Shown one piece after another: positions 1-64,000 of a stretch of 64,000 nucleotides of DNA (the first letter of the stretch is position 1; the number at the start of each line of letters is the position of its first letter). The notes beneath the pieces were generated by a model that was given only the letters and a program-made list of their open reading frames with translations, ran no database searches and was not told where the DNA came from. Made by a program: the position numbers and the translations under genes. Origin of the DNA: Pelagibacterium sediminicola (lineage in GTDB: Bacteria; Pseudomonadota; Alphaproteobacteria; Rhizobiales; Devosiaceae); NCBI RefSeq assembly GCF_003390885.1, contig NZ_QMEL01000003.1:1-64000 (forward strand), in the 5' to 3' direction.

Positions 1-138
1 CAGGGGCGGAATAGTCCTGTCGCAATCGTATCGATCCGGGCATGAGCGAATCTCCTTCCCCGCTATCGAATCAGCAACCCGCCAGTTTGGGAATCCCCCG
101 AGAGTCACACGCCAAAGCCGTTGGTATAACGGCCAAAC

Positions 139-188
139 CACCAATGTCATTCCGGGACTCGTCCCCCGAAACCAGCGCGATCCAACCC
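139..188. repeat. dispersed repeat, family A (left copy)
   Basis: This stretch contains the run ccaatgtcattccgggac followed by an imperfect inverted partner and ccagcgcgatcc. A near-identical copy lies at about 5664-5710. The shared segment is about 45 bases with a few mismatches, and both copies sit in gene-free DNA. It looks like one of the short GC-rich palindromic repeats that are scattered in rhizobial-type genomes. The rest of 1-260 holds no gene that I can support. Confidence 0.7.
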
Positions 189-260
189 CAACTGCCGTGG
201 CAGGCCGTTGCCATCAAATTCTATGTAAGGCCGGGGCCGGCCTGTTGCGTCCGCCGTCGC

Positions 261-1046
261 TCATGGATAGGACCAGCCCTCATGCTCGACGCGGAAGATG
301 CGCAAGGGAGCCCCTTGTTGCGTCGTGTCGGCGCGCAGATAGAAAGCTGCCTGCTGTAACTGGCCAAAATTGGTGAAACCGACATCGATGGTGATCATCC
401 CGCGCAGCATCGGTTCGTCGGGATCGGGCGCGATGCGCAAGATGCTGCCGTCGAAATCCTGCGCGCCATAGAGCGGATGGGCGCCCAGACCGCCAGAGCG
501 GAAAAAGGCAAGAATATCGGAGGTGAAATATTGGGAGGCCAGGGAGCCGTGCAGCGGATCGGGGCCTTGGCCCCGTTCGGCACGGGCGTTCGCCTCGTAT
601 AGCGCGCGGACGATGGATGTTGCCTCGGCAATCATCGCATCGCCGGAAGACGCTTCCGGGGCCGTCGGAGAAATGGGTTCTGCGCCATCGGGCATGATGT
701 AGCGCTGGGCGACCCATCCCGCCTTGGACAGCGACGCGTTGCGCATCAGGCACCAGCGCGAAGGTAGAGCGTCGATCTGTGCCTGCGTCATTCTCTCATA
801 GTGAGCCAGTGTATAGTACGGAACACAGGTGACGAGCAGCATACCGCGTTCGTCATGGGAAAATGTCTCGATCACAGGATAGCCAGTGCCGGGTCCCATG
901 CGGGCATTGAGCGCATCGTTGGACGAAACCCCGATGACACGCCAGGCATCGGGGCCATGGCCGTCGATCTCGGCCCGGGCCGTGGTGCTGGCTATGGATA
1001 TGGCGATCGCGGCGGCTATGGTCAGCGCTCGGACGGTTCTCATCAT
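261..1046 (-). CDS. secreted SH3-domain protein
   Basis: This encodes a 261-residue exported protein. Residues 1-25 form a clear signal peptide ending TTARA. Residues about 35-65 carry the pattern LNARMGPGTGYPV, typical of bacterial SH3 (SH3b) domains that bind peptidoglycan or other cell-envelope partners. The domain continues to about residue 118 (GWVAQRYI) and includes two cysteines (LVTCV and RWCLM) that could form a periplasmic disulfide. The C-terminal half, about residues 135-261, matches no family I recognise. The start is ATG at 1046, which is followed by a second ATG. A 189-base gap separates it from the membrane-protein gene upstream, so it may have its own promoter. The precise role is unknown. 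Confidence 0.8.
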   Translation of the reverse strand: MMRTVRALTIAAAIAISIASTTARAEIDGHGPDAWRVIGVSSNDALNARMGPGTGYPVIETFSHDERGMLLVTCVPYYTLAHYERMTQAQIDALPSRWCLMRNASLSKAGWVAQRYIMPDGAEPISPTAPEASSGDAMIAEATSIVRALYEANARAERGQGPDPLHGSLASQYFTSDILAFFRSGGLGAHPLYGAQDFDGSILRIAPDPDEPMLRGMITIDVGFTNFGQLQQAAFYLRADTTQQGAPLRIFRVEHEGWSYP

Positions 1047-1235
1047 GAAAGTTCCCCTTGATCTGCCCGCCTTCGGCGGGTGAAAGGTGGGGCCAGCCGG
1101 AAGCCGGGCCCGCCTTCTGGTTCAACTGGTCCGCCAGCCAATTTCGGTCACCGATCCGGCAGGCGCATGCTCTGGTTGGTTGGAAAACCCGAAAGGATGT
1201 CCGCGAAGGCAGCACGGGCCGCCGTCAGGGGCGTG

Positions 1236-2210
1236 TCATGTGGTTTGTCCGGTACGGGGGGCGGGCGCTGTTTTGCCGGTGATGCGCGCCTTGAGCTTGC
1301 GGAAATGTCCTGACATCTGCTCAAGCCGGGCATCCCATTCGGGATCGGGCCGCTGGCCTTCGATCGTCTTGAAATAAACCTGCATCAGGCAGATGACGGC
1401 GAAGGGTTCGAGAAAGGCGGCCTTGATGCTCCAGGCAAACAGCACCGCAAAGATAAAGCCGCCCGCCGACCAGAAACCGGGCATGACATAGACCAATGCC
1501 GCCGCCGGGGCGAGCATGACGAGAAAGACCACAAAGGCCAGCCCATAGGTAATGGCCGTCAGCCAGGCGGCGTTTTTCAGCATCACCTTCCAGTTCTGTC
1601 CGTAAAGCACCAGCGCCTCACGGGCCGATCCCCAGGGATCGGTTGAACGGGTGCGGATGGCGTGGGCAAGGATCACTTCGTCGATAAAGCCGACGGCGAT
1701 GCGCAGGAAAGCCTCGACGATACCCATCAACTGGCGGAGTGCTGGAATGGGCAGCAGGGTCAGTATCCCCCGGGCAAGGCTGGTGACGGCACGGATGACG
1801 CCCTTGATGAGTTGATCGAGCGCAAAAAGGAGCGACGCCTGGCCAAAGCGCGATTTGACCACCGCAGTGGCATGGGCGATCTGTCCGCGCCCCTCGGGCA
1901 AGGGTGTGCCGTCGAGCAGTTCGACGAGAACCGCGATGTGGCCGGCCTTGACGATATAGAGAACGTATTCGCGCACCCAGTACATCACGGCGCCGGTGAT
2001 GCCGAATCCGGCCAGTCCGCCCCAGGCCATGGAGGTTGCGCGGAACTCATCGTCACCAAACGCGCCTACGCCCCAGCCGAGCCCGATTCCCGTGCCTGTT
2101 GCCAGAATGTAAACCAGCGTAATGCCGAAATAGACCGCCGCGCGCAAAAGCACGAATGGCAATGTGCGCATCATCATTGACAGTGCACGGCCCGTATTAA
2201 AATCCCACAT
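1236..2210 (-). CDS. conserved multi-pass membrane protein of unknown function
   Basis: This encodes a 324-residue protein with several hydrophobic segments: about residues 17-40, 48-66, a weaker pair around 125-165, and a strong pair near 208-275. The C-terminal 50 residues are hydrophilic and basic, so they are probably cytoplasmic. I do not recognise the family. There are no ATP-binding, transporter-signature or enzyme motifs. It is divergent from the operon that starts at 2399, with 188 bases between them that must hold promoters for both directions. The SH3-domain gene follows downstream on the same strand. It is called a real gene because of its length, its plausible membrane topology and the absence of a better frame on either strand. 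Confidence 0.75.
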   Translation of the reverse strand: MWDFNTGRALSMMMRTLPFVLLRAAVYFGITLVYILATGTGIGLGWGVGAFGDDEFRATSMAWGGLAGFGITGAVMYWVREYVLYIVKAGHIAVLVELLDGTPLPEGRGQIAHATAVVKSRFGQASLLFALDQLIKGVIRAVTSLARGILTLLPIPALRQLMGIVEAFLRIAVGFIDEVILAHAIRTRSTDPWGSAREALVLYGQNWKVMLKNAAWLTAITYGLAFVVFLVMLAPAAALVYVMPGFWSAGGFIFAVLFAWSIKAAFLEPFAVICLMQVYFKTIEGQRPDPEWDARLEQMSGHFRKLKARITGKTAPAPRTGQTT

Positions 2211-2380
2211 ATAGCTCTCCTCGATGCAGAGATGCAGAGACTAACAGCAGGAAACCGGGTGCGCCCCGTTCATTTGAAGGGGGACATACAGAGAATCCGC
2301 GCTATAAACAGCAGCAGGCTTGTCGCGGCAAGATCAAACAATGACCGCCAGCGGGGACGCCGCGAACCGGATGTGATTTT

Positions 2381-2387
2381 GAGGAGG
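2381..2387 (+). promoter_or_regulatory. ribosome binding site supporting a TTG start
   Basis: The sequence gaggagg lies 11 bases before TTG at 2399. No ATG or GTG start lies closer in frame, and the TTG start gives a good signal peptide. This site is why the TTG start was chosen. Confidence 0.6.
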
Positions 2388-2398
2388 GCACGGCCGAT

Positions 2399-2914
2399 TT
2401 GCAGAGATTTTTCCAAGTCTTTCTAGCGATTGTACCGCTTTGCTTTCCGGTGATGGCGCAGGAGCACGGCCCCGATGCGCTGCCATTGCCCAAAGGCCCC
2501 CTGATTCTTGAGGTGGATGGCGCTCTTTCGCGCGGCAATCGGGACGGTGCCGCCCATTTCGATATGGAGATGTTGAAGGCGCTTCCGGTTGCCCAGCTTG
2601 AGACAAGCACCGCAGTGACCGACGGGACGCGCCGGTTCGAGGGCTTTCTGATGCGGGATCTGCTCGATCATGTCGGCGCACATGGGTCGAGCGTGACGGC
2701 CATTGCCCTTAACGACTACGCCATTGAGATCGATATCGAGGAGTTCGAGCGGTTCGATGTGCTCGTTGCCTACGAAATGGATGGCGAGGCGCTCCTGCCC
2801 AGCGACAAGGGGCCGCTCTGGATCGTCTACCCGCGCGACCGGCACAAGGAATTGCAGGACATCCGCTATGATTATCGCTGGGTGTGGCAGTTGCGGTGGC
2901 TGGAAATCCAATGA
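2399..2914 (+). CDS. periplasmic molybdopterin-domain-like protein, first gene of a two-component operon
   Basis: This encodes a 171-residue protein with a signal peptide (residues 1-20, ending FPVMA). The mature part resembles the oxidoreductase molybdopterin-binding fold (sulfite-oxidase/YedY type) in its order of segments: a beta-rich start (LILEVDGAL), a short RFEGFLMRDLLDHVGA stretch, and the closing WIVYPRDR and YRWVWQL motifs. The only cysteine is inside the signal peptide, so the mature protein lacks the cysteine that binds molybdenum in the catalytic members, and it is much shorter than those enzymes. It is therefore more likely a binding or sensing protein than an enzyme. Its stop codon overlaps the start of the histidine kinase gene (ATGA), which suggests that it works with that kinase. 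Confidence 0.75.
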   Translation: MQRFFQVFLAIVPLCFPVMAQEHGPDALPLPKGPLILEVDGALSRGNRDGAAHFDMEMLKALPVAQLETSTAVTDGTRRFEGFLMRDLLDHVGAHGSSVTAIALNDYAIEIDIEEFERFDVLVAYEMDGEALLPSDKGPLWIVYPRDRHKELQDIRYDYRWVWQLRWLEIQ

Positions 2915-4722
2915 GCAGGTTCGTGCGCGCACTGCTGGGTATAGCGCTGCCGGTGCTGACCATTCTCATATTTGTGCTGCTTCTGGCGTTTTCCCTGATG
3001 CGCCTTTCCGACATCGAAAAGGACATGCGGATCGAGGCCACCCAGAACATGCTCTGGGTGATCTCGCGCGCTCATATTGCCAGCCTCCAGTTGAGTGCAG
3101 CCGCTGCCGAACAGGCCGCGGGCGCTTTGGACGAAGAGTTGATGAAACTGCGCTACGATGTCTTTTTGAGCCGCATGGCATTGCTCGATGACGGGCCGCA
3201 ACGCCGGCGGATGGAAGAGCTTGGTTTCGCCCACGCTCTGGACGCCTTGCGCTCCAGCCTGCCGGAACTGAGTGGGCTGATGACGGACCTCACGCCCGAG
3301 AACCTGCCGCGCATCCAGGCGATACTTTTTCCTTACAACCGCGCGCTGGGGCAGGCGGGGAACAAGGCCATGGTGGCCGAATGGGACGGGTTGGGCAACA
3401 CGCTCGATACGTCGCGCGAGCAGCTCTGGCAGATCATCGTTTCGTTGATCGGTATATCGCTGGCAGGGGCTGCGCTTTGCGGGCACTTCCTTTGGGCGAT
3501 CCGCGACGCGCGGCGGCGCACGCGGCTTCTTGACAAGGAAAAGGCGTTCTCGGAACTGCTCATCGGGTCGAGCGGCGAAGGGATCGTGGCCGTCGACAAC
3601 CAGCGCCGCTGCACGGTGTGGAACGAGGCAGCCGAACGGCTGTTCGATCAACCCGCCAACAACACGCTGGGCCGTGCGCTGGCCGACATTTCCGGTTTTT
3701 TCGAGGTTGGCGTGATCGGAAAGGCCGTCGCCGCCGCGCTCGAAGGCCGTTCGGCTTCGCTGCTCGACCAGCCGTTCTTCGCGCCGAAACGGGCCGGGCC
3801 TCTTTACGTGGACCTGCGCTGCTTTTCGTTGCGCGACGGGGCGCGGATCATCGGGGCGATCCTGCTCATATCCGACGTTACGGAACGGCGCGAGGCGCAA
3901 AAGGAGATTGCCGACCACCGTGATCACCTCGAACAGCTCGTGGAAGCGCGCACCCGCGAGCTCGACGCGGCGCTTACCCGCGAGCGGGCAACCGCGGAAC
4001 TTTACCGTAATTTCGGTACGATGATCTCGCACCAGTTCCGTACGCCCCTGGCTATCGTCGATTCCGCGCTCCAACGCCTTATGCGGCGGCGCGACAGGCT
4101 CACGCCCGACGAAATTCTGGAGCGGGGCGGCAATGCCCGACAGGCGATCGCGCGGCTGACCGGATTGGTCGAAAGCACGCTCGATGCAGCCCGCCTTGAT
4201 GCAGGCCAGATCGAAATCCGCAGCAAGCCGTGCGACCTCGCCACCATTATCGCCGATATATGCGCCCGGCAGGCCGAGCAGACGCCGGGCCGGGCCATAT
4301 CGGTCGATATCGCGGAGGGGGGATCGACGTTGGCCTATTGCGATCCGATCCACGCGGAAAACATCCTCACCAATCTCGTGACCAACGCGATCAAATATTC
4401 GCCCGAGGACACGGAAGTGAGCATCACGCTTGCCGCCACCGGCGACGATGTGGAGTGCGTCGTCGCCAATAAGGGCGTATTGCAGAACGAGGAGGAACGG
4501 GAGGCGCTGTTCGAGCGATATTTCCGCGGCAGCAATGCGGAGGGCCGGCCCGGCATCGGCGTGGGGCTTTATATGGCAAGGGCGCTGGCGCGTCTGCAGG
4601 GCGGCGATGTCAGGCTATTGCATTCCGTATCGGGCACGGTGCAGTTCGCACTGTTGCTACCGTGTGCCGCGCGTCACCCCGGCGCGCTCAAAACCGCGCT
4701 ATTGGAGCAGGAGCCGGCATGA
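2911..4722 (+). CDS. membrane sensor histidine kinase with PAS domain
   Basis: This encodes a 603-residue sensor kinase. Transmembrane segments lie at about residues 8-32 and 171-195 and enclose a helical periplasmic region of about 140 residues. A PAS domain follows (about 210-325, with ITDVTERR-like ending SDVTERRE), then a coiled linker, a HisKA domain with the phospho-acceptor motif SHQFRTPL (histidine 374), and a HATPase domain with NLVTNAIKYS and GIGVGLYMA. The G1 position reads VVANKG, so the usual aspartate is replaced; similar variants exist in CusS-like kinases. The start at 2911 overlaps the stop of the preceding gene, and its stop overlaps the start of the response regulator, so the three are translationally coupled. 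An upstream in-frame GTG at 2884 lies inside the previous gene and is less likely. Confidence 0.92.
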   Translation: MSRFVRALLGIALPVLTILIFVLLLAFSLMRLSDIEKDMRIEATQNMLWVISRAHIASLQLSAAAAEQAAGALDEELMKLRYDVFLSRMALLDDGPQRRRMEELGFAHALDALRSSLPELSGLMTDLTPENLPRIQAILFPYNRALGQAGNKAMVAEWDGLGNTLDTSREQLWQIIVSLIGISLAGAALCGHFLWAIRDARRRTRLLDKEKAFSELLIGSSGEGIVAVDNQRRCTVWNEAAERLFDQPANNTLGRALADISGFFEVGVIGKAVAAALEGRSASLLDQPFFAPKRAGPLYVDLRCFSLRDGARIIGAILLISDVTERREAQKEIADHRDHLEQLVEARTRELDAALTRERATAELYRNFGTMISHQFRTPLAIVDSALQRLMRRRDRLTPDEILERGGNARQAIARLTGLVESTLDAARLDAGQIEIRSKPCDLATIIADICARQAEQTPGRAISVDIAEGGSTLAYCDPIHAENILTNLVTNAIKYSPEDTEVSITLAATGDDVECVVANKGVLQNEEEREALFERYFRGSNAEGRPGIGVGLYMARALARLQGGDVRLLHSVSGTVQFALLLPCAARHPGALKTALLEQEPA

Positions 4723-5360
4723 CGGCAGGGGATCACCTGGAGAAAAAGTGCGCCGTCATCCTCTGCATCGAGGATGAAGCGCAATTGCGCCGGGATATCG
4801 CCGATGAACTGGCAGAGGCCGGATATGGCGTTATCGAGGCCGGCAGCGGCGAGGAGGCACTCGCTATTCTCGATGAAACGGCTCCCGATCTTATCTTGTG
4901 CGACATCTCCATGCCGGGCCTCAATGGCTATGACGTTCTGGCGGCGGTGCAGGGGAAAGGGGCCGCCTATGCTGAAATCCCGTTCGTGTTCCTCTCGGCG
5001 CTTGCCGATCCCCGGCAGGTGGTCGATGGCAAGAAGCTGGGGGCTGACGATTATCTGGTCAAGCCGATCGATTACGATCTGTTATTGGCGACGGTTGGCG
5101 CGCGCCTGCGCCAGATCGAGCGCATCCGCGCCGTTTCGCATGCAGGGACGGCGGATACCGATACGCTTGCCAGCCGCTTCGGGCTTACGGCGACCGAAGC
5201 GCGCATCGCAAAAGCGCTGATGGACGGCCATCCTCTGGCTGATATCGCGAGGGATTTCAGCGTCTCGCGTACGACCGTGGCGTTTCATATGCGCAACATC
5301 TTCGACAAGACCGGTACGAACAGACAGGCGGCGCTTGTGTCGGTTTTGCTCAGGATATAG
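4719..5360 (+). CDS. response regulator, receiver plus LuxR-type HTH
   Basis: This encodes a 213-residue two-component regulator. The receiver domain (about residues 12-130) has the acidic pair EDE (18-20), phospho-acceptor aspartate 62 in LCDISMPGLNG, serine 93 and lysine 115 in LVKPID. The C-terminal part (about 148-210) is a LuxR/NarL-like helix-turn-helix with the typical GLTATEARIAKALMDG and SRTTVAFHMRNIFDKTG segments. The ATG at 4719 overlaps the stop of the kinase gene (ATGA), so it is certainly the partner of that kinase. It should act as a DNA-binding transcription factor once phosphorylated. Its targets cannot be read from the sequence. A longer frame opening at 4662 lies within the kinase gene and was not used. 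Confidence 0.93.
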   Translation: MTAGDHLEKKCAVILCIEDEAQLRRDIADELAEAGYGVIEAGSGEEALAILDETAPDLILCDISMPGLNGYDVLAAVQGKGAAYAEIPFVFLSALADPRQVVDGKKLGADDYLVKPIDYDLLLATVGARLRQIERIRAVSHAGTADTDTLASRFGLTATEARIAKALMDGHPLADIARDFSVSRTTVAFHMRNIFDKTGTNRQAALVSVLLRI

Positions 5361-5757
5361 TCGCGGAACGGTCAGATCGGTTCAGGTTTTGATGGAAACG
5401 ATCAGCTTGCCTCCGTCGCTATCCCGGGCTCGGCCCAGGATCCACAGTGTACCATCCAACACGGTGGACTTTGCAGCATGGGCCCCGGCTTTCGCCGGGG
5501 CAGCAAAGGAGCTTGAGGCTGACTCCGTCAAAACCTGAAACGTTCTAGAGCAGATCAGTGTTTGATGGAATCATCGAGGCTCCCGCGATTGCGGCGGGTT
5601 CGGTCTGGACCCCGGGAATAAATCCCGGGGTGACAGGCGGGAATAGGGCAGGTATCGGCCAAAGCCACCAATGTCATTCCGGGACCCGTTCCCGGAATCC
5701 AGCGCGATCCTTCAAAACACGCCGCTCTGTGCCGGTTCAATCAAAACCTGAAACGTT
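5361..5757. repeat. gene-free repeat mosaic
   Basis: No gene is seen in these 397 bases. They hold a family B hairpin (5483-5500), a 9-bp-stem hairpin with loop ataaa (5609-5631), the second copy of family A (about 5664-5710), and an element tcaaaacctgaaacgttct that occurs at 5528-5546 and again at 5741-5759. An inverted copy of its first 12 bases lies at 5381-5392. The block looks like several short repeats nested or landed next to each other. Confidence 0.75.
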
Positions 5758-6717
5758 CTAGGTTTCGGTTCGCCAGTCGGCGGCGGGGAGGTCGAAATGC
5801 CCGATCAGGGCATCGACCATGGCCTGCCACATGCGGGCCCGCGTGCCATCGGTGGCGCTGCCGATATGGGGCAGGAGGATGGTGCGGTCGCTTTCGATCA
5901 GCGCCTGGGGCACGTGCGGTTCGTCCTCGAACACATCGAGGCCGGCCCGGAGGATCGTGCCCTTCTCGAGCGCTTCGACCAGCGCCGCCTCGTCGATGAT
6001 GTTGCCACGGGAAATGTTGACGACGATCCCCTCCGGCCCGAGCGCGCGCAGGATTTCTGCATCGACCAGACGATAGGTTTCAGGCGTCGAGGCGCAACTG
6101 ACGACCAGCAGGTCACTCCACTTTGCAAGGTGCTCGAGATCGGAGAAGTATTCGTAGGGGCTGTCCGGCTTGCGGGAGCGGCCGGTGTAACCCAGCGTTG
6201 CGCCCAGCACCTCCAGCCGGCGGGCGATGGCCCTGCCGATATGCCCAAGGCCCAGAATGCCGATCCGCATGCCGGTGATCGTCTTGCCCAGCGGAAACTG
6301 GTGTGTCGTAAGCCAGCCGCCTTTGCGCACGAAGCGGTCGGCGTTGTTGAGGTTGCGGGTGGTGCCCAGAACCAGCCACAGCGCCAGATCGGCCACGTCA
6401 TCGGCCAGCACCGTGGAGGTGTTGAAGATGGGGATGCCGCGCGCTGCGACGGCTTCCGTGTCGATGGCGTCGAGCCCGGCGGAAGTGACCGAGATGATCT
6501 CGAGCCTGGGCAACGCTGCGAGGAGTTCGGTGTCGACCTTGCCCTTGCCACTGCCAGCAATGGCCCGCGCCTTTTCCCCATATTGGGCCAGAACGGCCTG
6601 CCGTTCGGCTCCGTCCTCAGGCAAAGGCACGAGGGTGAAGCGCCGCCCAAGGGCGGCTTCCGCCGCTTGAGGCAGGGCGGTGGTCTGAAGGACGACGATT
6701 TCGGTGGGGGAATTCAT
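5758..6717 (-). CDS. D-isomer-specific 2-hydroxyacid dehydrogenase
   Basis: This encodes a 319-residue NAD(P)-dependent reductase of the D-2-hydroxyacid dehydrogenase family (glyoxylate, hydroxypyruvate or 2-ketogluconate reductase type). The NAD-binding Rossmann domain has GILGLGHIGRAIARRL, with the phosphate-binding loop GLGHIG. The catalytic arginine lies in VVNISRGN, the catalytic glutamate in DVFEDEP and the catalytic histidine in LLPHIGSAT. ATG at 6717 gives the usual family length; an upstream extension to 6957 would run into the aldehyde dehydrogenase gene. The stop codon falls inside a copy of the repeat tcaaaacctgaaacgttct. It is the last gene of the minus-strand Liv/aldehyde dehydrogenase cluster, 71 bases after the previous gene, so it may reduce or oxidise a product of that pathway. 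The substrate is not known. Confidence 0.9.
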   Translation of the reverse strand: MNSPTEIVVLQTTALPQAAEAALGRRFTLVPLPEDGAERQAVLAQYGEKARAIAGSGKGKVDTELLAALPRLEIISVTSAGLDAIDTEAVAARGIPIFNTSTVLADDVADLALWLVLGTTRNLNNADRFVRKGGWLTTHQFPLGKTITGMRIGILGLGHIGRAIARRLEVLGATLGYTGRSRKPDSPYEYFSDLEHLAKWSDLLVVSCASTPETYRLVDAEILRALGPEGIVVNISRGNIIDEAALVEALEKGTILRAGLDVFEDEPHVPQALIESDRTILLPHIGSATDGTRARMWQAMVDALIGHFDLPAADWRTET

Positions 6718-6788
6718 ATCGGCTTTCCGTACCGGATATATCCGGGGGCTGGGTGGGCGCGGAATGCATCCGCGCCCTGATGGTTCGA

Positions 6789-8249
6789 TCAGAAGACCGG
6801 CGGATAGGGCCGTCCGCCGCGATCGAGGGTAATCCAGCGAGTCTCGGTGAAGGTCTCGAGCGACCAGCGCCCGCCATGCTTGCCGCTGCCCGATGCCTTG
6901 AAGCCGCCGAAGGGGATGTGCGGCTCGTCGTTTACCGAGGAACAGTTGATGTGGCAATTGCCGGTATCGAGCCGGTTGACGATGGCAAGGCCCCGGCCTT
7001 CGTCGCGGGTCATCACACCCGCCGAGAGCCCGTATTCGGTGTCGTTGGCGATCTGGATCGCCTCGTCGTCCGTACGGAATGGGATGACCGGGAGCACGGG
7101 GCCGAACGTCTCGTCCTGATAGAGCTTCATTTCGGGGGTGACGCCGGTGAGGATGGTTGGCTCGACGAACCGGCCATCGATCTTGCCGCCCAGCACGACC
7201 TTGGCGCCTTTGGCGACCGCGTCTTCGAGCTGCTCGCGCACCTTGGCCGCCTGCTTGTCGTTGATCAGCGGGCCGATGACGTTCTCCTTGCTTTTGGTCG
7301 GATCGCCAACCTTGAGCTTGGAGGCGCGCTCGACAAAACGCTTGAGGAAATCGTCGTAGATCCGCTCATGGACAAGGACTTTCTCGACCGACATGCAGAT
7401 CTGCCCCTGGTGCATGAAGGCGCCGAAATTGGCGGCCTGCGTGGCGCGCTCCATATCCGCGTCCTCGAGGACGATCAGCGAATCCTTGCCGCCCAGTTCG
7501 ACGCAGCACTTCTTGAGATGCGCGCCGGCCTTGGCCGCGACCTGACGGCCGACGGCGGTCGAGCCGGTGAAGGATACGCCCTTGACGTAGGGGTGCTCGA
7601 TCAACTCGTCGCCCACTTCCGCGACGTTGTCGCGCGAGCAGGTGACGACGTTGAAGACGCCCTTGGGCAATCCGGCTTCCTCGAAAATCTCCGCGAACAG
7701 CAGGCCGCCGAGATAGGGAGTTTCCTCGGAAGGCTTCAAGACGATGGTGTTGCCCGCAGCGAGCGGGAACAGGAAGCCGCGTGCCGACAGGATACAGGGG
7801 AAGTTCCACGGGCTGATGACCGACACCACGCCCATGGGCCGGCGCACCGCCATCGAGACCTTGCCGTATTCGGACGGCATGACCTCGCCGGTCGACTGCC
7901 AGACCGAGGCGGCGGCGGCGTGGAAGACCTCGGTCACATAACCGGTTTCGAACATGCCCTTGCCGAACCATCCGCCGCCTTCGGCCTGGATGGCATCTAT
8001 AATATCCTGCTTGCGCTTTTCCCAGATTTCAGCGGCCTTGTGCAGCGCATGGGCGCGTTTGGAGAAGGGAAGCTGCGACCATTCGGGGAAGGCGGCATGG
8101 GCGGCCTCGATGGCCGCGGCGGTCTCCGAGCGCCCCCCATCGGGCACTTCGGCCCAAACCGAACCATTGGCGGGATTGAGGTCCTGGAAGGTTTTTGCGG
8201 TGGCGGTCCAGTTGCCGCCGATATACATGCCTCCGAAAGTACGGGCCAT
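6789..8249 (-). CDS. NAD(P)-dependent aldehyde dehydrogenase (first of two)
   Basis: This encodes a 486-residue aldehyde dehydrogenase. It has the oxyanion asparagine in SPWNFP, the general-base glutamate in CVELGGKD, the nucleotide motif FTGSTAVG and the catalytic cysteine in GQICMS. The C-terminal motif PFGGFKASGSGKHGG is typical of the family. It resembles enzymes that oxidise aromatic or semialdehyde substrates (vanillin or salicylaldehyde dehydrogenase types), but this is only a family impression. ATG at 8249 is preceded by ggagagc and gives the normal N-terminus (MARTFGGMYIGG); an in-frame upstream start at 8306 would lie inside the preceding gene. The stop of the upstream livF reading frame is 1 base away, so the genes are co-transcribed and probably translationally coupled. 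Confidence 0.93.
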   Translation of the reverse strand: MARTFGGMYIGGNWTATAKTFQDLNPANGSVWAEVPDGGRSETAAAIEAAHAAFPEWSQLPFSKRAHALHKAAEIWEKRKQDIIDAIQAEGGGWFGKGMFETGYVTEVFHAAAASVWQSTGEVMPSEYGKVSMAVRRPMGVVSVISPWNFPCILSARGFLFPLAAGNTIVLKPSEETPYLGGLLFAEIFEEAGLPKGVFNVVTCSRDNVAEVGDELIEHPYVKGVSFTGSTAVGRQVAAKAGAHLKKCCVELGGKDSLIVLEDADMERATQAANFGAFMHQGQICMSVEKVLVHERIYDDFLKRFVERASKLKVGDPTKSKENVIGPLINDKQAAKVREQLEDAVAKGAKVVLGGKIDGRFVEPTILTGVTPEMKLYQDETFGPVLPVIPFRTDDEAIQIANDTEYGLSAGVMTRDEGRGLAIVNRLDTGNCHINCSSVNDEPHIPFGGFKASGSGKHGGRWSLETFTETRWITLDRGGRPYPPVF

Positions 8250-8250
8250 T

Positions 8251-9876
8251 TCAGCTCTCCTTGTCGCTTTCCTGTCCCGTGGGGGCAGGGTCATCCTGAT
8301 TTTCATAGGGTGCAGGCTTGAGTGCCGGCATTTTAAAGGCAGTCAGCCGCTGGCGTTCCTCTGTCGAGGGAAAGGTGGACACCAGCTTGCGCTGGCGCGC
8401 CACATGTTCTGCATGGATCGCTGCCGCGCGGGCCACGATGTCGGCTATGGAAAGCCCGCTGGCGGAATCGATCTGGGGCGCTGCAGGGGTAGGTTCCGGC
8501 TCGGCATCGATCCCAAAAGCGGCGCTGTTGTGCCCGATCTGACCGTGATGGCCTACCTGACGCACCGGTTCGGTTTCTTCGCGGCGGGGCGGTTCGGTCA
8601 CCGCGAAGGCGCTCGGCATCGCCGTTGATGCACGCATCGTTGATGCACGCATCCGCGCGATATGGGCCCGCATCCGCTCGCCCGCGCGCCGCGCAAGATC
8701 GGCCGGGGATTCGACCGCCACGGGCCGGGCGGCGGGCGAGGCTACCGGTGCCGCCGGGCGGGGCTGATGCTGGGCAGGCGCGGAAAAGCCGCTGGGCCGC
8801 TGGGCACTGAGGCGCATCGTGCGAATATGATCGGCCAGCCGCTCGGTTGCCCGGCGCACCATGGCGTCGGTGTTTCCGGCTAACTGCCGGGCCTGCGCGC
8901 CAACACGGGGGACCGCAGGCGGCAGGACGGGTTGTTGCTGTGTCATGGCGATTTCCTCCCATGGATCGGACCCTGCCTTCGGATCATAGCGTCCCACGAA
9001 GGCCGAGGGCAGGGGCCCTTCTCGGCGTTTTGAGCGGATGAAGGCGCTTTGGATATCACCCGCGCGCGCGCCGAGCGCGCCCGCCGATTGCCCGATGGCT
9101 GCAAGCGAGCCCGGCAGGCGGAAGGGCGGGGGCAGGGTGATGGCCGGATTGACGGGCGCGGCGGCACCGCCGCCGCCGAGATAGGCGGAAATGACGGCGG
9201 GGTCGTTGGCAAGCGCCGCCGCGCTGCCTTCGCCCACCACATGGCCGTTCTCTATGAGATAGCCGCGCTCGGCGATCTTGAGGCTCTGCTTGGCGTTCTG
9301 CTCGACCAGAAGGATGCCGACACCGGTTTTGGCGACATCGGCCAGCGAGCGGAAGAGTTCGAGGCTGAGGAGCGGGGACAGGCCGAGCGAAGGCTCGTCC
9401 AGCATGAGAATTTCAGGCTTCGACATCAGCGCCCGCCCGATAGCGACCATCTGCTGTTCGCCGCCCGACATGGTGCGCGCGATCTGGCCCTTGCGCTCGG
9501 CAAGGCGGGGGAAGAGCTCGTAAATCCGGCGCAGGGTGGCGGCTTCCTCGCCACGCGCGCGATGGGCGAAGGCGCCGAGTTGCAGGTTTTCGGCCACCGT
9601 CAGGTCCCCGAAAATGCCGCGCCCTTCGGGAACCAGCGCGATGCCAGCCTCGACGATCTTGTGGGGCTTGAGCTTGGTGATCGGCTTCCCGTTCATCACG
9701 ATCTCGCTGCCCGGATCGGCCTTTTCCATTCCGGCGATGGCCTTGAGCAGCGAGGATTTTCCCGCCCCGTTAGCGCCGAGGATAACGCAGATCTCGCCCT
9801 CGGCGATGGTCACGCTGATCGCTTCGAGCGCCCGGTGGAAACCGTAGGTGACCGAGAGATTTCTGACCTCAAGCAT
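8251..9876 (-). CDS. livF: Liv-type ABC transporter ATPase (LivF) with a 300-residue C-terminal tail
   Basis: Residues 1-235 are a normal LivF ATPase: Walker A GANGAGKS (34-41), signature SGGEQ (137-141), Walker B LMLDEP (157-162) and the H-loop-region LVEQNAK. It energises import through LivH and LivM. The frame then stays open for another 306 residues, giving 541 residues against about 235 for the family. The tail is rich in proline, alanine and arginine and contains three spaced copies of a 17-residue amphipathic pattern: residues 339-355, 394-410 and 480-496, with core RxGERMRAHIARMR. Methionine 311 (8946) is preceded by a strong ribosome-binding site, so a separate 231-residue protein (8251-8946) may be made as well or instead. 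The start overlaps the stop of livG by 8 bases. Confidence 0.85.
   Translation of the reverse strand: MLEVRNLSVTYGFHRALEAISVTIAEGEICVILGANGAGKSSLLKAIAGMEKADPGSEIVMNGKPITKLKPHKIVEAGIALVPEGRGIFGDLTVAENLQLGAFAHRARGEEAATLRRIYELFPRLAERKGQIARTMSGGEQQMVAIGRALMSKPEILMLDEPSLGLSPLLSLELFRSLADVAKTGVGILLVEQNAKQSLKIAERGYLIENGHVVGEGSAAALANDPAVISAYLGGGGAAAPVNPAITLPPPFRLPGSLAAIGQSAGALGARAGDIQSAFIRSKRREGPLPSAFVGRYDPKAGSDPWEEIAMTQQQPVLPPAVPRVGAQARQLAGNTDAMVRRATERLADHIRTMRLSAQRPSGFSAPAQHQPRPAAPVASPAARPVAVESPADLARRAGERMRAHIARMRASTMRASTAMPSAFAVTEPPRREETEPVRQVGHHGQIGHNSAAFGIDAEPEPTPAAPQIDSASGLSIADIVARAAAIHAEHVARQRKLVSTFPSTEERQRLTAFKMPALKPAPYENQDDPAPTGQESDKES
8624..8653. repeat. perfect 15-bp tandem duplication inside the livF tail
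   Basis: The 15-base unit gttgatgcacgcatc is present twice in direct succession. It adds five residues (the RASTM/RAST repeat at about residues 410-419 of the tail) without breaking the frame. Confidence 0.95.
8955..8960 (-). promoter_or_regulatory. internal ribosome binding site in the livF frame
   Basis: On the minus strand gggagg stands 8 bases before ATG 8946 (methionine 311 of the livF frame). It is at least as good a site as those of neighbouring genes and would start a protein MTQQQPVLPP... of 231 residues that holds all three helical repeats. Confidence 0.55.
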
Positions 9877-10600
9877 CGTCGTCCCCCAGATAGGCCCGCA
9901 CCACTTCGGGGTCTGACAATGTTTCGCTGACGCCGCCTTCGGCGATCTTGATGCCGCTCGACATCACCACGCACCGGTCGCAGAGCGAGCGGATGGCGTC
10001 CATCACGTGCTCGACCATGATGATGGTCCGACCCTCGCCGCTCAACTGTTCGATCAGCGCGATGCCGATCTTGAGTTCGCTGGGGTTGAGCCCGGCCAGC
10101 CATTCGTCCAGCAGGAGGACACGCGGATCGGATGCGAGCGCGCGGGCCAGTTCGACCCGCTTCTGGTCGATATAGGTCATGGCGCCGACCGGCAGGCTGC
10201 CGCGCCCGGCCAGCCCTACCCGTTCGAGCAGTTCATGGGCGAGGTGCATGGCATCCTCGCCCCAAAGGCGCCGGTGCCCGAAAACCGCTCCGGCCATGAC
10301 GTTCTGGGCGGCGGTCATCGAAGGCAGGACGCGCACGAGCTGGAACGTGCGGGCGACGCCCTTGCGGGCGATCTTGTAGGCGGACAGCCCGGCAATGGGG
10401 GCGCCATCGAGCGCGATTTCGCCGGATGTCGGCTTGAGCGCGCCGGAGATGAGGTTAAGCATGGTCGTCTTGCCCGAACCATTGGGGCCTATGAGCCCCA
10501 GCAACTCGCCCTGGCGGACCTCGAAACTCACATCGTTGACGGCAACGAGCCCGCCGAACGCCTTGCGGGCGGACGAAACGTTCAGTGCGATCGCGTTCAT
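9869..10600 (-). CDS. livG: Liv-type ABC transporter ATPase (LivG)
   Basis: This encodes a 243-residue ATPase of the branched-chain amino acid (HAAT) ABC family. It has Walker A GPNGSGKT and Walker B LLLDEW; the usual LSGGQQ signature is altered to a region reading YIDQKRVELARAL, which is unusual because the canonical serine-glycine-glycine is not visible (PVGAMTYIDQKR). The family's long insertion after Walker B (LNPSELKIG) and the IMVEHVMD H-loop are present. ATG at 10600 overlaps the livM stop (ATGA), and its own stop overlaps the livF start. An upstream in-frame start at 10654 lies in livM and is unlikely. It forms the LivG/LivF ATPase pair that drives uptake by LivH/LivM and the binding protein at 12550. 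Confidence 0.92.
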   Translation of the reverse strand: MNAIALNVSSARKAFGGLVAVNDVSFEVRQGELLGLIGPNGSGKTTMLNLISGALKPTSGEIALDGAPIAGLSAYKIARKGVARTFQLVRVLPSMTAAQNVMAGAVFGHRRLWGEDAMHLAHELLERVGLAGRGSLPVGAMTYIDQKRVELARALASDPRVLLLDEWLAGLNPSELKIGIALIEQLSGEGRTIIMVEHVMDAIRSLCDRCVVMSSGIKIAEGGVSETLSDPEVVRAYLGDDDA

Positions 10601-11562
10601 GCCGCCGTCTCCGTACTCGAAGGGGCACTCTTGCGCGACTGGAATTTGTTCCATGCCTGTTCGAGCCGTCCCGTGACGCCGTTGGGCAGCAGGAAAACGA
10701 TGGCGAGGAAGGAAAGACCCATCGCCACCGGCATGTAATTGGAGAACCGCACGGTGATGAAATCCATGAGGATCACGAACGGAATGACGCCGACAATCGG
10801 GCCCCAGAGCTTTCTGGTGCCCCCGAGCAGCGCCATGATGACGACGAGGAACGAGGTCATCGGGTTGAAAGCGGAGGTGGGCTGGATGTAGCCGTAGCGC
10901 GGGGCGCAGATGGCCCCGGCAATGCCGATGAATGCCCCCGAGATGATAAACAGCACGATCTTGGATTTCGCCGTATCGATCCCCACGTGCCGCGCCACGG
11001 TTTCATCGTCGCCGATGATGCGCATGGCAAAGCCGAGCCGCGAGCGGTTGATGAGCCAGCCGGTGAGAAAGATGACGGCGGTGAGTGCCAGCAGCATCCA
11101 GAAGATGTGCATTTCGCGCAGGTCGGTGAAGACGTAAAGCCCCATGCGGGTCGTGAACGTCGCCTGCGCCCAGGTAACGATCTGGCGCACGAGTTCGGCG
11201 AGCCCGAGGGTGAAGATCACGAAATAGACGCCCGAGAGCCGCAGCGTCGCCGCGCCCACGATACCGGCCAGCGCGCCTGCCGCCAGCGCGCCGAAAGCAA
11301 CGAGGAGCGGGAAGGGGAGTACGTCGACCCAAAGCGCCACGGCATAGGTGCCGAGCCCGAAAAAGGCGGCGGTCGCAAGCGATACATAATGGGTCGGGCC
11401 TGAAAACAGCGTCCATGCCGTGCAGAGCGCCGCATAGAGCGTGATGTTGACGGCCAGCGAGAGGTAATAGCCCTGATCGACCAGCGGCAGGCAAGCGGCG
11501 AGTGCGAAAGCAAGGACGCCGCCGATTCCGATGATGATTTCCTTCTGCGAAAGGCTATTCAT
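10597..11562 (-). CDS. livM: Liv-type ABC transporter permease (LivM)
   Basis: This encodes a 321-residue inner-membrane permease with about nine to ten hydrophobic segments and the family pattern in the middle of the protein: SRLGFAMRIIGDDETVARHVGI, here split as RLGFAMRIIGDDE and ARHVGIDTAKSK, where the ATPase contacts the membrane part. The C-terminal half has GGTRKLWGPIVG, also typical of LivM. ATG at 11562 overlaps the stop of livH, so the two permeases are translationally coupled. The longer frame up to 12300 is the wrong frame of livH. It forms the channel with LivH. The substrate class (amino acid, amide, urea or aromatic acid) cannot be read from the permease alone. Confidence 0.93.
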   Translation of the reverse strand: MNSLSQKEIIIGIGGVLAFALAACLPLVDQGYYLSLAVNITLYAALCTAWTLFSGPTHYVSLATAAFFGLGTYAVALWVDVLPFPLLVAFGALAAGALAGIVGAATLRLSGVYFVIFTLGLAELVRQIVTWAQATFTTRMGLYVFTDLREMHIFWMLLALTAVIFLTGWLINRSRLGFAMRIIGDDETVARHVGIDTAKSKIVLFIISGAFIGIAGAICAPRYGYIQPTSAFNPMTSFLVVIMALLGGTRKLWGPIVGVIPFVILMDFITVRFSNYMPVAMGLSFLAIVFLLPNGVTGRLEQAWNKFQSRKSAPSSTETAA

Positions 11563-12428
11563 GATGTGGGCCTCCCGAATATGCCTTGCGGGCGGAACAG
11601 CAGGACGACGATGAACAGCGTATAGGTGGCGGCGAGCGTGAGGCTCGGATCGATAAGGCTGGCGACCGCCGTTTCGGCCACTCCCAGAATGATCGCGGCG
11701 AGCACCGCGCCGCGCACGTCGCCCACCCCGCCCATGATGACGATGATCAGCGCCTTCATGGTGAAGACCACGCCCATCGAGGCGTTGAAGGTGTAAAAGG
11801 TCGAGAGCAGGGCGCCCCCGCACGCGGTCAGCGCACCGCCCAGTGCAAAGGCGATGGCAGCGGTGCGGGCAACGTCGATGGCAACGAGATTGGCCGATTT
11901 GGGATCGGCCGAGACCGCGCGCATCGCCGTGCCGTAGCGCGTATGGTAGAGAAAGATATACAGCCCGACAGCGATCACGACCGCTGCGGCGAACGCCACG
12001 ACCCGGTTGAGCCCGAAGCCCGAGCCGAAGATGTCGAAACGCTGGGCAAGGAAGGTATAGTTGAAGTACTCCCCCCCGAAGGTCAGCAGCATCATCCCCT
12101 GGAACAGGAACAAAAGACCGAATGTTGCGAGGATGGAATCGACTTCCAGTTGCCCGCGGTTCTTGGCCCGCTTCACCAGCGGCTCGAGCGCGACCCGGTA
12201 GACCGCCCAGTTTGCGGCAAAGGCCGCCGGAGCGATGAGCAAAAGACCGACGATGGGGTTGATGGTCAGCGTCGTGAACAGCCACATGGCGATGAAACAA
12301 CCCGCAACGAGCGTTTCGCCATTGGCAAGATTCATGATGCGGGCAACGCCGTACTGAAGGGTCAGGCCCAGCGCGATCAGCGCATAGGTGCCGCTCAGCA
12401 GGATGCCGGTGACGATAATCTGGGTCAT
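11559..12428 (-). CDS. livH: Liv-type ABC transporter permease (LivH)
   Basis: This encodes a 289-residue inner-membrane permease with about eight hydrophobic segments. The N-terminus (GILLSGTYALIALGLTL and YGVARIMNLANGE) and the TRYGTAMRAVSADPKSANLVGI-like loop (RYGTAMRAVSADP) are hallmarks of LivH. The late motif GGVGDVRGAVLAA is also characteristic. It is the first gene of the livHMGF block and lies 121 bases after the binding-protein gene, with a long perfect hairpin in between. That arrangement usually allows more binding protein than permease to be made. Confidence 0.94.
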   Translation of the reverse strand: MTQIIVTGILLSGTYALIALGLTLQYGVARIMNLANGETLVAGCFIAMWLFTTLTINPIVGLLLIAPAAFAANWAVYRVALEPLVKRAKNRGQLEVDSILATFGLLFLFQGMMLLTFGGEYFNYTFLAQRFDIFGSGFGLNRVVAFAAAVVIAVGLYIFLYHTRYGTAMRAVSADPKSANLVAIDVARTAAIAFALGGALTACGGALLSTFYTFNASMGVVFTMKALIIVIMGGVGDVRGAVLAAIILGVAETAVASLIDPSLTLAATYTLFIVVLLFRPQGIFGRPTS

Positions 12429-12497
12429 GAAATCATTCTATCATCGAACCTGTCCGGGGCCCCCGCAATCGCGCCGGATGGTTTATAGGCGGCGAGC

Positions 12498-12538
12498 GAG
12501 CCTGCCGTCCGTCCCCGCGTGTGACGGACGGCAGGCTC
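12498..12538 (-). promoter_or_regulatory. 16-bp perfect hairpin between binding protein and permease genes
   Basis: A perfect 16-bp stem (12498-12513 with 12523-12538) encloses a 9-base loop. On the minus strand it follows the binding-protein stop codon by 11 bases and has no T run after it. It is probably an mRNA-stabilising or partly terminating hairpin that raises binding protein over permease. Confidence 0.8.
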
Positions 12539-12549
12539 TCTTCGACAGA

Positions 12550-13743
12550 TTACCAGGCCGGCTTGACCACCGGCTCGGCGCCCACGGCGATGCCGTCGGC
12601 GGCAACGGCGACGAACTTGCCATCACGCCATTGGCCGACCGTCCACACGTTCGGGTTGACGTTGTCAACGAAATCGATGGTGCCGATGACGGTATCGAAG
12701 GTGCCGTTCTGGATGGTTTCGATCACGGCGGCGCGGTCCAGCGAACCCGTCTCCTCGATAGCCTGGGCCAGAACCTGCAGGCCCGCATAGGTCGTGGCGC
12801 TTGCCCAGTAGTCGGGCTCGGAGCCGGTCAGCTCTTCATGGCGATCGAAATAATCGGCCACCTTGGGGTCGTCGAGATTGACGCCGCCGATGCCCATGAT
12901 GCCTTCGGCTGCATCGCCGAAACGGTCACGGAAGCTGGGGAAGGCGGTACCGACGCCGGTGTAGAACGCCCCGACCTCAAGCCCCTGGATCTGAGCCTGC
13001 TCGGTCAGCGCAAAAGTGTCGCCGGGGTACGAGAAGGCCATGAAGCTGTCGGGCTCGGCGGCCTTGGCCGCCGCGATGATGGGCGCGACGTCCTGGGTGC
13101 CGAACGGATAGGAGGCCTCATAGACGATGTCGAAGCCGGCTTCGAGAAGCAGGGGCTTGGCGGCGTTGATGTGTTCCTGACCGAAGGCGTCGCCCACATA
13201 GAGCAGAGCGACGGTGTCGCCGATTTCCCCTGCGTCGCGGAGCTTGCTGAATGCCTCGACAGCGCCCACCGCAAGCTGGGTTGCCGTGCCGAGCATCCAG
13301 AACGAGTTTGGCCAGCGCTGGGCGAACTCTGCCACGCCATCGGTTGCCGCGCTGGTCGTGATGTGCGGATAGCCGTGCTGGGCGATCATCGGCGCCGTCG
13401 CGATGTTGATGCCGGTGGAATAGGGGGTGACGATGAAATCGACATTGTCGATGGTGGCCAGACGCTGGATGTTCTGGATGGCGATTTCGGGGTTGGTCTG
13501 GTCGTCGTATTCGATCAGCTCGATGGTCATCTGACGGTCGCCGACCTGAAGGCCGCCCGCCTCGTTGATCTCGTGGACCCAGAGTTCGATGTTGGGCCAG
13601 TGCGTCATGGCCCCGCCGCCGCCGAGCGGCCCGGTCTTGGGCGCGCTTGCGCCGATCTTGATGACGTCCTGCGCAAAGGCGGCCGGCGCGAGTGTCAGGC
13701 CGGCCGCGCAAATGGCCGCCGCGAACAATGTTCTTCTTTTCAT
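12550..13743 (-). CDS. Liv-type ABC transporter substrate-binding protein
   Basis: This encodes a 397-residue periplasmic binding protein. Residues 1-24 form a signal peptide ending APAAFA, and the mature chain begins QDVIKIGASAPKTGPLGG, the usual start of type I (Leu/Ile/Val or amide) binding proteins. Domain features such as IELIEYDDQTNPEIAIQNIQ (glycine-poor here) and VDFIVTPYSTG follow the family pattern. ATG at 13743 is preceded by gggagg; the longer frame to 13953 starts inside the next gene and lacks a signal peptide. It is the partner of LivHMGF. The flanking aldehyde dehydrogenases suggest that the ligand is catabolised to an aldehyde, but the ligand is not known. Confidence 0.93.
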   Translation of the reverse strand: MKRRTLFAAAICAAGLTLAPAAFAQDVIKIGASAPKTGPLGGGGAMTHWPNIELWVHEINEAGGLQVGDRQMTIELIEYDDQTNPEIAIQNIQRLATIDNVDFIVTPYSTGINIATAPMIAQHGYPHITTSAATDGVAEFAQRWPNSFWMLGTATQLAVGAVEAFSKLRDAGEIGDTVALLYVGDAFGQEHINAAKPLLLEAGFDIVYEASYPFGTQDVAPIIAAAKAAEPDSFMAFSYPGDTFALTEQAQIQGLEVGAFYTGVGTAFPSFRDRFGDAAEGIMGIGGVNLDDPKVADYFDRHEELTGSEPDYWASATTYAGLQVLAQAIEETGSLDRAAVIETIQNGTFDTVIGTIDFVDNVNPNVWTVGQWRDGKFVAVAADGIAVGAEPVVKPAW

Positions 13744-13864
13744 GGTTTTCCTCCCAGGGGTTTTTATGCGTTGAGTTACATCTGCCGCTATAATCGGCAC
13801 ATGTTCCGATGAACTCCGTTGTTCACGGAGGGGGACCGGGGTATGCGGTTGCCCGCAGGCCCGG

Positions 13865-15328
13865 TCAGGCATAGTGGATCGTCTTGGTCTCGATGTAGTT
13901 GTCGAGCCCTTCGGGCCCGCCTTCGCGGCCCATGCCGGATTGCTTGTAGCCACCGAACGGGTGCTTGGGATCGACGATCATGCCGTTGATCGTGACGCTT
14001 CCGGTCCGCATGCGGCGGGCAACCTCGTAGCCGCGTTCGGGATCGGCGGTATAGACCGCGCCCGAAAGCCCGTAGCTGGAATTGTTCGCCTTGGCGACGG
14101 CGTCGTCGATGTCAGTGTAGGTCAGCACCGAAACGACAGGCCCGAAAATCTCTTCCTGCACGATCTTCATGTGTGAGGTGACGTCGGTGAAGACGGTCGG
14201 CTCGACATAAAAACCCTTGTCGAATCCCTGCGGGCGTCCGCCGCCACACGCAACCGTCGCACCTTCCGCGCGTCCGGCGGCGATATAGCCTTCGACCCGC
14301 GCGCGCTGGCGGGCCATGGTGAGGGGGCCCATCTGGGTTGCAGGATCGAACGGGTCGCCAACCTTGATGTTCTTGACCGCGCCGACATAGAGATCGAGGA
14401 ACTCTGTCTTGCGCGATTCCGGCACGAGGATGCGGGTGAGCGAAAAGCAGACCTGCCCGGTAATGGGCATGGTGTAGGCCATGAGGCTGGGGAGCGCGGC
14501 GTGGAAGTCGGCGTCATCGAGCAGGACCGCGGCGGATTTTCCGCCCAGTTCGAGGCTGACGCGGGCCAGGCGGTCGGCGCAGATTTTCGCGATGGCCTTG
14601 CCTGCGCCGGTAGAGCCGGTGAAGGCGACCTTGTCGATCGATTTATGCCCCACGAGATACTCTCCGCCTTCGCGGTCAGCGGGCACGAGGTTGAAGACAC
14701 CTTCGGGCAGCCCGGCCTTTTCGATGCACTCGGCAAGGATATAGGCTTCGAGCGGGGTCTCGGGTGACGGCTTGGCAACGATAGTGCAACCAGCAGCAAG
14801 GGCGGCCGAGACCTTGTAGCTCAGGAGTACCAGCGGCGCGTTCCACGGGGTGATCGCCGCGCAGACGCCGACCGGTTCCTTGGCGACGCGGACGCGCCCG
14901 CCATCGTCGCGCTTGCGCTCGTCGACGAAAGGATAGGTTTCGATCAGATCGGCATAATAACTGAAAAGGGTCGGATTCTGGCCCACCAGCTTTTTGGTGA
15001 GCATGATCGGTGCCCCGACCTGGAGGGTCCATGACTGGGCGATATCATCGAGGCGTTCGGTGAGATATTCGGCGACCTTGCGCAGATAGCGCGCGCGCTC
15101 GGCGGGGGCCATGCGCGGCCACGGGCCGTTGTCGAACGCGTCGCGCGCGGCGGCGACAGCGCGGTCGATGTCCGCCTTTCCGGCTTCCGGATAAGTAATG
15201 ACCAGCTCTTCGGTGACCGGCGAAATGACCTTGAGTTGCTGGCGCGAAATCGGTTCGAGCCATTTGCCGCCGATGAAGAATTTCTCCGGGGCCTTGGGCG
15301 CGGCGGCGCCACGCATCATCGCGTTCAT
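13865..15328 (-). CDS. NAD(P)-dependent aldehyde dehydrogenase (second of two)
   Basis: This encodes a 487-residue aldehyde dehydrogenase. It has TPWNAP (oxyanion asparagine), FTGSTGAGKA, the general-base glutamate in LELGGKSA and the catalytic cysteine in GQVCFS. The C-terminal PFGGYKQSGMGREGG is typical. It is only distantly similar to the enzyme at 6789, so the pair are not a recent duplication. Two ATGs are possible: 15334 is only 3 bases from the Shine-Dalgarno sequence aagggag, while 15328 is 9 bases away and was preferred. It is the first gene of the minus-strand cluster and lies 121 bases before the binding-protein gene. It probably oxidises an aldehyde formed from the imported substrate. 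Confidence 0.92.
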   Translation of the reverse strand: MNAMMRGAAAPKAPEKFFIGGKWLEPISRQQLKVISPVTEELVITYPEAGKADIDRAVAAARDAFDNGPWPRMAPAERARYLRKVAEYLTERLDDIAQSWTLQVGAPIMLTKKLVGQNPTLFSYYADLIETYPFVDERKRDDGGRVRVAKEPVGVCAAITPWNAPLVLLSYKVSAALAAGCTIVAKPSPETPLEAYILAECIEKAGLPEGVFNLVPADREGGEYLVGHKSIDKVAFTGSTGAGKAIAKICADRLARVSLELGGKSAAVLLDDADFHAALPSLMAYTMPITGQVCFSLTRILVPESRKTEFLDLYVGAVKNIKVGDPFDPATQMGPLTMARQRARVEGYIAAGRAEGATVACGGGRPQGFDKGFYVEPTVFTDVTSHMKIVQEEIFGPVVSVLTYTDIDDAVAKANNSSYGLSGAVYTADPERGYEVARRMRTGSVTINGMIVDPKHPFGGYKQSGMGREGGPEGLDNYIETKTIHYA

Positions 15329-15455
15329 TTCCATTCTCTCCCTTGTGACGCTTTTCGCCTGGCCGGCCCTTTTCAGGCTCTATGCGCAGTTAGCCACATT
15401 TTTTCAGTTTCCGCCATTCCCCGGCTGACAGAAAGTCGCGGCGAACTGGAATTGC

Positions 15456-15465
15456 ATGTATACAT
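15456..15465. promoter_or_regulatory. GntR-like palindrome ATGTATACAT
   Basis: A perfect 10-base palindrome lies 128 bases upstream of the aldehyde dehydrogenase start. A related element tggtatacatt lies at about 15588-15598. TATAC cores of this type are bound by FadR/VanR-like GntR regulators. No GntR gene is in the window, so this is only a candidate operator. The rest of 15335-15617 shows no gene. Confidence 0.35.
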
Positions 15466-15617
15466 ACGTGGGTGTAAAAATTTTAGCAACGCGTGTCTCA
15501 ATCAGTATTTCTTATCGATGTGATAAGGCCGGCTGATCGAGGTTCTCCATTGCGCCGCCGCCAGGCAACGACGCCGATAAGGAGGTGTGGTATACATTTT
15601 GTTACCAGGATACGCAG

Positions 15618-15857
15618 CTATTCCGAACTGGTCCATTTGGCGACGACTTCCGCGCCGGGCGCCGATCCGGCTGCTTGCGCTGCGGCGCTAACCGGCTTGT
15701 GATGTACGCTGATGACCGTGAGGAAGTGGGTCGCGCCGTCATATTCACAGGCGATCCGGTCGCCGGGCGAGGGGGCCGACAAGAAGCAATAGTCGCCCCA
15801 GTCCTGTGACGGAGAACGGATCGAGCCTCTTTCGACCAGAAGCCGCGCGACATACAT
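15618..15857 (-). CDS. small hypothetical protein
   Basis: This is a 79-residue reading frame starting at ATG 15857, preceded by ggag 8 bases away. The first 56 residues look protein-like, with a mixed hydrophobic/charged pattern such as DWGDYCFLSAPSPGDRIACEYDG and an even spread of residues (RLLVERGSIRS, HFLTVISVHHKP), resembling a small beta-rich domain. The tail is alanine-rich. I do not recognise the family. It is isolated between the aldehyde dehydrogenase gene and trkA and is antisense to no other candidate of better quality. Its reality is uncertain. Confidence 0.45.
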   Translation of the reverse strand: MYVARLLVERGSIRSPSQDWGDYCFLSAPSPGDRIACEYDGATHFLTVISVHHKPVSAAAQAAGSAPGAEVVAKWTSSE

Positions 15858-16005
15858 TTGTGTGTCTCCATGCCTGCAACACGATGGACGGCCAGACCAA
15901 GGTCTGCTTTATGCACAGTTTGAGCGCCTATCACACCTGTGTCCAGTGACTTTAATATGCGCTATCCATGGGGCCTGGAACCCCACGAGTACTCGGAGAC
16001 CGGAT

Positions 16006-17391
16006 ATGAGAGTGGTCGTTTGCGGGGCCGGTCAGGTCGGCACCACGATAGCGCGGCACCTCGCGAACGAAGGTGTCAATGTCACTGTCATCGACAACGA
16101 TCAGGATCAGGTTCGCCGGGTCGACGAAAGCTATGACGTGCGCGGTATCGTTGGGTATGCTTCTCATCCCTCAACGCTCCGCAAGGCTGGAGTCAAGGAT
16201 GCGGACATGCTGATCGCGGTCACCCGTTCCGACGAGGTCAACATGGTGGCCTGTCAGGTGGCCTATTCGCTCTTCGGGGTGAAGCAGCGTATCGCACGGC
16301 TGCGCCATTCCGGCTATCTTGCCAAGGACAGCACAGGGCTTTTCGCCGCCGAACACCTGCCCATCGACATCATCATCTCCCCCGAGATCGAGATCGCGGA
16401 GGGCATTGCGCGGAGGCTGCGCACGCCGGGAGCCTTCGATATGGTGCCGATGGCGCGCGGCAAGGTCGAATTGCTCGGCATCCACGCCGAGGAAACGCAT
16501 GGCCCCGTGGTTGGCGAGCGGCTGGTCGATATCGCCCGCAGCGGTGAGCTCCAGGGGACATCCATTGTCGCGCTGATTCGCAAGGGGCGCTGTTTTGTGC
16601 CTGACGAGACCGATCGCATCGAGGTCGGCGACGACGTCTACGTCGTTGCGCGCGCCGAGGTCGTCGACGACGTGATGGCCGCTTTTGGGCATCGCGAACG
16701 CGTAGCCCGCCGCCTCGTCATCGTCGGGGCGGGCAATGTCGGGCTGCATCTTGTGCGCAAACTGCGCAAGACCTCACCCGGGATGGACATCAAGATCATC
16801 GAAAGGGACCGTCAGCGCGCCGAATTCGTCTCAGGCGAACTGAGCGGTGCGGCGATCGTGCTCCATGGCGATGCACTGGACAGGGCGCTGCTTGAGGAAG
16901 CGCAGGCCGGGCAGGCGGAAACCATCGTCTCCGTCACCAATGACGACGAGACCAATATCTTTACCTCGGTGCTGGCCAAACAGGCGGGCTGCAAGCGCGC
17001 CATCACGCTGGTCAACAAGAGTTCGTACGAAAATCTGATCCCCATACTGGGCATAGACGCGGTGGTCAGTCCCAGTGCGGTGACCATCTCGACGGTCCTG
17101 CGCTATATCCGGCGCGGCCCTATTTCGGCGCTTTATACGCTGCGCGAGGATTTCGGCGAGGTGATCGAGGCGGAAATCACCGAGGGTTCACGGCTTTTGC
17201 TCCGTCCGCTCGGCCAACTCGGATTGCCGCAAGGCATGAAGATCGGCGCTATCATGCGCCGGGGCGAGGTTTTCACGCCCAACCCCGACATCTGGCTCGA
17301 GGAAGGCGATCATATCGTTGCGCTTGTCACCTATAGCTATCTGCGTCTTGCCGAAGCCCTCCTCGGCGCCGAAAGGCCGCGCGCTCTATGA
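16006..17391 (+). CDS. trkA: Trk potassium uptake regulatory subunit TrkA
   Basis: This encodes a 461-residue cytoplasmic protein with two RCK units. Each unit begins with a nucleotide-binding loop, CGAGQVG near residue 6 and VGAGNVG near residue 242, followed by TrkA-C segments (LVDIARSGELQG and LRPLGQLGLPQGMKIG). It binds NAD(H) or ATP and gates the TrkH channel. ATG at 16006 is preceded by ggag at 15995-15998 and gives the normal length; the upstream frame to 15862 is non-homologous. The stop overlaps the trkH start (ATGA), so the two are coupled. Confidence 0.95.
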   Translation: MRVVVCGAGQVGTTIARHLANEGVNVTVIDNDQDQVRRVDESYDVRGIVGYASHPSTLRKAGVKDADMLIAVTRSDEVNMVACQVAYSLFGVKQRIARLRHSGYLAKDSTGLFAAEHLPIDIIISPEIEIAEGIARRLRTPGAFDMVPMARGKVELLGIHAEETHGPVVGERLVDIARSGELQGTSIVALIRKGRCFVPDETDRIEVGDDVYVVARAEVVDDVMAAFGHRERVARRLVIVGAGNVGLHLVRKLRKTSPGMDIKIIERDRQRAEFVSGELSGAAIVLHGDALDRALLEEAQAGQAETIVSVTNDDETNIFTSVLAKQAGCKRAITLVNKSSYENLIPILGIDAVVSPSAVTISTVLRYIRRGPISALYTLREDFGEVIEAEITEGSRLLLRPLGQLGLPQGMKIGAIMRRGEVFTPNPDIWLEEGDHIVALVTYSYLRLAEALLGAERPRAL

Positions 17392-18878
17392 GTGCTCCGG
17401 TTCACGCCACCGGCATTGCCGTGCAGGGGATCAAGCCGGTTCTGTACCTGACTGGTCTCGTCCTATTGGCTACGGCTGCGATGATGGTATTCCCCATGAT
17501 CGTGGACATTTATTACCGCCACGCCGACTGGCAGGCCTTTGCCGCTTCGGCGATGTTGTCGGTGGTGATCGGCGGCCTGTTGGTGCGCTACAGTAAGAAA
17601 TCGCTGAAATCGGGGCTGACGCTGCGGCAGTCCTTTCTCCTGACCCCGCTTAGCTGGGTCAGCGTCGCCGCCGTCAGCGCGCTGCCGTTCTTTTTCTCCG
17701 AGTATGGCACTGTCAGCAATTCTCTGGTCGATGCGTTCTTTGAATCGGTTTCAGGCATAACGACCACTGGCGCAACCGTTATTTCCGGCCTGGAGCATGC
17801 TCCGCCCGGTATCCTGCTATGGCGGGCGCTGCTGCAATGGATGGGGGGCATCGGCATCATCGCCACGGCCATCGCCATTCTCCCCGCGCTGGGCATTGGC
17901 GGTATGCAGCTTTTCAGGACGGAATCCTCGGATCGCTCGGAAAAGGCCATGCCGCGCGTGCGGCAGATCGCGGGGACGATTGCGCTGGTGTATGTCTCGC
18001 TTACGATCCTGGCTTTCGTGGTTTACTGGCTGGCGGGCATGCCCCCGTTCGATGCACTCGCTCATGCCATGTCATCGATCGCAACTGGAGGTTATTCCAC
18101 GTCGGACGCTTCGTTCGCAGCGTGGGACGAGAACGGCATTCAGTGGTTTGCAACGCTATTCATGCTTTCGGGCACGATCCCGTTCGTCGTTTATGTAAGG
18201 CTCATCGCCGGGGAAGGGGCGGCACTATGGGACCGCCAGGTGCGGACGCTTCTGGCTTTCCTTGCTATGGTCGTTGCCGTGGTCGGCCTTTGGCTCGCCC
18301 TTTCGGGCCAGTACGCTCTCGAACCCGCTTTCCGTCACGCCGCCTTCAACGTGGTATCGGTGGTGACGACCACCGGCTTTGCATCGGCAGACTACAGCCT
18401 GTGGGGCAATTGGGCGGTGGGGCTGTTCTTTGGGCTGATGTTCGTAGGCGGCTGCACGGGCTCCACCTCAGGGGGCATCAAGATTTTCCGCTTCGAGGTG
18501 ATGGCGCTGATGCTCAGGGCGCACTTCATGCGGCTCCTCTATCCGAATGGCGTATTCCCGAGCTATTATGGCGAGCGCCTGATCGATGACGAGGTCATCC
18601 GGTCGGTCGTGGCTTTTTTCGCCGTATTCTTCCTGTGCTATTCACTGTTCACCATCGCGTTGATGGGATTTGGGCTTGATTTCCTGACCAGCGCCAGCGG
18701 CGCGGCGACTGCGCTCGCCAATGTCGGCCCCGGCCTTGGCGGCATCATTGGGCCGACCGGTAATTTCGGCTCGCTGCCAGATGGTGCCAAGTGGCTCATG
18801 AGCATCGGCATGCTGCTCGGGCGGCTTGAACTTTTTACCGTCCTGATCCTTTTCGCCCCCCGTTTCTGGCGGGGTTGA
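17388..18878 (+). CDS. trkH: Trk potassium uptake channel TrkH
   Basis: This encodes a 496-residue membrane protein, the channel-forming subunit of the Trk potassium uptake system. The four pore loops that line the filter are visible: GITTTGATV, SIATGGYST, VVTTTGFASAD and NVGPGLGGIIGPTGNF. The segment GGCTGSTSGGIKIFR is another family hallmark. About eleven to twelve transmembrane segments are expected. ATG at 17388 overlaps the trkA stop by the ATGA arrangement. Together they import K+ at high rate, useful in salt or osmotic adaptation. Confidence 0.95.
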   Translation: MSAPVHATGIAVQGIKPVLYLTGLVLLATAAMMVFPMIVDIYYRHADWQAFAASAMLSVVIGGLLVRYSKKSLKSGLTLRQSFLLTPLSWVSVAAVSALPFFFSEYGTVSNSLVDAFFESVSGITTTGATVISGLEHAPPGILLWRALLQWMGGIGIIATAIAILPALGIGGMQLFRTESSDRSEKAMPRVRQIAGTIALVYVSLTILAFVVYWLAGMPPFDALAHAMSSIATGGYSTSDASFAAWDENGIQWFATLFMLSGTIPFVVYVRLIAGEGAALWDRQVRTLLAFLAMVVAVVGLWLALSGQYALEPAFRHAAFNVVSVVTTTGFASADYSLWGNWAVGLFFGLMFVGGCTGSTSGGIKIFRFEVMALMLRAHFMRLLYPNGVFPSYYGERLIDDEVIRSVVAFFAVFFLCYSLFTIALMGFGLDFLTSASGAATALANVGPGLGGIIGPTGNFGSLPDGAKWLMSIGMLLGRLELFTVLILFAPRFWRG

Positions 18879-18879
18879 G

Positions 18880-18895
18880 AGCACTCACGAGTGCT
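18880..18895. promoter_or_regulatory. 7-bp inverted repeat after trkH
   Basis: A 7-bp inverted repeat with a 2-base centre (agcactcacgagtgct) starts 2 bases after the trkH stop codon. It has no T run, so it is not a standard terminator. It could be an operator or a weak hairpin. Confidence 0.35.
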
Positions 18896-18906
18896 ATAAC
18901 TATTTA

Positions 18907-18928
18907 CATATGAATACGTGTTGATATG
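18907..18928 (+). promoter_or_regulatory. probable ArsR/SmtB-type operator
   Basis: The 22-base sequence catatgaatacgtgttgata followed by tg is an imperfect palindrome with 18 of 22 symmetric bases. Its core tgaatacgtgttga matches the TGAACA-N2-TGTTCA pattern bound by zinc-sensing ArsR/SmtB repressors. It lies 29 bases before the start of the CDF exporter gene, whose downstream neighbour is an ArsR-family gene with a zinc site. Confidence 0.7.
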
Positions 18929-18956
18929 TTGGCGCCGAAGAGAAGGAACGGTGCCG

Positions 18957-19913
18957 ATGGGTATTCCGCATACACACCAAGAACACGATCATGGCCAAGG
19001 CGAGGGGGCGCACAGCCATGCACCACGGGTCGGGGCAAACAATGAGCGCGTAGTCTTTGCCGGTTTTCTACTGACCGCCAGCTTCATGGTCGCCGAGATC
19101 GTCGGCGGCCTGCTGTCCGGGTCGTTGGCCTTGATCGCCGATGCGGGGCACATGCTGACCGACGCCGCGGCGCTGGCGCTGGCCTGGGCCGGGTTCCGCC
19201 TCGGACGGCGCGTATCGGATTCGCGGCGCACCTTCGGCTATATGCGCTTTGAGGTGCTGGCCGGGTTCATCAATGCCATAACGCTTTTCCTGCTGGTCGC
19301 ATGGATCGCCTACGAGGCAGTCAACCGCCTGTTCGCGCCCCAGCCGGTCCTCGCCGGGCCGATGTTCGTCGTTGCGGTGCTGGGCCTGCTGGTCAATCTC
19401 GGCGTCTTCTGGATGCTGCATCAGGGCGACACCGAACATGTGAATATCAAGGGCGCGATGTTGCATGTCCTGGGCGACCTGCTGGGATCGGTCGCGGCGA
19501 TCGTTGCAGCTGTTCTCATCTGGTTCACCGGCTGGACGCCGATCGACCCCATTCTCTCGATCCTGCTCTCGCTTCTCATCCTGCGCGCCGCTTGGGCACT
19601 GCTGCGCAATGCGGCGCACATCCTGATGGAAGGTACGCCGTCCAATATCGATCTGCCGGCCATGCGGATCGACCTGATGCGATCGGTTTCCGGCGTGGCC
19701 AATGTCGCTCATCTGCACGTCTGGTCCATCACATCGGGCTACGCCGCCGCAACGCTGGATGTCATGCTTGAGGACGGCGCCGACCCGCGCCTTGTAACGG
19801 CGTCCGTCAAGAAGGTTCTTGCCGACCGTTATGCGATCGGGCACGCAACGGTTGAAATCGACTGGGGCGGGAGAGGGCAGGAATGCCCGATCGGGATTGA
19901 CCATGCACACTGA
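18957..19913 (+). CDS. CDF-family cation exporter, zinc type
   Basis: This encodes a 318-residue cation diffusion facilitator. The N-terminus is histidine-rich (HTHQEHDHGQGEGAHSHA), typical of metal-binding tails. Six transmembrane segments carry the transport site HxxxD in both helix 2 (GHMLTD) and helix 5 (LHVLGD), a combination that marks Zn2+-transporting members. A C-terminal cytoplasmic metal-binding domain follows, with VAHLHVWSITSGYAA. It exports zinc, and perhaps cobalt or cadmium, in exchange for protons. ATG at 18957 is preceded by gaagga; the in-frame upstream start at 18918 overlaps the operator and is rejected. Its last 11 bases overlap the start of the regulator gene, so both are one operon. 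Confidence 0.92.
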   Translation: MGIPHTHQEHDHGQGEGAHSHAPRVGANNERVVFAGFLLTASFMVAEIVGGLLSGSLALIADAGHMLTDAAALALAWAGFRLGRRVSDSRRTFGYMRFEVLAGFINAITLFLLVAWIAYEAVNRLFAPQPVLAGPMFVVAVLGLLVNLGVFWMLHQGDTEHVNIKGAMLHVLGDLLGSVAAIVAAVLIWFTGWTPIDPILSILLSLLILRAAWALLRNAAHILMEGTPSNIDLPAMRIDLMRSVSGVANVAHLHVWSITSGYAAATLDVMLEDGADPRLVTASVKKVLADRYAIGHATVEIDWGGRGQECPIGIDHAH

Positions 19914-20235
19914 TTGCACGGGGGAAAAAACGGCGCGACCCGGCGAAAGCGAGATCGTCGTCATCGCCGAAACCTTTCGTCTGCTGGGCGATCCGACCCG
20001 GCTCAAGATCCTGCTCGAATGTCTCGATGGCGCCGTTTCGGTGGGCGAGATCGCCAGGCGGATCGACGCCTCGCAATCGCTGGTCAGCCATCATCTTCGC
20101 CTGCTGCGCGCGGCAAGGCTGGTGAAGGGCACCCGGCAGAGTAAGCAGGTCTATTATGAGGCCGACGACCACCATATCCGGCACATCGTCTCCGATATGG
20201 TTGCCCATGCCGCCGAGAGCGAGGATACGCAATAG
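19903..20235 (+). CDS. ArsR/SmtB-family metal-sensing repressor
   Basis: This encodes a 110-residue winged-helix repressor. The helix-turn-helix lies around SVGEIARRIDASQSLVSHHL. The C-terminal helix has the exact spacing of the alpha-5 zinc site D-x-H-x10-H-x2-E (within DDHHIRHIVSDMVAHAAE). The alpha-3 cysteine pair of cadmium/lead sensors is absent, so zinc (or cobalt) is the likely inducer. The start ATG 19903 overlaps the end of the exporter gene by 11 bases, so it is co-transcribed and probably autoregulates through the operator at 18907. The upstream frame to 19819 lies inside the exporter gene and was not used. Confidence 0.9.
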   Translation: MHTDCTGEKTARPGESEIVVIAETFRLLGDPTRLKILLECLDGAVSVGEIARRIDASQSLVSHHLRLLRAARLVKGTRQSKQVYYEADDHHIRHIVSDMVAHAAESEDTQ

Positions 20236-20264
20236 GCTGCATCGATATTCAGGAATGGCGCTGG

Positions 20265-20404
20265 CACCGCAGCACCCCTCACCCCCAGCCCCTCTCCCGC
20301 AAGGGGAGAGGGGGGCTCAAAAGCCGCAACATCCGCATGATTACCCTTCTCCCCTTGCGGGAGAAGGTGGGCTTTCGCGCAAGCGAAAGGTCGGATGAGG
20401 GGGG
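20265..20404. repeat. dispersed GC-rich hairpin repeat, family C
   Basis: The block holds a hairpin whose stem is cctctccc/ggggagagg with gcaa loop (about 20289-20312), a hairpin with 9-bp arms ccttctccc/gggagaagg (20345-20367), and a 7-bp hairpin with gcaa loop (20372-20389). It starts and ends with cccctcaccc/tgagggg-like ends that are inverted to each other. This composite repeat is a familiar kind in Hyphomicrobiales intergenic DNA. No gene is seen in 20236-20450. Confidence 0.8.
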
Positions 20405-20450
20405 CTGCGGTGCCGGCCAAAAACTGAATGTTGATCCGGCACGCAACGGC

Positions 20451-21362
20451 TCAGCGGGCAGGCTGGTAGGTTTCGTGCGCCATCTTTACGAACGCGGTGA
20501 CGGGAGCGGCGAGTGGCACGCGCTTGCGGCGCACCAGCAGCAGCTTGCGGTTGGCCCAGCTTTCCGCCAGCGGCACGGAAACCAGATCGGTGCCGGCCAG
20601 AAGGTGCAGCGAGGTGTTGCGCAGAAAACCGATGCCGAACCCGGCTTCCACCATCCGCACCAGCGCCGGGAACGTTTCGACATGGACCCGTGCGCCCAGC
20701 TTATGCCCCGCCTTGCGCGCGGCGTCCTTGATCAGCCGGTCGAGTGCGCCAGAATGGTGGACGCCCACGACTTCGTGGGCGATGGCGGTCCCGAACGCCA
20801 TCGGCGTCTCGTTGGACATGGCATTGGCAAGGGGATGGTCGGGCGATGCGATGACCCAGATATGATCGTCCTCAAAGGTCTCGATCTCAAAGCTCGAAAA
20901 ATCGTAGTTGTCGGCGCAGATGGCGATATCGACCTGCGCGTCCTCCAGCGCGGTCACCGCCGCAAGGCTCGACATTTCCCGGATGTCGAGCGTGACGCCG
21001 GGGCTGACCGCAACGTAGCGGGCGAGCAGTTCGGGTAGCCGGCCCGACAGTGCCGAATTGGTCGAGGCGATGCGTAGCTGCCCCGCCGATCCGGCGGCAT
21101 AGCCGGTCATGGCCGTTTCGAGGTCCGCAATTTCGCGGAATATGCGGCGGCACCCTTCCGCATAGGCATGTCCTGCCGCAGTCAACTTCACTCCGCTCGC
21201 CGACCGGTCGAACAGTATCACGCCCATTCTGGCTTCTATGTCGGCCACCCTGCGGCTGACCGCCGAGGGTGCGATATTCTCGCGCCCGGCGGTTCGGGCG
21301 ATGGAGCCGTCACGCGCCAGCGCCAGAATCAGGCGGGCGGTGACGGGGTCGAAATGGGTCAT
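20451..21362 (-). CDS. LysR-family transcriptional regulator
   Basis: This encodes a 303-residue regulator. The N-terminal winged helix-turn-helix (about residues 5-65) has SIARTAGRENIAPSAVSRRVADIE and the usual GVILFDRSASG wing. The effector-binding domain (about 95-295) follows the LysR fold, with LRIASTNSALSGRLPELLARY and IAICADNYDF. It starts with ATG at 21362. The window has no divergent enzyme operon next to it; the tRNA-Pro and the NDUFS4-like gene lie 170-500 bases away, so its targets are unknown. Confidence 0.92.
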   Translation of the reverse strand: MTHFDPVTARLILALARDGSIARTAGRENIAPSAVSRRVADIEARMGVILFDRSASGVKLTAAGHAYAEGCRRIFREIADLETAMTGYAAGSAGQLRIASTNSALSGRLPELLARYVAVSPGVTLDIREMSSLAAVTALEDAQVDIAICADNYDFSSFEIETFEDDHIWVIASPDHPLANAMSNETPMAFGTAIAHEVVGVHHSGALDRLIKDAARKAGHKLGARVHVETFPALVRMVEAGFGIGFLRNTSLHLLAGTDLVSVPLAESWANRKLLLVRRKRVPLAAPVTAFVKMAHETYQPAR

Positions 21363-21529
21363 GGCGTTCCCCGCTGAAAGGAACGTAGTTATAGCAGCTT
21401 ACGTGTCCGGGAAATCAGTAAAGTCCGGGCGGAGCGATATCGGCTGGCCGGCGCGTTAGGGCATCGGAGCGAAAAGCGCATACGCGGCTTTCGGAAAATC
21501 CGACGCGCTAACAAAGAACTGGAGCGGCG

Positions 21530-21835
21530 TCAGTGCGTCCAGGGAAACTTGCGGTCGTGGCGGAAGTTGTCGGGGTAGCTGACTTTCTTCGTCGAACGAT
21601 CCTGCACCGGTTCGATCTGATACGGAATACCGGACCGGCGGGCATATGATTCTGCTTCCTCTACGGTTTCGAAGCGCAGCCTGATCTGCTGGTTCATGTC
21701 GGTCGAGGAAGTATAACCCATCAGAGGATCGATGGAACGCGGCACTTCGGGTTCATATTCGAGGACCCAGTGGCGGCTGTTGGCCTTGCCGGACTGCATG
21801 GCATTGGGAGCGGGGCGATAAATGCGAGCGAGCAT
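21530..21835 (-). CDS. NDUFS4-like complex I accessory protein
   Basis: This encodes a 101-residue protein that resembles mitochondrial NDUFS4 (18-kDa AQDQ subunit) and its alphaproteobacterial homologues. The conserved pattern is visible: ARIYRPAPNAMQSGKANS, HWVLEYEP, PLMGYTSSTDM, LRFETVEEAESYARRSGIPY and a C-terminal PDNFRHDRKFPWTH. It probably binds at the peripheral arm of the NADH dehydrogenase, near the tip that contains NuoG/NuoE, and stabilises it. ATG at 21835 was chosen because the upstream frame (to 22528) crosses the tRNA-Pro gene. It lies 22 kb away from nuoA-N, so expression is not operon-linked. Start choice is fairly sure; the family call comes from my own recognition of the motifs. 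Confidence 0.85.
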   Translation of the reverse strand: MLARIYRPAPNAMQSGKANSRHWVLEYEPEVPRSIDPLMGYTSSTDMNQQIRLRFETVEEAESYARRSGIPYQIEPVQDRSTKKVSYPDNFRHDRKFPWTH

Positions 21836-21863
21836 TCCGAAAACATCCTCTCGTTGCCGTGGC

Positions 21864-21940
21864 TGGTCGGGGCAGCAAGATTCGAACTTGCGACCCCCGG
21901 TTCCCAAAACCGGTGCTCTACCAAGCTGAGCTATACCCCG
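21864..21940 (-). tRNA. tRNA-Pro(UGG)
   Basis: The minus strand starts cggggtatagctcagc and ends with CCA (encoded, 21864-21866). The anticodon stem ccggt/accgg encloses the loop with TGG anticodon, so it reads proline codons CCN with UGG. The T arm gttcgaatc is present and the 7-bp acceptor stem cggggta/tgccccg pairs well with one mismatch. Length is 77 including CCA. It lies between the NDUFS4-like gene and the divergent PAP2 gene. Confidence 0.97.
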
Positions 21941-22042
21941 ACATGCCACGCCGATCCGATACACATTCTTTCCAGTCACGGCAAGGCATGATACCGGGTG
22001 CGAGCCTTCCGGGCACGAGAAAACGGAGGACGGCCAGGAAAC

Positions 22043-22837
22043 GTGTTTGCCGACGAAACTTATAGCGGGCGTACGCTCAAAAGGCTGGCGGAGCTGTACG
22101 GACGCAGGCGCGTCTATTTCTGGTGGCCGGTATCGGCGCTTCTGGGGCTGATCTTTCTGGCGTTGACGCTCGATGCGCCGGTGACCGAAGCGCTGATCGC
22201 CTGGCCCGATCATGAGCGCGCTTTTTTCGAGTTCCTGACCGATTTTGGCAAATCCGACTGGATTCTCGCGCCCGCGCTGGCCGGGCTTATCATTGGACTG
22301 GCTACCGCGCGCCTGCCACTTGCCTATAGCTGGCGCTGGGCGGCGCGCGCGTTGGGCGGGATTTCGGCCTTCATCTTTGTCGGCGTCGGGCTTCCAGGTC
22401 TGGTTTCGGCCATTCTCAAACGGGTGATCGGCCGGGCGCGCCCCTTGCATCTGGAAGAATACGGCACGCTGCATTTCGAGCCGTTTTCTCTGGTTGACTG
22501 GACAATGCAGAGCTTTCCCTCGGGACACTCAACGACTGCGCTGGCTTTCACGGTCGTGTTGATAACGCTGCTCAACGGCCGCCTGCGCCGGACGCTCATT
22601 GCTGTCGGGGTGGGGATCGGGCTTAGCCGGATCGTTGGCGAGCATCACTTCCTGACTGATGTTCTCGCCGGCATGTTCTGGGGAACGGTCGGGGGGCTGC
22701 TGGTGCGCGACTGGTTCGCGAGCCGGGGGCTGGGCATGCGCATCGAAAACAGGAGAGTGCGTTTCCGGCTGTTTTCCGGCTTTGGGCCCTTATGGCGCGC
22801 GCTGCGGCGCGGTCATGTCCCCAAACTCTTGCGGTAG
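22043..22837 (+). CDS. PAP2-family membrane phosphatase
   Basis: This encodes a 264-residue (from GTG 22043) membrane protein with about six hydrophobic segments. The three catalytic motifs of the PAP2 phosphatidic acid/undecaprenyl-diphosphate phosphatase family are intact: KRVIGRARP, FPSGHSTTA and SRIVGEHHFLTD. It probably dephosphorylates a lipid phosphate at the outer face of the inner membrane. GTG 22043 follows ggagga and aggaa stretches. An earlier in-frame GTG at 21998 would give 279 residues and cannot be excluded. Its last 25 bases overlap the 3' end of the convergent metC gene. Confidence 0.88.
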   Translation: MFADETYSGRTLKRLAELYGRRRVYFWWPVSALLGLIFLALTLDAPVTEALIAWPDHERAFFEFLTDFGKSDWILAPALAGLIIGLATARLPLAYSWRWAARALGGISAFIFVGVGLPGLVSAILKRVIGRARPLHLEEYGTLHFEPFSLVDWTMQSFPSGHSTTALAFTVVLITLLNGRLRRTLIAVGVGIGLSRIVGEHHFLTDVLAGMFWGTVGGLLVRDWFASRGLGMRIENRRVRFRLFSGFGPLWRALRRGHVPKLLR

Positions 22838-24006
22838 CGTTCGAGACCGGCGGCCAGATCGGCCTTGAGATCATCCATATCCTCGAAGCCGACATGAACC
22901 CGAAACGCATTGCCGTGCTCGTTCCACGGTGTCGCTGTGCGGATCTTTGTCGGATCGAACGGCAGGATCAGGCTCTCGAATCCGCCCCATGAATAGCCCA
23001 TGGCGAAGAGGGCAAGGTGGTCGACGAATTCGGCGATGACGCTGCGTTCCGCCAGGGGCAGGACGAACGAGAACAGCGAGCCCGAGCCCGAAAAATCGCG
23101 GTCGAAAATGGCCTTGTCGGGGTGCGAGGGCAGGGCGGGGTGCAGGACGCGTGTGACGATTTCCTGTGATTCGAGCCAACGGGCGAGGTCGAGGGCGCGG
23201 CGTTCGTGCTCCTTCATGCGCACCCCCAGCGTGCGCATGCCGCGCGTGGCAAGGAAGCTGTCGTCGGGTGAAGCGATGATGCCCAGCGCGTGGGCGGTTT
23301 CGAGAATGCGCGGCCAATGTTTTTCATTGGCCGAGACCGTGCCGAGCATGGCGTCGGAATGGCCCACGAACATCTTGGTGCCCGAGTGGACGACAATATC
23401 CGCCCCCAGCGCCAGCGGGCGGCAGGAGAGAGGCGTCGCCCAGCTATTATCGACGATGATCCCGATATCCCGGCCCGAGACGGCCGAACTGATCGCGGGA
23501 ATATCCTGCAGCTCGAAGGTGAGCGAGCCTGGGCTTTCAAGAAAGACGGCTTTCGTTGCCGGGCCGAGCAGGTCCGCGATCCCGGCGCCGATGCGGGGAT
23601 CGAAATAGCGCGCGGAAATTCCAAAACGAGTGAGGAGCTTGTCGGCCAGCTTGCGGGTCGGCTCGTAAACGCTGTCGGTGATGAGAACCTCGTCGCCGGC
23701 ATCGAGACAGGCCATCAGCGCGAGCGAGATGGCGCTGACCCCGTTCGGGGCCAAGCAGGTTCCCACGGCGCCTTCGAGTTCGGTGACGATGTCTTCGAGC
23801 CCGGCGGTCAGTGGCGTTCCCTGTCGCCCGTAGCGATGCCGGATGGTGTGGTCATCAAGGCTCGCCAGGTCCTCGAAAACGATCGTGCTGCCGCGATAGG
23901 CCGGCATGTTCACGAACCCGCCATGCGCGGCGGGCTCGCGCCCCCCATGGGTAAGCAACGTCTCCGTCCGGGTTGGATGATCTTTGTGTATTTTCGACTT
24001 CTTCAT
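22813..24006 (-). CDS. metC: cystathionine beta-lyase
   Basis: This encodes a 397-residue PLP-dependent enzyme of the Cys/Met metabolism family. The PLP lysine is residue 211 in VVHSGTKMFVGHSDAM. Other family features are NGVSAISLA near 88-96, PGSLTFELQDI and DNSWATPL. The tail motif YSWGGFESL is characteristic of MetC rather than MetB. It cleaves cystathionine to homocysteine, pyruvate and ammonia. ATG 24006 gives the right N-terminus; an upstream start at 24069 is unlikely. It is divergent from aapJ and convergent with the PAP2 gene, with which it overlaps by 25 bases. Confidence 0.93.
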   Translation of the reverse strand: MKKSKIHKDHPTRTETLLTHGGREPAAHGGFVNMPAYRGSTIVFEDLASLDDHTIRHRYGRQGTPLTAGLEDIVTELEGAVGTCLAPNGVSAISLALMACLDAGDEVLITDSVYEPTRKLADKLLTRFGISARYFDPRIGAGIADLLGPATKAVFLESPGSLTFELQDIPAISSAVSGRDIGIIVDNSWATPLSCRPLALGADIVVHSGTKMFVGHSDAMLGTVSANEKHWPRILETAHALGIIASPDDSFLATRGMRTLGVRMKEHERRALDLARWLESQEIVTRVLHPALPSHPDKAIFDRDFSGSGSLFSFVLPLAERSVIAEFVDHLALFAMGYSWGGFESLILPFDPTKIRTATPWNEHGNAFRVHVGFEDMDDLKADLAAGLERYRKSLGT

Positions 24007-24169
24007 GGGGATCGACTTGTGCTGGGCGAGATAGGTCAGGGTTGTTGCTGCTATTTTAGGCGCAACCATTCAACTGGTTAAATTCTTATCGACAGCCCTT
24101 GACGCGGACAACAAACAGAGTTTCGATGCTGACCATCAAATCGTCCAATGGCAATAGGGCGATTGAGCT

Positions 24170-24183
24170 CAATATCAATATTG
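24170..24183. promoter_or_regulatory. palindrome caatatcaatattg in the metC-aapJ divergent region
   Basis: A perfect 6-bp inverted repeat with a 2-base centre lies 66 bases before aapJ and 164 bases before metC. It is an operator-like AT-rich element in a 243-base divergent promoter region. The regulator is not known. Confidence 0.35.
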
Positions 24184-24249
24184 GGCACGGCTTGGGATCC
24201 ATGGTCAGCAAGCCGGATAGTCAAAGGGTTAGGAAACAAAGGCAAAGAT

Positions 24250-25272
24250 ATGAAAAAACACCTGTTTAGCGTCGCGGTTGCAACCTCGGTGCTGATGGCG
24301 GGGACGTCGGTCGCTCAGGCCGATCTCCTTGATGACGTGATGGAGCGGGGGTACGTCCAGTGCGGCGTGACGGAGGGGCTTCCGGGCTTTTCGAACCCCG
24401 ACGACAACAATGAATGGACAGGTCTTGAGGTCGATTACTGCCGCGCTCTCGCTGCTGCCATTTTCGATGATCCCGATGCCGTGCGCTACACGCCGCTGAC
24501 CACGGCGGTCCGCTTTGAAAGCCTTTCCAACGGCAACGTGGACGTGCTCTCGCGCACCACGACATGGACCATGAGCCGTGACACCGATCTGGGCCTCTCG
24601 TTTGCGGGCGTGACCTATTATGACGGTCAGGGCTTCATCGTGCGCTCCGCCGACGGGGTCACCTCGGCACTCGAACTCGATGGCGCTGCGGTCTGCATCC
24701 AGTCCGGCACCACCACCGAACTCAACGCCACCGACTATTTCGCCGCGAACGGGATGGATGCCTCCAACTTCCTGACCTTCGCCTCGCGTCCTGAAACGGT
24801 GCAGGCCTATATCGAGGGCCGTTGCGATACCTATACCACGGACGCATCGGGCATTGCTGGCGACCGCACGAAGTTCGATGTGCCCGGCGATCACATCATC
24901 CTGCCCGAAATCATCTCCAAGGAGCCCCTTGGGCCGGCTGTCCGTTCCGGCGATACCCGCTGGTTCAATATCACCCGCTGGGTTCTCAATGCCTGGCTGG
25001 GTGCCGAGGAACTGGGCGTGACCTCCGCCAATGTCGACGAGATGCTCGAATCGGAAAACCCTGAAATCCGCCGCCTGCTCGGCGTGGAAGGCGATTTCGG
25101 CGCCCCCATCGGGCTTTCTGCGGACTGGGCCTACAACATCGTCAAGCAGGTTGGTAACTACGGTGAGTCCTATGAGGCCAATGTCGGCCCCTCGACGCCT
25201 CTGGGGCTGGACCGTGGCCTGAACGCGCTCTGGACGAATGGTGGCCTTCACTATCCGATGCCAATTCGGTGA
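24250..25272 (+). CDS. aapJ: general L-amino acid ABC transporter binding protein AapJ
   Basis: This encodes a 340-residue periplasmic binding protein of the Aap/PAAT family. The signal peptide is residues 1-24 (ending SVAQA). The mature N-terminus (ERGYVQCGV) and the motifs LEVDYCRALAAAIF, TYYDGQGF and RLLGVEGDFGAPIGL match AapJ. The tail RGLNALWTNGGLHYPMP is also characteristic. It delivers amino acids of many kinds to the AapQM/AapP system. ATG at 24250 comes after ggcaaagat. The downstream hairpin (25291-25318) separates it from aapQ. Confidence 0.94.
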   Translation: MKKHLFSVAVATSVLMAGTSVAQADLLDDVMERGYVQCGVTEGLPGFSNPDDNNEWTGLEVDYCRALAAAIFDDPDAVRYTPLTTAVRFESLSNGNVDVLSRTTTWTMSRDTDLGLSFAGVTYYDGQGFIVRSADGVTSALELDGAAVCIQSGTTTELNATDYFAANGMDASNFLTFASRPETVQAYIEGRCDTYTTDASGIAGDRTKFDVPGDHIILPEIISKEPLGPAVRSGDTRWFNITRWVLNAWLGAEELGVTSANVDEMLESENPEIRRLLGVEGDFGAPIGLSADWAYNIVKQVGNYGESYEANVGPSTPLGLDRGLNALWTNGGLHYPMPIR

Positions 25273-25290
25273 CACGTTCATAGTGTGATA

Positions 25291-25318
25291 ATCCGGCACG
25301 GTTCACCCCGTGCCGGAT
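25291..25318 (+). promoter_or_regulatory. 11-bp hairpin between aapJ and aapQ
   Basis: Perfect 11-bp arms (25291-25301 and 25308-25318) enclose a 6-base loop ttcacc. It lies 18 bases after the aapJ stop codon and lacks a T run, so it may act as an mRNA stabiliser or partial terminator that raises AapJ over the permeases. Confidence 0.75.
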
Positions 25319-25385
25319 CCTCGTCCAGCGGTCCCGATATGGGGCCCGGGGCATCATCCAATGCCGAATGGAACAGAGGGTGCAG

Positions 25386-26570
25386 ATGACCGCGGGGGTT
25401 CAAACGCGGCGCGAACAGGCGTCGGCGATTATCAACGATCCGAAATTTCGTGGACTTGTCTATCAAGCCTTGCTTCTCGTTGCCGTTGTCGCGCTCTTCT
25501 GGTGGCTCGGTAACAACGCTGCAACAAACCTTGCCCGTCAGAACAAGGCGACAGGTTTCAGCTTTCTCAATTCAGCCGCCGGCTTCGAGATCGGCTTTAC
25601 GCTGCTGCCCTATGACCGGGCTTCGAGCTACATGCAGGTGTTCCTCGTCGGGATTACCAACACGCTGCTTGTTGCGGTGATCGGTATTGCCATTGCCACC
25701 GTACTCGGCTTTGTCATGGGTGTCGCGCGGCTATCGAAGAACTTCCTGATCCGCACCGGGGCCACGATCTATATCGAGGTCGTGCGCAACACGCCGCTGC
25801 TGCTGCAGTTGTTCTTCTGGTACTTCCTGAGTCTCAATGCCCTTCCGTCGGTACGCCAGAGCATCGTCTTCGGCGATTTCGTGCTCAACCAGCGCGGATT
25901 TTCCTTTCCCATGCCGATCCTCGACGACAGCTTCGTCTGGGTTGCCGTGATCGGCGTATTGGCGCTTCTTGCCGGGTTTTTCTGGCGTAGGTTCGCCCTG
26001 CGGCGATCCGAGGAAAGCGGTAACCGCTATCCCGTATGGTTGCCGGTGATGGGCATATTCATCGTACCGACGGCAGTTGCCTTTGTGCTGAGCGGAACCG
26101 AGGTCACGTTCGATGCGCCGGCCCTGCAAGGATTCAATTATCGTGGCGGCTTCACGGCGCCACCCGAATTGACTGCGCTTATGATGGGTCTGGTGATCTA
26201 CACTGCCGCCTTTATCGCCGAGATCGTGCGTGCCGGCATCCAGTCGGTAAGCTATGGACAGACCGAAGCCGCCGCCGCGCTCGGGATCAAGGAAGGCGAT
26301 CGGTTGCGACTGGTCATCATCCCCCAGGCCATGCGCGTCATCGTTCCGCCGCTGACGAGCCAGTATCTCAACTTGACGAAAAACTCGTCCCTCGGAGCGG
26401 CCATCGGCTTTCCCGAACTCGTAAGTGTCTTTGCGGGTACCGCACTCAATCAGAGCGGGCGTGCAGTCGAGATCATCGGCATGACGATGCTGGTCTATCT
26501 GGTCATCTCGCTTGTGACCTCGGTGTTCATGAACTGGTACAACGCGCGCGTCGCGCTTGTGCAGCGATAG
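25386..26570 (+). CDS. aapQ: general L-amino acid ABC transporter permease AapQ
   Basis: This encodes a 394-residue membrane permease with about eight hydrophobic segments. The amino acid permease motif EIVRNTPLLLQ-like segment reads IEVVRNTPLLLQLFFWY, and the late segment IVPPLTSQYLNLTKNSSLG with YTAAFIAEIVRAGIQSVSYGQTEAAAALG is the ATPase-contact loop. The length is typical of AapQ, longer than the usual HisM/HisQ. ATG 25386 has agaggg 7 bases before it; an in-frame ATG at 25368 is possible. Confidence 0.93.
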   Translation: MTAGVQTRREQASAIINDPKFRGLVYQALLLVAVVALFWWLGNNAATNLARQNKATGFSFLNSAAGFEIGFTLLPYDRASSYMQVFLVGITNTLLVAVIGIAIATVLGFVMGVARLSKNFLIRTGATIYIEVVRNTPLLLQLFFWYFLSLNALPSVRQSIVFGDFVLNQRGFSFPMPILDDSFVWVAVIGVLALLAGFFWRRFALRRSEESGNRYPVWLPVMGIFIVPTAVAFVLSGTEVTFDAPALQGFNYRGGFTAPPELTALMMGLVIYTAAFIAEIVRAGIQSVSYGQTEAAAALGIKEGDRLRLVIIPQAMRVIVPPLTSQYLNLTKNSSLGAAIGFPELVSVFAGTALNQSGRAVEIIGMTMLVYLVISLVTSVFMNWYNARVALVQR

Positions 26571-26579
26571 GGGGCGGCG

Positions 26580-27713
26580 ATGTCAGATCTCCTTTTTGTC
26601 CGCGATCACATTCAGCCGCCGCTACCGGCGCCCCATCGCACGAGCGGAGTGGTGCTGTGGCTGAGGACGAACCTGTTTTCCTCGGTCCCCAGCACGATCG
26701 TCACTATCCTCGCGGTGCTGTTCCTTTATTGGATCATCCCTCCGCTCTATGGATTCCTGATCGGCGATGCGGTCTTTTCCGATCCTGAAGGTCTTCGCGG
26801 CGAGGCTTGCCGCTTCGAGGGTGTCGGTGCATGCTGGGTCATGATCCAGGGACGCTGGAACACGATCATCTACGGGTTCTTTCCCAATTCGGAATTGTGG
26901 CGCATCAACCTGATGTTCGTGATCGCCATCGTCCTTCTGGTTCCCATGCTCGTCCCCAAGGCCCCATTCGGGCGGACGGCGGCGCTCTTGTTCTTCCTCG
27001 TCTTTCCGGTCGTTGCCTTTATCCTCATGTCGGGCGGTATTCTAGGGCTTCGGCAGGTGCCGACCGCGCAGTGGGGCGGACTGACGCTGACGCTGATCAT
27101 TTCGGTGATCGGCATCACGGTCTCGATGCCGCTGGGCATCTTTCTCGCGCTCGGACGGCAATCGAAGCTCCCGATCATCAAGGGTTTTTGCGTCGGGTTC
27201 ATCGAGGTGTGGCGTGCGGTGCCGCTTATCACCGTGCTGTTCATGGCCTCGGTGATGTTTCCGCTGTTCACGCCCCAGGGCGTTACGCCCGACACGCTCC
27301 TGCGCGCCATCATCGGCATCGTGCTATTTGAATCGGCCTATATGGCAGAGGTCGTGCGCGGAGGGTTGCAGGCCATCCCGCGCGGCCAGTTCGAGGCATC
27401 GTCGGCGCTTGGCCTCAGCAAGGTCAAGACGATGGTGTTCGTCGTTTTGCCCCAGGCGCTCAAGCATGTCATTCCCGGCATCGTGAACACCTTCATCGCG
27501 CTGTTCAAGGATACGTCGCTCGTGACGATCATCGGCCTGTTTGAACTGCTCAATACCGTGAGGTCCGCGGCCCGCGACGTGAACTGGTCGTCTCCGACCA
27601 GCGACATAACGGGCTATGTCTTTGCCGGCTTCATGTTCTGGATATTCTGCTTCGGGATGTCGCGCTATTCCATCTACATGGAAGGCCGGCTGCATACCGG
27701 ACACAAGAGGTAA
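26580..27713 (+). CDS. aapM: general L-amino acid ABC transporter permease AapM
   Basis: This encodes a 377-residue membrane permease paired with AapQ. Eight or so hydrophobic segments are visible, plus a periplasmic loop with two cysteines ([13 protein letters not shown]) typical of AapM. The ATPase-contact region reads [17 protein letters not shown] followed by [15 protein letters not shown]. It starts 9 bases after the aapQ stop and is followed 5 bases later by aapP, so all four are one operon. Confidence 0.93.
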
Positions 27714-27718
27714 TCGTC

Positions 27719-28513
27719 ATGCAAACCCAAACCGCTACCGACCATACGCCCAGCCGTCCGAAAATGTCGGTTTCGACCACAGACGTTGCCATCGAGATAC
27801 GCTCGATGAACAAGTGGTATGGCGACTTCCACGTCTTGCGCGACATCGATCTCAAGGTGATGCGGGGCGAACGCATCGTCATTGCCGGGCCGTCCGGGTC
27901 CGGCAAATCGACGCTCATCCGCTGCATCAACCGCCTTGAGGAGCATCAGACAGGCGATATCATCGTCAATGGTGTCGAACTGACATCCGATCTCAGGCGT
28001 ATCGATGAAGTGCGGCGCGACGTAGGGATGGTGTTCCAGCACTTCAACCTGTTCCCGCACCTTACGATCCTGCAAAATCTCACGCTCGCTCCGATCTGGG
28101 TACGTGGTATTCCCAAGGCCGAGGCCGAGGAACTCGCGATGAAATATCTCGAGCGCGTCAAGATTCCCGAGCAGGCCGCCAAATTCCCCGGCCAGCTTTC
28201 GGGCGGGCAGCAGCAGCGGGTGGCCATTGCCCGCTCGCTGTGCATGAACCCTGAGATTATGTTGTTTGACGAGCCGACATCGGCGCTCGATCCGGAAATG
28301 ATCAAGGAAGTGCTCGACGTGATGGTCCAACTCGCCGAGGACGGCATGACCATGCTGTGCGTCACCCACGAAATGGGTTTTGCCCGGCAGGTCGCCAACC
28401 GCGTGATCTTCATGGATCAGGGCCAGATCATCGAGCAGAACGAGCCAGAGGCGTTCTTCTCCAATCCGCAGCACGAGCGCACCAAGCTGTTCCTGAGTCA
28501 GATCCTGCACTGA
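27719..28513 (+). CDS. aapP: general L-amino acid ABC transporter ATPase AapP
   Basis: This encodes a 264-residue ATPase. It has Walker [10 protein letters not shown], the signature [13 protein letters not shown], Walker [16 protein letters not shown] and the H-loop [10 protein letters not shown]. It drives amino acid uptake through AapQ/AapM. A hairpin at 28525-28562 lies 12 bases after the stop codon, so transcription probably ends or weakens there before the second binding-protein gene. Confidence 0.95.
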
Positions 28514-28524
28514 CCGGGCGCATC

Positions 28525-28562
28525 GGAAACCACCAGCGGCGGTCCCTCGGGCCGCTGTTTCC
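28525..28562 (+). terminator. hairpin after aapP
   Basis: The sequence folds with outer arms ggaaa/tttcc (5 bp) and inner arms cagcggc/gccgctg (7 bp) around a 10-base loop. There is only a short T run inside the outer arm, so it is a plausible but weak terminator for aapJQMP. Confidence 0.5.
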
Positions 28563-28707
28563 GCATTGTGGACATCGCAAGAAATCGGTCGATTACACTT
28601 AAAATTCAATCCGATTGCATGCGCGGTGCCTTGACCCTCGATAGTGCGATGCCAATATGCGCCATCGACTCCAGGGAGCGGTTCGCGCCGCATTTGTATT
28701 GCACGCC

Positions 28708-29775
28708 ATGGGAAAAATACTGAACCGGCTGGTGCGTGCAATCGTTGCGATTGCCTTGGTGTGCGGATCGGCCATGCCAGCCATGGCGCAGCCGGAATCC
28801 GGGACAAGTGCGGCGCCCTTTTCCATCTCGACACTCGAAACGGTGCGTGCCCGGGGCTATGTCATCTGCGCGGCGGCGCGGCCCTTGCCCGGCTTTGCCC
28901 AGATCAGCGCCGACAGCCTGTGGTCCGGTTTTGACGTCGATCTGTGCCGGGCTGTCGCGGCGGCCATCTTCGGCGATCCCTCGCGCGTCGAGTTCCGACC
29001 GCTCTCTGGGGAAAGCCGCTTTGCTCATCTCGAGCAGGGGGAAGTCGACCTTGTGGTGCGCAATGCCTTCTGGACCATGACGCGCGATACAGGTTACGGC
29101 GCTACCTATGTTGCGCCCGCCTTTTATGACGGCCAGGCATTCATGATCTCGGATCGGGTCGAGGCCGTTTCGGCCTATGAACTGGGCGACGTCACGGTTT
29201 GCGCGCCGGCGGGTTCGGAAGCCCTCATGCGCATGCGCGCCTTCTTTGCTGCCGAGCAGGTCGACCATGAGGAACTGCTATACGAAGACCGGGAAGACCT
29301 CGCCGTGGCATACCGCTCGGGCCGCTGCGAAGCCATCACGGGGTCGGCGAGCTGGCTGCACGCCATAAGACGCACCATGCCCGAGCCGGGCATCCACCGC
29401 ATTCTGCCCGAGCGCTTGTCCAAGGAGGTCTATGGCCCCGTTGTCCGTAGCGGCGACACTCAATGGGAAGACCTCGTGCGCTGGACGTTGTTCGCCATTA
29501 TCAATGCAGAGGAATTGGGCGTGACCTCGGTCAATATCGACTCCATGCTCTCGGCCCGGACCCCGGCGATCCGGCGGCTGCTTGGCGTCGAGGGCGATTT
29601 CGGCCAGACGTTCGGGCTCGCACCTACCTGGATGCGCGAGGTGATCCGCGCGGTCGGCAGCTATGGCGAGCTCTATGAGCGCCATTTCGGATCGGGCAAC
29701 ACCACGCCGCTCCGGCGCGGCCAGAACGCCCTTTGGACCCATGGCGGCCTGATTTTCGCGCCGCCGATCAGTTAG
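28708..29775 (+). CDS. AapJ-like amino acid binding protein, divergent paralogue
   Basis: This encodes a 355-residue exported protein that is clearly related to AapJ at 24250. Shared segments include IRRLLGVEGDFGQ, FDVDLCRAVAAAIFGDP, FYDGQAF and RRGQNALWTHGGL. The signal peptide is residues 1-27 (ending AMPAMA). Many positions differ from AapJ, and the two proteins share only a minority of residues, so it is not a recent copy. It probably presents another set of ligands to AapQMP, or serves a different transporter. ATG 28708 gives the signal peptide; an earlier in-frame ATG at 28657 is possible. The downstream hairpin at 29788-29806 is next to its stop. Confidence 0.85.
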   Translation: MGKILNRLVRAIVAIALVCGSAMPAMAQPESGTSAAPFSISTLETVRARGYVICAAARPLPGFAQISADSLWSGFDVDLCRAVAAAIFGDPSRVEFRPLSGESRFAHLEQGEVDLVVRNAFWTMTRDTGYGATYVAPAFYDGQAFMISDRVEAVSAYELGDVTVCAPAGSEALMRMRAFFAAEQVDHEELLYEDREDLAVAYRSGRCEAITGSASWLHAIRRTMPEPGIHRILPERLSKEVYGPVVRSGDTQWEDLVRWTLFAIINAEELGVTSVNIDSMLSARTPAIRRLLGVEGDFGQTFGLAPTWMREVIRAVGSYGELYERHFGSGNTTPLRRGQNALWTHGGLIFAPPIS

Positions 29776-29787
29776 AGTGTTTCCAGT

Positions 29788-29806
29788 ATAAGTGGATACC
29801 ACTTAT
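29788..29806. terminator. 8-bp hairpin after the second AapJ-like gene
   Basis: Arms ataagtgg and ccacttat (8 bp) enclose a 3-base loop ata, 13 bases after the stop codon at 29775. No T run follows, so it is a weak terminator or a stability element. Confidence 0.4.
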
Positions 29807-29897
29807 GCGGTTATGAAACGCAATATAACAAAGACTTGGGGCAACCACTTCTTCCTGTTCGCTTCGGAAAAATGGCCCTGCGGCAACGGGACGGCCT

Positions 29898-31337
29898 TTA
29901 CAGCACCGGCGAGAACAGGCGCGCTGCCTGGCAGGCGAGGCGGAATGTGAAGGAGCGGCGCTTGAGGTTTTCTTCCGTCGTCAGGCGCGAGGATGCGAAA
30001 TCGATGTCGAGCATTTCCTTGACGTTCCGGATCATCTGTTCGCCGGTGAACCACAGCGTCACCTCGAAATTGATGTTGAACGAGCGGTAGTCGAAATTGA
30101 CGGTGCCGACGCCGGCGATCTCGTCGTCGCAAAGGATCACCTTCTGGTGCAGGAATCCGCCTTCGTAGCGGTGCACCTTGATGCCGTGCGAGACCATCTG
30201 GTCGGCGTGGGCGTAGCTGGCGAGCCAGACCAGCATGTGATCGGCCTTTTCAGGCAGCAGGATGCGGACGTCGACTCCGCGCAGGGAAGCGGCATAAAGC
30301 GCGGTCTGAACCTCGATGCCCGGCACGAAATAGGGGCTGACGATCCAGAGCTTTTCACGTGCCCGCGAAATGACTTCGGTGAAGGCGATCGCGCAATCCT
30401 CGAGCTTGTCGGCGGGGCCGGTGGGCATGACCAGCACGGGCTGGTTGCCGGGGGTCGGAATGTCCGAAGGGTAGCGCGCGGGCAGTTCCTTGCCGGTCGC
30501 CCAGTGCCAGTCCTCGCGGAACATCAGGACGCAGGCCAGCGCTGCCGGGCCCGTGACGTGGACGTGCGTATCGCGCCAGCGCCCGAATTTGGGGTCCTGC
30601 CCGAGATATTCGATACCGATATTGTGCCCGCCCACCCAGGCTTCCTTGCCGTCGATCACGACGTTCTTGCGGTGATTGCGGTAGTTGATGCGCGTCAGCC
30701 CGTAGAGCCGGAGATAGGGATGGCGGTGATTGAACGAATAGATGTGGACGCCGGCATCCCTCAGCCGCCTTTTATAAGCGCGCGGGAGCTGGTGGGCCCC
30801 GGCATCGTCATAGAGCACGTAAATCTTCACTCCGGCCCGCGCCCGCGCGACCAGCGCATCGGCGACGCGCCGCCCCAGTGCATCGTCGCGAATGATATAG
30901 AACTGCATGAGGATGTAGTCCCTGGCGCGCGCGATGCCGTCGAGAATCGAGGCGAAGGTTTCGTCGCCATCGATCAGGAGATTGGCGGCGTTGCCATAAA
31001 GAAAGGGCAGTTCGGCGACCCGGTGGAGCACCGGCCAGTCCTTGCCCGAATCCACATCGACGATCCTCAGATCCTCCGACCGTGCCAGCCGCCAGGACCG
31101 GCCCGAATGGGTCTGGGATTCGGCATAATCGTCGAACAGCTTCCAGCCGAAGACGAGATAGATGAAGGTGGTGGGGAAGGGCAGGACAAGCAGCGAAATC
31201 AGCCAGGCGATCGTGCCTTGCGAGGTCCGCGAATTCATGATCTCGCGCACCGCGCAGATAAAAGCGAGACCGTAATTGATCGCGTAGAGCGTTGCGATAA
31301 AGCTGAAATTATCGATGAACGCCCGGACCAGATCCAC
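29898..31337 (-). CDS. cls: cardiolipin synthase
   Basis: This encodes a 479-residue phospholipase D-family cardiolipin synthase. Two membrane segments near the N-terminus (about residues 10-33 and 40-65) anchor it. The two catalytic HKD motifs are present: HRKNVVIDGKEAWVGGHN near residue 222 and HQKVILCDDEIAGVGTVNFD near 395. It condenses two phosphatidylglycerols to cardiolipin and glycerol. GTG 31337 was chosen because it gives the length of ClsA and lies after a ggag site about 14 bases upstream; an open frame continues to 31511 through the leader hairpin, without homology. The leader has a 13-bp hairpin at 31358-31394. Confidence 0.9.
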   Translation of the reverse strand: MDLVRAFIDNFSFIATLYAINYGLAFICAVREIMNSRTSQGTIAWLISLLVLPFPTTFIYLVFGWKLFDDYAESQTHSGRSWRLARSEDLRIVDVDSGKDWPVLHRVAELPFLYGNAANLLIDGDETFASILDGIARARDYILMQFYIIRDDALGRRVADALVARARAGVKIYVLYDDAGAHQLPRAYKRRLRDAGVHIYSFNHRHPYLRLYGLTRINYRNHRKNVVIDGKEAWVGGHNIGIEYLGQDPKFGRWRDTHVHVTGPAALACVLMFREDWHWATGKELPARYPSDIPTPGNQPVLVMPTGPADKLEDCAIAFTEVISRAREKLWIVSPYFVPGIEVQTALYAASLRGVDVRILLPEKADHMLVWLASYAHADQMVSHGIKVHRYEGGFLHQKVILCDDEIAGVGTVNFDYRSFNINFEVTLWFTGEQMIRNVKEMLDIDFASSRLTTEENLKRRSFTFRLACQAARLFSPVL

Positions 31338-31357
31338 GTATACCGTCTTTGCTCCGA

Positions 31358-31394
31358 GAGTTTGATCCGGTTTCGATGAATCCGGATCAAACTC
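31358..31394 (-). promoter_or_regulatory. 13-bp perfect hairpin in the cls leader
   Basis: Perfect 13-bp arms (31358-31370 and 31382-31394) enclose an 11-base loop. On the minus strand it lies directly before the ggag ribosome-binding site of cls. It could be a regulatory leader hairpin or a terminator of cysK read-through. Confidence 0.6.
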
Positions 31395-31409
31395 CAACCT
31401 GTTGAGATC

Positions 31410-31452
31410 GTGCGGTCGAACCGGAAAAGTCTGCAACTTTTCCTGACCGCAC
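31410..31452 (-). terminator. hairpin after cysK
   Basis: Outer arms gtgcggtc/gaccgcac (8 bp) and inner arms ggaaaagt/acttttcc (8 bp) with a small asymmetric bulge form a long hairpin starting 1 base after the cysK stop codon. No T run follows. It most likely slows or ends cysK transcripts or stabilises the 3' end. Confidence 0.65.
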
Positions 31453-31453
31453 T

Positions 31454-32500
31454 CTATGCGTCCGGTTCGATTACCTCTCCGACATCGACCGTCGCCGCCG
31501 CTTCCAGCCATGCGGGCACGGGAAGATCCCTTGGCCGCAGGAACGAAGGGTTAAAGAGCTTGGATTGATAGCGGTTCCCGTAATCGGCCAGAATGGTGAC
31601 GATTGTCTTTCCCGGCCCCAGATCCCGTGCCATGCGCACCGCCCCTGCGATATTGATCGCGGAGGAACCGCCCAGGCAAAGCCCTTCTTCCCTTATCAGA
31701 TCGAATATATAGGGCAGGGCTTCGGAATCTGGAATACGGTATGGCAAATCGACCTCGAGATCGGCAAGATTGGCGGTGATCCGCCCCTGGCCGATCCCCT
31801 CGGTGATCGAATTGCCCTCCGATTTGAGCTCGCCGTCCTTGTAATAGCTGAAAAGAGCAGCGCCTTCGGGATCGGCAAGGCCGATCTTGATGTCGCGATT
31901 GCGCTCCTTGAGCGCAATGGCAACGCCACCCAGCGTGCCGCCCGAGCCCACCGCGCAGATAAAGCCATCGACCCGGCCCCCGGTCTGCTCGAAGATTTCC
32001 GGGCCTGTCGTTTCGACATGCGCCTGACGGTTGGCCACATTGTCGAACTGGTTGGCCCATATTGCGCCGTTAGGGCGCTCCGCCGCGAGCTTTTCCGCCA
32101 GCCGGCCCGAGAGTTTCACGTAGTTGTTGGGGTTCTTGTAGGGCTTGGCGGGCACCTCGATCAGTTCCGCGCCGGCCAGCCGGATGGCGTCCTTTTTTTC
32201 CTCGCTCTGGGTTTCGGGGATGACGATGACCGTCTCGAAACCCAGCGCGTTGCCGACCAGCGCAAGCCCGATCCCCGTGTTTCCGGCCGTCCCCTCGACG
32301 ATCGTTCCACCCGGCCTCAACAGGCCGCGCGCCACCGCGTCGCGGATGATGAACAGTGCCGCGCGATCCTTGACCGACTGGCCGGGGTTCAAAAATTCCG
32401 CCTTACCCCAGATTTCACATCCCGTCGCCTCCGACACCTTGTTGAGACGGATGAGGGGCGTGTTGCCGATGGCCTGGGTAATATCGGAATAGCGGGACAT
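31454..32500 (-). CDS. cysK: cysteine synthase A-type PLP enzyme
   Basis: This encodes a 348-residue PLP enzyme of the O-acetylserine sulfhydrylase family. The PLP lysine is residue 44 in NPGQSVKDRAALF; GTAGNTGIGLAL and GSGGTLGG bind the cofactor phosphate. Length and the C-terminus (GNRYQSKLFNPSFL) match the slightly longer CysK-like group common in alphaproteobacteria, some members of which also cleave cysteine to sulfide. The main reaction is probably O-acetylserine plus sulfide to cysteine. ATG 32500 gives the typical N-terminus (MSRYSDITQAIGNTPL). It is divergent from cysD/cysNC, the sulfate-activation genes. Confidence 0.9.
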   Translation of the reverse strand: MSRYSDITQAIGNTPLIRLNKVSEATGCEIWGKAEFLNPGQSVKDRAALFIIRDAVARGLLRPGGTIVEGTAGNTGIGLALVGNALGFETVIVIPETQSEEKKDAIRLAGAELIEVPAKPYKNPNNYVKLSGRLAEKLAAERPNGAIWANQFDNVANRQAHVETTGPEIFEQTGGRVDGFICAVGSGGTLGGVAIALKERNRDIKIGLADPEGAALFSYYKDGELKSEGNSITEGIGQGRITANLADLEVDLPYRIPDSEALPYIFDLIREEGLCLGGSSAINIAGAVRMARDLGPGKTIVTILADYGNRYQSKLFNPSFLRPRDLPVPAWLEAAATVDVGEVIEPDA

Positions 32501-32860
32501 GGAACCTGAGGAAACGTTGGGAGAAAGCCCGGATGGTAGCCAGCGCCCCTGTCGACGGCAAGCGGACTGAGCCTGTTCGGGAAGGCTTTTCCCTGTCGTC
32601 CGGTTCGGCAGAAAGCCATGCCGCGCAAGGCGGTAAAGGCAAAACACCATACCCCGAGGGAAATTGATTTCTGAATTTGGCGGCCGCTGGCGCATCGATC
32701 ACCCACCGATTGCGAGTTGCGTGGAACCGCGACCGCGTCAACGTCCCGGCACGCGCAATAGCGGCGCGGAGACGGCAAGAGCGGCGGGCACGCGCGCTTG
32801 TCGGGGCCTTCCATTCATCGTAGTCGGTTTGTCTTCCTGATCGATTGCGGGTGCCCAGCC
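32501..32860. other. divergent promoter region between cysK and cysD
   Basis: No gene is seen in these 360 bases. They must contain promoters for cysK (minus) and cysD (plus). I see no clear riboswitch, terminator or strong palindrome; a short ggaaggcttttcc inverted element lies at about 32579-32591. Confidence 0.5.
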
Positions 32861-33775
32861 ATGGCGATTTCCGGCGCGAGTCTCACACACCTTTCTCGTC
32901 TTGAATCCGAGAGCATCGAGATTTTCCGCGAGGTTGCGGCGAGTTTTGAGCGGCCGGTGATGATGTATTCGATCGGCAAGGATTCGAGCGTTCTGCTGCA
33001 TCTGGCGCGCAAGGCGTTCTATCCCTCGCGCATCCCGTTTCCGCTGCTCCACATCGATACGACCTGGAAGTTCGGCGAGATGATCGCCTTTCGCGACCGC
33101 ATGGCGGAGGAATACGGGTTTGAGCTGCGCGTGCACACCAACCCCGAGGGGCTGGCCGCCAATATCAACCCCTTCGATCACGGCTCGGCCCGCTATACCG
33201 ACATCATGAAGACGCAAGCCTTGCGGCAGGCGCTGGGCGCGGGGCAGTACGATGCGGCGATTGGCGGGGCGCGGCGCGACGAGGAGAAGAGCCGCGCCAA
33301 GGAGCGCATCTTCTCGCACCGCAACGCGGCCCACGCCTGGGACCCCAAGAACCAGCGGCCAGAACTCTGGCGGGTGTTCAACACACGGCTCAATCCGGGG
33401 GAATCGATGCGGGTCTTCCCGCTCTCCAACTGGACCGAGCTCGACATCTGGACCTATATCCATGCCGAGGACATCCCCATCGTGCCGCTCTATTTCGCGC
33501 AGCACCGGCCTGTCGTTGCGCGTTCAGGCACGCTGATCATGGTCGATGACGAGCGGTTCCGGCTCGAAGCGGGCGAGACGCCGCGCGAGGAGCTGGTGCG
33601 CTTCAGGACCCTGGGCTGCTATCCGCTGACCGGGGCGATCCGCTCGCCTGCGGCAACGCTGCCCGAGATCATCATGGAAATGCAGGCCTCGCGCACCTCC
33701 GAGCGCGAAGGGCGGCTGATCGATTCCGATCAGGCCGGCTCGATGGAAAAGAAAAAGCAGGAGGGCTATTTCTGA
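32861..33775 (+). CDS. cysD: sulfate adenylyltransferase subunit 2 (CysD)
   Basis: This encodes a 304-residue ATP sulfurylase small subunit of the PAPS-reductase-like fold. It has [19 protein letters not shown] (ATP pyrophosphatase loop), [11 protein letters not shown] and [19 protein letters not shown]. With CysN it makes adenosine-5'-phosphosulfate from ATP and sulfate. ATG 32861 gives the usual N-terminus; an upstream in-frame start at 32798 has no homology. Its stop overlaps the cysNC start (TGATG). Confidence 0.95.
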
Positions 33776-35664
33776 TGATGGCCACCTCTCCTCTCGTCCC
33801 CGACGCCGGTATTGCGGACTGGCTTGCCGAGCAGACCGATAAATCGCTGCTGCGGTTCTTGACCTGCGGGTCGGTCGACGATGGTAAGTCCACGCTCATC
33901 GGGCGGCTGCTCTATGACAGCCAATTGATCCTTGATGACCAGCTTGCCGCGCTCAAGAAGGAAAGCCGCAACCGGCACGTGGGCGATGAGGGCATCGATT
34001 TTTCGCTATTGGTCGACGGGCTGGTTGCCGAGCGCGAACAGGGCATCACCATCGATGTGGCCTATCGCTTCTTTTCAACCGCAAGGCGCAAGTTCATCGT
34101 CGCCGATACGCCGGGCCACGAGCAATATACCCGCAACATGGCCACCGGTGCTTCCAACGCCGATCTGGCCCTGCTGCTGGTCGATGCGCGCAAGGGGATA
34201 TTGACCCAGACAAGGCGCCACAGCTTCATCCTCTCGCTGCTCGGGGTGAAGCACGTCGTCCTCGTCGTCAACAAGATCGACCTTGTCGGCTATGACGCCG
34301 ATGTGTTCGCAGGCATCGAGAGCCAGTACCGGGAGTTTGCCAAAGATCTGGGCTTTGCCTCGATCGCCGCGGTGCCGGTTTCCGCGCTCAAGGGCGACAA
34401 TATCGTCACCAACAGCGCCAGCACCCCCTGGTTCGAGGGTGCGCCGCTTCTGCCCTATCTCGAAGAGCTCCTTGTCGATGAGGATCGCTCAAAGGCCGCT
34501 TTCCGCTTTCCGGTGCAATGGGTCAATCGGCCCGATCTCGACTTCCGCGGCTTTTCGGGGACGGTCGCTTCGGGGACGGTGAGGACCGGCGACGAGGTGC
34601 TGGACGCCGCCTCGCGCAAACCCGCCAGGATCGCCCGCATCGTCACCATGGACGGCGATCTCCAAAGCGCCGTGGCCGGGCAGGCGGTGACGCTGGTGCT
34701 GGACCGCGAGATCGACGTCTCGCGCGGCGATGTGCTGGTCCATCCGGGCCGGACGCCGCACTATTCCAACCAGTTCCAGGCCGAAATGGTGTGGATGGCG
34801 GACGAGCCGGCCTATCCGGGGCGCTCCTATCTTTTAAAGCTCGGCGCCCAGCTTATCCCGGCGACCATCACCGACCTCAAGCACCGCACCGACGTCAATA
34901 CGCTGGAAAAAACCGCCGCCAAGCGGCTCGAGCTCAACGAGGTCGGCACGCTCACCATCGCCACCGACAGGCCCATCGCCTTCGACCCTTACGCCGAGAA
35001 CGGCGCCATGGGCGGGTTCATCCTCATCGACCGCATCGCCAACCAGACGCTGGGGGCGGGCACCATCAGTTTTGGTTTGCGGCGGGCCGAGAACCTTTCC
35101 TATCAGTCCTTCGACGTCACACGCGACGTGCGCGCGCAGCAAAAGGGGCAGACCCCCGCCATCGTCTGGTTCACCGGGCTGTCGGGCTCGGGCAAATCGA
35201 CGGTCGCCAACCTCATGGAAAAGCGGCTGACAGCTGAGGGCAAGCACACCTACATCCTCGATGGCGACAATGTGCGGCACGGGCTCAACAAGGATCTGGG
35301 CTTTACCGACGCGGCGCGTATCGAAAACATCCGCCGGGTGGCCGAGGTGGCAAAGCTGATGGCCGATGCGGGGCTGATCGTTCTCGTCTCGTTCATCTCC
35401 CCGTTCCGCAACGAGCGGCGGCTGGCCCGCGAGATCGCCGGGGAGATCACCTTCATCGAAGCCTTTGTCGATACCCCCCTCGAAGTCTGCGAGGCGCGGG
35501 ACCCCAAGGGCCTCTACGCCCGCGCCCGCAAGGGCGAGATCAAGAACTTCACCGGCATCGACAGCCCCTTCGAGCCGCCCGAAACCCCCGATGTCATCCT
35601 CAAGGGTGCAACCAAATCACCGCAGGACATGGCCGAGGAGCTTTATGAAAGGGTGAGTGGGTAG
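33775..35664 (+). CDS. cysNC: bifunctional sulfate adenylyltransferase subunit 1 / adenylylsulfate kinase
   Basis: This encodes a 629-residue fusion. Residues 1-440 are CysN, an EF-Tu-like GTPase with [10 protein letters not shown] (32-40), DTPGHEQY (from 111) and NKID (166-169), followed by the beta-barrel domains. Residues about 460-629 are CysC, the APS kinase, with the P-loop GLSGSGKST (468-476) and [15 protein letters not shown]. The protein activates sulfate to APS and then to PAPS. Fusion of CysN and CysC is common in rhizobia. Two ATGs follow each other at 33775 and 33778. The stop is 33 bases from the end of the convergent gene at 35698. Confidence 0.96.
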
Positions 35665-35697
35665 GGGGCTGCCAAAACGGCTCGAGAGATGCTCGAT

Positions 35698-36132
35698 CTA
35701 TTCCAGCAGTTCGGCCAGTTCATCCAGCGCCGCGCTCCACGCTTCGATCGAAAAGATGCGGGATTCGGGGTCGGTGTGGGCTTCGTCGACTTCGACCAGC
35801 GTGATCTCGGTGCGCTCGTCATCAAGGGGCCGAAAGGTGATGATGAGCGTTGATTCCTCGATGTCACCTTCTTCGCCGAAACGCCAGATCTCCACGAGCT
35901 TGCGGTCCTGCTCATAGGCTGCCACCTGACCATTCACCACATGGCTGACGGAAGGATCGTCCTCATCGGCGGTCTCGAAGCGAAGCGTGCCGCCCTCGAA
36001 AGCCTCGAAATCGGCGTGGTCGGCCTGCCATTGTTCGAGCAGGGCCGGGTCTGTCCATGCCGCAAAGACCTCTTCGGCGGGTGCGTCGATGGTCCGGGTA
36101 AGCGTTATGCTCTTTTCGCCGTCAGTGCTCAT
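35698..36132 (-). CDS. AHSA1/SRPBCC-family protein
   Basis: This encodes a 144-residue protein of the START-like AHSA1 (activator of Hsp90 ATPase homologue) family. The typical start TLTRTIDAPAEEVFAAWTDPALLEQW and the ESTLIITFRPLDDERTEITLVE end of the hydrophobic pocket are visible. Such proteins bind small hydrophobic ligands or act in stress tolerance; no specific ligand can be named. It lies 9 bases after the MFS exporter on the same strand, which suggests one operon with it. Confidence 0.85.
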   Translation of the reverse strand: MSTDGEKSITLTRTIDAPAEEVFAAWTDPALLEQWQADHADFEAFEGGTLRFETADEDDPSVSHVVNGQVAAYEQDRKLVEIWRFGEEGDIEESTLIITFRPLDDERTEITLVEVDEAHTDPESRIFSIEAWSAALDELAELLE

Positions 36133-36141
36133 GGTCTGATC

Positions 36142-37344
36142 CTATACCTTCGTATCGGGCAGAAAAATGGTGAGCAGGCCGATGGCGGGCAGGAAAGCGC
36201 AAAGCTGGAAAACGAAGATGATGCTGGTCTGGTCGGCGATGACGCCCATAGTCGCCGCGCCCAGCGCGCCCGCGCCAAAGGCCGTGCCGAACATCAGCCC
36301 CGCGATCATTCCCACCCGGCCCGGCAGCAGTTCCTGAGCGTAAACCACAATGGCGGAAAACGCGGATGCCAGCACAAAGCCGATGATGGCTGTCAGGGCG
36401 ATGGACAATTCGAGCCCTGCATAGGGCAAGACAAGGGTGAAGGGCAGGGGGCCGAGAATAGAAACCCAGATCACCGCCTTGCGCCCGATACGGTCCCCGA
36501 TCGGGCCGCCGATAAAGGTCCCGGCGGCAGCGGCGCCCAGAAAGACGAACAGGTACACCTGGGCCTGACTTGCGGTAAGGGCGAACTTTTCGATGAGGAA
36601 GAAGGCATAAAAGCTGGTCATCGAGGCCATGTAAACGTTCTTGGAGATGACCAGCAGGCCAAGAATCATGAAAATCCAGAACAGATGCCGCTGTGAGATG
36701 CTCGGGTCGCGTGCTGGTCTCGGCGCAGCCTTGCTGATCCGGTTCTGGGTCGCGTACCAGCGTCCGACTGCCCAGAGCACAGCAATCGCCGTCAGCGCCA
36801 CCAGCGCATACCAGCTCACGGTTCCCTGCCCGCGCGGTATGATGATGAATGCCGCCATCAGCGGGCCGAGCGCCGTGCCGATATTGCCCCCGACCTGAAA
36901 CAGCGATTGCGCAAAGCCCAGCTTGCCGCCCGATGCCATGCGCGCAACCCGCGAGGCTTCCGGATGGAAGATGGCCGAGCCGACGCCGATGAGCGCCGCT
37001 GACGAGAGCAGGGCGGGATAGGTATCTGCATTGGCCAGTAGCAACAGCCCGCAAAGCGTAAAGCACATGGCGATGGGCAGCGAATAGGGCTGGGGGTGCT
37101 TGTCGGTATAAAAACCTACAAGCGGCTGGAGGAAGGAGGCGGTCAACTGGTGGGTCAGCGTGATCAGCCCGACCTGGGTGAAATCGAGCGCGTAAAGATC
37201 GCGCAGCAGGGGATAGACCGCCGGCAGCAATGCCTGCATCAGATCATTGAGGAAATGAGAGAAGCTGACCGCGAATATCACCCATAGCGAGGTGCTCCGC
37301 GCGGCGGGAACCGGCCCGGCCGTGGTCGTGGACATTTGATGCAA
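36142..37344 (-). CDS. fsr: fosmidomycin-resistance-type MFS exporter
   Basis: This encodes a 400-residue twelve-helix MFS transporter that closely resembles E. coli Fsr. Shared segments include SFLQPLVGFYTDKHPQPYSLPIAMCFTL, here seen as LQPLVGFYTDKHPQPYSL, then GSAIFHPEASRVARMASGG, QSLFQVGGNIG, GGPIGDRIGRK and LASAFSAIVVYAQELLPGRVGM. The family exports fosmidomycin and related compounds. Start at ATG 37344 or the in-frame ATG at 37335. The AHSA1-like gene follows 9 bases later. No regulator gene is next to it. Confidence 0.93.
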   Translation of the reverse strand: MHQMSTTTAGPVPAARSTSLWVIFAVSFSHFLNDLMQALLPAVYPLLRDLYALDFTQVGLITLTHQLTASFLQPLVGFYTDKHPQPYSLPIAMCFTLCGLLLLANADTYPALLSSAALIGVGSAIFHPEASRVARMASGGKLGFAQSLFQVGGNIGTALGPLMAAFIIIPRGQGTVSWYALVALTAIAVLWAVGRWYATQNRISKAAPRPARDPSISQRHLFWIFMILGLLVISKNVYMASMTSFYAFFLIEKFALTASQAQVYLFVFLGAAAAGTFIGGPIGDRIGRKAVIWVSILGPLPFTLVLPYAGLELSIALTAIIGFVLASAFSAIVVYAQELLPGRVGMIAGLMFGTAFGAGALGAATMGVIADQTSIIFVFQLCAFLPAIGLLTIFLPDTKV

Positions 37345-37471
37345 GCCTATAAAATCGTCGGCAGCCCGAGCGCTGCTTTGCCAGCGGTAGTCCCCCCGCA
37401 GGATGCTGTCAACTCACACCCATATGGCCGAAGGGGAGCGCTTCGGGCGTCATCGCCCGAAGCGGCAGACG

Positions 37472-38473
37472 TTATTTGGCTTCGCTATCTTCGATCATCG
37501 TGCCTTCACTACGGGTTTTCCAGAGCGAATAGCCGATGCCCGCGCCCAGAATGAGAATCGTGACAAGCAAGGACAGTGCGGTGTCGATATGGATGTGGAG
37601 CGGCACGAGGAAAATCTTGATACCGACAAGGACCAGCACCACCGCCAGCGCGAACTGCAAGTAGCGGAAGCGCGCCAGCGCCGCCGAAAGCGCAAAGAAC
37701 AGTGCCCGCAGGCCGAGGACCGCGAATACGTTCGAGGTGTAGATGATGAACGGATCCTGCGTGATCGCGAAGATCGCCGGCACGCTGTCGACCGCGAAGA
37801 TGACGTCGACGAACTCGACCATGATGAGCGCCACGGCCAGCGGGGTCAGCCAGAGTACCATCTTGCCGGTCTGGGGATGGGGCTGCTCGACGATGAACTT
37901 GTTGCCGTGGAACTGGGGCGTGATCCGGAAGCGCCGGCGCAGGAAGACGAGTATCCTGTTGTTTTCGATGTCGTCGTCTTCCTCCACTTTCCAGAACATC
38001 CTGATCCCGGTGAAGACGAGGAAAGCGCCGAACACGAACAGGATCGGCTCGAACGCCATCACCAGCGCCACACCCGCACCGATCAGCAGGGCGCGGAAGA
38101 CCAGCACCCCGATGATGCCCCAGAACAGTACCCGGTACTGGTACACGCGCGGCACGCCCAGAAAGGTGAAGATCGAAGCGATGACGAAGATGTTGTCCAT
38201 CGCCAGCGACTGCTCGATGATGTAGCCGGTAAAATATTCAAGCCCGGATTCCGCGCCGCGCGCGAACCAGACCCATGCACCGAAAGCGAGCGCGACGGCA
38301 ACATACATGCCGTAGAGCAGGAAGCTTTCTTTCGCGCTGATTTCCTTTTGTTCCTTGTGCAGAAACCCCAGATCGAAAACCAGAATTGCCGCAACCACGA
38401 CAATGAAGGCCAGCCAGAACCAGACCGGCGTGCCGAGAAATTGATCGGTGAAAAATTGTGCGAGGATTTCCAT
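37472..38473 (-). CDS. alx: TerC/Alx-family membrane protein
   Basis: This encodes a 333-residue membrane protein related to E. coli Alx, which exports manganese. It has about nine to ten hydrophobic segments and the acidic family motifs EQSLAMDNIFV and VEFVDVIFAVDSVPAIFA, which carry the aspartates thought to bind metal. ATG 38473 has ggagatgg before it. It is separated by 213 bases from the other TerC-family gene, and a 12-bp hairpin lies in the gap. No yybP-ykoY leader was recognised. Confidence 0.87.
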   Translation of the reverse strand: MEILAQFFTDQFLGTPVWFWLAFIVVVAAILVFDLGFLHKEQKEISAKESFLLYGMYVAVALAFGAWVWFARGAESGLEYFTGYIIEQSLAMDNIFVIASIFTFLGVPRVYQYRVLFWGIIGVLVFRALLIGAGVALVMAFEPILFVFGAFLVFTGIRMFWKVEEDDDIENNRILVFLRRRFRITPQFHGNKFIVEQPHPQTGKMVLWLTPLAVALIMVEFVDVIFAVDSVPAIFAITQDPFIIYTSNVFAVLGLRALFFALSAALARFRYLQFALAVVLVLVGIKIFLVPLHIHIDTALSLLVTILILGAGIGYSLWKTRSEGTMIEDSEAK

Positions 38474-38634
38474 CGCCGGACCATCTCCATGTGTTGTTGG
38501 AGCAGCTCCGACATCACGCGGCGCTCAAGGGCGCTACGCCAGAGGGGCCCGGACTGCGGGCAGAAATGTGGGAAAGGCAAAACCCGCTTTCAAGGGGATT
38601 GCATGGATTTTTTTCTGGCCATGAGGCCGGAAGG

Positions 38635-38664
38635 CCCATTGCCCGGGCTGTACCGGGCAATGGG
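38635..38664. terminator. 12-bp perfect hairpin between the two TerC-family genes
   Basis: The arms cccattgcccgg and ccgggcaatggg pair perfectly (12 bp) with loop gctgta. On the minus strand it starts 22 bases after the stop codon of the upstream TerC-family gene. It lacks a T run, so it is a probable 3'-end hairpin rather than a proven terminator. Confidence 0.6.
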
Positions 38665-38686
38665 AATGCGGATTGAACGGCCTGAT

Positions 38687-39370
38687 TTACGCCGGTGTGT
38701 GTGGCGAATAGAACAGCGGGATGGCCGGAATATCGATAAAGTCTCCCGCGCCTTCCACCATCATCTTCGCAGCGACATAGAGGATGAGGATAAGTCCGAT
38801 CCAGGCGATCCAGCGGTGCTTGTGCAGGAGGCGGGCGATGAATGTGGCGGCAACGCCCATCAGGACGACCGAAAGGGCAAGGCCGAAGACCAGCGCCTCG
38901 AAATGGTGCTGTGCGGCGCCGGCCACGGCCAGCACGTTGTCGAGCGACATCGATACGTCGGCGATGATGATCTGGATAACCGCCTGCCGGAGCGTCTTGC
39001 GCGGCGCGCGCCCGGCAACGGACCCGTCCGCATTGAGATCGGCTTCGGCCAGCGCCTCGGTCGCCTCGTGTTCCTCCTCGAGGGGAACGGTGAGTTCGCG
39101 ATACATCTTCCAGCAAACCCAGAGCAGCAGGATGCCGCCCGCGATCAGCAACCCACCGCCCAGCGAAAGCAACTGGGTGGTGATGAGCGCAAAGCCGATG
39201 CGCAGGACCGTGGCGGCGATGATGCCGATCAGAATCGCGCGCCGGCGCAGATCGGCGGGAAGCCCTGCCGCAGCCAGACCGATGACAACGGCATTATCGC
39301 CGGCAAGAACCAGGTCAATCAGGATGACCTGAACTAGAGAACTCAGGAAACTGGGATCTATCCCTAACAT
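38687..39370 (-). CDS. TerC/YjbE-family integral membrane protein
   Basis: This encodes a 227-residue TerC-family protein with about seven hydrophobic segments. The motifs LVLAGDNAVVIGL near the N-terminus and IADVSMSLDNVLAVAG in the second half are the acidic family signatures; the middle carries a hydrophilic insert (EEEHEATEALAEADLNADG). Members are linked with manganese export and tellurite resistance. ATG at 39370 follows a gagg site. It is much shorter than the TerC/Alx gene downstream and is of the other subgroup, so the two are not a recent duplication. Confidence 0.88.
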   Translation of the reverse strand: MLGIDPSFLSSLVQVILIDLVLAGDNAVVIGLAAAGLPADLRRRAILIGIIAATVLRIGFALITTQLLSLGGGLLIAGGILLLWVCWKMYRELTVPLEEEHEATEALAEADLNADGSVAGRAPRKTLRQAVIQIIIADVSMSLDNVLAVAGAAQHHFEALVFGLALSVVLMGVAATFIARLLHKHRWIAWIGLILILYVAAKMMVEGAGDFIDIPAIPLFYSPHTPA

Positions 39371-39531
39371 GGGGGCCTCAACAGGGGGAAGATAACAAGG
39401 AAGGGGACCTGTCTATAAGTCCGATCGAGACTCAATGCCAAGATGCCTGCGAAGAGATTTTTCAAACACGGAAATATGCAGCGGCCCAGCGGCGACCGCG
39501 CATAAGAGGCGTCGGATATAAAAGGAATGAA

Positions 39532-39606
39532 TGGCTCCCCGGGCCGGATTCGAACCAGCGACCAACCGGTTAACAGCCGGTTGCTCTACCACTGAGCTAC
39601 CGGGGA
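39532..39606 (-). tRNA. tRNA-Asn(GUU)
   Basis: The minus strand begins tccccggtagctcagtgg and ends with gcca. A 7-bp acceptor stem tccccgg/ccgggga, anticodon stem ccggc/gccgg with anticodon GTT, and T arm gttcgaatc are present. Length 75 including encoded CCA. Confidence 0.97.
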
Positions 39607-39638
39607 ACAAGGCAGCACTGCTTGGCAGGTGCGTCCAT

Positions 39639-40286
39639 CTAGCCAATTTGGTTGCGCTTGCCAACCCCCAATTCGCGCAGCTTGCCACCATCGCGGATGA
39701 TGTCTGAAAGCGCCATCAGGTCTGACAGTGTATTGATCCCGGCAAAAGGGTTTTCCGGCAACTTGTCATAGCTGCATGGCGCGGCCCCGATTCGCGATGC
39801 GATGTCGCGGAGCCGTGGGCCTTTCGTGGTGCGCTGTTCGCCCGCCAGCGCGTTGTGCAGGGCAGGGACGTGCCAGAGCGCGCAGGTGGGAAAGTTGCGT
39901 CCTTTGTAGCTGCCCATGACGCAGCCGACCCCGGAATCGAGCAGGGGACGTGCACGTTTGACGAAATCACGCGGAAAAAATGGCGTATCGACCGCCATGG
40001 ATACCATGAGATCGAATCCGCTCGCAGCGATGCACCATTGCGCGCCCGCCGCCAGCCCCGCTGCGGGGCCGGTAATGCCGTCCGATGAATCGGGGAGGGT
40101 GGTAATGGCAGGATCGGCATATTCGGAGGCATTTTCAGCGACCGAGAGCAGCAGCGCATCGACCTGACGGTCCAGCCGCGCGGCGCTCCATGTCACGAGC
40201 GGCGTGTTGCCCAGGCGCAGATGCGCCTTGCGCACGCCCCCCAGGCGCTGCCCGCCGCCGCCCGCCAGAATCAGCCCTGCAATCAT
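39639..40286 (-). CDS. mobA: molybdenum cofactor guanylyltransferase
   Basis: This encodes a 215-residue MobA-family nucleotidyltransferase. The N-terminal motif LILAGGGGQRLGG, the lysine in GVRKAHL and the DTPFF (VSMAVDTPFFPRDF) motif are all typical. It attaches GMP to molybdopterin to make the bis-MGD cofactor. ATG 40286 gives the usual start; an in-frame ATG at 40343 would read into tRNA-Cys. The gene lies between tRNA-Asn and tRNA-Cys with only short gaps. Confidence 0.92.
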   Translation of the reverse strand: MIAGLILAGGGGQRLGGVRKAHLRLGNTPLVTWSAARLDRQVDALLLSVAENASEYADPAITTLPDSSDGITGPAAGLAAGAQWCIAASGFDLMVSMAVDTPFFPRDFVKRARPLLDSGVGCVMGSYKGRNFPTCALWHVPALHNALAGEQRTTKGPRLRDIASRIGAAPCSYDKLPENPFAGINTLSDLMALSDIIRDGGKLRELGVGKRNQIG

Positions 40287-40309
40287 TGCCGGTCTTTCCG
40301 AGGGAAAGA

Positions 40310-40383
40310 TGGAGGCCTCGACCGGAATCGAACCGGTGTACACGGATTTGCAATCCGCTGCGTCACCACTCCGCCACGAGGCC
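40310..40383 (-). tRNA. tRNA-Cys(GCA)
   Basis: The minus strand begins ggcctcgtggcggagtgg and ends with tcca. It has a 7-bp acceptor stem ggcctcg/cgaggcc, anticodon GCA in the loop ttgcaaa, T arm gttcgattc, and discriminator U as expected for tRNA-Cys. Length 74 including CCA. Confidence 0.97.
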
Positions 40384-40508
40384 TCTGGCGCAGGGTTCTA
40401 TGTTAGCGCGAAGCCCGAGGCAAGGGCTCAGGCGCGCCGCCCGGCGAATTATCTTCAAGCGTACGTCTGGCCTGGGAACCGCTTCTTTGGGTTTGGCGTT
40501 TTTATCGC

Positions 40509-40907
40509 ATGTCCACGATGGAAGCGCTCATGCTTGCCGAATGTCCCAATTGCCGCTCCAAGATCAGTCCCCAGAGCACCGTCTGTCCCGGTTGCCATGC
40601 GCCGTTGCGCCAGCCGCCGCGCGATGTGGCGCGCCCGGTGTTCGTCTGGGCCTTCGTTGCCTTCAATACCCTCATGATCGGGTGGCTTGCCTTTTATCTC
40701 GTTGCCGGGAAGACGGATTTGCTCGCCCCGCGTATCCTCAGCGCGGCGCTGGGAGGGGGTGATGCTGCCGGCACCCCCGTGGGAGGCGGCTTCGGGGTGG
40801 GGTATCTGATCATGCTCTGGATCTGGGGTACCATCGTCCTGGGGCTTTTTGCCCTTCCCAGCTTCAAGGGCACTAAAAAGCACGATGCGGGGGGAGGTAC
40901 GCGATAA
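40509..40907 (+). CDS. zinc-ribbon small membrane protein
   Basis: This encodes a 132-residue protein. Residues 12-30 form a zinc ribbon (CPNCRSKISPQSTVCPGC, two CxxC pairs). Two hydrophobic segments follow (about residues 43-66 and 98-116), with a glycine-rich loop between them. I do not recognise the family. It overlaps the next small gene by 1 base (TAATG), so both are co-translated. Roles in membrane protein quality control or metal handling are possible but not shown. Confidence 0.65.
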   Translation: MSTMEALMLAECPNCRSKISPQSTVCPGCHAPLRQPPRDVARPVFVWAFVAFNTLMIGWLAFYLVAGKTDLLAPRILSAALGGGDAAGTPVGGGFGVGYLIMLWIWGTIVLGLFALPSFKGTKKHDAGGGTR

Positions 40908-41101
40908 TGTCCCTGCGCACGACGATAGTCATTGCACCACTGGGTTCATCGCGGCGAATCGTGGCGCGGGCCAATCCACTGGCCGCAGCCTTGCGCGGCA
41001 TCGGGATCGGTGCTGTCCTGCTTGTCCTTGGCGTTGTCTATCTTGCCGTGGCGCCGTTCTTCTGGTGCGCAGGCAAGTTCAGGGCTCGACACACTCGTTG
41101 A
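40907..41101 (+). CDS. small single-pass membrane protein
   Basis: This is a 64-residue frame that overlaps the preceding stop by 1 base (TAATG). The N-terminus is basic, one hydrophobic segment spans about residues 27-55 (GIGIGAVLLVLGVVYLAVAPF), and the C-terminus is basic again. I do not recognise the family; translation coupling with the zinc-ribbon gene is the main support. Confidence 0.55.
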   Translation: MSLRTTIVIAPLGSSRRIVARANPLAAALRGIGIGAVLLVLGVVYLAVAPFFWCAGKFRARHTR

Positions 41102-41104
41102 TCG

Positions 41105-41731
41105 TTAATCCGGCGCTTCGTTTTCCGGCGATGCCGTCCGGAAGGCGGAGCCTTCCTGCGAAGAGCGGAACATGGTGAGCGTGCCGGCCCACAAGAGCTT
41201 GACGGGGAGTGTGCTGTTGTTGGCCCAGCTATGGATGCGGTTGCCGCGGAAGTGGATGCTGTCACCCGGCCCAATGCGCATTTCCTCGTCTTCGATCATG
41301 AGTGTCAACTCGCCCGCCGTGACAAACACCAGTTCCTCCCCTTCATGGCTGGCGTTCTCGGACCGGTAGCCGGGCGCGATGGTGATGAGAAAGGACGAGA
41401 GGACGTTACCGGGGAATTCGGCGTGCAGGCGTTCGTAGGAGATACGAGGGTCACTGACCGAGAACGGCATCCTGCGCCCCGATCGCGTCAGGGCGTCCTG
41501 CGTGCTGGGGGTTGCAATGAAATAATCCACTCCCAGTTTCAACGCCCGGGCAATCGCAGCAAGCGTGCTGATCGAAGGCGATGCCTGATCGCGCTCGACC
41601 TGGCTGAGATACCCGACCGATACCCCCGCTTCCTGCCCCAGCGCCTGCAGCGTCATACGCAAGGCGTGGCGGCGCGCCCGGATGAGTGCGCCCACCCTTG
41701 CTGCCTGTGAGGTATTGGCCATACCGTCCAT
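41105..41731 (-). CDS. XRE-family regulator with C-terminal cupin domain
   Basis: This encodes a 208-residue regulator. Residues about 12-68 are a Cro/C1-type HTH (RRHALRMTLQALGQEAGVS followed by GYLSQVERDQASPS). Residues about 105-185 are a cupin (SENASHEGEELVFVTAGELTL, PGDSIHFRGNRIHSW) that would sense a small ligand. It resembles PuuR-like regulators of amine or amino acid use. Start at ATG 41731 or the in-frame ATG at 41722. It ends 4 bases from the convergent small membrane protein gene. Its targets are not evident here. Confidence 0.9.
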   Translation of the reverse strand: MDGMANTSQAARVGALIRARRHALRMTLQALGQEAGVSVGYLSQVERDQASPSISTLAAIARALKLGVDYFIATPSTQDALTRSGRRMPFSVSDPRISYERLHAEFPGNVLSSFLITIAPGYRSENASHEGEELVFVTAGELTLMIEDEEMRIGPGDSIHFRGNRIHSWANNSTLPVKLLWAGTLTMFRSSQEGSAFRTASPENEAPD

Positions 41732-42101
41732 GCTGAAATCCTGGCCCCCTGCCTGTCCCCGTTCGCGATTCTACTGGCTATGGCCAGGATGACAACGGCC
41801 AATCCGCAGACAGGGAAAAGGGCGGGCTTTGCCCAATAATCCTGATTTAACCGGGTGCTAACCACGATTGCGTTGCTTTTGAGCAACATTGCGCGCTTGC
41901 CCCATTCTCGCCATGGGCGGGCCCCACTTCGTCCGCACTCCGGCGTGACAGTCCGCCAATCGTATGGAGACGATCCGTCCGACGCTGTTGTGGCCGCAAG
42001 GCAACACCTCCCGCGTCTTGCGTTATCGGGCCGAGGACGGACCGGAACCCATGCCCACCGGCTTCATTGTGTTTCCACGCCGGTATAAAAGGAGAATATT
42101 C
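41732..42101. other. promoter region of the first beta-barrel gene
   Basis: No gene is seen in these 370 bases. They separate the XRE-cupin gene (minus) from the first beta-barrel gene (plus). A short gttgcttttgagcaac hairpin (6-bp arms) lies at about 41872-41887. The ribosome-binding site aaaaggag ends at 42094. Confidence 0.5.
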
Positions 42102-42656
42102 ATGAACACGCTCAAGAAAGTGGCTCTCGTCGCTCTTTTGTCCACAACCGCGACCGGTAGCGCTCTTGCTGCCGACGCCATCACCACGCCGCCGCCGCCG
42201 ATTCCGGAAGTTCCCGTCGTCGATTATAGCGGTTTTGACTGGAATGGCTTTTATGCCGGCCTGGGTGTTGGCGCCCAGAACGAAGTTACCGGCAACACCA
42301 GCTGGGCGGTCGGCGCTCATGCCGGTTTCAACGCGGCCTTCGATTTCTTCGTGGTCGGTGCCGAACTCGGTGTCGAGGGCATCTTCGATACCCCCGATAG
42401 CTACGCCTATGGTACGGTCCTTGGCCGCGCCGGTGCGCTCGTGACCAACGACCTTCTGGCCTATGGCGCCGTGGGTTACGGCACCGACTTTGGTGCGGCA
42501 ACCGGTTCGGGCGAGCACATCCTTGCGGGTGGCGGTCTCGAATTCGCAGCAACCGATGCCGTGTCGATCCGCGGTCAGTACCTCTATGGCTGGGAACAGT
42601 CGGGTGCCGGCAACGACGTCCACAAGTTCTCGGTCGGCGCGAACTTCCATTTCTAG
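42102..42656 (+). CDS. outer-membrane beta-barrel protein, first of three
   Basis: This encodes a 184-residue exported protein. The signal peptide is residues 1-23 (ending ATGSALA). A proline-rich linker follows, and the motif FDWNGFYAGLGVGAQ marks the first strand of a porin-family/Omp25-like 8-stranded barrel. The chain ends HKFSVGANFHF, with the terminal phenylalanine required for outer-membrane insertion. ATG 42102 has aaaaggag 7 bases before it; the longer frame to 41964 has no signal peptide. A strong terminator follows at 42697. Confidence 0.9.
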   Translation: MNTLKKVALVALLSTTATGSALAADAITTPPPPIPEVPVVDYSGFDWNGFYAGLGVGAQNEVTGNTSWAVGAHAGFNAAFDFFVVGAELGVEGIFDTPDSYAYGTVLGRAGALVTNDLLAYGAVGYGTDFGAATGSGEHILAGGGLEFAATDAVSIRGQYLYGWEQSGAGNDVHKFSVGANFHF

Positions 42657-42696
42657 GAATCGCGAGGGGCGTTCGACGCCCGCCTGAGTCTTTCGA

Positions 42697-42728
42697 GGCG
42701 GCCCGCAAATTTCGCGGGCCGCCTTTTT
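42697..42728 (+). terminator. intrinsic terminator after the first beta-barrel gene
   Basis: A 10-bp perfect GC-rich stem (42697-42706 with 42714-42723), 7-base loop and T5 run at 42724-42728. It starts 41 bases after the stop codon of the gene at 42102. Confidence 0.93.
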
Positions 42729-42904
42729 CGTACGTTAATGAACGGTTAGGGTTACCCGATTGGTTGTGCTGAAATGGCAACATTTGACGGCAATGCGTCC
42801 GTAATCGGGCCTGAATGTGAAAATTTGATAGGGGCGGGACTGTGCGTTTGGGGCCGCGTGCGTTATATAGATGTCAACTCCAATCGCGTTCGTTGAGGTG
42901 AATC

Positions 42905-43459
42905 ATGAAACTCAAGTCCATTCTTCTCGCAGGTGCCGCCGTCGTAGCCGTCTCCGGTGCTGCGCTTGCCGCCGACCCCATCATGCCCACTCCGGTTGTT
43001 CCGGTTGCGCCGATCCCGGCCGCCTTTGACTGGAACGGCTTTTACGCCGGTGTCCGCGTTGGTGCAGAAAATCAGGTTGCTCCCATCAGCGACACCGATT
43101 GGCTCATTGGTGTTGAAATCGGTGTGAACGCTGCCTACGACATGTTCGTCATGGGTGCGGAACTGGCCGTTGACGCCGTCTTCGAGCAGCCCGACGCTTT
43201 CGCTTACGGTGAGATCACCGCTCGCGGCGGTGTGCTGGTTGCTCCTGAAGTCCTGGTCTACGGCACTGTCGGTTACGGCACCGACTTCGGTTCGACCGTT
43301 CCTCAGGCTTCAGGTGCTCACGTCCTTGCGGGTCTGGGTGCGGAATTCGCCGTCACCGACAGCGTCTCGCTCGATGCGCGCTACGTCTATGGCTGGTCGC
43401 AGACCGCTGGCAAGACCGACATCCACAAGTTCACGGTCGGCGCCAACTTCCACTTCTAG
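42905..43459 (+). CDS. outer-membrane beta-barrel protein, second of three
   Basis: This encodes a 184-residue paralogue of the gene at 42102. The signal peptide is residues 1-22 (ending SGAALA). It has a shorter proline-rich linker, the motif FDWNGFYAGVRVGAE and the same closing strand pattern, HKFTVGANFHF. It belongs to the same barrel family, and the two are similar over their whole length. The gaggtgaatc sequence before ATG is its ribosome-binding site. A terminator follows at 43485. Confidence 0.9.
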   Translation: MKLKSILLAGAAVVAVSGAALAADPIMPTPVVPVAPIPAAFDWNGFYAGVRVGAENQVAPISDTDWLIGVEIGVNAAYDMFVMGAELAVDAVFEQPDAFAYGEITARGGVLVAPEVLVYGTVGYGTDFGSTVPQASGAHVLAGLGAEFAVTDSVSLDARYVYGWSQTAGKTDIHKFTVGANFHF

Positions 43460-43484
43460 TCGGAAGTCGACTCAATTCGATCAG

Positions 43485-43514
43485 GGCCACACCGTTCGCG
43501 GTGTGGCCTTTTTT
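43485..43514 (+). terminator. intrinsic terminator after the second beta-barrel gene
   Basis: A 10-bp perfect stem ggccacaccg/cggtgtggcc with UUCG tetraloop and T6 run. It starts 26 bases after the stop codon of the gene at 42905. Confidence 0.95.
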
Positions 43515-43670
43515 GTTTGCACGATAGGTGGCGCAACTGGCTGGCGCGGGGCAGGGCGGTGCGATCGCTGCAATTTTAGTAAAGTCTTAGGCACGTTCGG
43601 AGGCTTTGCTTGCCGCGTCGCGCTCGTACGCAATAATGCATCCAGTTAACCTTAACTGGGAGTGATGCGC

Positions 43671-44165
43671 ATGTCTGCTGGACGCAAACTCATCGTGGCC
43701 CTTGCGATGATCGGGGTGGCTGCCGTGCCTGCAGCGGCGCAGGACTATGGCCCTTATGGCTATGGCACCGGCTTTGACTGGGACGGTTTTTACGCCGGTG
43801 TTTATGGCGGCGGCGTGCCGACCGGAAGCGGATCGTGGAGTGCGGGTATCTTCTCGGGCGTCAATATTGCCGTCGACAGCGCCGTATTCGGTGTTGAGGC
43901 CCAGCTTGGCGGCGATTTCGGGACCTCGACCAGCATGGATGCGCTGATCATGGGGAAGGGCGGCCTCTCGCTCGGCGAGGCGCTGGTGTACGGTACGGCC
44001 GGCACGGGCTTCGTGCAGGGCAGTTTCGGCTATGCTTTCGGCGCGGGCGCTGAATACGCCTTCACCAACTCGATGTCGGCTCGCGGCGAGGCCCTGGGGG
44101 TTGGCGCTTGGGGTGGCGGGCCGTCCGATATGCGGCTGGCGGTGGGGCTTGCCTTTCATCTCTGA
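43671..44165 (+). CDS. outer-membrane beta-barrel protein, third of three
   Basis: This encodes a 164-residue exported protein related to the two before it but more divergent. The signal peptide is residues 1-23 (ending AAVPAAA). The motif FDWDGFYAGVYGGG matches the family start, and it ends RLAVGLAFHL, with leucine instead of phenylalanine at the terminus. The middle has a glycine- and serine-rich stretch (GVPTGSGSWSAG). ATG 43671 has gggag 8 bases before it; two earlier in-frame starts (43662, 43665) are too close to that site. A weak hairpin at 44209-44233 follows. Confidence 0.82.
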   Translation: MSAGRKLIVALAMIGVAAVPAAAQDYGPYGYGTGFDWDGFYAGVYGGGVPTGSGSWSAGIFSGVNIAVDSAVFGVEAQLGGDFGTSTSMDALIMGKGGLSLGEALVYGTAGTGFVQGSFGYAFGAGAEYAFTNSMSARGEALGVGAWGGGPSDMRLAVGLAFHL

Positions 44166-44208
44166 CTGACTGCCGCCGGCACCATTGTCGGCCACCGCTT
44201 TGAATTTG

Positions 44209-44233
44209 CCGCAGCACGGGGAACGCGCTGCGG
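44209..44233 (+). terminator. weak terminator-like hairpin after the third beta-barrel gene
   Basis: A 7-bp stem ccgcagc/gctgcgg with an 11-base loop is followed by ttt. It lies 43 bases after the stop codon and 170 bases before nuoA. Confidence 0.45.
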
Positions 44234-44251
44234 TTTCTGCGATTCAGAAAC

Positions 44252-44265
44252 ATGATATAAATCAT
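44252..44265 (+). promoter_or_regulatory. FNR/FixK-type box before nuoA
   Basis: The sequence atgat-ataa-atcat is a 14-base perfect inverted repeat close to the FNR/FixK/Anr consensus TTGAT-N4-ATCAA. It lies 137 bases before nuoA. A CRP/FNR-family regulator could act here to adjust nuo expression to oxygen supply. Confidence 0.55.
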
Positions 44266-44283
44266 CAGGTTTATGCCCCCTTG

Positions 44284-44378
44284 AAACCGCTATGGGTGTG
44301 GGTTAAGCCCACACCGAACGGTTTGCCTGTCATCACGCAATGACAGGATTCGCCGCGCCCGGGCTCTCTTTTCCGGGC
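44284..44378 (+). promoter_or_regulatory. three consecutive hairpins in the nuo leader
   Basis: Three hairpins follow one another before nuoA. The first has 6-bp outer arms and 8-bp inner arms (44284-44324). The second has 8-bp arms cctgtcat/atgacagg (44326-44347). The third has 6-bp arms gcccgg/ccgggc (44357-44378). They leave no long T run. The arrangement suggests a structured leader RNA or a processing/stability region. Confidence 0.6.
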
Positions 44379-44402
44379 TCATCGACAAGGCATGGCTGTC
44401 TT

Positions 44403-44768
44403 ATGAATGAATTGCTCAGCAACTACCTGCCAATTCTGATTTTCGTGGGGCTGTCGGGCGTTATCGGCCTCGCGCTGCTGGTCGCTCCATTTCTCATCGC
44501 GATCAGACGTCCCGACCCCGAAAAAGTATCGGCATACGAATGCGGTTTCGAGGCGTTCGACGATGCCCGCATGAAGTTCGACGTGCGATTCTATCTGGTC
44601 GCGATCCTGTTCATCATTTTCGATCTCGAGGTTGCGTTCCTGTTCCCGTGGGCGGTCGCGTTCGGGGAACTGGGCTGGTTCGGATTCTGGTCGATGATGA
44701 CGTTTCTTGGCGTCCTGACCATCGGCTTCATCTATGAATGGCGCAAAGGGGCACTCGAATGGGATTGA
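44403..44768 (+). CDS. nuoA: NADH-quinone oxidoreductase subunit A
   Basis: This encodes the 121-residue NuoA membrane subunit, with three transmembrane segments and the loop motif [30 protein letters not shown], here recognised as [12 protein letters not shown] and [16 protein letters not shown]. It lies at the quinone-site interface with NuoB/NuoD. ATG 44403 gives the normal N-terminus. Its last 10 bases overlap nuoB. Confidence 0.96.
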
Positions 44769-45337
44769 CCGATAGCGACACCCTGATTGCACCCAGTCCG
44801 CGCGGTGTAATCGATCCCGCGACCAACCGGCCGGTGGGCGCGACCGACCCCTATTATGTCGAGATCAACGACGAACTCGCCGACAAGGGTTTTCTCGTCA
44901 CCTCGACCGACGAACTCATCAACTGGGCGCGTACCGGAAGTCTCATGTGGATGACGTTCGGTCTCGCCTGCTGCGCAGTCGAAATGATGCAGATGTCGAT
45001 GCCGCGCTATGACTGCGAGCGGTTCGGGTTCGCCCCGCGCGCCTCTCCGCGCCAGTCCGACGTGATGATCGTTGCCGGCACCCTCACCAACAAGATGGCG
45101 CCCGCGCTGCGCAAGGTCTACGACCAGATGCCCGAGCCGCGCTACGTCATCTCGATGGGAAGCTGTGCCAATGGCGGCGGCTATTACCACTATTCCTATT
45201 CGGTGGTGCGCGGGTGCGACCGCGTGGTTCCGGTCGACGTTTACGTGCCCGGATGCCCGCCGACTGCGGAAGCGCTGCTTTATGGCGTGCTGCTTCTGCA
45301 AAAAAAGATCCGCCGCACAGGCACCATCGAGCGATAA
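44759..45337 (+). CDS. nuoB: NADH-quinone oxidoreductase subunit B
   Basis: This encodes a 192-residue peripheral-arm subunit that holds the [4Fe-4S] cluster N2. The ligands are cysteine 71-72 (GLACCAVEM), 136 (GSCANGGG) and 166 (PGCPPT). It passes electrons to ubiquinone. ATG 44759 overlaps nuoA by 10 bases. Confidence 0.97.
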
Positions 45338-45349
45338 GGCTTGGCGACT

Positions 45350-45949
45350 ATGGCAGATGCCCTTTCAGATCTTGGCGCGCACATCGCCAGCAAGGCAGGC
45401 GATGCGCTCGATGGCTATGATGTTGCGTTCGGCGAGCTGACGCTTGAAGCCAGGGCCGGACACATTGTGGACCTGGTGACCCTGCTGCGCGATGATCCGG
45501 ACTATCAGTTCATCTGTTTCATCGACGTATGCGGTGTGGACTATCCGGATCGCGCGGAACGGTTCGATGTGGTCTATCACCTGCTAAGCCCGGTAAAGAA
45601 CCTGCGTATCCGCGTACGCGTCACGACCGATGAGGAGACGCCGGTCCCCTCGATCACCGGCGTTTTCCCCGGTGCCGACTGGTTCGAGCGCGAGGCTTAC
45701 GATCTTTACGGCATTCTGTTTTCGGGCCACCACGACCTGCGCCGCATTCTCACCGACTACGGCTTTGACGGGTATCCGCTGCGCAAGGACTTTCCGCTCA
45801 CCGGGTTTGTCGAGGTCCGCTACGACGAGGAGCGCAAGCGCGTCGTCTATGAGCCGGTGAAGCTCGCCCAGGAATTCCGCGATTTCGACTATCTGTCCCC
45901 GTGGGAAGGCACCGACTATGTGCTTCCGGGCGATGAAAAGGCGAACTGA
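45350..45949 (+). CDS. nuoC: NADH-quinone oxidoreductase subunit C
   Basis: This encodes the 199-residue 30-kDa subunit. The family segments [30 protein letters not shown] and [17 protein letters not shown] are present. It is separate from NuoD here (not fused). ATG 45350 was chosen over an in-frame TTG at 45341. It ends 1 base into nuoD (ATGA-type overlap). Confidence 0.96.
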
Positions 45950-47139
45950 TGACCGAACACGACGTACGGACGTTCAACATCAACTTCGGCCCCCAGCACC
46001 CTGCTGCGCACGGCGTGCTGCGTCTGGTGCTCGAACTCGACGGCGAAGTCGTCGAGCGGGTCGATCCGCATGTGGGGCTGCTGCATCGCGGCACCGAGAA
46101 GCTGATCGAGCACAAGACCTATCTTCAGGCTGTTCCGTACTTCGACCGGCTCGATTACGTCGCGCCGATGAACCAGGAGCACGCGTTCGCGCTGGCCGTC
46201 GAAAAACTGCTCGGGATCAAGGTTCCGTTCAGGGGGCAGTTGATCCGGGTGCTTTATTCGGAAATCGGGCGTTTGCTGTCACATTTGCTCAACGTCACGA
46301 CCCAGGCGATGGACGTCGGCGCGCTCACCCCGCCGCTCTGGGGGTTCGAGCAGCGCGAGCAGTTGATGATTTTTTATGAGCGCGCTTCGGGCTCGCGCAT
46401 GCACGCTGCCTATATCCGCCCCGGCGGCGTTCATCAGGATCTGCCGCAGGCCCTGATCGACGACATTGAAAAGTTCACCGAGAATTTTCCCAAGGCGGTC
46501 GATGATATCCACGGGCTGATCACCGACAACCGCATCTTCAAGCAGCGCAACGCCGATATCGGCGTCATCTCGCTCGAGGATGCTTGGGCGTGGGGCTTTT
46601 CGGGGGTCATGGTGCGCGGCTCGGGGGCAGCGTGGGATTTGCGCAAGAACCAGCCTTATGAGTGTTACGACCGGCTCGATTTCGATATCCCAGTCGGCAA
46701 GAACGGCGATTGCTACGACCGCTATCTCATCCGCATGGAAGAGATGTATCAGTCCAACCGCATCATGAAGCAGTGCATCGATCTGCTCAATTCGCCCGAA
46801 GGGCAGGGGCCGGTCAACACCACCGACGGCAAGATCGTACCGCCCAAACGCGGCGAGATGAAACGTTCGATGGAAGCGCTCATCCATCACTTCAAGCTCT
46901 ATACCGAGGGCTACAGGGTGCCTGCCGGCGAGGTTTATGCCGCTGTCGAGGCTCCCAAGGGCGAGTTCGGCGTCTATCTGGTCGCCGACGGCACCAACAA
47001 GCCCTATCGCTGCAAGATCCGCGCGCCCGGCTTCGCGCATCTTTCGGCCATGGATTTTATCAGTCGCGGGCACCTTCTGGCCGACGTCTCGGCCATTCTG
47101 GGTTCCCTCGACATCGTGTTCGGAGAGGTTGATCGCTGA
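45949..47139 (+). CDS. nuoD: NADH-quinone oxidoreductase subunit D
   Basis: This encodes the 396-residue 49-kDa subunit that forms the quinone pocket with NuoB. It has [25 protein letters not shown] and [13 protein letters not shown] near the start, [14 protein letters not shown] in the middle and [13 protein letters not shown] near the end. It starts on the nuoC stop and is followed by nuoE after 1-base overlap. Confidence 0.97.
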
Positions 47140-48284
47140 TGAGCGTGCGCCGCCTTGCAGACGAATCCGTTCAGCCCGCATCCTTTGCGTTCACCGCGGA
47201 GAACGCCGCGTGGGCGGAAAAGCGGATAGCCCTTTATCCCGAAGGGCGCCAGCAATCCGCCGTGATCCCGCTGCTTATGCGCGCGCAGGAACAGGATGGG
47301 TGGGTTTCCCGCGCCACCATCGAGACCATCGCCGACATGCTCGACATGCCCTATATCCGGGTGCTCGAAGTGGCGACGTTCTATACCCAGTTCCAGCTCC
47401 AGCCGGTGGGCACCCGCGCCCATATCCAGGTGTGCGGTACGACCCCTTGCATGCTGCGCGGCGCCGAAGATCTTCGCGCCATCTGCCAGAAGCACATCCA
47501 TCCCGAGCCACATAGTCTCAATGAAGACGGCACGATGAGCTGGGAAGAGGTCGAGTGCCAGGGCGCATGCGTCAATGCTCCGATGGTCACCATCGGCTTC
47601 GATACCTACGAGGACCTGACCCCCGAACGCTTTGAGGAAATCGTTCTCGCGTTCCGCGACGGCAAGGGCGACACGATTCCGCCGGGCCCGCAGAACGGCC
47701 GCATATTTTCGGCACCGCTCGCGGGGCAGACGACGCTGCTCGACGATGTGGAGAATCATGCCGGGACAGGGACGGCAAAACCGGTGAGCACCGGCAGACC
47801 TGATGCCACTCGGCCCGGACGCAAGCGCAAGGTGGGCCAGGAGGCCGCTCCCGCAATTCAATCTCCCGCCCCCGCCAACGCCAAGGTTTCGCTCGAAGAG
47901 GCCGAGAGCGAGAACAGGAAGGCTGCGGGGCCCGCCCGCCGCAAGCCGGGTCAAGCGATGCGTGAAGGTGCCACCGGCGCGGAATCTCCCGCGATCGAGA
48001 AGACCGCGCCTGTAACGCCTCTCTTTCAGGCGCCAGAAGGTACGCCCGACGATCTCAAGCTGATCTCGGGGGTTGGCCCCGTGCTCGAAGGTCGGCTCCA
48101 CGCACTCGGAATCAGGAAATACGCGCAGGTCGCGGCATTCTCCGCCGAAGACATCGCGCGGGTCGATGCGGTGCTCAATTTCAGGGGGCGCGTCGAACGC
48201 GACAACTGGGTTGGGCAGGCCAAGGCACTGGCGGAAGGTGGTGTCGAGCGCTACCGCGAAGTTTTCGGTAAGGATCCGCGATGA
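47139..48284 (+). CDS. nuoE: NADH-quinone oxidoreductase subunit E with C-terminal extension
   Basis: This encodes a 381-residue protein. Residues 1-185 are NuoE, the [2Fe-2S] subunit, with cluster ligands cysteine 99 and 104 (VCGTTPC) and 140 and 144 (CQGAC). The remaining 195 residues are an extension: a charged, proline/alanine-rich linker (about 205-300) and a helix-hairpin-helix-like domain at about 303-365 ([22 protein letters not shown] and [17 protein letters not shown]). Similar extensions occur in some rhizobial NuoE proteins. The extension may help anchor NuoE/NuoF to NuoG or bind nucleic acid, but this is not shown. The 3' end overlaps the small gene at 48281 by 4 bases. Confidence 0.93.
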
Positions 48285-48481
48285 GCAAGCTCGCAAGGCA
48301 AGATATTCTCAACGTGAAATCCATCATTATCGGCGTTGCGTGCGTCCTGCTCGCCGTCGCGTTCTTCACCGTCATGCTGCCGGCTCTGGGGCTCGTCCTG
48401 CCCGGCGCCGTGGCGGGCGCGCTGGCCGGGTCCGGCGGCGTTCTCATGTGGTTCGCGATTCTCAGACGCGGGAGGGCCTGA
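48281..48481 (+). CDS. small membrane protein inside the nuo operon
   Basis: This is a 66-residue frame between nuoE and nuoF. It starts on the nuoE stop codon (ATGA) and ends 4 bases before nuoF. The N-terminal 14 residues are polar ([14 protein letters not shown]) and two hydrophobic segments follow, about residues 15-33 ([19 protein letters not shown]) and 36-60. The C-terminus is basic (RRGRA). The tight coupling to nuoE and nuoF is strong evidence that it is expressed. I do not recognise the family; it is not one of the 14 Nuo subunits. It may assist assembly or anchoring. Confidence 0.75.
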
Positions 48482-48485
48482 CCCG

Positions 48486-49793
48486 ATGCTCACGGACAAG
48501 GACCGTATCTTTACCAATCTTTACGGCCAGGGTGACTGGGGCCTGGAAGGCGCCAGACGCCGCGGATCGTGGAACGGCACCAAGGATCTGCTCGACAAGG
48601 GCCGCGACTGGCTGACCAACGAAGTCAAGGCTTCGGGGCTGCGCGGCCGGGGCGGGGCAGGGTTCTCGACCGGCCTCAAATGGAGTTTCATGCCCAAGGT
48701 CAATGATGGCCGCCCGCACTATCTCGTCGTTAACGCCGACGAATCCGAGCCGGGCACCTGCAAGGACCGAGAAATCCTGCGCCACGACCCCCATCACCTG
48801 ATTGAAGGGTGCCTGATCGCGGGCCGCGCCATGGATGCGCATACCGCCTATATCTACATTCGCGGCGAGTTCATGCGCGAGCGCCAGCATCTGGAGGCCG
48901 CCGTGCAGCAGGCTTACGACGCCAGGCTGATCGGCAAGAACAACATCCATGGCTGGGATTTCGATATCGTCGTCCACCATGGGGCGGGGGCCTATATCTG
49001 CGGTGAGGAAACCGCGCTGCTCGAATCGCTCGAGGGCAAGAAGGGGCAGCCGCGCCTGAAACCCCCGTTCCCGGCAGGCATGGGGCTTTACGGCTCCCCG
49101 ACCACTGTCAACAACGTCGAATCCATTGCCGTCGTGCCGGAAATCCTGCGCCGCGGCTCAGGCTGGTTCGCCGGGCTGGGCCGCGAGAACAACACCGGCA
49201 CCAAGCTCTTCTGCGTATCGGGCCATGTGAACAACCCGGCGACGTTTGAAGAGGAAATGGGAACTCCGTTCGACGTGCTGATCGATAAGCACTGCGGCGG
49301 TATCCGGGGCGGGTGGGACAATTTGCTCGCCGTCATACCGGGTGGCTCTTCGGTGCCTTGCGTGCCGGCGGAGAGGATCAAATCGGCCCATATGGACTTC
49401 GATGGCCTGCGCGAAGCAGGCTCCTCGCTGGGCACCGCCGCTGTGATCGTCATGGACAAGTCCACAGACATCATCAAGGCGATCTGGCGGATTTCAGCCT
49501 TCTACAAGCACGAAAGCTGCGGCCAGTGCACGCCCTGCCGCGAGGGCACCGGCTGGATGATGCGCGTGATGGAGCGTATGGTGCGCGGCGAAGCGCAAAA
49601 GCGTGAGATCGACATGCTGTTCGCCGTATCCAAGCAAGTCGAGGGCCATACGATCTGCGCGCTTGGCGACGCGGCGGCGTGGCCCATCCAGGGGCTGATC
49701 CGCAACTTCCGCCACGTGATCGAAGAGCGGATCGACGCATACACCTACAAGTCCACCTCGGACGGCGCCGTGCCGTCCGTTGCGGCGGAGTAA
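48486..49793 (+). CDS. nuoF: NADH-quinone oxidoreductase subunit F
   Basis: This encodes the 435-residue NADH-binding 51-kDa subunit with FMN. It has [13 protein letters not shown] (FMN/NADH site), [28 protein letters not shown] and the [4Fe-4S] motif [12 protein letters not shown], with the fourth cysteine in [12 protein letters not shown]. It takes electrons from NADH to FMN and the cluster N3. ATG 48486 gives the standard start. Confidence 0.97.
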
Positions 49794-49798
49794 GAACG

Positions 49799-50032
49799 AT
49801 GGCTGAAGACCCCCAAAGCCTCGTGCTGGAAATGCTGCGTAGGATCGAAGGCAGACTGACGCGCATGGAAGAAAGACTCGAACACATTGAGTTCGATCTG
49901 CATGAGATAAAGGTTCGGATGACCGCTCAGGAAGAACGGTTGAGCAGCCTCGACCGGCGGATGGACAGGCTTGAAGAAAGGGTGGCCCGGATCGAAAAAC
50001 GCCTCGATCTGGTTGGCCCGGAGTTGAGATAA
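49799..50032 (+). CDS. small coiled-coil protein inside the nuo operon
   Basis: This is a 77-residue frame between nuoF and nuoG. It starts 5 bases after the nuoF stop and its stop overlaps the nuoG start (TAATG). The chain is highly charged and helical with heptad-like spacing of hydrophobic residues ([37 protein letters not shown]), so it should form a coiled coil over residues about 8-72. It has no transmembrane segment and no cysteine. It is not a standard Nuo subunit. Position and coupling argue for a real protein, perhaps a scaffold or assembly factor for the NuoEFG arm. Confidence 0.78.
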
Positions 50033-52113
50033 TGGCGCAAATCAAGGTCGATGGCGAACTGGTCGAGGTTCCCGATCACTTCACGCTGCTCCAGGCGGCG
50101 GAAGTGGCGGGCGTGGAAATCCCACGCTTCTGCTATCACGAACGCCTCTCGGTGGCGGGCAATTGCCGCATGTGTCTCGTCGAGGTGAAAGGCGGACCGC
50201 CCAAGCCGCAGGCGAGCTGCGCCATGGGCGTGCGTGACCTGCGCCCTGGCCCCAATGGCGAGCCGCCCGAAATCTTCACCAACACGCCGATGGTCAAGAA
50301 GGCCCGCGAAGGCGTGATGGAATTTCTGCTCATCAACCACCCGCTCGATTGCCCCATCTGCGATCAGGGCGGGGAGTGCGATCTGCAGGACCAGGCCATG
50401 GCCTATGGCGTCGATTCCTCGCGGTTCCACGAGAACAAGCGGGCGGTCGAGGACAAGTATATCGGCCCGCTGATCAAGACAATCATGACGCGCTGCATCC
50501 TGTGCACCCGCTGCGTGCGCTTCACCACCGAAGTCGCCGGCATCACCGAAATGGGGCTGCTCGGGCGAGGTGAGGACGCCGAGATCACGTCCTATCTCGA
50601 GCGGGCGCTGACCAGCGAATTGCAGGGCAACGTCATCGATCTCTGCCCGGTCGGCGCGCTGACCTCCAAGCCCTACGCCTTCCAGGCGCGTCCGTGGGAA
50701 CTCACCAAGACCGAATCCATCGACGTCATGGACGCGGTCGGCTCGGCCATCCGCGTTGACAGCCGGGGCAAGGAAGTGCTGCGCATCCTGCCGCGTCTGC
50801 ATGAGGACGTGAACGAGGAATGGATCTCGGACAAGACCCGGTTCGTCTGGGATGGCCTGCGCACCCAGCGCCTCGACCGGCCATATGTCCGCAAGGGCGG
50901 CAGGTTGCAGGCCGCGTCATGGGGCGAGGCTTTCGCCGCCGTTGCCGCCGCGGTCAAGAAGTCCGAAGGCACCCGCATCGGCGCAATCGCCGGTGACCTT
51001 GCAGGCATCGAAGAGATGTACGCGCTCAAGACGCTGATGGCGTCGCTGGGCTCGGCCAATATCGATGCGCGCCCCGCGGGCTCCGCGCTCGATCCCAGGG
51101 CGGGCCGCGCCTCCTATATCTTCAATCCGACCATTGCGGGAATCGAAAAGGCCGACGCGACCCTCCTGATCGGCACCAATCCCCGCCGCGAAGCCGCGGT
51201 GCTCAACGCCCGCATCCGCAAGGCGTGGCGCAATGGCGACGTTGCGATCGGGGTCGTCGGCGAAGCCGCGGACCTCACCTATGATTACACTCATCTGGGC
51301 GCCGGCATCGATACGCTGGCCGATCTGGCTGCGGGCAGGAACGATTTCGCCCAGGTGTTGAAGAACGCCAATCATCCCATTGTTATCGTTGGGGAGGGGG
51401 CCATTACCGGCGCGTCCGGCAAGGACGTTCTGGCTCTCGCGGCCTCGCTTGCCGACGGCAAGGACGGCTGGAACGGCTTTGCGGTACTTCACAACGCCGC
51501 CGCCCGTGTCGGTGCGCTCGATATCGGCTTTGTGCCGGGCCGTGGCGGGCTCGATACCGCCGGCATGGTCGAGGCGGCGGGCGCAGGCAAACTCGATCTC
51601 TTGTTCCTGCTCGGGGCCGACGAGATCGACATGTCCTCTCTGGGCAACACGACGGTCGTTTATATCGGCACCCATGGCGATGCCGGTGCGCACCGCGCCG
51701 ACATCATCCTGCCGGCGGCGGCCTATACCGAAAAATCGGCGACTTACGTCAATACCGAAGGCCGCGTGCAGATGGCCAACCGGGCGATCTTTGCGCCCGG
51801 CGATGCCCGCGAGGACTGGGCTATTCTGCGTGCGCTCTCGGGCGTGCTCGGCCACACCTTGCCATTCGACTCGCTCCAGGCGCTGCGCGCAAACCTTTAC
51901 GGCGATTTCCCCCATATGGCGCATGTCGACGGCATTGCTGCCGGCAAGGCGAAGGACGTTACGGCGCTCGCCAGGGCCGTGACCCCGAAAAAGAGCTATG
52001 CGCTGGTGTCCCCCGTCAGCGATTTCTACCTCACCAACGCCATCGCCCGGGCGTCGGCCGTGATGGCCGAATGCTCGCAGTTGATGGCGGGCATGAAGCA
52101 GGCAGCGGAATAA
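50032..52113 (+). CDS. nuoG: NADH-quinone oxidoreductase subunit G
   Basis: This encodes the 693-residue 75-kDa subunit. Cluster ligands are visible: [2Fe-2S] C34, C45, C48, C63; [4Fe-4S] H103, C107, C110, C116; and [4Fe-4S] C155, C158, C161, C205. The C-terminal molybdopterin-oxidoreductase-like domain (about 215-690) is present but has lost catalytic function in this family. It relays electrons from NuoF towards NuoI. Confidence 0.97.
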
Positions 52114-52122
52114 GGCAGCGAT

Positions 52123-53220
52123 ATGGACTGGTTTTTATACGCGCTCGACTACCTCCTCGGCGCCCCCATCCTGGGGCTCGGCACGATGGTCGGCTTTGTC
52201 TGGAAAGCGCTGCTGCTGCTGGTGACGCTGCTGGTCTTTACGGCCTATGTGCTGCTCGCCGACCGCAAGATCTGGGCGGCCGTTCAGATTCGGCGCGGTC
52301 CCAACGTCGTTGGCGCGTTCGGCCTGCTGCAGAGTTTCGCGGACCTCATGAAGTTCGTCTTCAAGGAGCCTGTTATCCCGGCGGGGGCCGACAAGGCGGT
52401 GTTCCTGCTCGCTCCGCTCATCACGGTGCTGCTGGCGCTTTCCGCATGGGCTGTGGTGCCTGTGGCCGAGGGCTGGGCGCTGGCCGATATCAACATCGGC
52501 ATTCTCTATATCTTCGCGATCTCCTCGCTCAGCGTCTATGGCATCATCATGGGCGGATGGGCGTCGAACTCGAAATATCCGTTCCTCGGCGCGCTGCGCT
52601 CGGCGGCGCAGATGGTCAGCTACGAAGTCTCCATCGGCTTCGTCATCATCACCGTGCTGCTGTGCGTCGGTTCGCTCAACCTCACCCATATCGTTATCGC
52701 TCAATATGAAATGGGGCTCGCGCACATGCTGGGCGTGCCGTGGCTGACCTTCCTCAACTGGTTCTGGCTTCCGCTGTTTCCCATGTTCGTCATCTTCTTC
52801 ATTTCGGCGCTCGCCGAGACGAACCGCCCGCCCTTCGATCTGCCCGAGGCGGAATCCGAACTGGTCGCCGGGTTCATGGTCGAATACGGCTCGACGCCTT
52901 ATATGATGTTCATGCTCGGCGAATATGTCGCCATCATCCTGATGTGCGCCATGACGACCATCCTGTTCCTCGGGGGTTGGACTGCGCCGATCGATCTGCC
53001 GCCTTTCACCTGGATTCCGGGCGTGGTATGGTTTGTCCTCAAGCTTTCGGCGGTCTTTTTCATGTTTGGCATGGTCAAGGCCATCGTTCCCCGCTACCGC
53101 TACGATCAGTTGATGCGCCTGGGCTGGAAGGTATTCCTGCCCATTTCGATCGCCATGATCGTTATCGTCGCCGCCGTCCTCCAGTTTACGGGCTGGGGCT
53201 GGCATGGCGGCATGGCTTAA
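52123..53220 (+). CDS. nuoH: NADH-quinone oxidoreductase subunit H
   Basis: This encodes the 365-residue membrane subunit with eight transmembrane segments that forms the entrance of the quinone tunnel. It has the family motifs [25 protein letters not shown], recognised here as [13 protein letters not shown], and [20 protein letters not shown], recognised as [18 protein letters not shown]. It starts 9 bases after nuoG. Confidence 0.97.
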
Positions 53221-53233
53221 AGGAGAAAACGCG

Positions 53234-53722
53234 ATGAATGCCCTGCGTTTCTTCGACGCGCTGTTGCTCAGGGAGTTCGTATCGACCTTCTTTCTGGCGA
53301 TGCGCTATTTCTTTGCGCCCAAGCCGACCATCAACTACCCCTTCGAGAAGGGCCCGGTCTCCCCGCGCTTCCGGGGTGAACACGCGTTGCGCCGTTACCC
53401 CAATGGCGAAGAGCGCTGCATCGCCTGCAAGCTGTGCGAGGCCATCTGCCCGGCGCAGGCCATCACCATCGAGGCCGGGCCGCGCCAGAACGACGGCACC
53501 CGCCGTACCGTGCGCTACGACATCGATATGGTGAAGTGCATCTATTGCGGCTTCTGCCAGGAAGCCTGCCCGGTGGACGCCATCGTCGAAGGCCCCAATT
53601 TCGAGTTTGCGACCGAAACCCGCGAGGAGCTCTACTTCTCCAAGGAACGCCTGCTGGCCAATGGCGACAGGTGGGAACGCGAGCTGGCCCAGAACATCGC
53701 GCTCGACGCGCCTTACCGCTAG
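53234..53722 (+). CDS. nuoI: NADH-quinone oxidoreductase subunit I
   Basis: This encodes the 162-residue subunit with two [4Fe-4S] clusters bound by [12 protein letters not shown] and [12 protein letters not shown]. It passes electrons between NuoG and NuoB. ATG 53234 follows aggag at 53221. Confidence 0.97.
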
Positions 53723-53731
53723 GAGCCCGAT

Positions 53732-54337
53732 GTGACGCTGCCGCTTTTCTTCTTCTATCTCTTCTCGGCCATCGTGGTCGCTTCGGCGCTCATGGTCATC
53801 TCATCGCGCAATCCCGTGCACTCGGTCCTGTTCCTGATCCTCGCTTTCGTCAACGCGGCGGGCATCTTCCTTCTGGCCGGGGCGGAATTTTTGGCCTTCA
53901 TCCTGATCGTCGTCTATGTCGGCGCGGTCGCGGTGCTGTTCCTGTTCGTCATCATGATGCTCGATGTCGATTTCGCCGAGTTGCGCAAGGGCGTCATGCA
54001 GCATGCGCCGGTTGGCATCATCGTCGGCCTCATCCTGCTGCTTGAGCTGCTGATGGTGGCCGGTTCGGCATTTATCGTGCCCGAAGCCGCCGGTGCGGGC
54101 GTCGTGCCGATCGACGGGGGCGTTGAGAACACGCGTGCGATCGGACGGGTACTCTACACCAATTACATCTATCTTTTCCAGGCGTGCGGCCTCGTGCTGC
54201 TGGTGGCCATGATCGGGGCGATCGTCCTGACGCTGCGCCACAAGCCCAACGTCAAGCGGCAGGACATCGCCAAACAGGTCGCGCGCACCAGGTCGGGCGT
54301 CGAGACCGTCAGGATCGAGAGCGGAAAAGGGCTTTAA
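53732..54337 (+). CDS. nuoJ: NADH-quinone oxidoreductase subunit J
   Basis: This encodes the 201-residue membrane subunit with five transmembrane segments. [18 protein letters not shown] and [15 protein letters not shown] are typical. It starts with GTG 53732, preceded by aggag. The basic tail after residue 175 is a little longer than usual. Confidence 0.95.
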
Positions 54338-54344
54338 GGGGGTT

Positions 54345-54662
54345 ATGATGACACCGGTTATCGGGCTTGGTCACTTCCTGACCGTAGCCGCAATTGTGTT
54401 CACCATCGGGGTGTTCGGTATCTTCCTCAACAGGAAGAACATCATCATCATCCTGATGTCGGTCGAGTTGATCCTGCTCGCCGTGAACATCAATCTCGTC
54501 GCGTTTTCAGGCCATCTGGGCGATCTGGTGGGGCAGGTCTTCGCGCTGCTGATTCTGACGGTCGCGGCGGCCGAGGCGGCCATCGGGCTTGCGATCCTCG
54601 TGATCTTCTTCCGCAACCGCGGCTCGATCGCGGTTGACGATGTCAATATGATGAAGGGCTAG
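54345..54662 (+). CDS. nuoK: NADH-quinone oxidoreductase subunit K
   Basis: This encodes the 105-residue membrane subunit with three transmembrane segments. The buried glutamates sit in [12 protein letters not shown] and [12 protein letters not shown], which are needed for proton transfer. It starts with ATG ATG at 54345/54348. Confidence 0.96.
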
Positions 54663-54668
54663 GACCGC

Positions 54669-56657
54669 ATGATCCAGGCTATCGTTTTCCTGCCCCTGAT
54701 CGGCGCGCTTGTTGCGGGCCTTGCGGGGCCCGTCATCGGACATCGCCCGGCTGAAATCGTCACGACGGTTCTGCTGATGGTTTCGGCGGTCTTTTCGTGG
54801 GTCGTCTTCTTGCCGTTCTTTCTTGGCGACGGACAGGCCTATACAGTTGAGGTGATGCGCTGGATCGAGGTCGGTGATCTCGATTTGAGATGGATTTTGC
54901 GCGTCGATACGCTGACTGCGGTGATGCTGGTGGTGGTCAACACCGTGTCCTCGCTCGTCCATCTCTATTCCATCGGCTACATGAACGAGGACCCGCACCG
55001 CGCGCGGTTCTTTGCCTACCTGTCCCTGTTCACCTTCGCCATGCTGATGCTGGTGACCGCCGACAATTTCGTCCAGATGTTCTTCGGCTGGGAAGGCGTG
55101 GGGCTGGCCTCATACCTGCTCATCGGGTTCTGGTATCAGAAGGAAAGCGCCCGGGCCGCCGCCATGAAGGCGTTCGTCGTCAACCGGGTGGGCGATTTCG
55201 GCTTCCTGCTGGGCATTCTCGCCACGTTCCTGATGCTCGGCACGCTGGGGTTCGACGAAACCTTTGCGGCACTGCCCGGCATCGAGGGCGCCACCCTATG
55301 GTTCCTGGGCGTGGATTTCGATGCGATCACCGTCATCTGCCTGCTGCTCTTCATGGGCGCGATGGGCAAGTCCGCGCAGTTCCTGCTGCACACCTGGCTT
55401 CCCGACGCCATGGAAGGCCCGACGCCGGTTTCCGCGCTGATCCACGCCGCAACCATGGTGACCGCTGGTGTCTTCATGGTCGCGCGGCTTTCGCCCATGT
55501 TCGAGATGAGCGAGACCGCAACGCTGGTCGTCATCTATATCGGGGCGATCACCGCCTTTTTCGCCGCCACGGTCGGTCTGGTCCAGAACGACATCAAGCG
55601 CGTGATCGCCTATTCGACCTGTTCCCAGCTCGGCTACATGTTCGTAGGTCTCGGGGTAGGGGCTTATTCGGCGGGCGTGTTCCACCTTTTCACCCACGCC
55701 TTTTTCAAGGCGCTCCTGTTCCTTGGCGCGGGCTCGGTCATTCACGCCATGCACCACGAGCAGGACATGCGCAACATGGGCGGGCTTAGGAACAAGATCC
55801 CTTTCACCTACTGGATGATGATCATCGGGACGCTCGCGCTGACCGGCGTCGGCATCCCCGGCACCATGTTCGGCTTTGCAGGCTTTTTCTCCAAGGATGC
55901 GATCATCGAGGCAGCTTATGCCTTTGGCGGTAATGTCGGCTCGCTCGCCTTCTGGCTGCTGGTTTTCGCCGCGCTGATGACGAGTTTCTACTCTTGGCGG
56001 CTGATCCACCTGACCTTCCACGGCAGCCCGCGCGATCCTTCCCACGGTGAGACGGGGCACCACCAGCACGGCAGCGCCTACGACAACGCCCATGAAAGCC
56101 CGCCCGTCATGCTGGTTCCGCTCTTTGTGCTTGCCATCGGCGCGGTGCTGTCGGGCGCGATCTTTTATGACGCCTTCTTCGGCCACGCTGAGCATGTGGA
56201 CCATTTCTTCCAGGGCTCGCTGGCCGTGGACGCGGCGATCATCGATGCCGCCCACAATGTCCCCACATGGGTCAAGTGGTCCGCAACGTTTGCCATGCTG
56301 ATCGGCTTTGCGCTGGCCTGGTACATGTACATCCGCAACCCGGACGCCCCGAGGGAGTTGGCCCGCGAACATCGCGGTCTCTACCAGTTCCTCCTGAACA
56401 AGTGGTATTTCGACGAACTCTACGACCGCATCTTCGTGCGCCCGGCCCGCTGGCTCGGCACCGCGCTCTGGAAGGGCTTTGACGACTGGCTGGTCGACCA
56501 GACGATCGTTGAGGGCCTTGGCCGCCGGGTCAAGGATGTCACCGCGCAGGTCGTCCGGCTTCAGTCCGGCTACCTCTATCACTATGCCTTCGCCATGATT
56601 ATCGGCATCGCTGCGCTCATCACCTGGGCCATCGCCGCCGGGGGACTTCTGGGATGA
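54669..56657 (+). CDS. nuoL: NADH-quinone oxidoreductase subunit L
   Basis: This encodes the 662-residue antiporter-like subunit with the long lateral helix at its C-terminus. It has [37 protein letters not shown] and the lysine and histidine residues of the proton channel. Its stop overlaps the nuoM start. Confidence 0.97.
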
Positions 56658-58210
56658 ACCTCGATAACACCATCCTGACCATCGTCACCTTTCTGCCGCT
56701 GGTCGGGGCTCTTCTCATTCTGCTGACTCCCGGACGCGACGGGGGCTCGATCCGCGCTGTCAAATGGATCGCGCTCGTAACGACGCTGGCAACCTTTGCC
56801 GTGTCGTTGCAGATATGGGCTATGTTCGATCCGTCCGACACGGGTTTCCAGTTCGTGGTCAACCACGCATGGCTCGGCAACGTCATCGGCTATCGCGTCG
56901 GCGTCGACGGCATTTCGATCCTGTTCGTCGTGCTCACCGCCCTCCTGATGCCCATGTGCATCCTTGCGAGCTGGGACTCGATCACGCACCGCCAGCGCGA
57001 ATACATGCTGCTGTTCCTCGTGCTTGAGACGCTGATGATCGGCGTGTTCACCACGCTCGACCTGGCGATGTTCTATGTCTTCTTCGAGGGCAGCCTGATC
57101 CCGATGTTCCTGATCATCGGCATCTGGGGCGGCGCGCGGCGCATCCAGGCGAGCTACAAGTTCTTTTTTTATACGTTCACCGGTTCGGTGCTGATGCTGC
57201 TCGCCATCATGGCCATGTACTGGTTCGGCGGAACGCTCGATATTTCGCGCCTGCTGCGCGTGGAGTTCCCGCCCGAGATGCAGTTCTGGCTCTGGCTGGC
57301 CTTCTTTGCCTCGCTCGCGGTCAAGATGCCCATGTGGCCGTTGCACCGCTGGCTGCCGGAAGCGCACGTCGAGGCGCCGACCGCCGGGTCTGTCATCCTG
57401 GCCGCGATCCTTCTCAAGCTGGGTGGTTACGGCTTCCTGCGCTTCTCGCTGCCCATGTTCCCCGACGCCTCGGCGTATTTCGCCAACTTCATCTTCTTTC
57501 TTTCGGTCGCCGCCATCATCATCACCTCGCTGGTGGCTTTCGTTCAGACCGATATCAAGAAGCTGATCGCCTATTCCTCGGTCGCTCATATGGGTTTTGT
57601 GACCATGGGCATCTTTTCGGGCAACATCTATGGCGTGCAGGGCGCGATCTTCCAGATGATCTCGCACGGCATCGTTTCCGGCGCGCTGTTCCTGTCGATC
57701 GGCGTCATCTATGACCGGATGCACACTCGCGACATCGAAGCCTATGGCGGCCTTGTCGAGCGCATGCCCAAATACGCCCTGGCCTTCATGGTGTTCACCA
57801 TGGCCAATGTCGGCCTGCCGGGCACATCCGGGTTTGTAGGCGAGTTCCTCACGATGCTTGCGATCTTCCAGGTCAACACCTGGTTCGCCATCTTTGCGGC
57901 GACCGGTGTGATCCTGTCGGCGTGCTATGGGCTTTGGCTCTACCGCAAGATCATCTGGGGCGCGCTGACAAAGGAAAGTCTCAAGGGCATCCTCGATCTC
58001 AACGCCCGCGAGGTGATGACGCTTCTTCCGCTGGCAGTCCTGACGATCATCTTCGGCTTTTATCCTGCCCCCATCCTCGATACGACCTATGCGGCGTCCG
58101 CCGCGCTGGTCGAACACTACATGAATGCAAGCGGGCTGGCTGAGCTTGCCGCCCAGGCTGGCGCGCTGGCCCCCGTCGATCAGGCCGTCTCGGCCGCGAC
58201 GGGCCACTAG
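56654..58210 (+). CDS. nuoM: NADH-quinone oxidoreductase subunit M
   Basis: This encodes the 518-residue antiporter-like subunit. It has [34 protein letters not shown] and [14 protein letters not shown]. It starts on the end of nuoL and is followed by nuoN 12 bases later. Confidence 0.97.
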
Positions 58211-58222
58211 GAGGTGATGATG

Positions 58223-59662
58223 ATGTCCGAATTTTCCGGTTTCGCCTCCCTGGCTCCGGCCTGGCCCGAAATGCTGCTCGCGGCAGGCGCTCTGGCGCTG
58301 CTGATGGTCGGCGTCTTCGCCCGCAACGAAGCCTCGCGCTTCGTCACCATTCTGGCCATTGGCCTGTTGGCCGTTGCCGGGGCCATGGTCCTTTTCTCGA
58401 CCCAGGGCGCGATATTCTCGAACGGCTTCATAAACGATGAGTTCGCGCGCTTCATGAAGGCGTTCGTCATTGCGGGTTCGATCCTCGCGCTGGTCCTCAC
58501 CGTCTCGACCGCCGAAGACAAGGGGCTTAACAAGTTCGAGTATCCCGTCCTCGTCGTCCTCTCGACGCTGGGCATGATGATGATGGTCTCGGCAAACGAT
58601 CTGATGAGCCTTTATGTCGGCCTCGAACTGCAGTCGCTGGCACTCTATGTCGTCGCCGCCTTCCGCCGGGAAAACGCCAGGGCCGCCGAAGCGGGGCTCA
58701 AATATTTCGTGCTTGGCGCGCTCTCCTCGGGCCTGCTGCTTTACGGGGCATCGCTGGTCTACGGCTTTACCGGCCACACCCAGCTCGACCGTATCGCCGA
58801 GGCCGTCGCCATGGGCGAGCGCAATGTCGGGGTGATCTTCGGCCTTGTGTTCCTGCTCGCAGGCATCGCCTTCAAGATCTCCGCCGTGCCCTTCCACATG
58901 TGGACGCCGGACGTTTATGAGGGCGCGCCGATGCCGGTCACCGCCTTCTTTGCCTCCGCACCCAAGGTCGCCGCCGTCGCGCTGCTCATCCGCGTCGTCT
59001 TCGATGCTTTCGAGCCCATCGCGCGCGACTGGCAACAGGTCGTCATCTTCCTGTCCATCGCCTCGATGGTGCTGGCGAGCTTTGCGGCGATCGGGCAGAA
59101 CAACCTCAAGCGCCTCCTGGCCTATTCCTCGATCGGTCATGTCGGCTTTGCGCTGGTGGGCCTGTCGGCGGGCAATCTCACGGGGGTCGAGGGCGTCGCG
59201 ATCTACATGGCGATTTATCTCACCATGACCATCGGCACCTTCGCCTGCATTCTCGCGCTCCGGAACGCCGATGGCTATGCAGAGTCCATCGACGATCTGG
59301 CCGGGCTGTCGCAGAACCGGCCGTTCGTTGCCGGCATGCTGGCCGTGTTCATGTTCTCGCTGGTCGGCCTGCCGCCGCTCGCCGGGTTCTTTGCCAAGTG
59401 GTATGTGTTCCTCGCGGCCATCGAGGCCCAGCTTTTCGTCCTTGCCGTCATCGGCATGCTGGCGAGCGCGGTGAGCGCGTTCTACTATCTGCGTATCGTC
59501 AAGGTCATGTATTTCGACGAGCCTACCCGGGACTACGCCGTCCCGGCCATCGAGATACGGGCCGTCGTTGCGCTGACCGGCTTTCTGATCGTTACCTATT
59601 ATTTTACGGTCGGCGCACCCTTGGCCGAATACGCCCACAACGCGGCGGGCAGCCTGTTCTGA
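58223..59662 (+). CDS. nuoN: NADH-quinone oxidoreductase subunit N
   Basis: This encodes the 479-residue antiporter-like subunit. It has [20 protein letters not shown] and [15 protein letters not shown]. Four start codons follow one another (58214 GTG, 58217, 58220, 58223 ATG); 58223 is 8 bases from aggagg (58209-58214) and was preferred. It is the last gene of the nuo operon; a repeat lies between it and birA. Confidence 0.95.
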
Positions 59663-59707
59663 AGACGGGTGTAAGCCTCATGAGGCCCGCGTTCCCTTCT
59701 TTCGCTT

Positions 59708-59788
59708 CTCCGGCGAAAGCCGGAGTCCATGCTTCAGCCGTCCACGATGGTGGATGGTTTTATAGTGGGTCCCGGCTTTCGCCGGGAC
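59708..59788. repeat. dispersed repeat, family B (pair)
   Basis: Two hairpins of the same family lie in the 176-base gap between nuoN and birA: 7-bp arms ctccggc/gccggag with loop gaaa (59708-59725) and 8-bp arms gtcccggc/gccgggac with loop tttc (59769-59788). The second is an inverted relative of the first. Other copies are at 5483-5500 and 62720-62737. Confidence 0.8.
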
Positions 59789-59839
59789 AGCGGAGGGAGC
59801 AGACTGGACGACTCCAAATAATACCCGGAAGTTCCTAGC

Positions 59840-60676
59840 GTGCCCGCTTTTCCGCTTCCACAATCGGCAGTCGACGCTGGCTACAGGGTTCTGGGCTTCG
59901 ATTCCATCGGCTCGACCAACGCCGAAGCCATGGAGGCTGTCACGCGCGGGGACAGCGGCAAGGTCTGGTACGCCGCACTCCAGCAGACCGAGGGGCGTGG
60001 ACGGCGGGGCAGGGTGTGGGAAAGCCCATACGGCAATCTTGCCGCCAGCCTGATGATCGTCCCCAACGCCGATGCGAATGCGCTCGGCTCGCTGGGTTTT
60101 GTGGCGGGGGTTGCGCTCAATGCCGCGCTTCAGCGCATCCTGCCGTCGGCGAATCTTCACACCGGCCTTGACGGCGCCGACGCTGCACCCGGCGAGTCCG
60201 TAAAGCGCATTGCGCTCAAATGGCCCAATGACGTACTGGCCGAAGGCCAGAAACTGGCCGGCATCCTGCTTGAAGCCTTGAAGCGTCCCGATGGGCGGAC
60301 CGCGATCGTCATCGGCTTCGGGGTCAATGTCGTCGCCGCGCCGGAAGGTTTGCCCTATCCGGCCGCGTCCCTGCGCCAGTTCGGTTCGTCCGCCAATGCG
60401 GAAACCGTCTTCGAGGCACTGGCCGAAAGCTGGGTAGAGGCTTATACCCTTTGGAACGACGGAATCGGGTTGCCCGCTATCCTCGCCCGCTGGCGCGATA
60501 ACGCTGCCGGCATCGGAGCGGAAGTCGCGGTGCAGCGCAACAAAGACGTCCTGCGGGGCGTCTTTGAAACGATTGATGATGCGGGCAGGCTGATTGTCCG
60601 CGACAATGAAGGGCACCGCACCGCGATCACGGCGGGCGATGTCCATTTCGGCACCACGGCGACGCTGCGCCAGTAG
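59840..60676 (+). CDS. birA: biotin protein ligase (no DNA-binding domain)
   Basis: This encodes a 278-residue class I biotin-[acetyl-CoA-carboxylase] ligase. It lacks the N-terminal helix-turn-helix of E. coli BirA. The biotinyl-AMP site motif GRGRRGRVW (residues about 52-60) and KWPNDVLAEGQKLAGIL are present, as are the SH3-like C-terminal strands. It attaches biotin to carboxylases. It starts with GTG at 59840. Its position between nuoN and rnj is conserved in rhizobia. Confidence 0.93.
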   Translation: MPAFPLPQSAVDAGYRVLGFDSIGSTNAEAMEAVTRGDSGKVWYAALQQTEGRGRRGRVWESPYGNLAASLMIVPNADANALGSLGFVAGVALNAALQRILPSANLHTGLDGADAAPGESVKRIALKWPNDVLAEGQKLAGILLEALKRPDGRTAIVIGFGVNVVAAPEGLPYPAASLRQFGSSANAETVFEALAESWVEAYTLWNDGIGLPAILARWRDNAAGIGAEVAVQRNKDVLRGVFETIDDAGRLIVRDNEGHRTAITAGDVHFGTTATLRQ

Positions 60677-60741
60677 CGTTCGCCTTTCAGCAAACAGATG
60701 ATGCCGGCGCGGGCGATCCCGCTGGCCAACAGGATCATGGC

Positions 60742-62424
60742 ATGGCGAAAAAGAAATCGACCGGCGACGAGCTTGTCTTTGTGCCGCTGGGCGGCGTGGG
60801 TGAGATCGGGCGTAACATGGGGCTATACGGCTTCGGCCCCGCCGATGACCGCAAATGGCTGGTCGTCGACTGCGGGGTGAGCTTTGGCGGCCCGGAAACG
60901 CCGGGTGTCGAACTGGTCATGCCCGACCCCACCTTCATCGAGGAAGAGGCCGACAATGTGGTGGGGCTCGTGCTGACCCACGCCCATGAGGATCACTACG
61001 GCGCGGTTCTCGATCTCTGGCCGGGTTTCGACAAGCCCGTTTTCGCCACGCCCTTTGCCGCCGCCATGCTGCGCGCCAAGCGCATTTCCAACGCCATCGA
61101 AGACGACGTGGACGTCGAGATCTTTGCGCCCAACGTCCCGTTTCACGCCGGGCCCTTCACGATCGAAGCCATCGGCATGGCCCACTCGATCCCGGAAAGC
61201 TGCGCCCTGCTGATCGAAACGCCCGCCGGGCGCGTCCTTCACACCGGCGACTGGAAGATCGATCCGTCGCCGGTGGGAACGCCCGCCACCGATATCGAGC
61301 GCCTGCGCGCTCTGGGCGATGAAGGCAAGCCGCTTGCGCTGGTTTGCGATTCGACCAACGCCATGAAGGAGGGTATCAGCCCTTCCGAAACCGAGGTGGG
61401 CATTCACCTGGAACGCCTGATCGCTACCGCCAAGCATCGCGTCGCGGTGACGATCTTTGCCTCCAATCTTGGCCGCATGATCTCGATCGCGCGCGCCGCC
61501 GCCAAGGCCGACCGGCAGGTGGTCGCGGCGGGCAGGGCGGTTCATCGTGTCGCCGGGATCGCGCGCGAGTTGGGCCTGATGGAAGGCATTCCCGATTTTC
61601 TCGATCAGGACGCCTATGGCTATCTTCCGCGTGAAAAGGTCGTCCTCCTCGCCACCGGAAGCCAGGGCGAAGCGCGGGCGGCCATGGCACGGATCGCTTC
61701 GGGCAACCATCCCGTCGTCGACCTTTCCCCCGGCGACATGGCGATTTTTTCCTCCTGGGCCATTCCGGGCAACGAGAAGGCCGTCCTCGACATCCAGAAC
61801 CAGCTTATCGACCGTGGCGTCGAGGTCGTCACATCGCGCGACGAGATGATCCACGTGTCCGGCCACCCGCGCCGCAACGAACTGGCCCAGCTCTACGAAT
61901 GGACGAAGCCCAGCATGCTCATCCCCGTGCACGGCGAGGCGATGCACCTCGAGGCCCATGCCAAATTCGGGCGCGAACACGGTATCGGCACCGTCTTCTC
62001 GATCCGCAACGGCGACATGGTGCGCATGTTCCCCCAGCCCGCGCACTTTCCCCGCGAAGTGCCGACCGGCATTCTCTATCTCGATGGTAACATCTTGTGC
62101 ACGCCCGAGGAAAGCGGCGTGCGCGATCGCCGCCGTCTCTCTTTCGGGGGACTCGTGGTCGTTTCCCTTGCGGTCAACGGCAAGGGGCAGATCGTCTCAG
62201 GGCCCGTATTCGATCTCGACGGATTGCCCGAAGTCGAGGACGATGACTATACGCTTTCCGAAGTCGTCCGTTCGGCTGCCACCGGCACGATCAGGAGTTT
62301 TCCGGAAAAGCGGCGCACCGATACGGGGCGTTTCGCCGAGGCGATCCGCCGCGCGGTGCGCTCCGAGGTCAATGCCGTCTGGGGGCGCAAGCCAATCGTC
62401 AAGGTCATGGTACACAAGGTCTGA
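60742..62424 (+). CDS. rnj: ribonuclease J
   Basis: This encodes a 560-residue metallo-beta-lactamase/beta-CASP RNase J. It has the zinc-binding HxHxDH motif (THAHEDHYGA; H80, H82, D84, H85), LHTGDWKIDPSP, and the beta-CASP motifs IFASNLGR and HVSGHPRRNEL. It acts as a 5'-3' exo/endonuclease in rRNA maturation and mRNA decay. It is typical of alphaproteobacteria. The start at 60742 follows the birA stop by 65 bases. It overlaps the DUF1467 gene by 1 base. Confidence 0.95.
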   Translation: MAKKKSTGDELVFVPLGGVGEIGRNMGLYGFGPADDRKWLVVDCGVSFGGPETPGVELVMPDPTFIEEEADNVVGLVLTHAHEDHYGAVLDLWPGFDKPVFATPFAAAMLRAKRISNAIEDDVDVEIFAPNVPFHAGPFTIEAIGMAHSIPESCALLIETPAGRVLHTGDWKIDPSPVGTPATDIERLRALGDEGKPLALVCDSTNAMKEGISPSETEVGIHLERLIATAKHRVAVTIFASNLGRMISIARAAAKADRQVVAAGRAVHRVAGIARELGLMEGIPDFLDQDAYGYLPREKVVLLATGSQGEARAAMARIASGNHPVVDLSPGDMAIFSSWAIPGNEKAVLDIQNQLIDRGVEVVTSRDEMIHVSGHPRRNELAQLYEWTKPSMLIPVHGEAMHLEAHAKFGREHGIGTVFSIRNGDMVRMFPQPAHFPREVPTGILYLDGNILCTPEESGVRDRRRLSFGGLVVVSLAVNGKGQIVSGPVFDLDGLPEVEDDDYTLSEVVRSAATGTIRSFPEKRRTDTGRFAEAIRRAVRSEVNAVWGRKPIVKVMVHKV

Positions 62425-62672
62425 TGCAGCTTTTTACCTATATCGCGATCTATTTCATCGTCTGGTGGGTCTGCCTGTTCGTCACCCTTCCGTTCGGCGT
62501 GCGCGGTCAGCACGAGGACGGAGAGGTGACCGACGGCACTGAACCGGGCGCGCCGGTCAACACCTATATGGGCCGCAAGATGCTTGCCACCACAGTGCTC
62601 GCTGCGATCGTGACGACACTGATCTTCTGGGTGTTGGCCAATCCGGACCTGCAGGCCTATTGGAGCCGCTGA
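62424..62672 (+). CDS. DUF1467-family small membrane protein
   Basis: This encodes an 82-residue membrane protein with two transmembrane segments (about residues 5-25 and 53-72) and the family pattern WWVCLFVTLPFGVRGQ followed by DGTEPGAPVN. The function is unknown, but the gene is conserved in alphaproteobacteria upstream of proS, as here. It starts on the rnj stop codon (TGATG). Confidence 0.88.
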   Translation: MQLFTYIAIYFIVWWVCLFVTLPFGVRGQHEDGEVTDGTEPGAPVNTYMGRKMLATTVLAAIVTTLIFWVLANPDLQAYWSR

Positions 62673-62719
62673 CCGCGGAGGCATGCAAGCCCTGATGCCG
62701 TTGCGCGGCTCCGTTGCTG

Positions 62720-62737
62720 TCCCGGCGAAAGCCGGGA
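62720..62737. repeat. dispersed repeat, family B (right copy)
   Basis: Arms tcccggc/gccggga (7 bp) with loop gaaa, followed by tccac as in the copy at 59708. It lies 47 bases after the DUF1467 stop codon. Confidence 0.8.
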
Positions 62738-62772
62738 TCCACAGCCAAGAGCCGCAAGCCCTGATGCAGAAC

Positions 62773-62798
62773 AAAAAAAAGCAGGGACAAAGCCCTGC
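62773..62798 (-). terminator. intrinsic terminator reading leftward
   Basis: On the minus strand a 6-bp stem gcaggg/ccctgc with 6-base loop (62781-62798) is followed by T8 (62773-62780). It is oriented for a transcript coming from the right, where no minus-strand gene is visible. Confidence 0.65.
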
Positions 62799-62930
62799 AA
62801 ATAAACAAGTTTCGCGACAATCCACTGGTCTTATGCGCGCAAACCTGGGCGGCCAGTGCTCCTCCCTTGACGTTGTCGGCGTCAGGCGGTCGTAACTCCA
62901 CCTTTCGTTTTATAGACGCGGACCCTATCA
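62799..62930 (-). ncRNA. candidate structured transcript before the leftward terminator
   Basis: On the minus strand the segment upstream of the terminator at 62773 folds with nested stems: ttgtcg/cgacaa (62815-62820 with 62873-62878) and cactgg/ccagtg (62823-62828 with 62853-62858). The plus strand carries ctcctccc (62859-62866), an anti-Shine-Dalgarno-like motif found in loops of rhizobial small RNAs. The family is not known and both orientations are possible; the 5' end is a guess. Confidence 0.35.
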
Positions 62931-63098
62931 AGGAGCTTTTAGTCTGCCAAGCGAAATTTGTGGTCTTTTGTCACACCCGTGCACAAAAAATGACACCGTC
63001 ATAACCGTGTCCTTGCCCTTGCCAGAAACAAGTGCTTTGCGCTTGATTGCACGGCCCTTTATGAACCACTGAGTCGAGACTGGAAAACCGGAGTTTCC

Positions 63099-64000
63099 AT
63101 GCGCCTTTCGAGATATTTCCTGCCCGTCCTCAAGGAGACCCCGAAGGAGGCCGAAATCGTGTCGCACCGGCTCATGCTGCGCGCTGGGATGATCTCTCAG
63201 CAGGGCGCGGGCATGTATGCCTGGCTGCCGCTCGGCTACAAGGTGCTGCGCAAGGTGCAGGACATCATCGAGCAGGAGCAGAACCGCTCCGGGGCCATCG
63301 AATTGCTCATGCCCACGCTCCAGTCCGCCGATCTCTGGCGCGAGAGCGGGCGCTATGAGGATTACGGCAAGGAAATGCTCCGTATGCAAGACCGGCACGA
63401 GCGCGACATGCTCTACGGGCCGACCAATGAGGAGATGATCACCTCGATCTTCCGGTCCTACGTGCAATCCTACAAGGACCTGCCGCTCAACCTCTATCAT
63501 ATCCAGTGGAAGTTCCGCGACGAGATCCGCCCGCGCTTCGGCACCATGCGCAGCCGCGAATTTCTGATGAAGGACGCCTATTCCTTCGATCTGTCCAAGG
63601 ACGATGCGGTGAGGGCCTATAACCGCATGTTCGTGGCTTATCTGCGTACCTTCCACCGCATGGGAATGACCGCTATTCCGATGCGCGCGGAAACCGGTCC
63701 CATCGGGGGCGATCTCAGCCACGAGTTCATCGTCTTGGCCGAAACCGGCGAAAGCGCCGTCTTCTGCCATGCCGACATGCTCGGCAAGACCATTCCCGGC
63801 CCCGACACCGATTTCCTCGGCGATCTCACCCCCATCGTCTCGGACTGGACCTCGCTTTATGCCGCGACCGAGGACATGCACGACGATACCGAGTTCACCG
63901 CCAAGGTCCCCGAGGACAAGCGCATCGCGGCGCGCGGCATCGAGGTCGGGCAGGTCTTTTATTTCGGCACCAAATATTCAGGGCCCATGGGTGCGCAGGT
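63099..64000 (+). CDS. proS: prolyl-tRNA synthetase (partial, runs off the right edge)
   Basis: The first 300 residues of a class II prolyl-tRNA synthetase start with ATG 63099 ([19 protein letters not shown]). The short alphaproteobacterial form is recognisable from [22 protein letters not shown] and the class II motif 2 region [24 protein letters not shown], seen here as [20 protein letters not shown] binding motif [19 protein letters not shown] is also present. It charges tRNA-Pro; the matching tRNA-Pro is at 21864. The gene continues beyond the window. A minus-strand frame covering the same region is an antisense shadow. Confidence 0.95.

Follow-up and report, generated by a model that had tools for sequence, protein, structure and literature searches.

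A predicted PruR-type pterin-sensing two-component system with a candidate palindromic operator in Pelagibacterium sediminicola

Introduction

Near the start of a 64,000-nucleotide stretch of Pelagibacterium sediminicola DNA (the window, meaning the whole of the DNA analyzed), three overlapping genes encode an exported protein that resembles molybdopterin oxidoreductases but lacks a cysteine in its mature chain, a membrane histidine kinase, and a response regulator. The locus raises the question of whether the first protein is an enzyme or a sensor and, if a sensor, what signal it may pass to the kinase and which genes the regulator may then control.

According to the portion of a review available to us (PMC13259868), PruR binds pterins in the periplasm as part of the Agrobacterium tumefaciens PruA-PruR-DcpA pathway, where tetrahydromonapterin is preferred among pterins. 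The same portion describes kinase-coupled PruRs as PruR-DTB, that is, PruR with a DcpA-TorS-BaeS type kinase, and places a WX7E motif in the periplasmic domain of "the vast majority" of PruR partners. It calls the range of pterin-controlled functions an open area and names no transcriptional target of the kinase-linked (DTB) systems.

Results

By sequence and predicted fold, the 171-amino-acid product of the first gene (2399..2914, + strand, TTG start) is a PruR. It matches Pfam PF00174 (Oxidored_molyb) with an E value of 4.6e-8 and 33.3 bits (cut-off 24), and its sequence matches PDB entries 7KOS (3e-34) and 7rkb (5e-28). AlphaFold models were made for this protein and for the kinase; the former had a pLDDT of 90.4 and superimposed on 7kos_D at 1.0 Å with TM scores of 0.83/0.96. 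In a fold comparison with this model, PruR ranked first and SUOX enzymes came after, so that the molybdopterin-oxidoreductase features pointed out by a sequence-only reading of this DNA are borne out as a SUOX-type fold. Export, which that reading had also proposed, agrees with a hydrophobic, signal-peptide-like N-terminal leader that ends, as read by eye, in VMAQE, and the total length is as expected for PruR (~170 amino acids plus a secretion signal). Because the only cysteine, residue 15, sits in this leader, the mature chain has none, as had been claimed.

The mature core is free of cysteine in all 33 aligned relatives as well, and across a wider set of 102 loci a single core cysteine occurs, in L078. 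N105, W161, and W163 are kept in 33/33 relatives and Y107 in 32/33; the pterin-site residues Asn102, Tyr104, and Trp160 of the Agrobacterium protein correspond to N105, Y107, and W163 here, and all are kept. The protein is predicted to be a pterin-binding sensor subunit, and its ligand would be a pterin. The earlier statement that what it senses is unknown was too strong, since the ligand class of PruR is known to be pterins (PMC13259868, available portion). That reading had missed that the protein belongs to an established family, with structures already solved, a known ligand class, and described kinase-coupled versions. Among the 24 PF13561 SDRs in the window's genome, a single one carries the pteridine-reductase motifs TGX3RXG and YX3K, as TGAADRIG and YTLSK. 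This PruA-like SDR (L141; contig C43, 148681-149367) scored 325.6 bits against 281 with NF006597 and 185.9 bits against 288, hence below, with the "pteridine reductase" model NF006598.

The second gene (2911..4722, + strand) encodes the 603-amino-acid kinase and the third (4719..5360, + strand) the 213-amino-acid regulator, and ATGA was verified at both junctions of the triplet, in agreement with the overlaps described before. The kinase is a two-helix membrane protein, as first read, with 19-residue hydrophobic windows starting at 16 and 181 of the 612-amino-acid open frame (7 and 172 of the 603-amino-acid chain), followed by PAS, HisKA, and HATPase_c matches with H374 within SHQFRTP. Like DTB-type kinases, it is encoded next to pruR, is a membrane protein, and combines HisKA with HATPase. 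The regulator matched a receiver (D62) and a GerE/LuxR-type HTH, which confirms its assignment as a receiver-HTH protein; the NCBIfam FixJ and NarL models also matched, below their cut-offs. A profile built from 77 kinase N termini matched the periplasmic region of one GGDEF protein adjoining a PruR, a target other than Agrobacterium DcpA, at 28 bits and with the W aligned; the kinase periplasmic domain may therefore be distantly related to a DcpA-like one. Because a fold search with the whole kinase model aligned mainly residues 343-591 and barely covered the periplasmic domain, no fold is claimed for this domain.

The triplet recurs in other genomes. It belongs to a clade named for a "DYRWVW" tail. 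The window and 80 named loci carry this tail and the remaining 21 of the 102 loci lack it; this uniformity is partly due to selection, because a pattern over that tail (YDYRWVWQ) was used to find the 80 loci. The clade branch was not a starred branch (90) in the tree, and near-identical loci (L033/L034/L035 and L090/L092) were kept in the counts. In 80 of these 81 loci, pruR has a receiver-LuxR gene no more than 7.5 kb away, and the arrangement is therefore not due to chance. The sole exception, L066, is on a 5.3-kb contig that ends directly behind the kinase gene.

Divergent from pruR is the gene of a 324-amino-acid membrane protein (1236..2210, - strand), here labeled MWDF after its first residues, and beyond it that of an exported 261-amino-acid protein (261..1046, - strand), which we take to be SH3-like from its NARxGPG motif. 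Neither protein has a Pfam or NCBIfam match. Across 136 family genomes, MWDF was found within 6 kb of PruR at 13/13 places with at least 55% PruR identity versus 1/86 below that level, a count based on 60 of 71 rows, the other 11 being fragments or weak matches. MWDF is a predicted target of the system, and the SH3-like protein is a probable member of the linked module. The VWA and SH3 genes often lie downstream of MWDF.

In the window kinase, the WX7E motif is broken (W49-x7-A57, that is, WX7A), and A or S replaces the motif E in 73 of the 81 loci of its clade. Loss of WX7E was considered as a mark of the MWDF-linked type and rejected, since 6 of 7 E-type clade loci also have MWDF; in the tree comparison, L052 (motif unread) was grouped with the E type. 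MWDF linkage follows the PruR clade and not the loss of WX7E.

Between the divergent pruR and MWDF genes lies the 20-bp palindrome CCCCGTTCATTTGAAGGGGG (2264..2283, no strand assigned), of the form CCCC-N-TTC-N4-GAA-N-GGGG, a candidate operator of the triplet's regulator. In a held-out test, 68 loci contained 49 copies with no more than one mismatch, and 43 of these fell inside the promoters of five gene kinds (pruR, MWDF membrane protein, exported VWA, SH3-like, and separate regulator gene), which account for 7.5% of bases; the backwards control gave 0. The 13 genomes that have the linked type contained 6 perfect sites, and the 20 that lack it contained 0. At up to two mismatches, however, the palindrome was present in the promoters of only 53/81 pruR, 38/59 MWDF, 7/41 VWA, and 1/27 SH3 genes, the VWA count being used in place of the held-out VWA rows because one gene recurs among those (L045, L064, and L105 are each listed twice). 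Of the separate regulator genes, 12 of 30 had it. When loci were sorted by the recognition helix of the regulator, the operator accompanied class FH in 65/77 loci and class YT in 0/11, a comparison confounded by relatedness because the YT class is one bacterial family without target genes.

The window's own genome holds five one-mismatch sites, three of them without evident meaning. On contig C35 of this genome, the palindrome precedes exported-protein genes and a VWA gene absent from the window. A perfect site in G036 lies ahead of a 67% identical protein, and G032 and G067 each have a single one-mismatch site, which lies away from the triplet. Relaxing the pattern to two mismatches in the window's genome gave 45 sites versus 15 for the backwards control, and many were one repeated element; these sites were therefore set aside. 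When the window was shuffled 100 times, 29 of the shuffled sequences contained a three-mismatch match; they were not scored for perfect sites. The promoters that lack the palindrome, the sites without evident meaning, those away from the triplet in G032 and G067, and the matches in shuffled sequence all count against the operator. Neither the palindrome nor the conserved divergent neighbors had figured in the sequence-only reading.

Discussion

We conclude that the locus probably encodes a PruR-type pterin-sensing two-component system in which the regulator acts through the palindrome on its own expression and on a VWA envelope module. The three genes would be co-transcribed, and a reduced pterin from the PruA-like reductase would reach the periplasm and bind PruR. 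The PruR-pterin complex may dock on the periplasmic helices of the kinase and thereby set the balance between kinase and phosphatase activity. We infer phosphotransfer and DNA binding within the triplet system, so that the phosphorylated regulator would bind the palindrome. The window box could serve both pruR-kinase-regulator, as autoregulation, and the divergent MWDF gene, and the C35 box the exported-protein genes and the VWA gene. The predicted output is transcription of the envelope VWA module, not c-di-GMP turnover as in PruR-DcpA. Somewhat less firmly, we favor a broader reading in which a clade spread, partly horizontally, over alpha-, beta-, and gammaproteobacteria couples PruR to a kinase and a dedicated palindrome-reading regulator that acts on a VWA/membrane-protein/SH3-like module, free of c-di-GMP and with an altered WX7A/S contact.

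The name of the Pfam domain and a fold common to sulfite dehydrogenases and YedY would suit a small SUOX-type molybdopterin oxidoreductase whose expression is under the adjacent two-component system. Yet this is scarcely credible given the absence of a molybdenum-ligating cysteine here and in the aligned relatives, the closest structures being pterin-binding PruRs, and a truncated PruR site that likely cannot take Moco (PMC13259868, available portion); molybdoenzyme identity was rejected on the cysteine and the structural ranking. A sensory partner of the kinase, as the sequence-only reading had suggested, is the likelier role, and that idea was right, with the qualification that its core was already known as kinase-coupled PruR. 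It is also quite improbable that WX7A kinases are deaf to PruR-pterin, with PruR a leftover or serving another partner or ligand: the motif E is indeed replaced here and in most of the clade, but PruR still adjoins the kinase, its pterin-site residues are conserved, and E-type and A-type loci have common neighbors. The substitution at A57 does mean that the PruR contact may differ or be lost.

Another regulator, or an RNA hairpin, might account for the palindrome, which is self-complementary with G+C-rich ends. The confounded helix-class correlation and the 12 of 77 FH-class loci without the operator at up to two mismatches leave room for this. We nevertheless regard it as rather unlikely, since the palindrome stands ahead of both genes of divergent pairs with no T-run behind it in the window, accompanies MWDF, VWA, or regulator genes apart from pruR (19/28 MWDF rows and 12/17 regulator rows, the latter among the same loci), and at up to two mismatches has no site in 19 MWDF loci without PruR.

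If control by the triplet's regulator holds, an envelope system would be under the direct transcriptional control of pterins outside the cytoplasm. Naming a box, the regulator, and candidate targets makes the output of a DTB-type system testable, and the WX7E change in most of the clade offers a natural variant for probing how PruR docks on its partner. Kinase-coupled PruR is already known; in the literature searched, of which the review was available in part, we found no published description of the WX7A variant or its clade, nor of a palindrome for PruR systems with this target set, and overlap with the original reports (Greenwich 2024 PNAS; Feirer 2015 mBio) is possible.

The regulator resembles NarL/FixJ-type response regulators in joining a receiver with a phospho-acceptor Asp to a GerE HTH and differs in that no named equivalog fits and many relatives have a further ~140-amino-acid stretch between the two domains. 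The PruR-like protein shares its overall fold with SUOX-family molybdoenzymes (sulfite dehydrogenases, YedY/MsrP), whereas its chain is much shorter and lacks their molybdenum-ligating cysteine. As far as the available portion of PMC13259868 describes PruA-PruR-DcpA, the two systems agree in the fold and pterin-site residues of PruR, in a pruR gene that immediately precedes and overlaps the gene of the membrane partner, and in a PruA-like reductase encoded in the genome; here a histidine kinase and a separate LuxR-type regulator take the place of a GGDEF-EAL protein, and the predicted output is transcription. Closest are the PruR-DTB systems, likewise a PruR and a kinase with PAS, HisKA, and HATPase, whose periplasmic domain may be related. 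Unlike these, as reviewed in that portion, the present system has WX7A in place of WX7E, a receiver in a separate HTH regulator gene, and linked MWDF/VWA/SH3 genes together with the palindrome.

The first protein of the triplet is a PruR

The window is the beginning of contig C38 in a genome of 3.24 Mb. The triplet comprises, on the forward strand, a pruR-like gene (2399-2914; PF00174), a kinase gene (2911-4722; PAS, HisKA, and HATPase_c domains) and a regulator gene (4719-5360; receiver and GerE domains), all assigned with Pfam. The ATGA overlaps linking the three genes in the sequence-only reading were confirmed at both junctions. The start codon of pruR is TTG, preceded by GAGGAGG, and the product has a short hydrophobic leader that contains its sole cysteine, residue 15; the mature chain is therefore free of cysteine, as had been claimed. 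No cysteine was present from window residue 33 onward in any of the 33 rows of the PruR alignment, and a core cysteine was found in 1 of the 102 loci of a wider PruR set (L078).

In a search of solved structures, the protein matched 7kos at 3e-34, as well as 7rkb, 7kom, and 7kp2. All but one carry the name pterin-binding protein; the exception, 7kom, named there an Oxidored_molyb protein, is titled PruR of Vibrio vulnificus in the structural comparison of our model. This AlphaFold model, built from 33 window and locus sequences, had a pLDDT of 90.4 and fitted 7kos_D at 1.0 Å (TM 0.83/0.96, 43% identity), with sulfite dehydrogenases and the YedY-type enzyme 1xdq ranking far below. Prediction thus upheld the molybdopterin-type fold proposed for the 171-residue protein, with PruR 7kos_D closest and SUOX-type enzymes far behind. 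The pterin-site residues of Agrobacterium PruR named in the review PMC13259868, Asn102, Tyr104, and Trp160, aligned with window residues N105, Y107, and W163, which were conserved in 33, 32, and 33 of 33 sequences, respectively. We conclude that the first protein is a PruR, and it was the only PruR match in its genome. One of the 24 SDR matches in this genome carries the pteridine-reductase motifs TGX3RXG and YX3K; it scored above the cut-off of the SDR model NF006597 (NCBIfam) and below that of the model named pteridine reductase.

Sequence blocks containing the triplet were also compared between hosts. A 10.7-kb block with the entire triplet and its neighbors is 97.3% identical between Devosia faecipullorum (L033, 128-10846) and Shinella daejeonensis (L035, 658-11375), which belong to different families, and a Mesorhizobium MAG (L034) matches over 7.9 kb at 95% identity. 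Such near-identity across families indicates recent horizontal transfer. The D. faecipullorum genome (G032) carries the triplet twice.

A predicted variant partner of PruR: the kinase

The periplasmic motif WX7E was surveyed at 102 loci, consisting of the window, 80 named loci (L032-L111), and 21 family loci (L165-L185), with flanks reaching about 8 kb if the contig was long enough. The 81 loci with the window PruR type carried A (61), S (12), or E (7) at the E position, with one unread; the remaining 21 loci all had E (21/21). The A/S state required five changes on a quick PruR tree, with the unread locus scored as E. A profile of 77 kinase N-termini aligned at 28 bits, W included, with the periplasmic part of one GGDEF protein, which adjoins a PruR in a same-genus genome. 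The kinase model contained a predicted helical periplasmic domain (pLDDT about 90); the fold search with this model covered mainly residues 343-591. Overall, the window kinase is a predicted variant partner of PruR.

Window-type PruR loci share a set of neighboring genes

Divergent to pruR is the gene for a membrane protein termed MWDF (1236-2210, reverse strand), for which no match was found in Pfam or NCBIfam. In the 136 family genomes searched, PruR was found at 99 places in 66 genomes and MWDF in 57 genomes; MWDF lay within 6 kb of PruR at 13 of 13 places with at least 55% identity and at 1 of 86 below 55%. Near pruR in the 81 window-type loci were MWDF (59), VWA (49, counted at 100 bits or more), an exported SH3-like protein (27), and the regulator (80), compared with 1, 1, 0, and 15 in the other 21. 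None of the 20 canonical (WX7E) family loci had MWDF, VWA, or SH3 nearby, while a REC-LuxR regulator (>300 bits) was near 14. Proteins of one sequence cluster, which we take to be FAD-oxidoreductase-like, recur near 6 of these 20. At 19 MWDF loci without PruR, VWA was near 6 and SH3 near 1. The window has no VWA gene between its MWDF and SH3-like genes.

The arrangement and size of the regulator vary. In L166, L172, L173, L174, L177, and L180, all canonical WX7E loci, a REC-LuxR gene lies a few kilobases from pruR on the same strand, not behind the kinase. Loci whose kinase is short and without PAS can have a detached regulator gene; in L225 (G010, 9721-11942), it is divergent to MWDF with the palindromic box described below in between. 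Many relatives have regulators of about 350 to 366 aa (e.g., L057, 9837-10934; L046, 10285-11367), with 140 or so residues between receiver and HTH, a stretch missing from the 213-aa window form.

A palindromic box is a predicted operator

Alignment of 13 MWDF-pruR intergenic regions contained one strongly conserved block, CCCCnTTCAnnTGAAnGGGG, which is perfect at 2264-2283. This was the single match in the 64-kb window at up to three mismatches; shuffled windows gave a mean of 0.32 matches, with at least one in 29 of 100 shuffles. The relaxed form CCCCNTTCNNNNGAANGGGG was then searched in the 81 loci (1,189,547 bases), with promoters defined as the 450 bases before pruR, MWDF, VWA, SH3, or a separate regulator gene (8.4% of bases). 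At up to one mismatch, 49 of 55 sites fell in promoters and the backwards control pattern gave none; at two mismatches, 84 of 100 sites did so, against 2 of 7 for the control. Omission of 13 loci that were discovery loci or near-copies of them left 43 of 49 one-mismatch sites in promoters (7.5% of bases). At two mismatches, the box preceded pruR in 53/81, MWDF in 38/59, VWA in 7/41, and SH3 in 1/27. It was present in 19 of 28 MWDF rows without a promoter shared with pruR. Of 17 separate regulator rows, 12 had it, each from a locus already counted in the 19; over all separate regulator genes, it preceded 12 of 30. The box therefore accompanies these genes where they stand apart from pruR. At up to two mismatches, the 19 MWDF loci without PruR had no sites, and the 20 canonical loci had four, two of them before a PruR (control, 1).

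The recognition helix of the regulator falls into two main classes, one typified by TTVAFHLRNLF, to which the window helix (TTVAFHMRNIF) belongs, and one by NTVSYTLKNLF, seen in 11 of the 15 regulators that are not from the clade. The operator, at up to two mismatches, was in a tested promoter at 65 of 77 first-class and 0 of 11 second-class loci, a correlation confounded by relatedness because all second-class loci are from a single bacterial family in which the target genes are missing; it was also found at 5 of 6 loci with other helices and at 1 of the 8 where no regulator could be read.

Whole-genome searches were conducted on 33 chosen genomes, 13 with the MWDF-linked PruR type (including G002, with a PruR 51% identical and a WX7E kinase) and 20 without. 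Perfect sites numbered six in the former, two of these six (in the window's own genome, G000, and in G084) being part of the discovery set, and zero in the latter; at up to one mismatch, there were 28 (control, 8) versus 11 (control, 14). Linked PruR loci account for five of the perfect sites. The remaining one, in G036, is 9 bases ahead of a 174-aa exported protein, taken at its longest open frame; in the next frame, a second exported protein is joined to part of a VWA protein (60 bits). In G032 and G067, the only one-mismatch site was not at the triplet. In the window's own genome, site C35:623406 is likewise 9 bases ahead of a 174-aa frame, whose product is 67% identical to the G036 counterpart; next come a further exported protein, what is left of a decayed MWDF gene, and a VWA gene (644 bits) cut by the contig end. 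The search with the box thus located, in the same genome, the VWA gene missing from the window. The MWDF remnant (L189, 8516-8872) is the C-terminal part (23 bits) of what was a second such gene. No meaning was evident for the three further one-mismatch sites in this genome, C35:331431, C41:169643, and C43:115548, the last being inside a coding frame. Separately, the 20-mer CCCCTTGCGGGAGAAGGTGG, in either orientation, was listed 15 times in the genome, including window positions 20351-20370; this dispersed repeat, perhaps REP-like, resembles the operator at two mismatches.

Proposed mechanism and relation to known systems

Onto the observed gene identities, fold, linkage, and box of the triplet, a mechanism can be drawn from general two-component biology and from the Agrobacterium pathway, as described in the review PMC13259868. 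Reduced pterin would load PruR in the periplasm, the PruR-pterin complex would act on the kinase, phosphate would pass to the regulator, and the regulator may then work at the box upon its own operon and upon MWDF/VWA.

The sequence-only reading of the triplet was real and pointed in the right direction, but its core is already a published family: section 8 of PMC13259868 describes, under the name PruR-DTB, PruR beside kinases whose periplasmic domain is DcpA-type. The present work adds the WX7A/S clade, the VWA module linked to it, and a predicted operator that led, when searched for in the window's own genome, to a VWA cluster. Whereas the published PruR-DTB motif is WX7E, the window kinase has W49 followed by A57.
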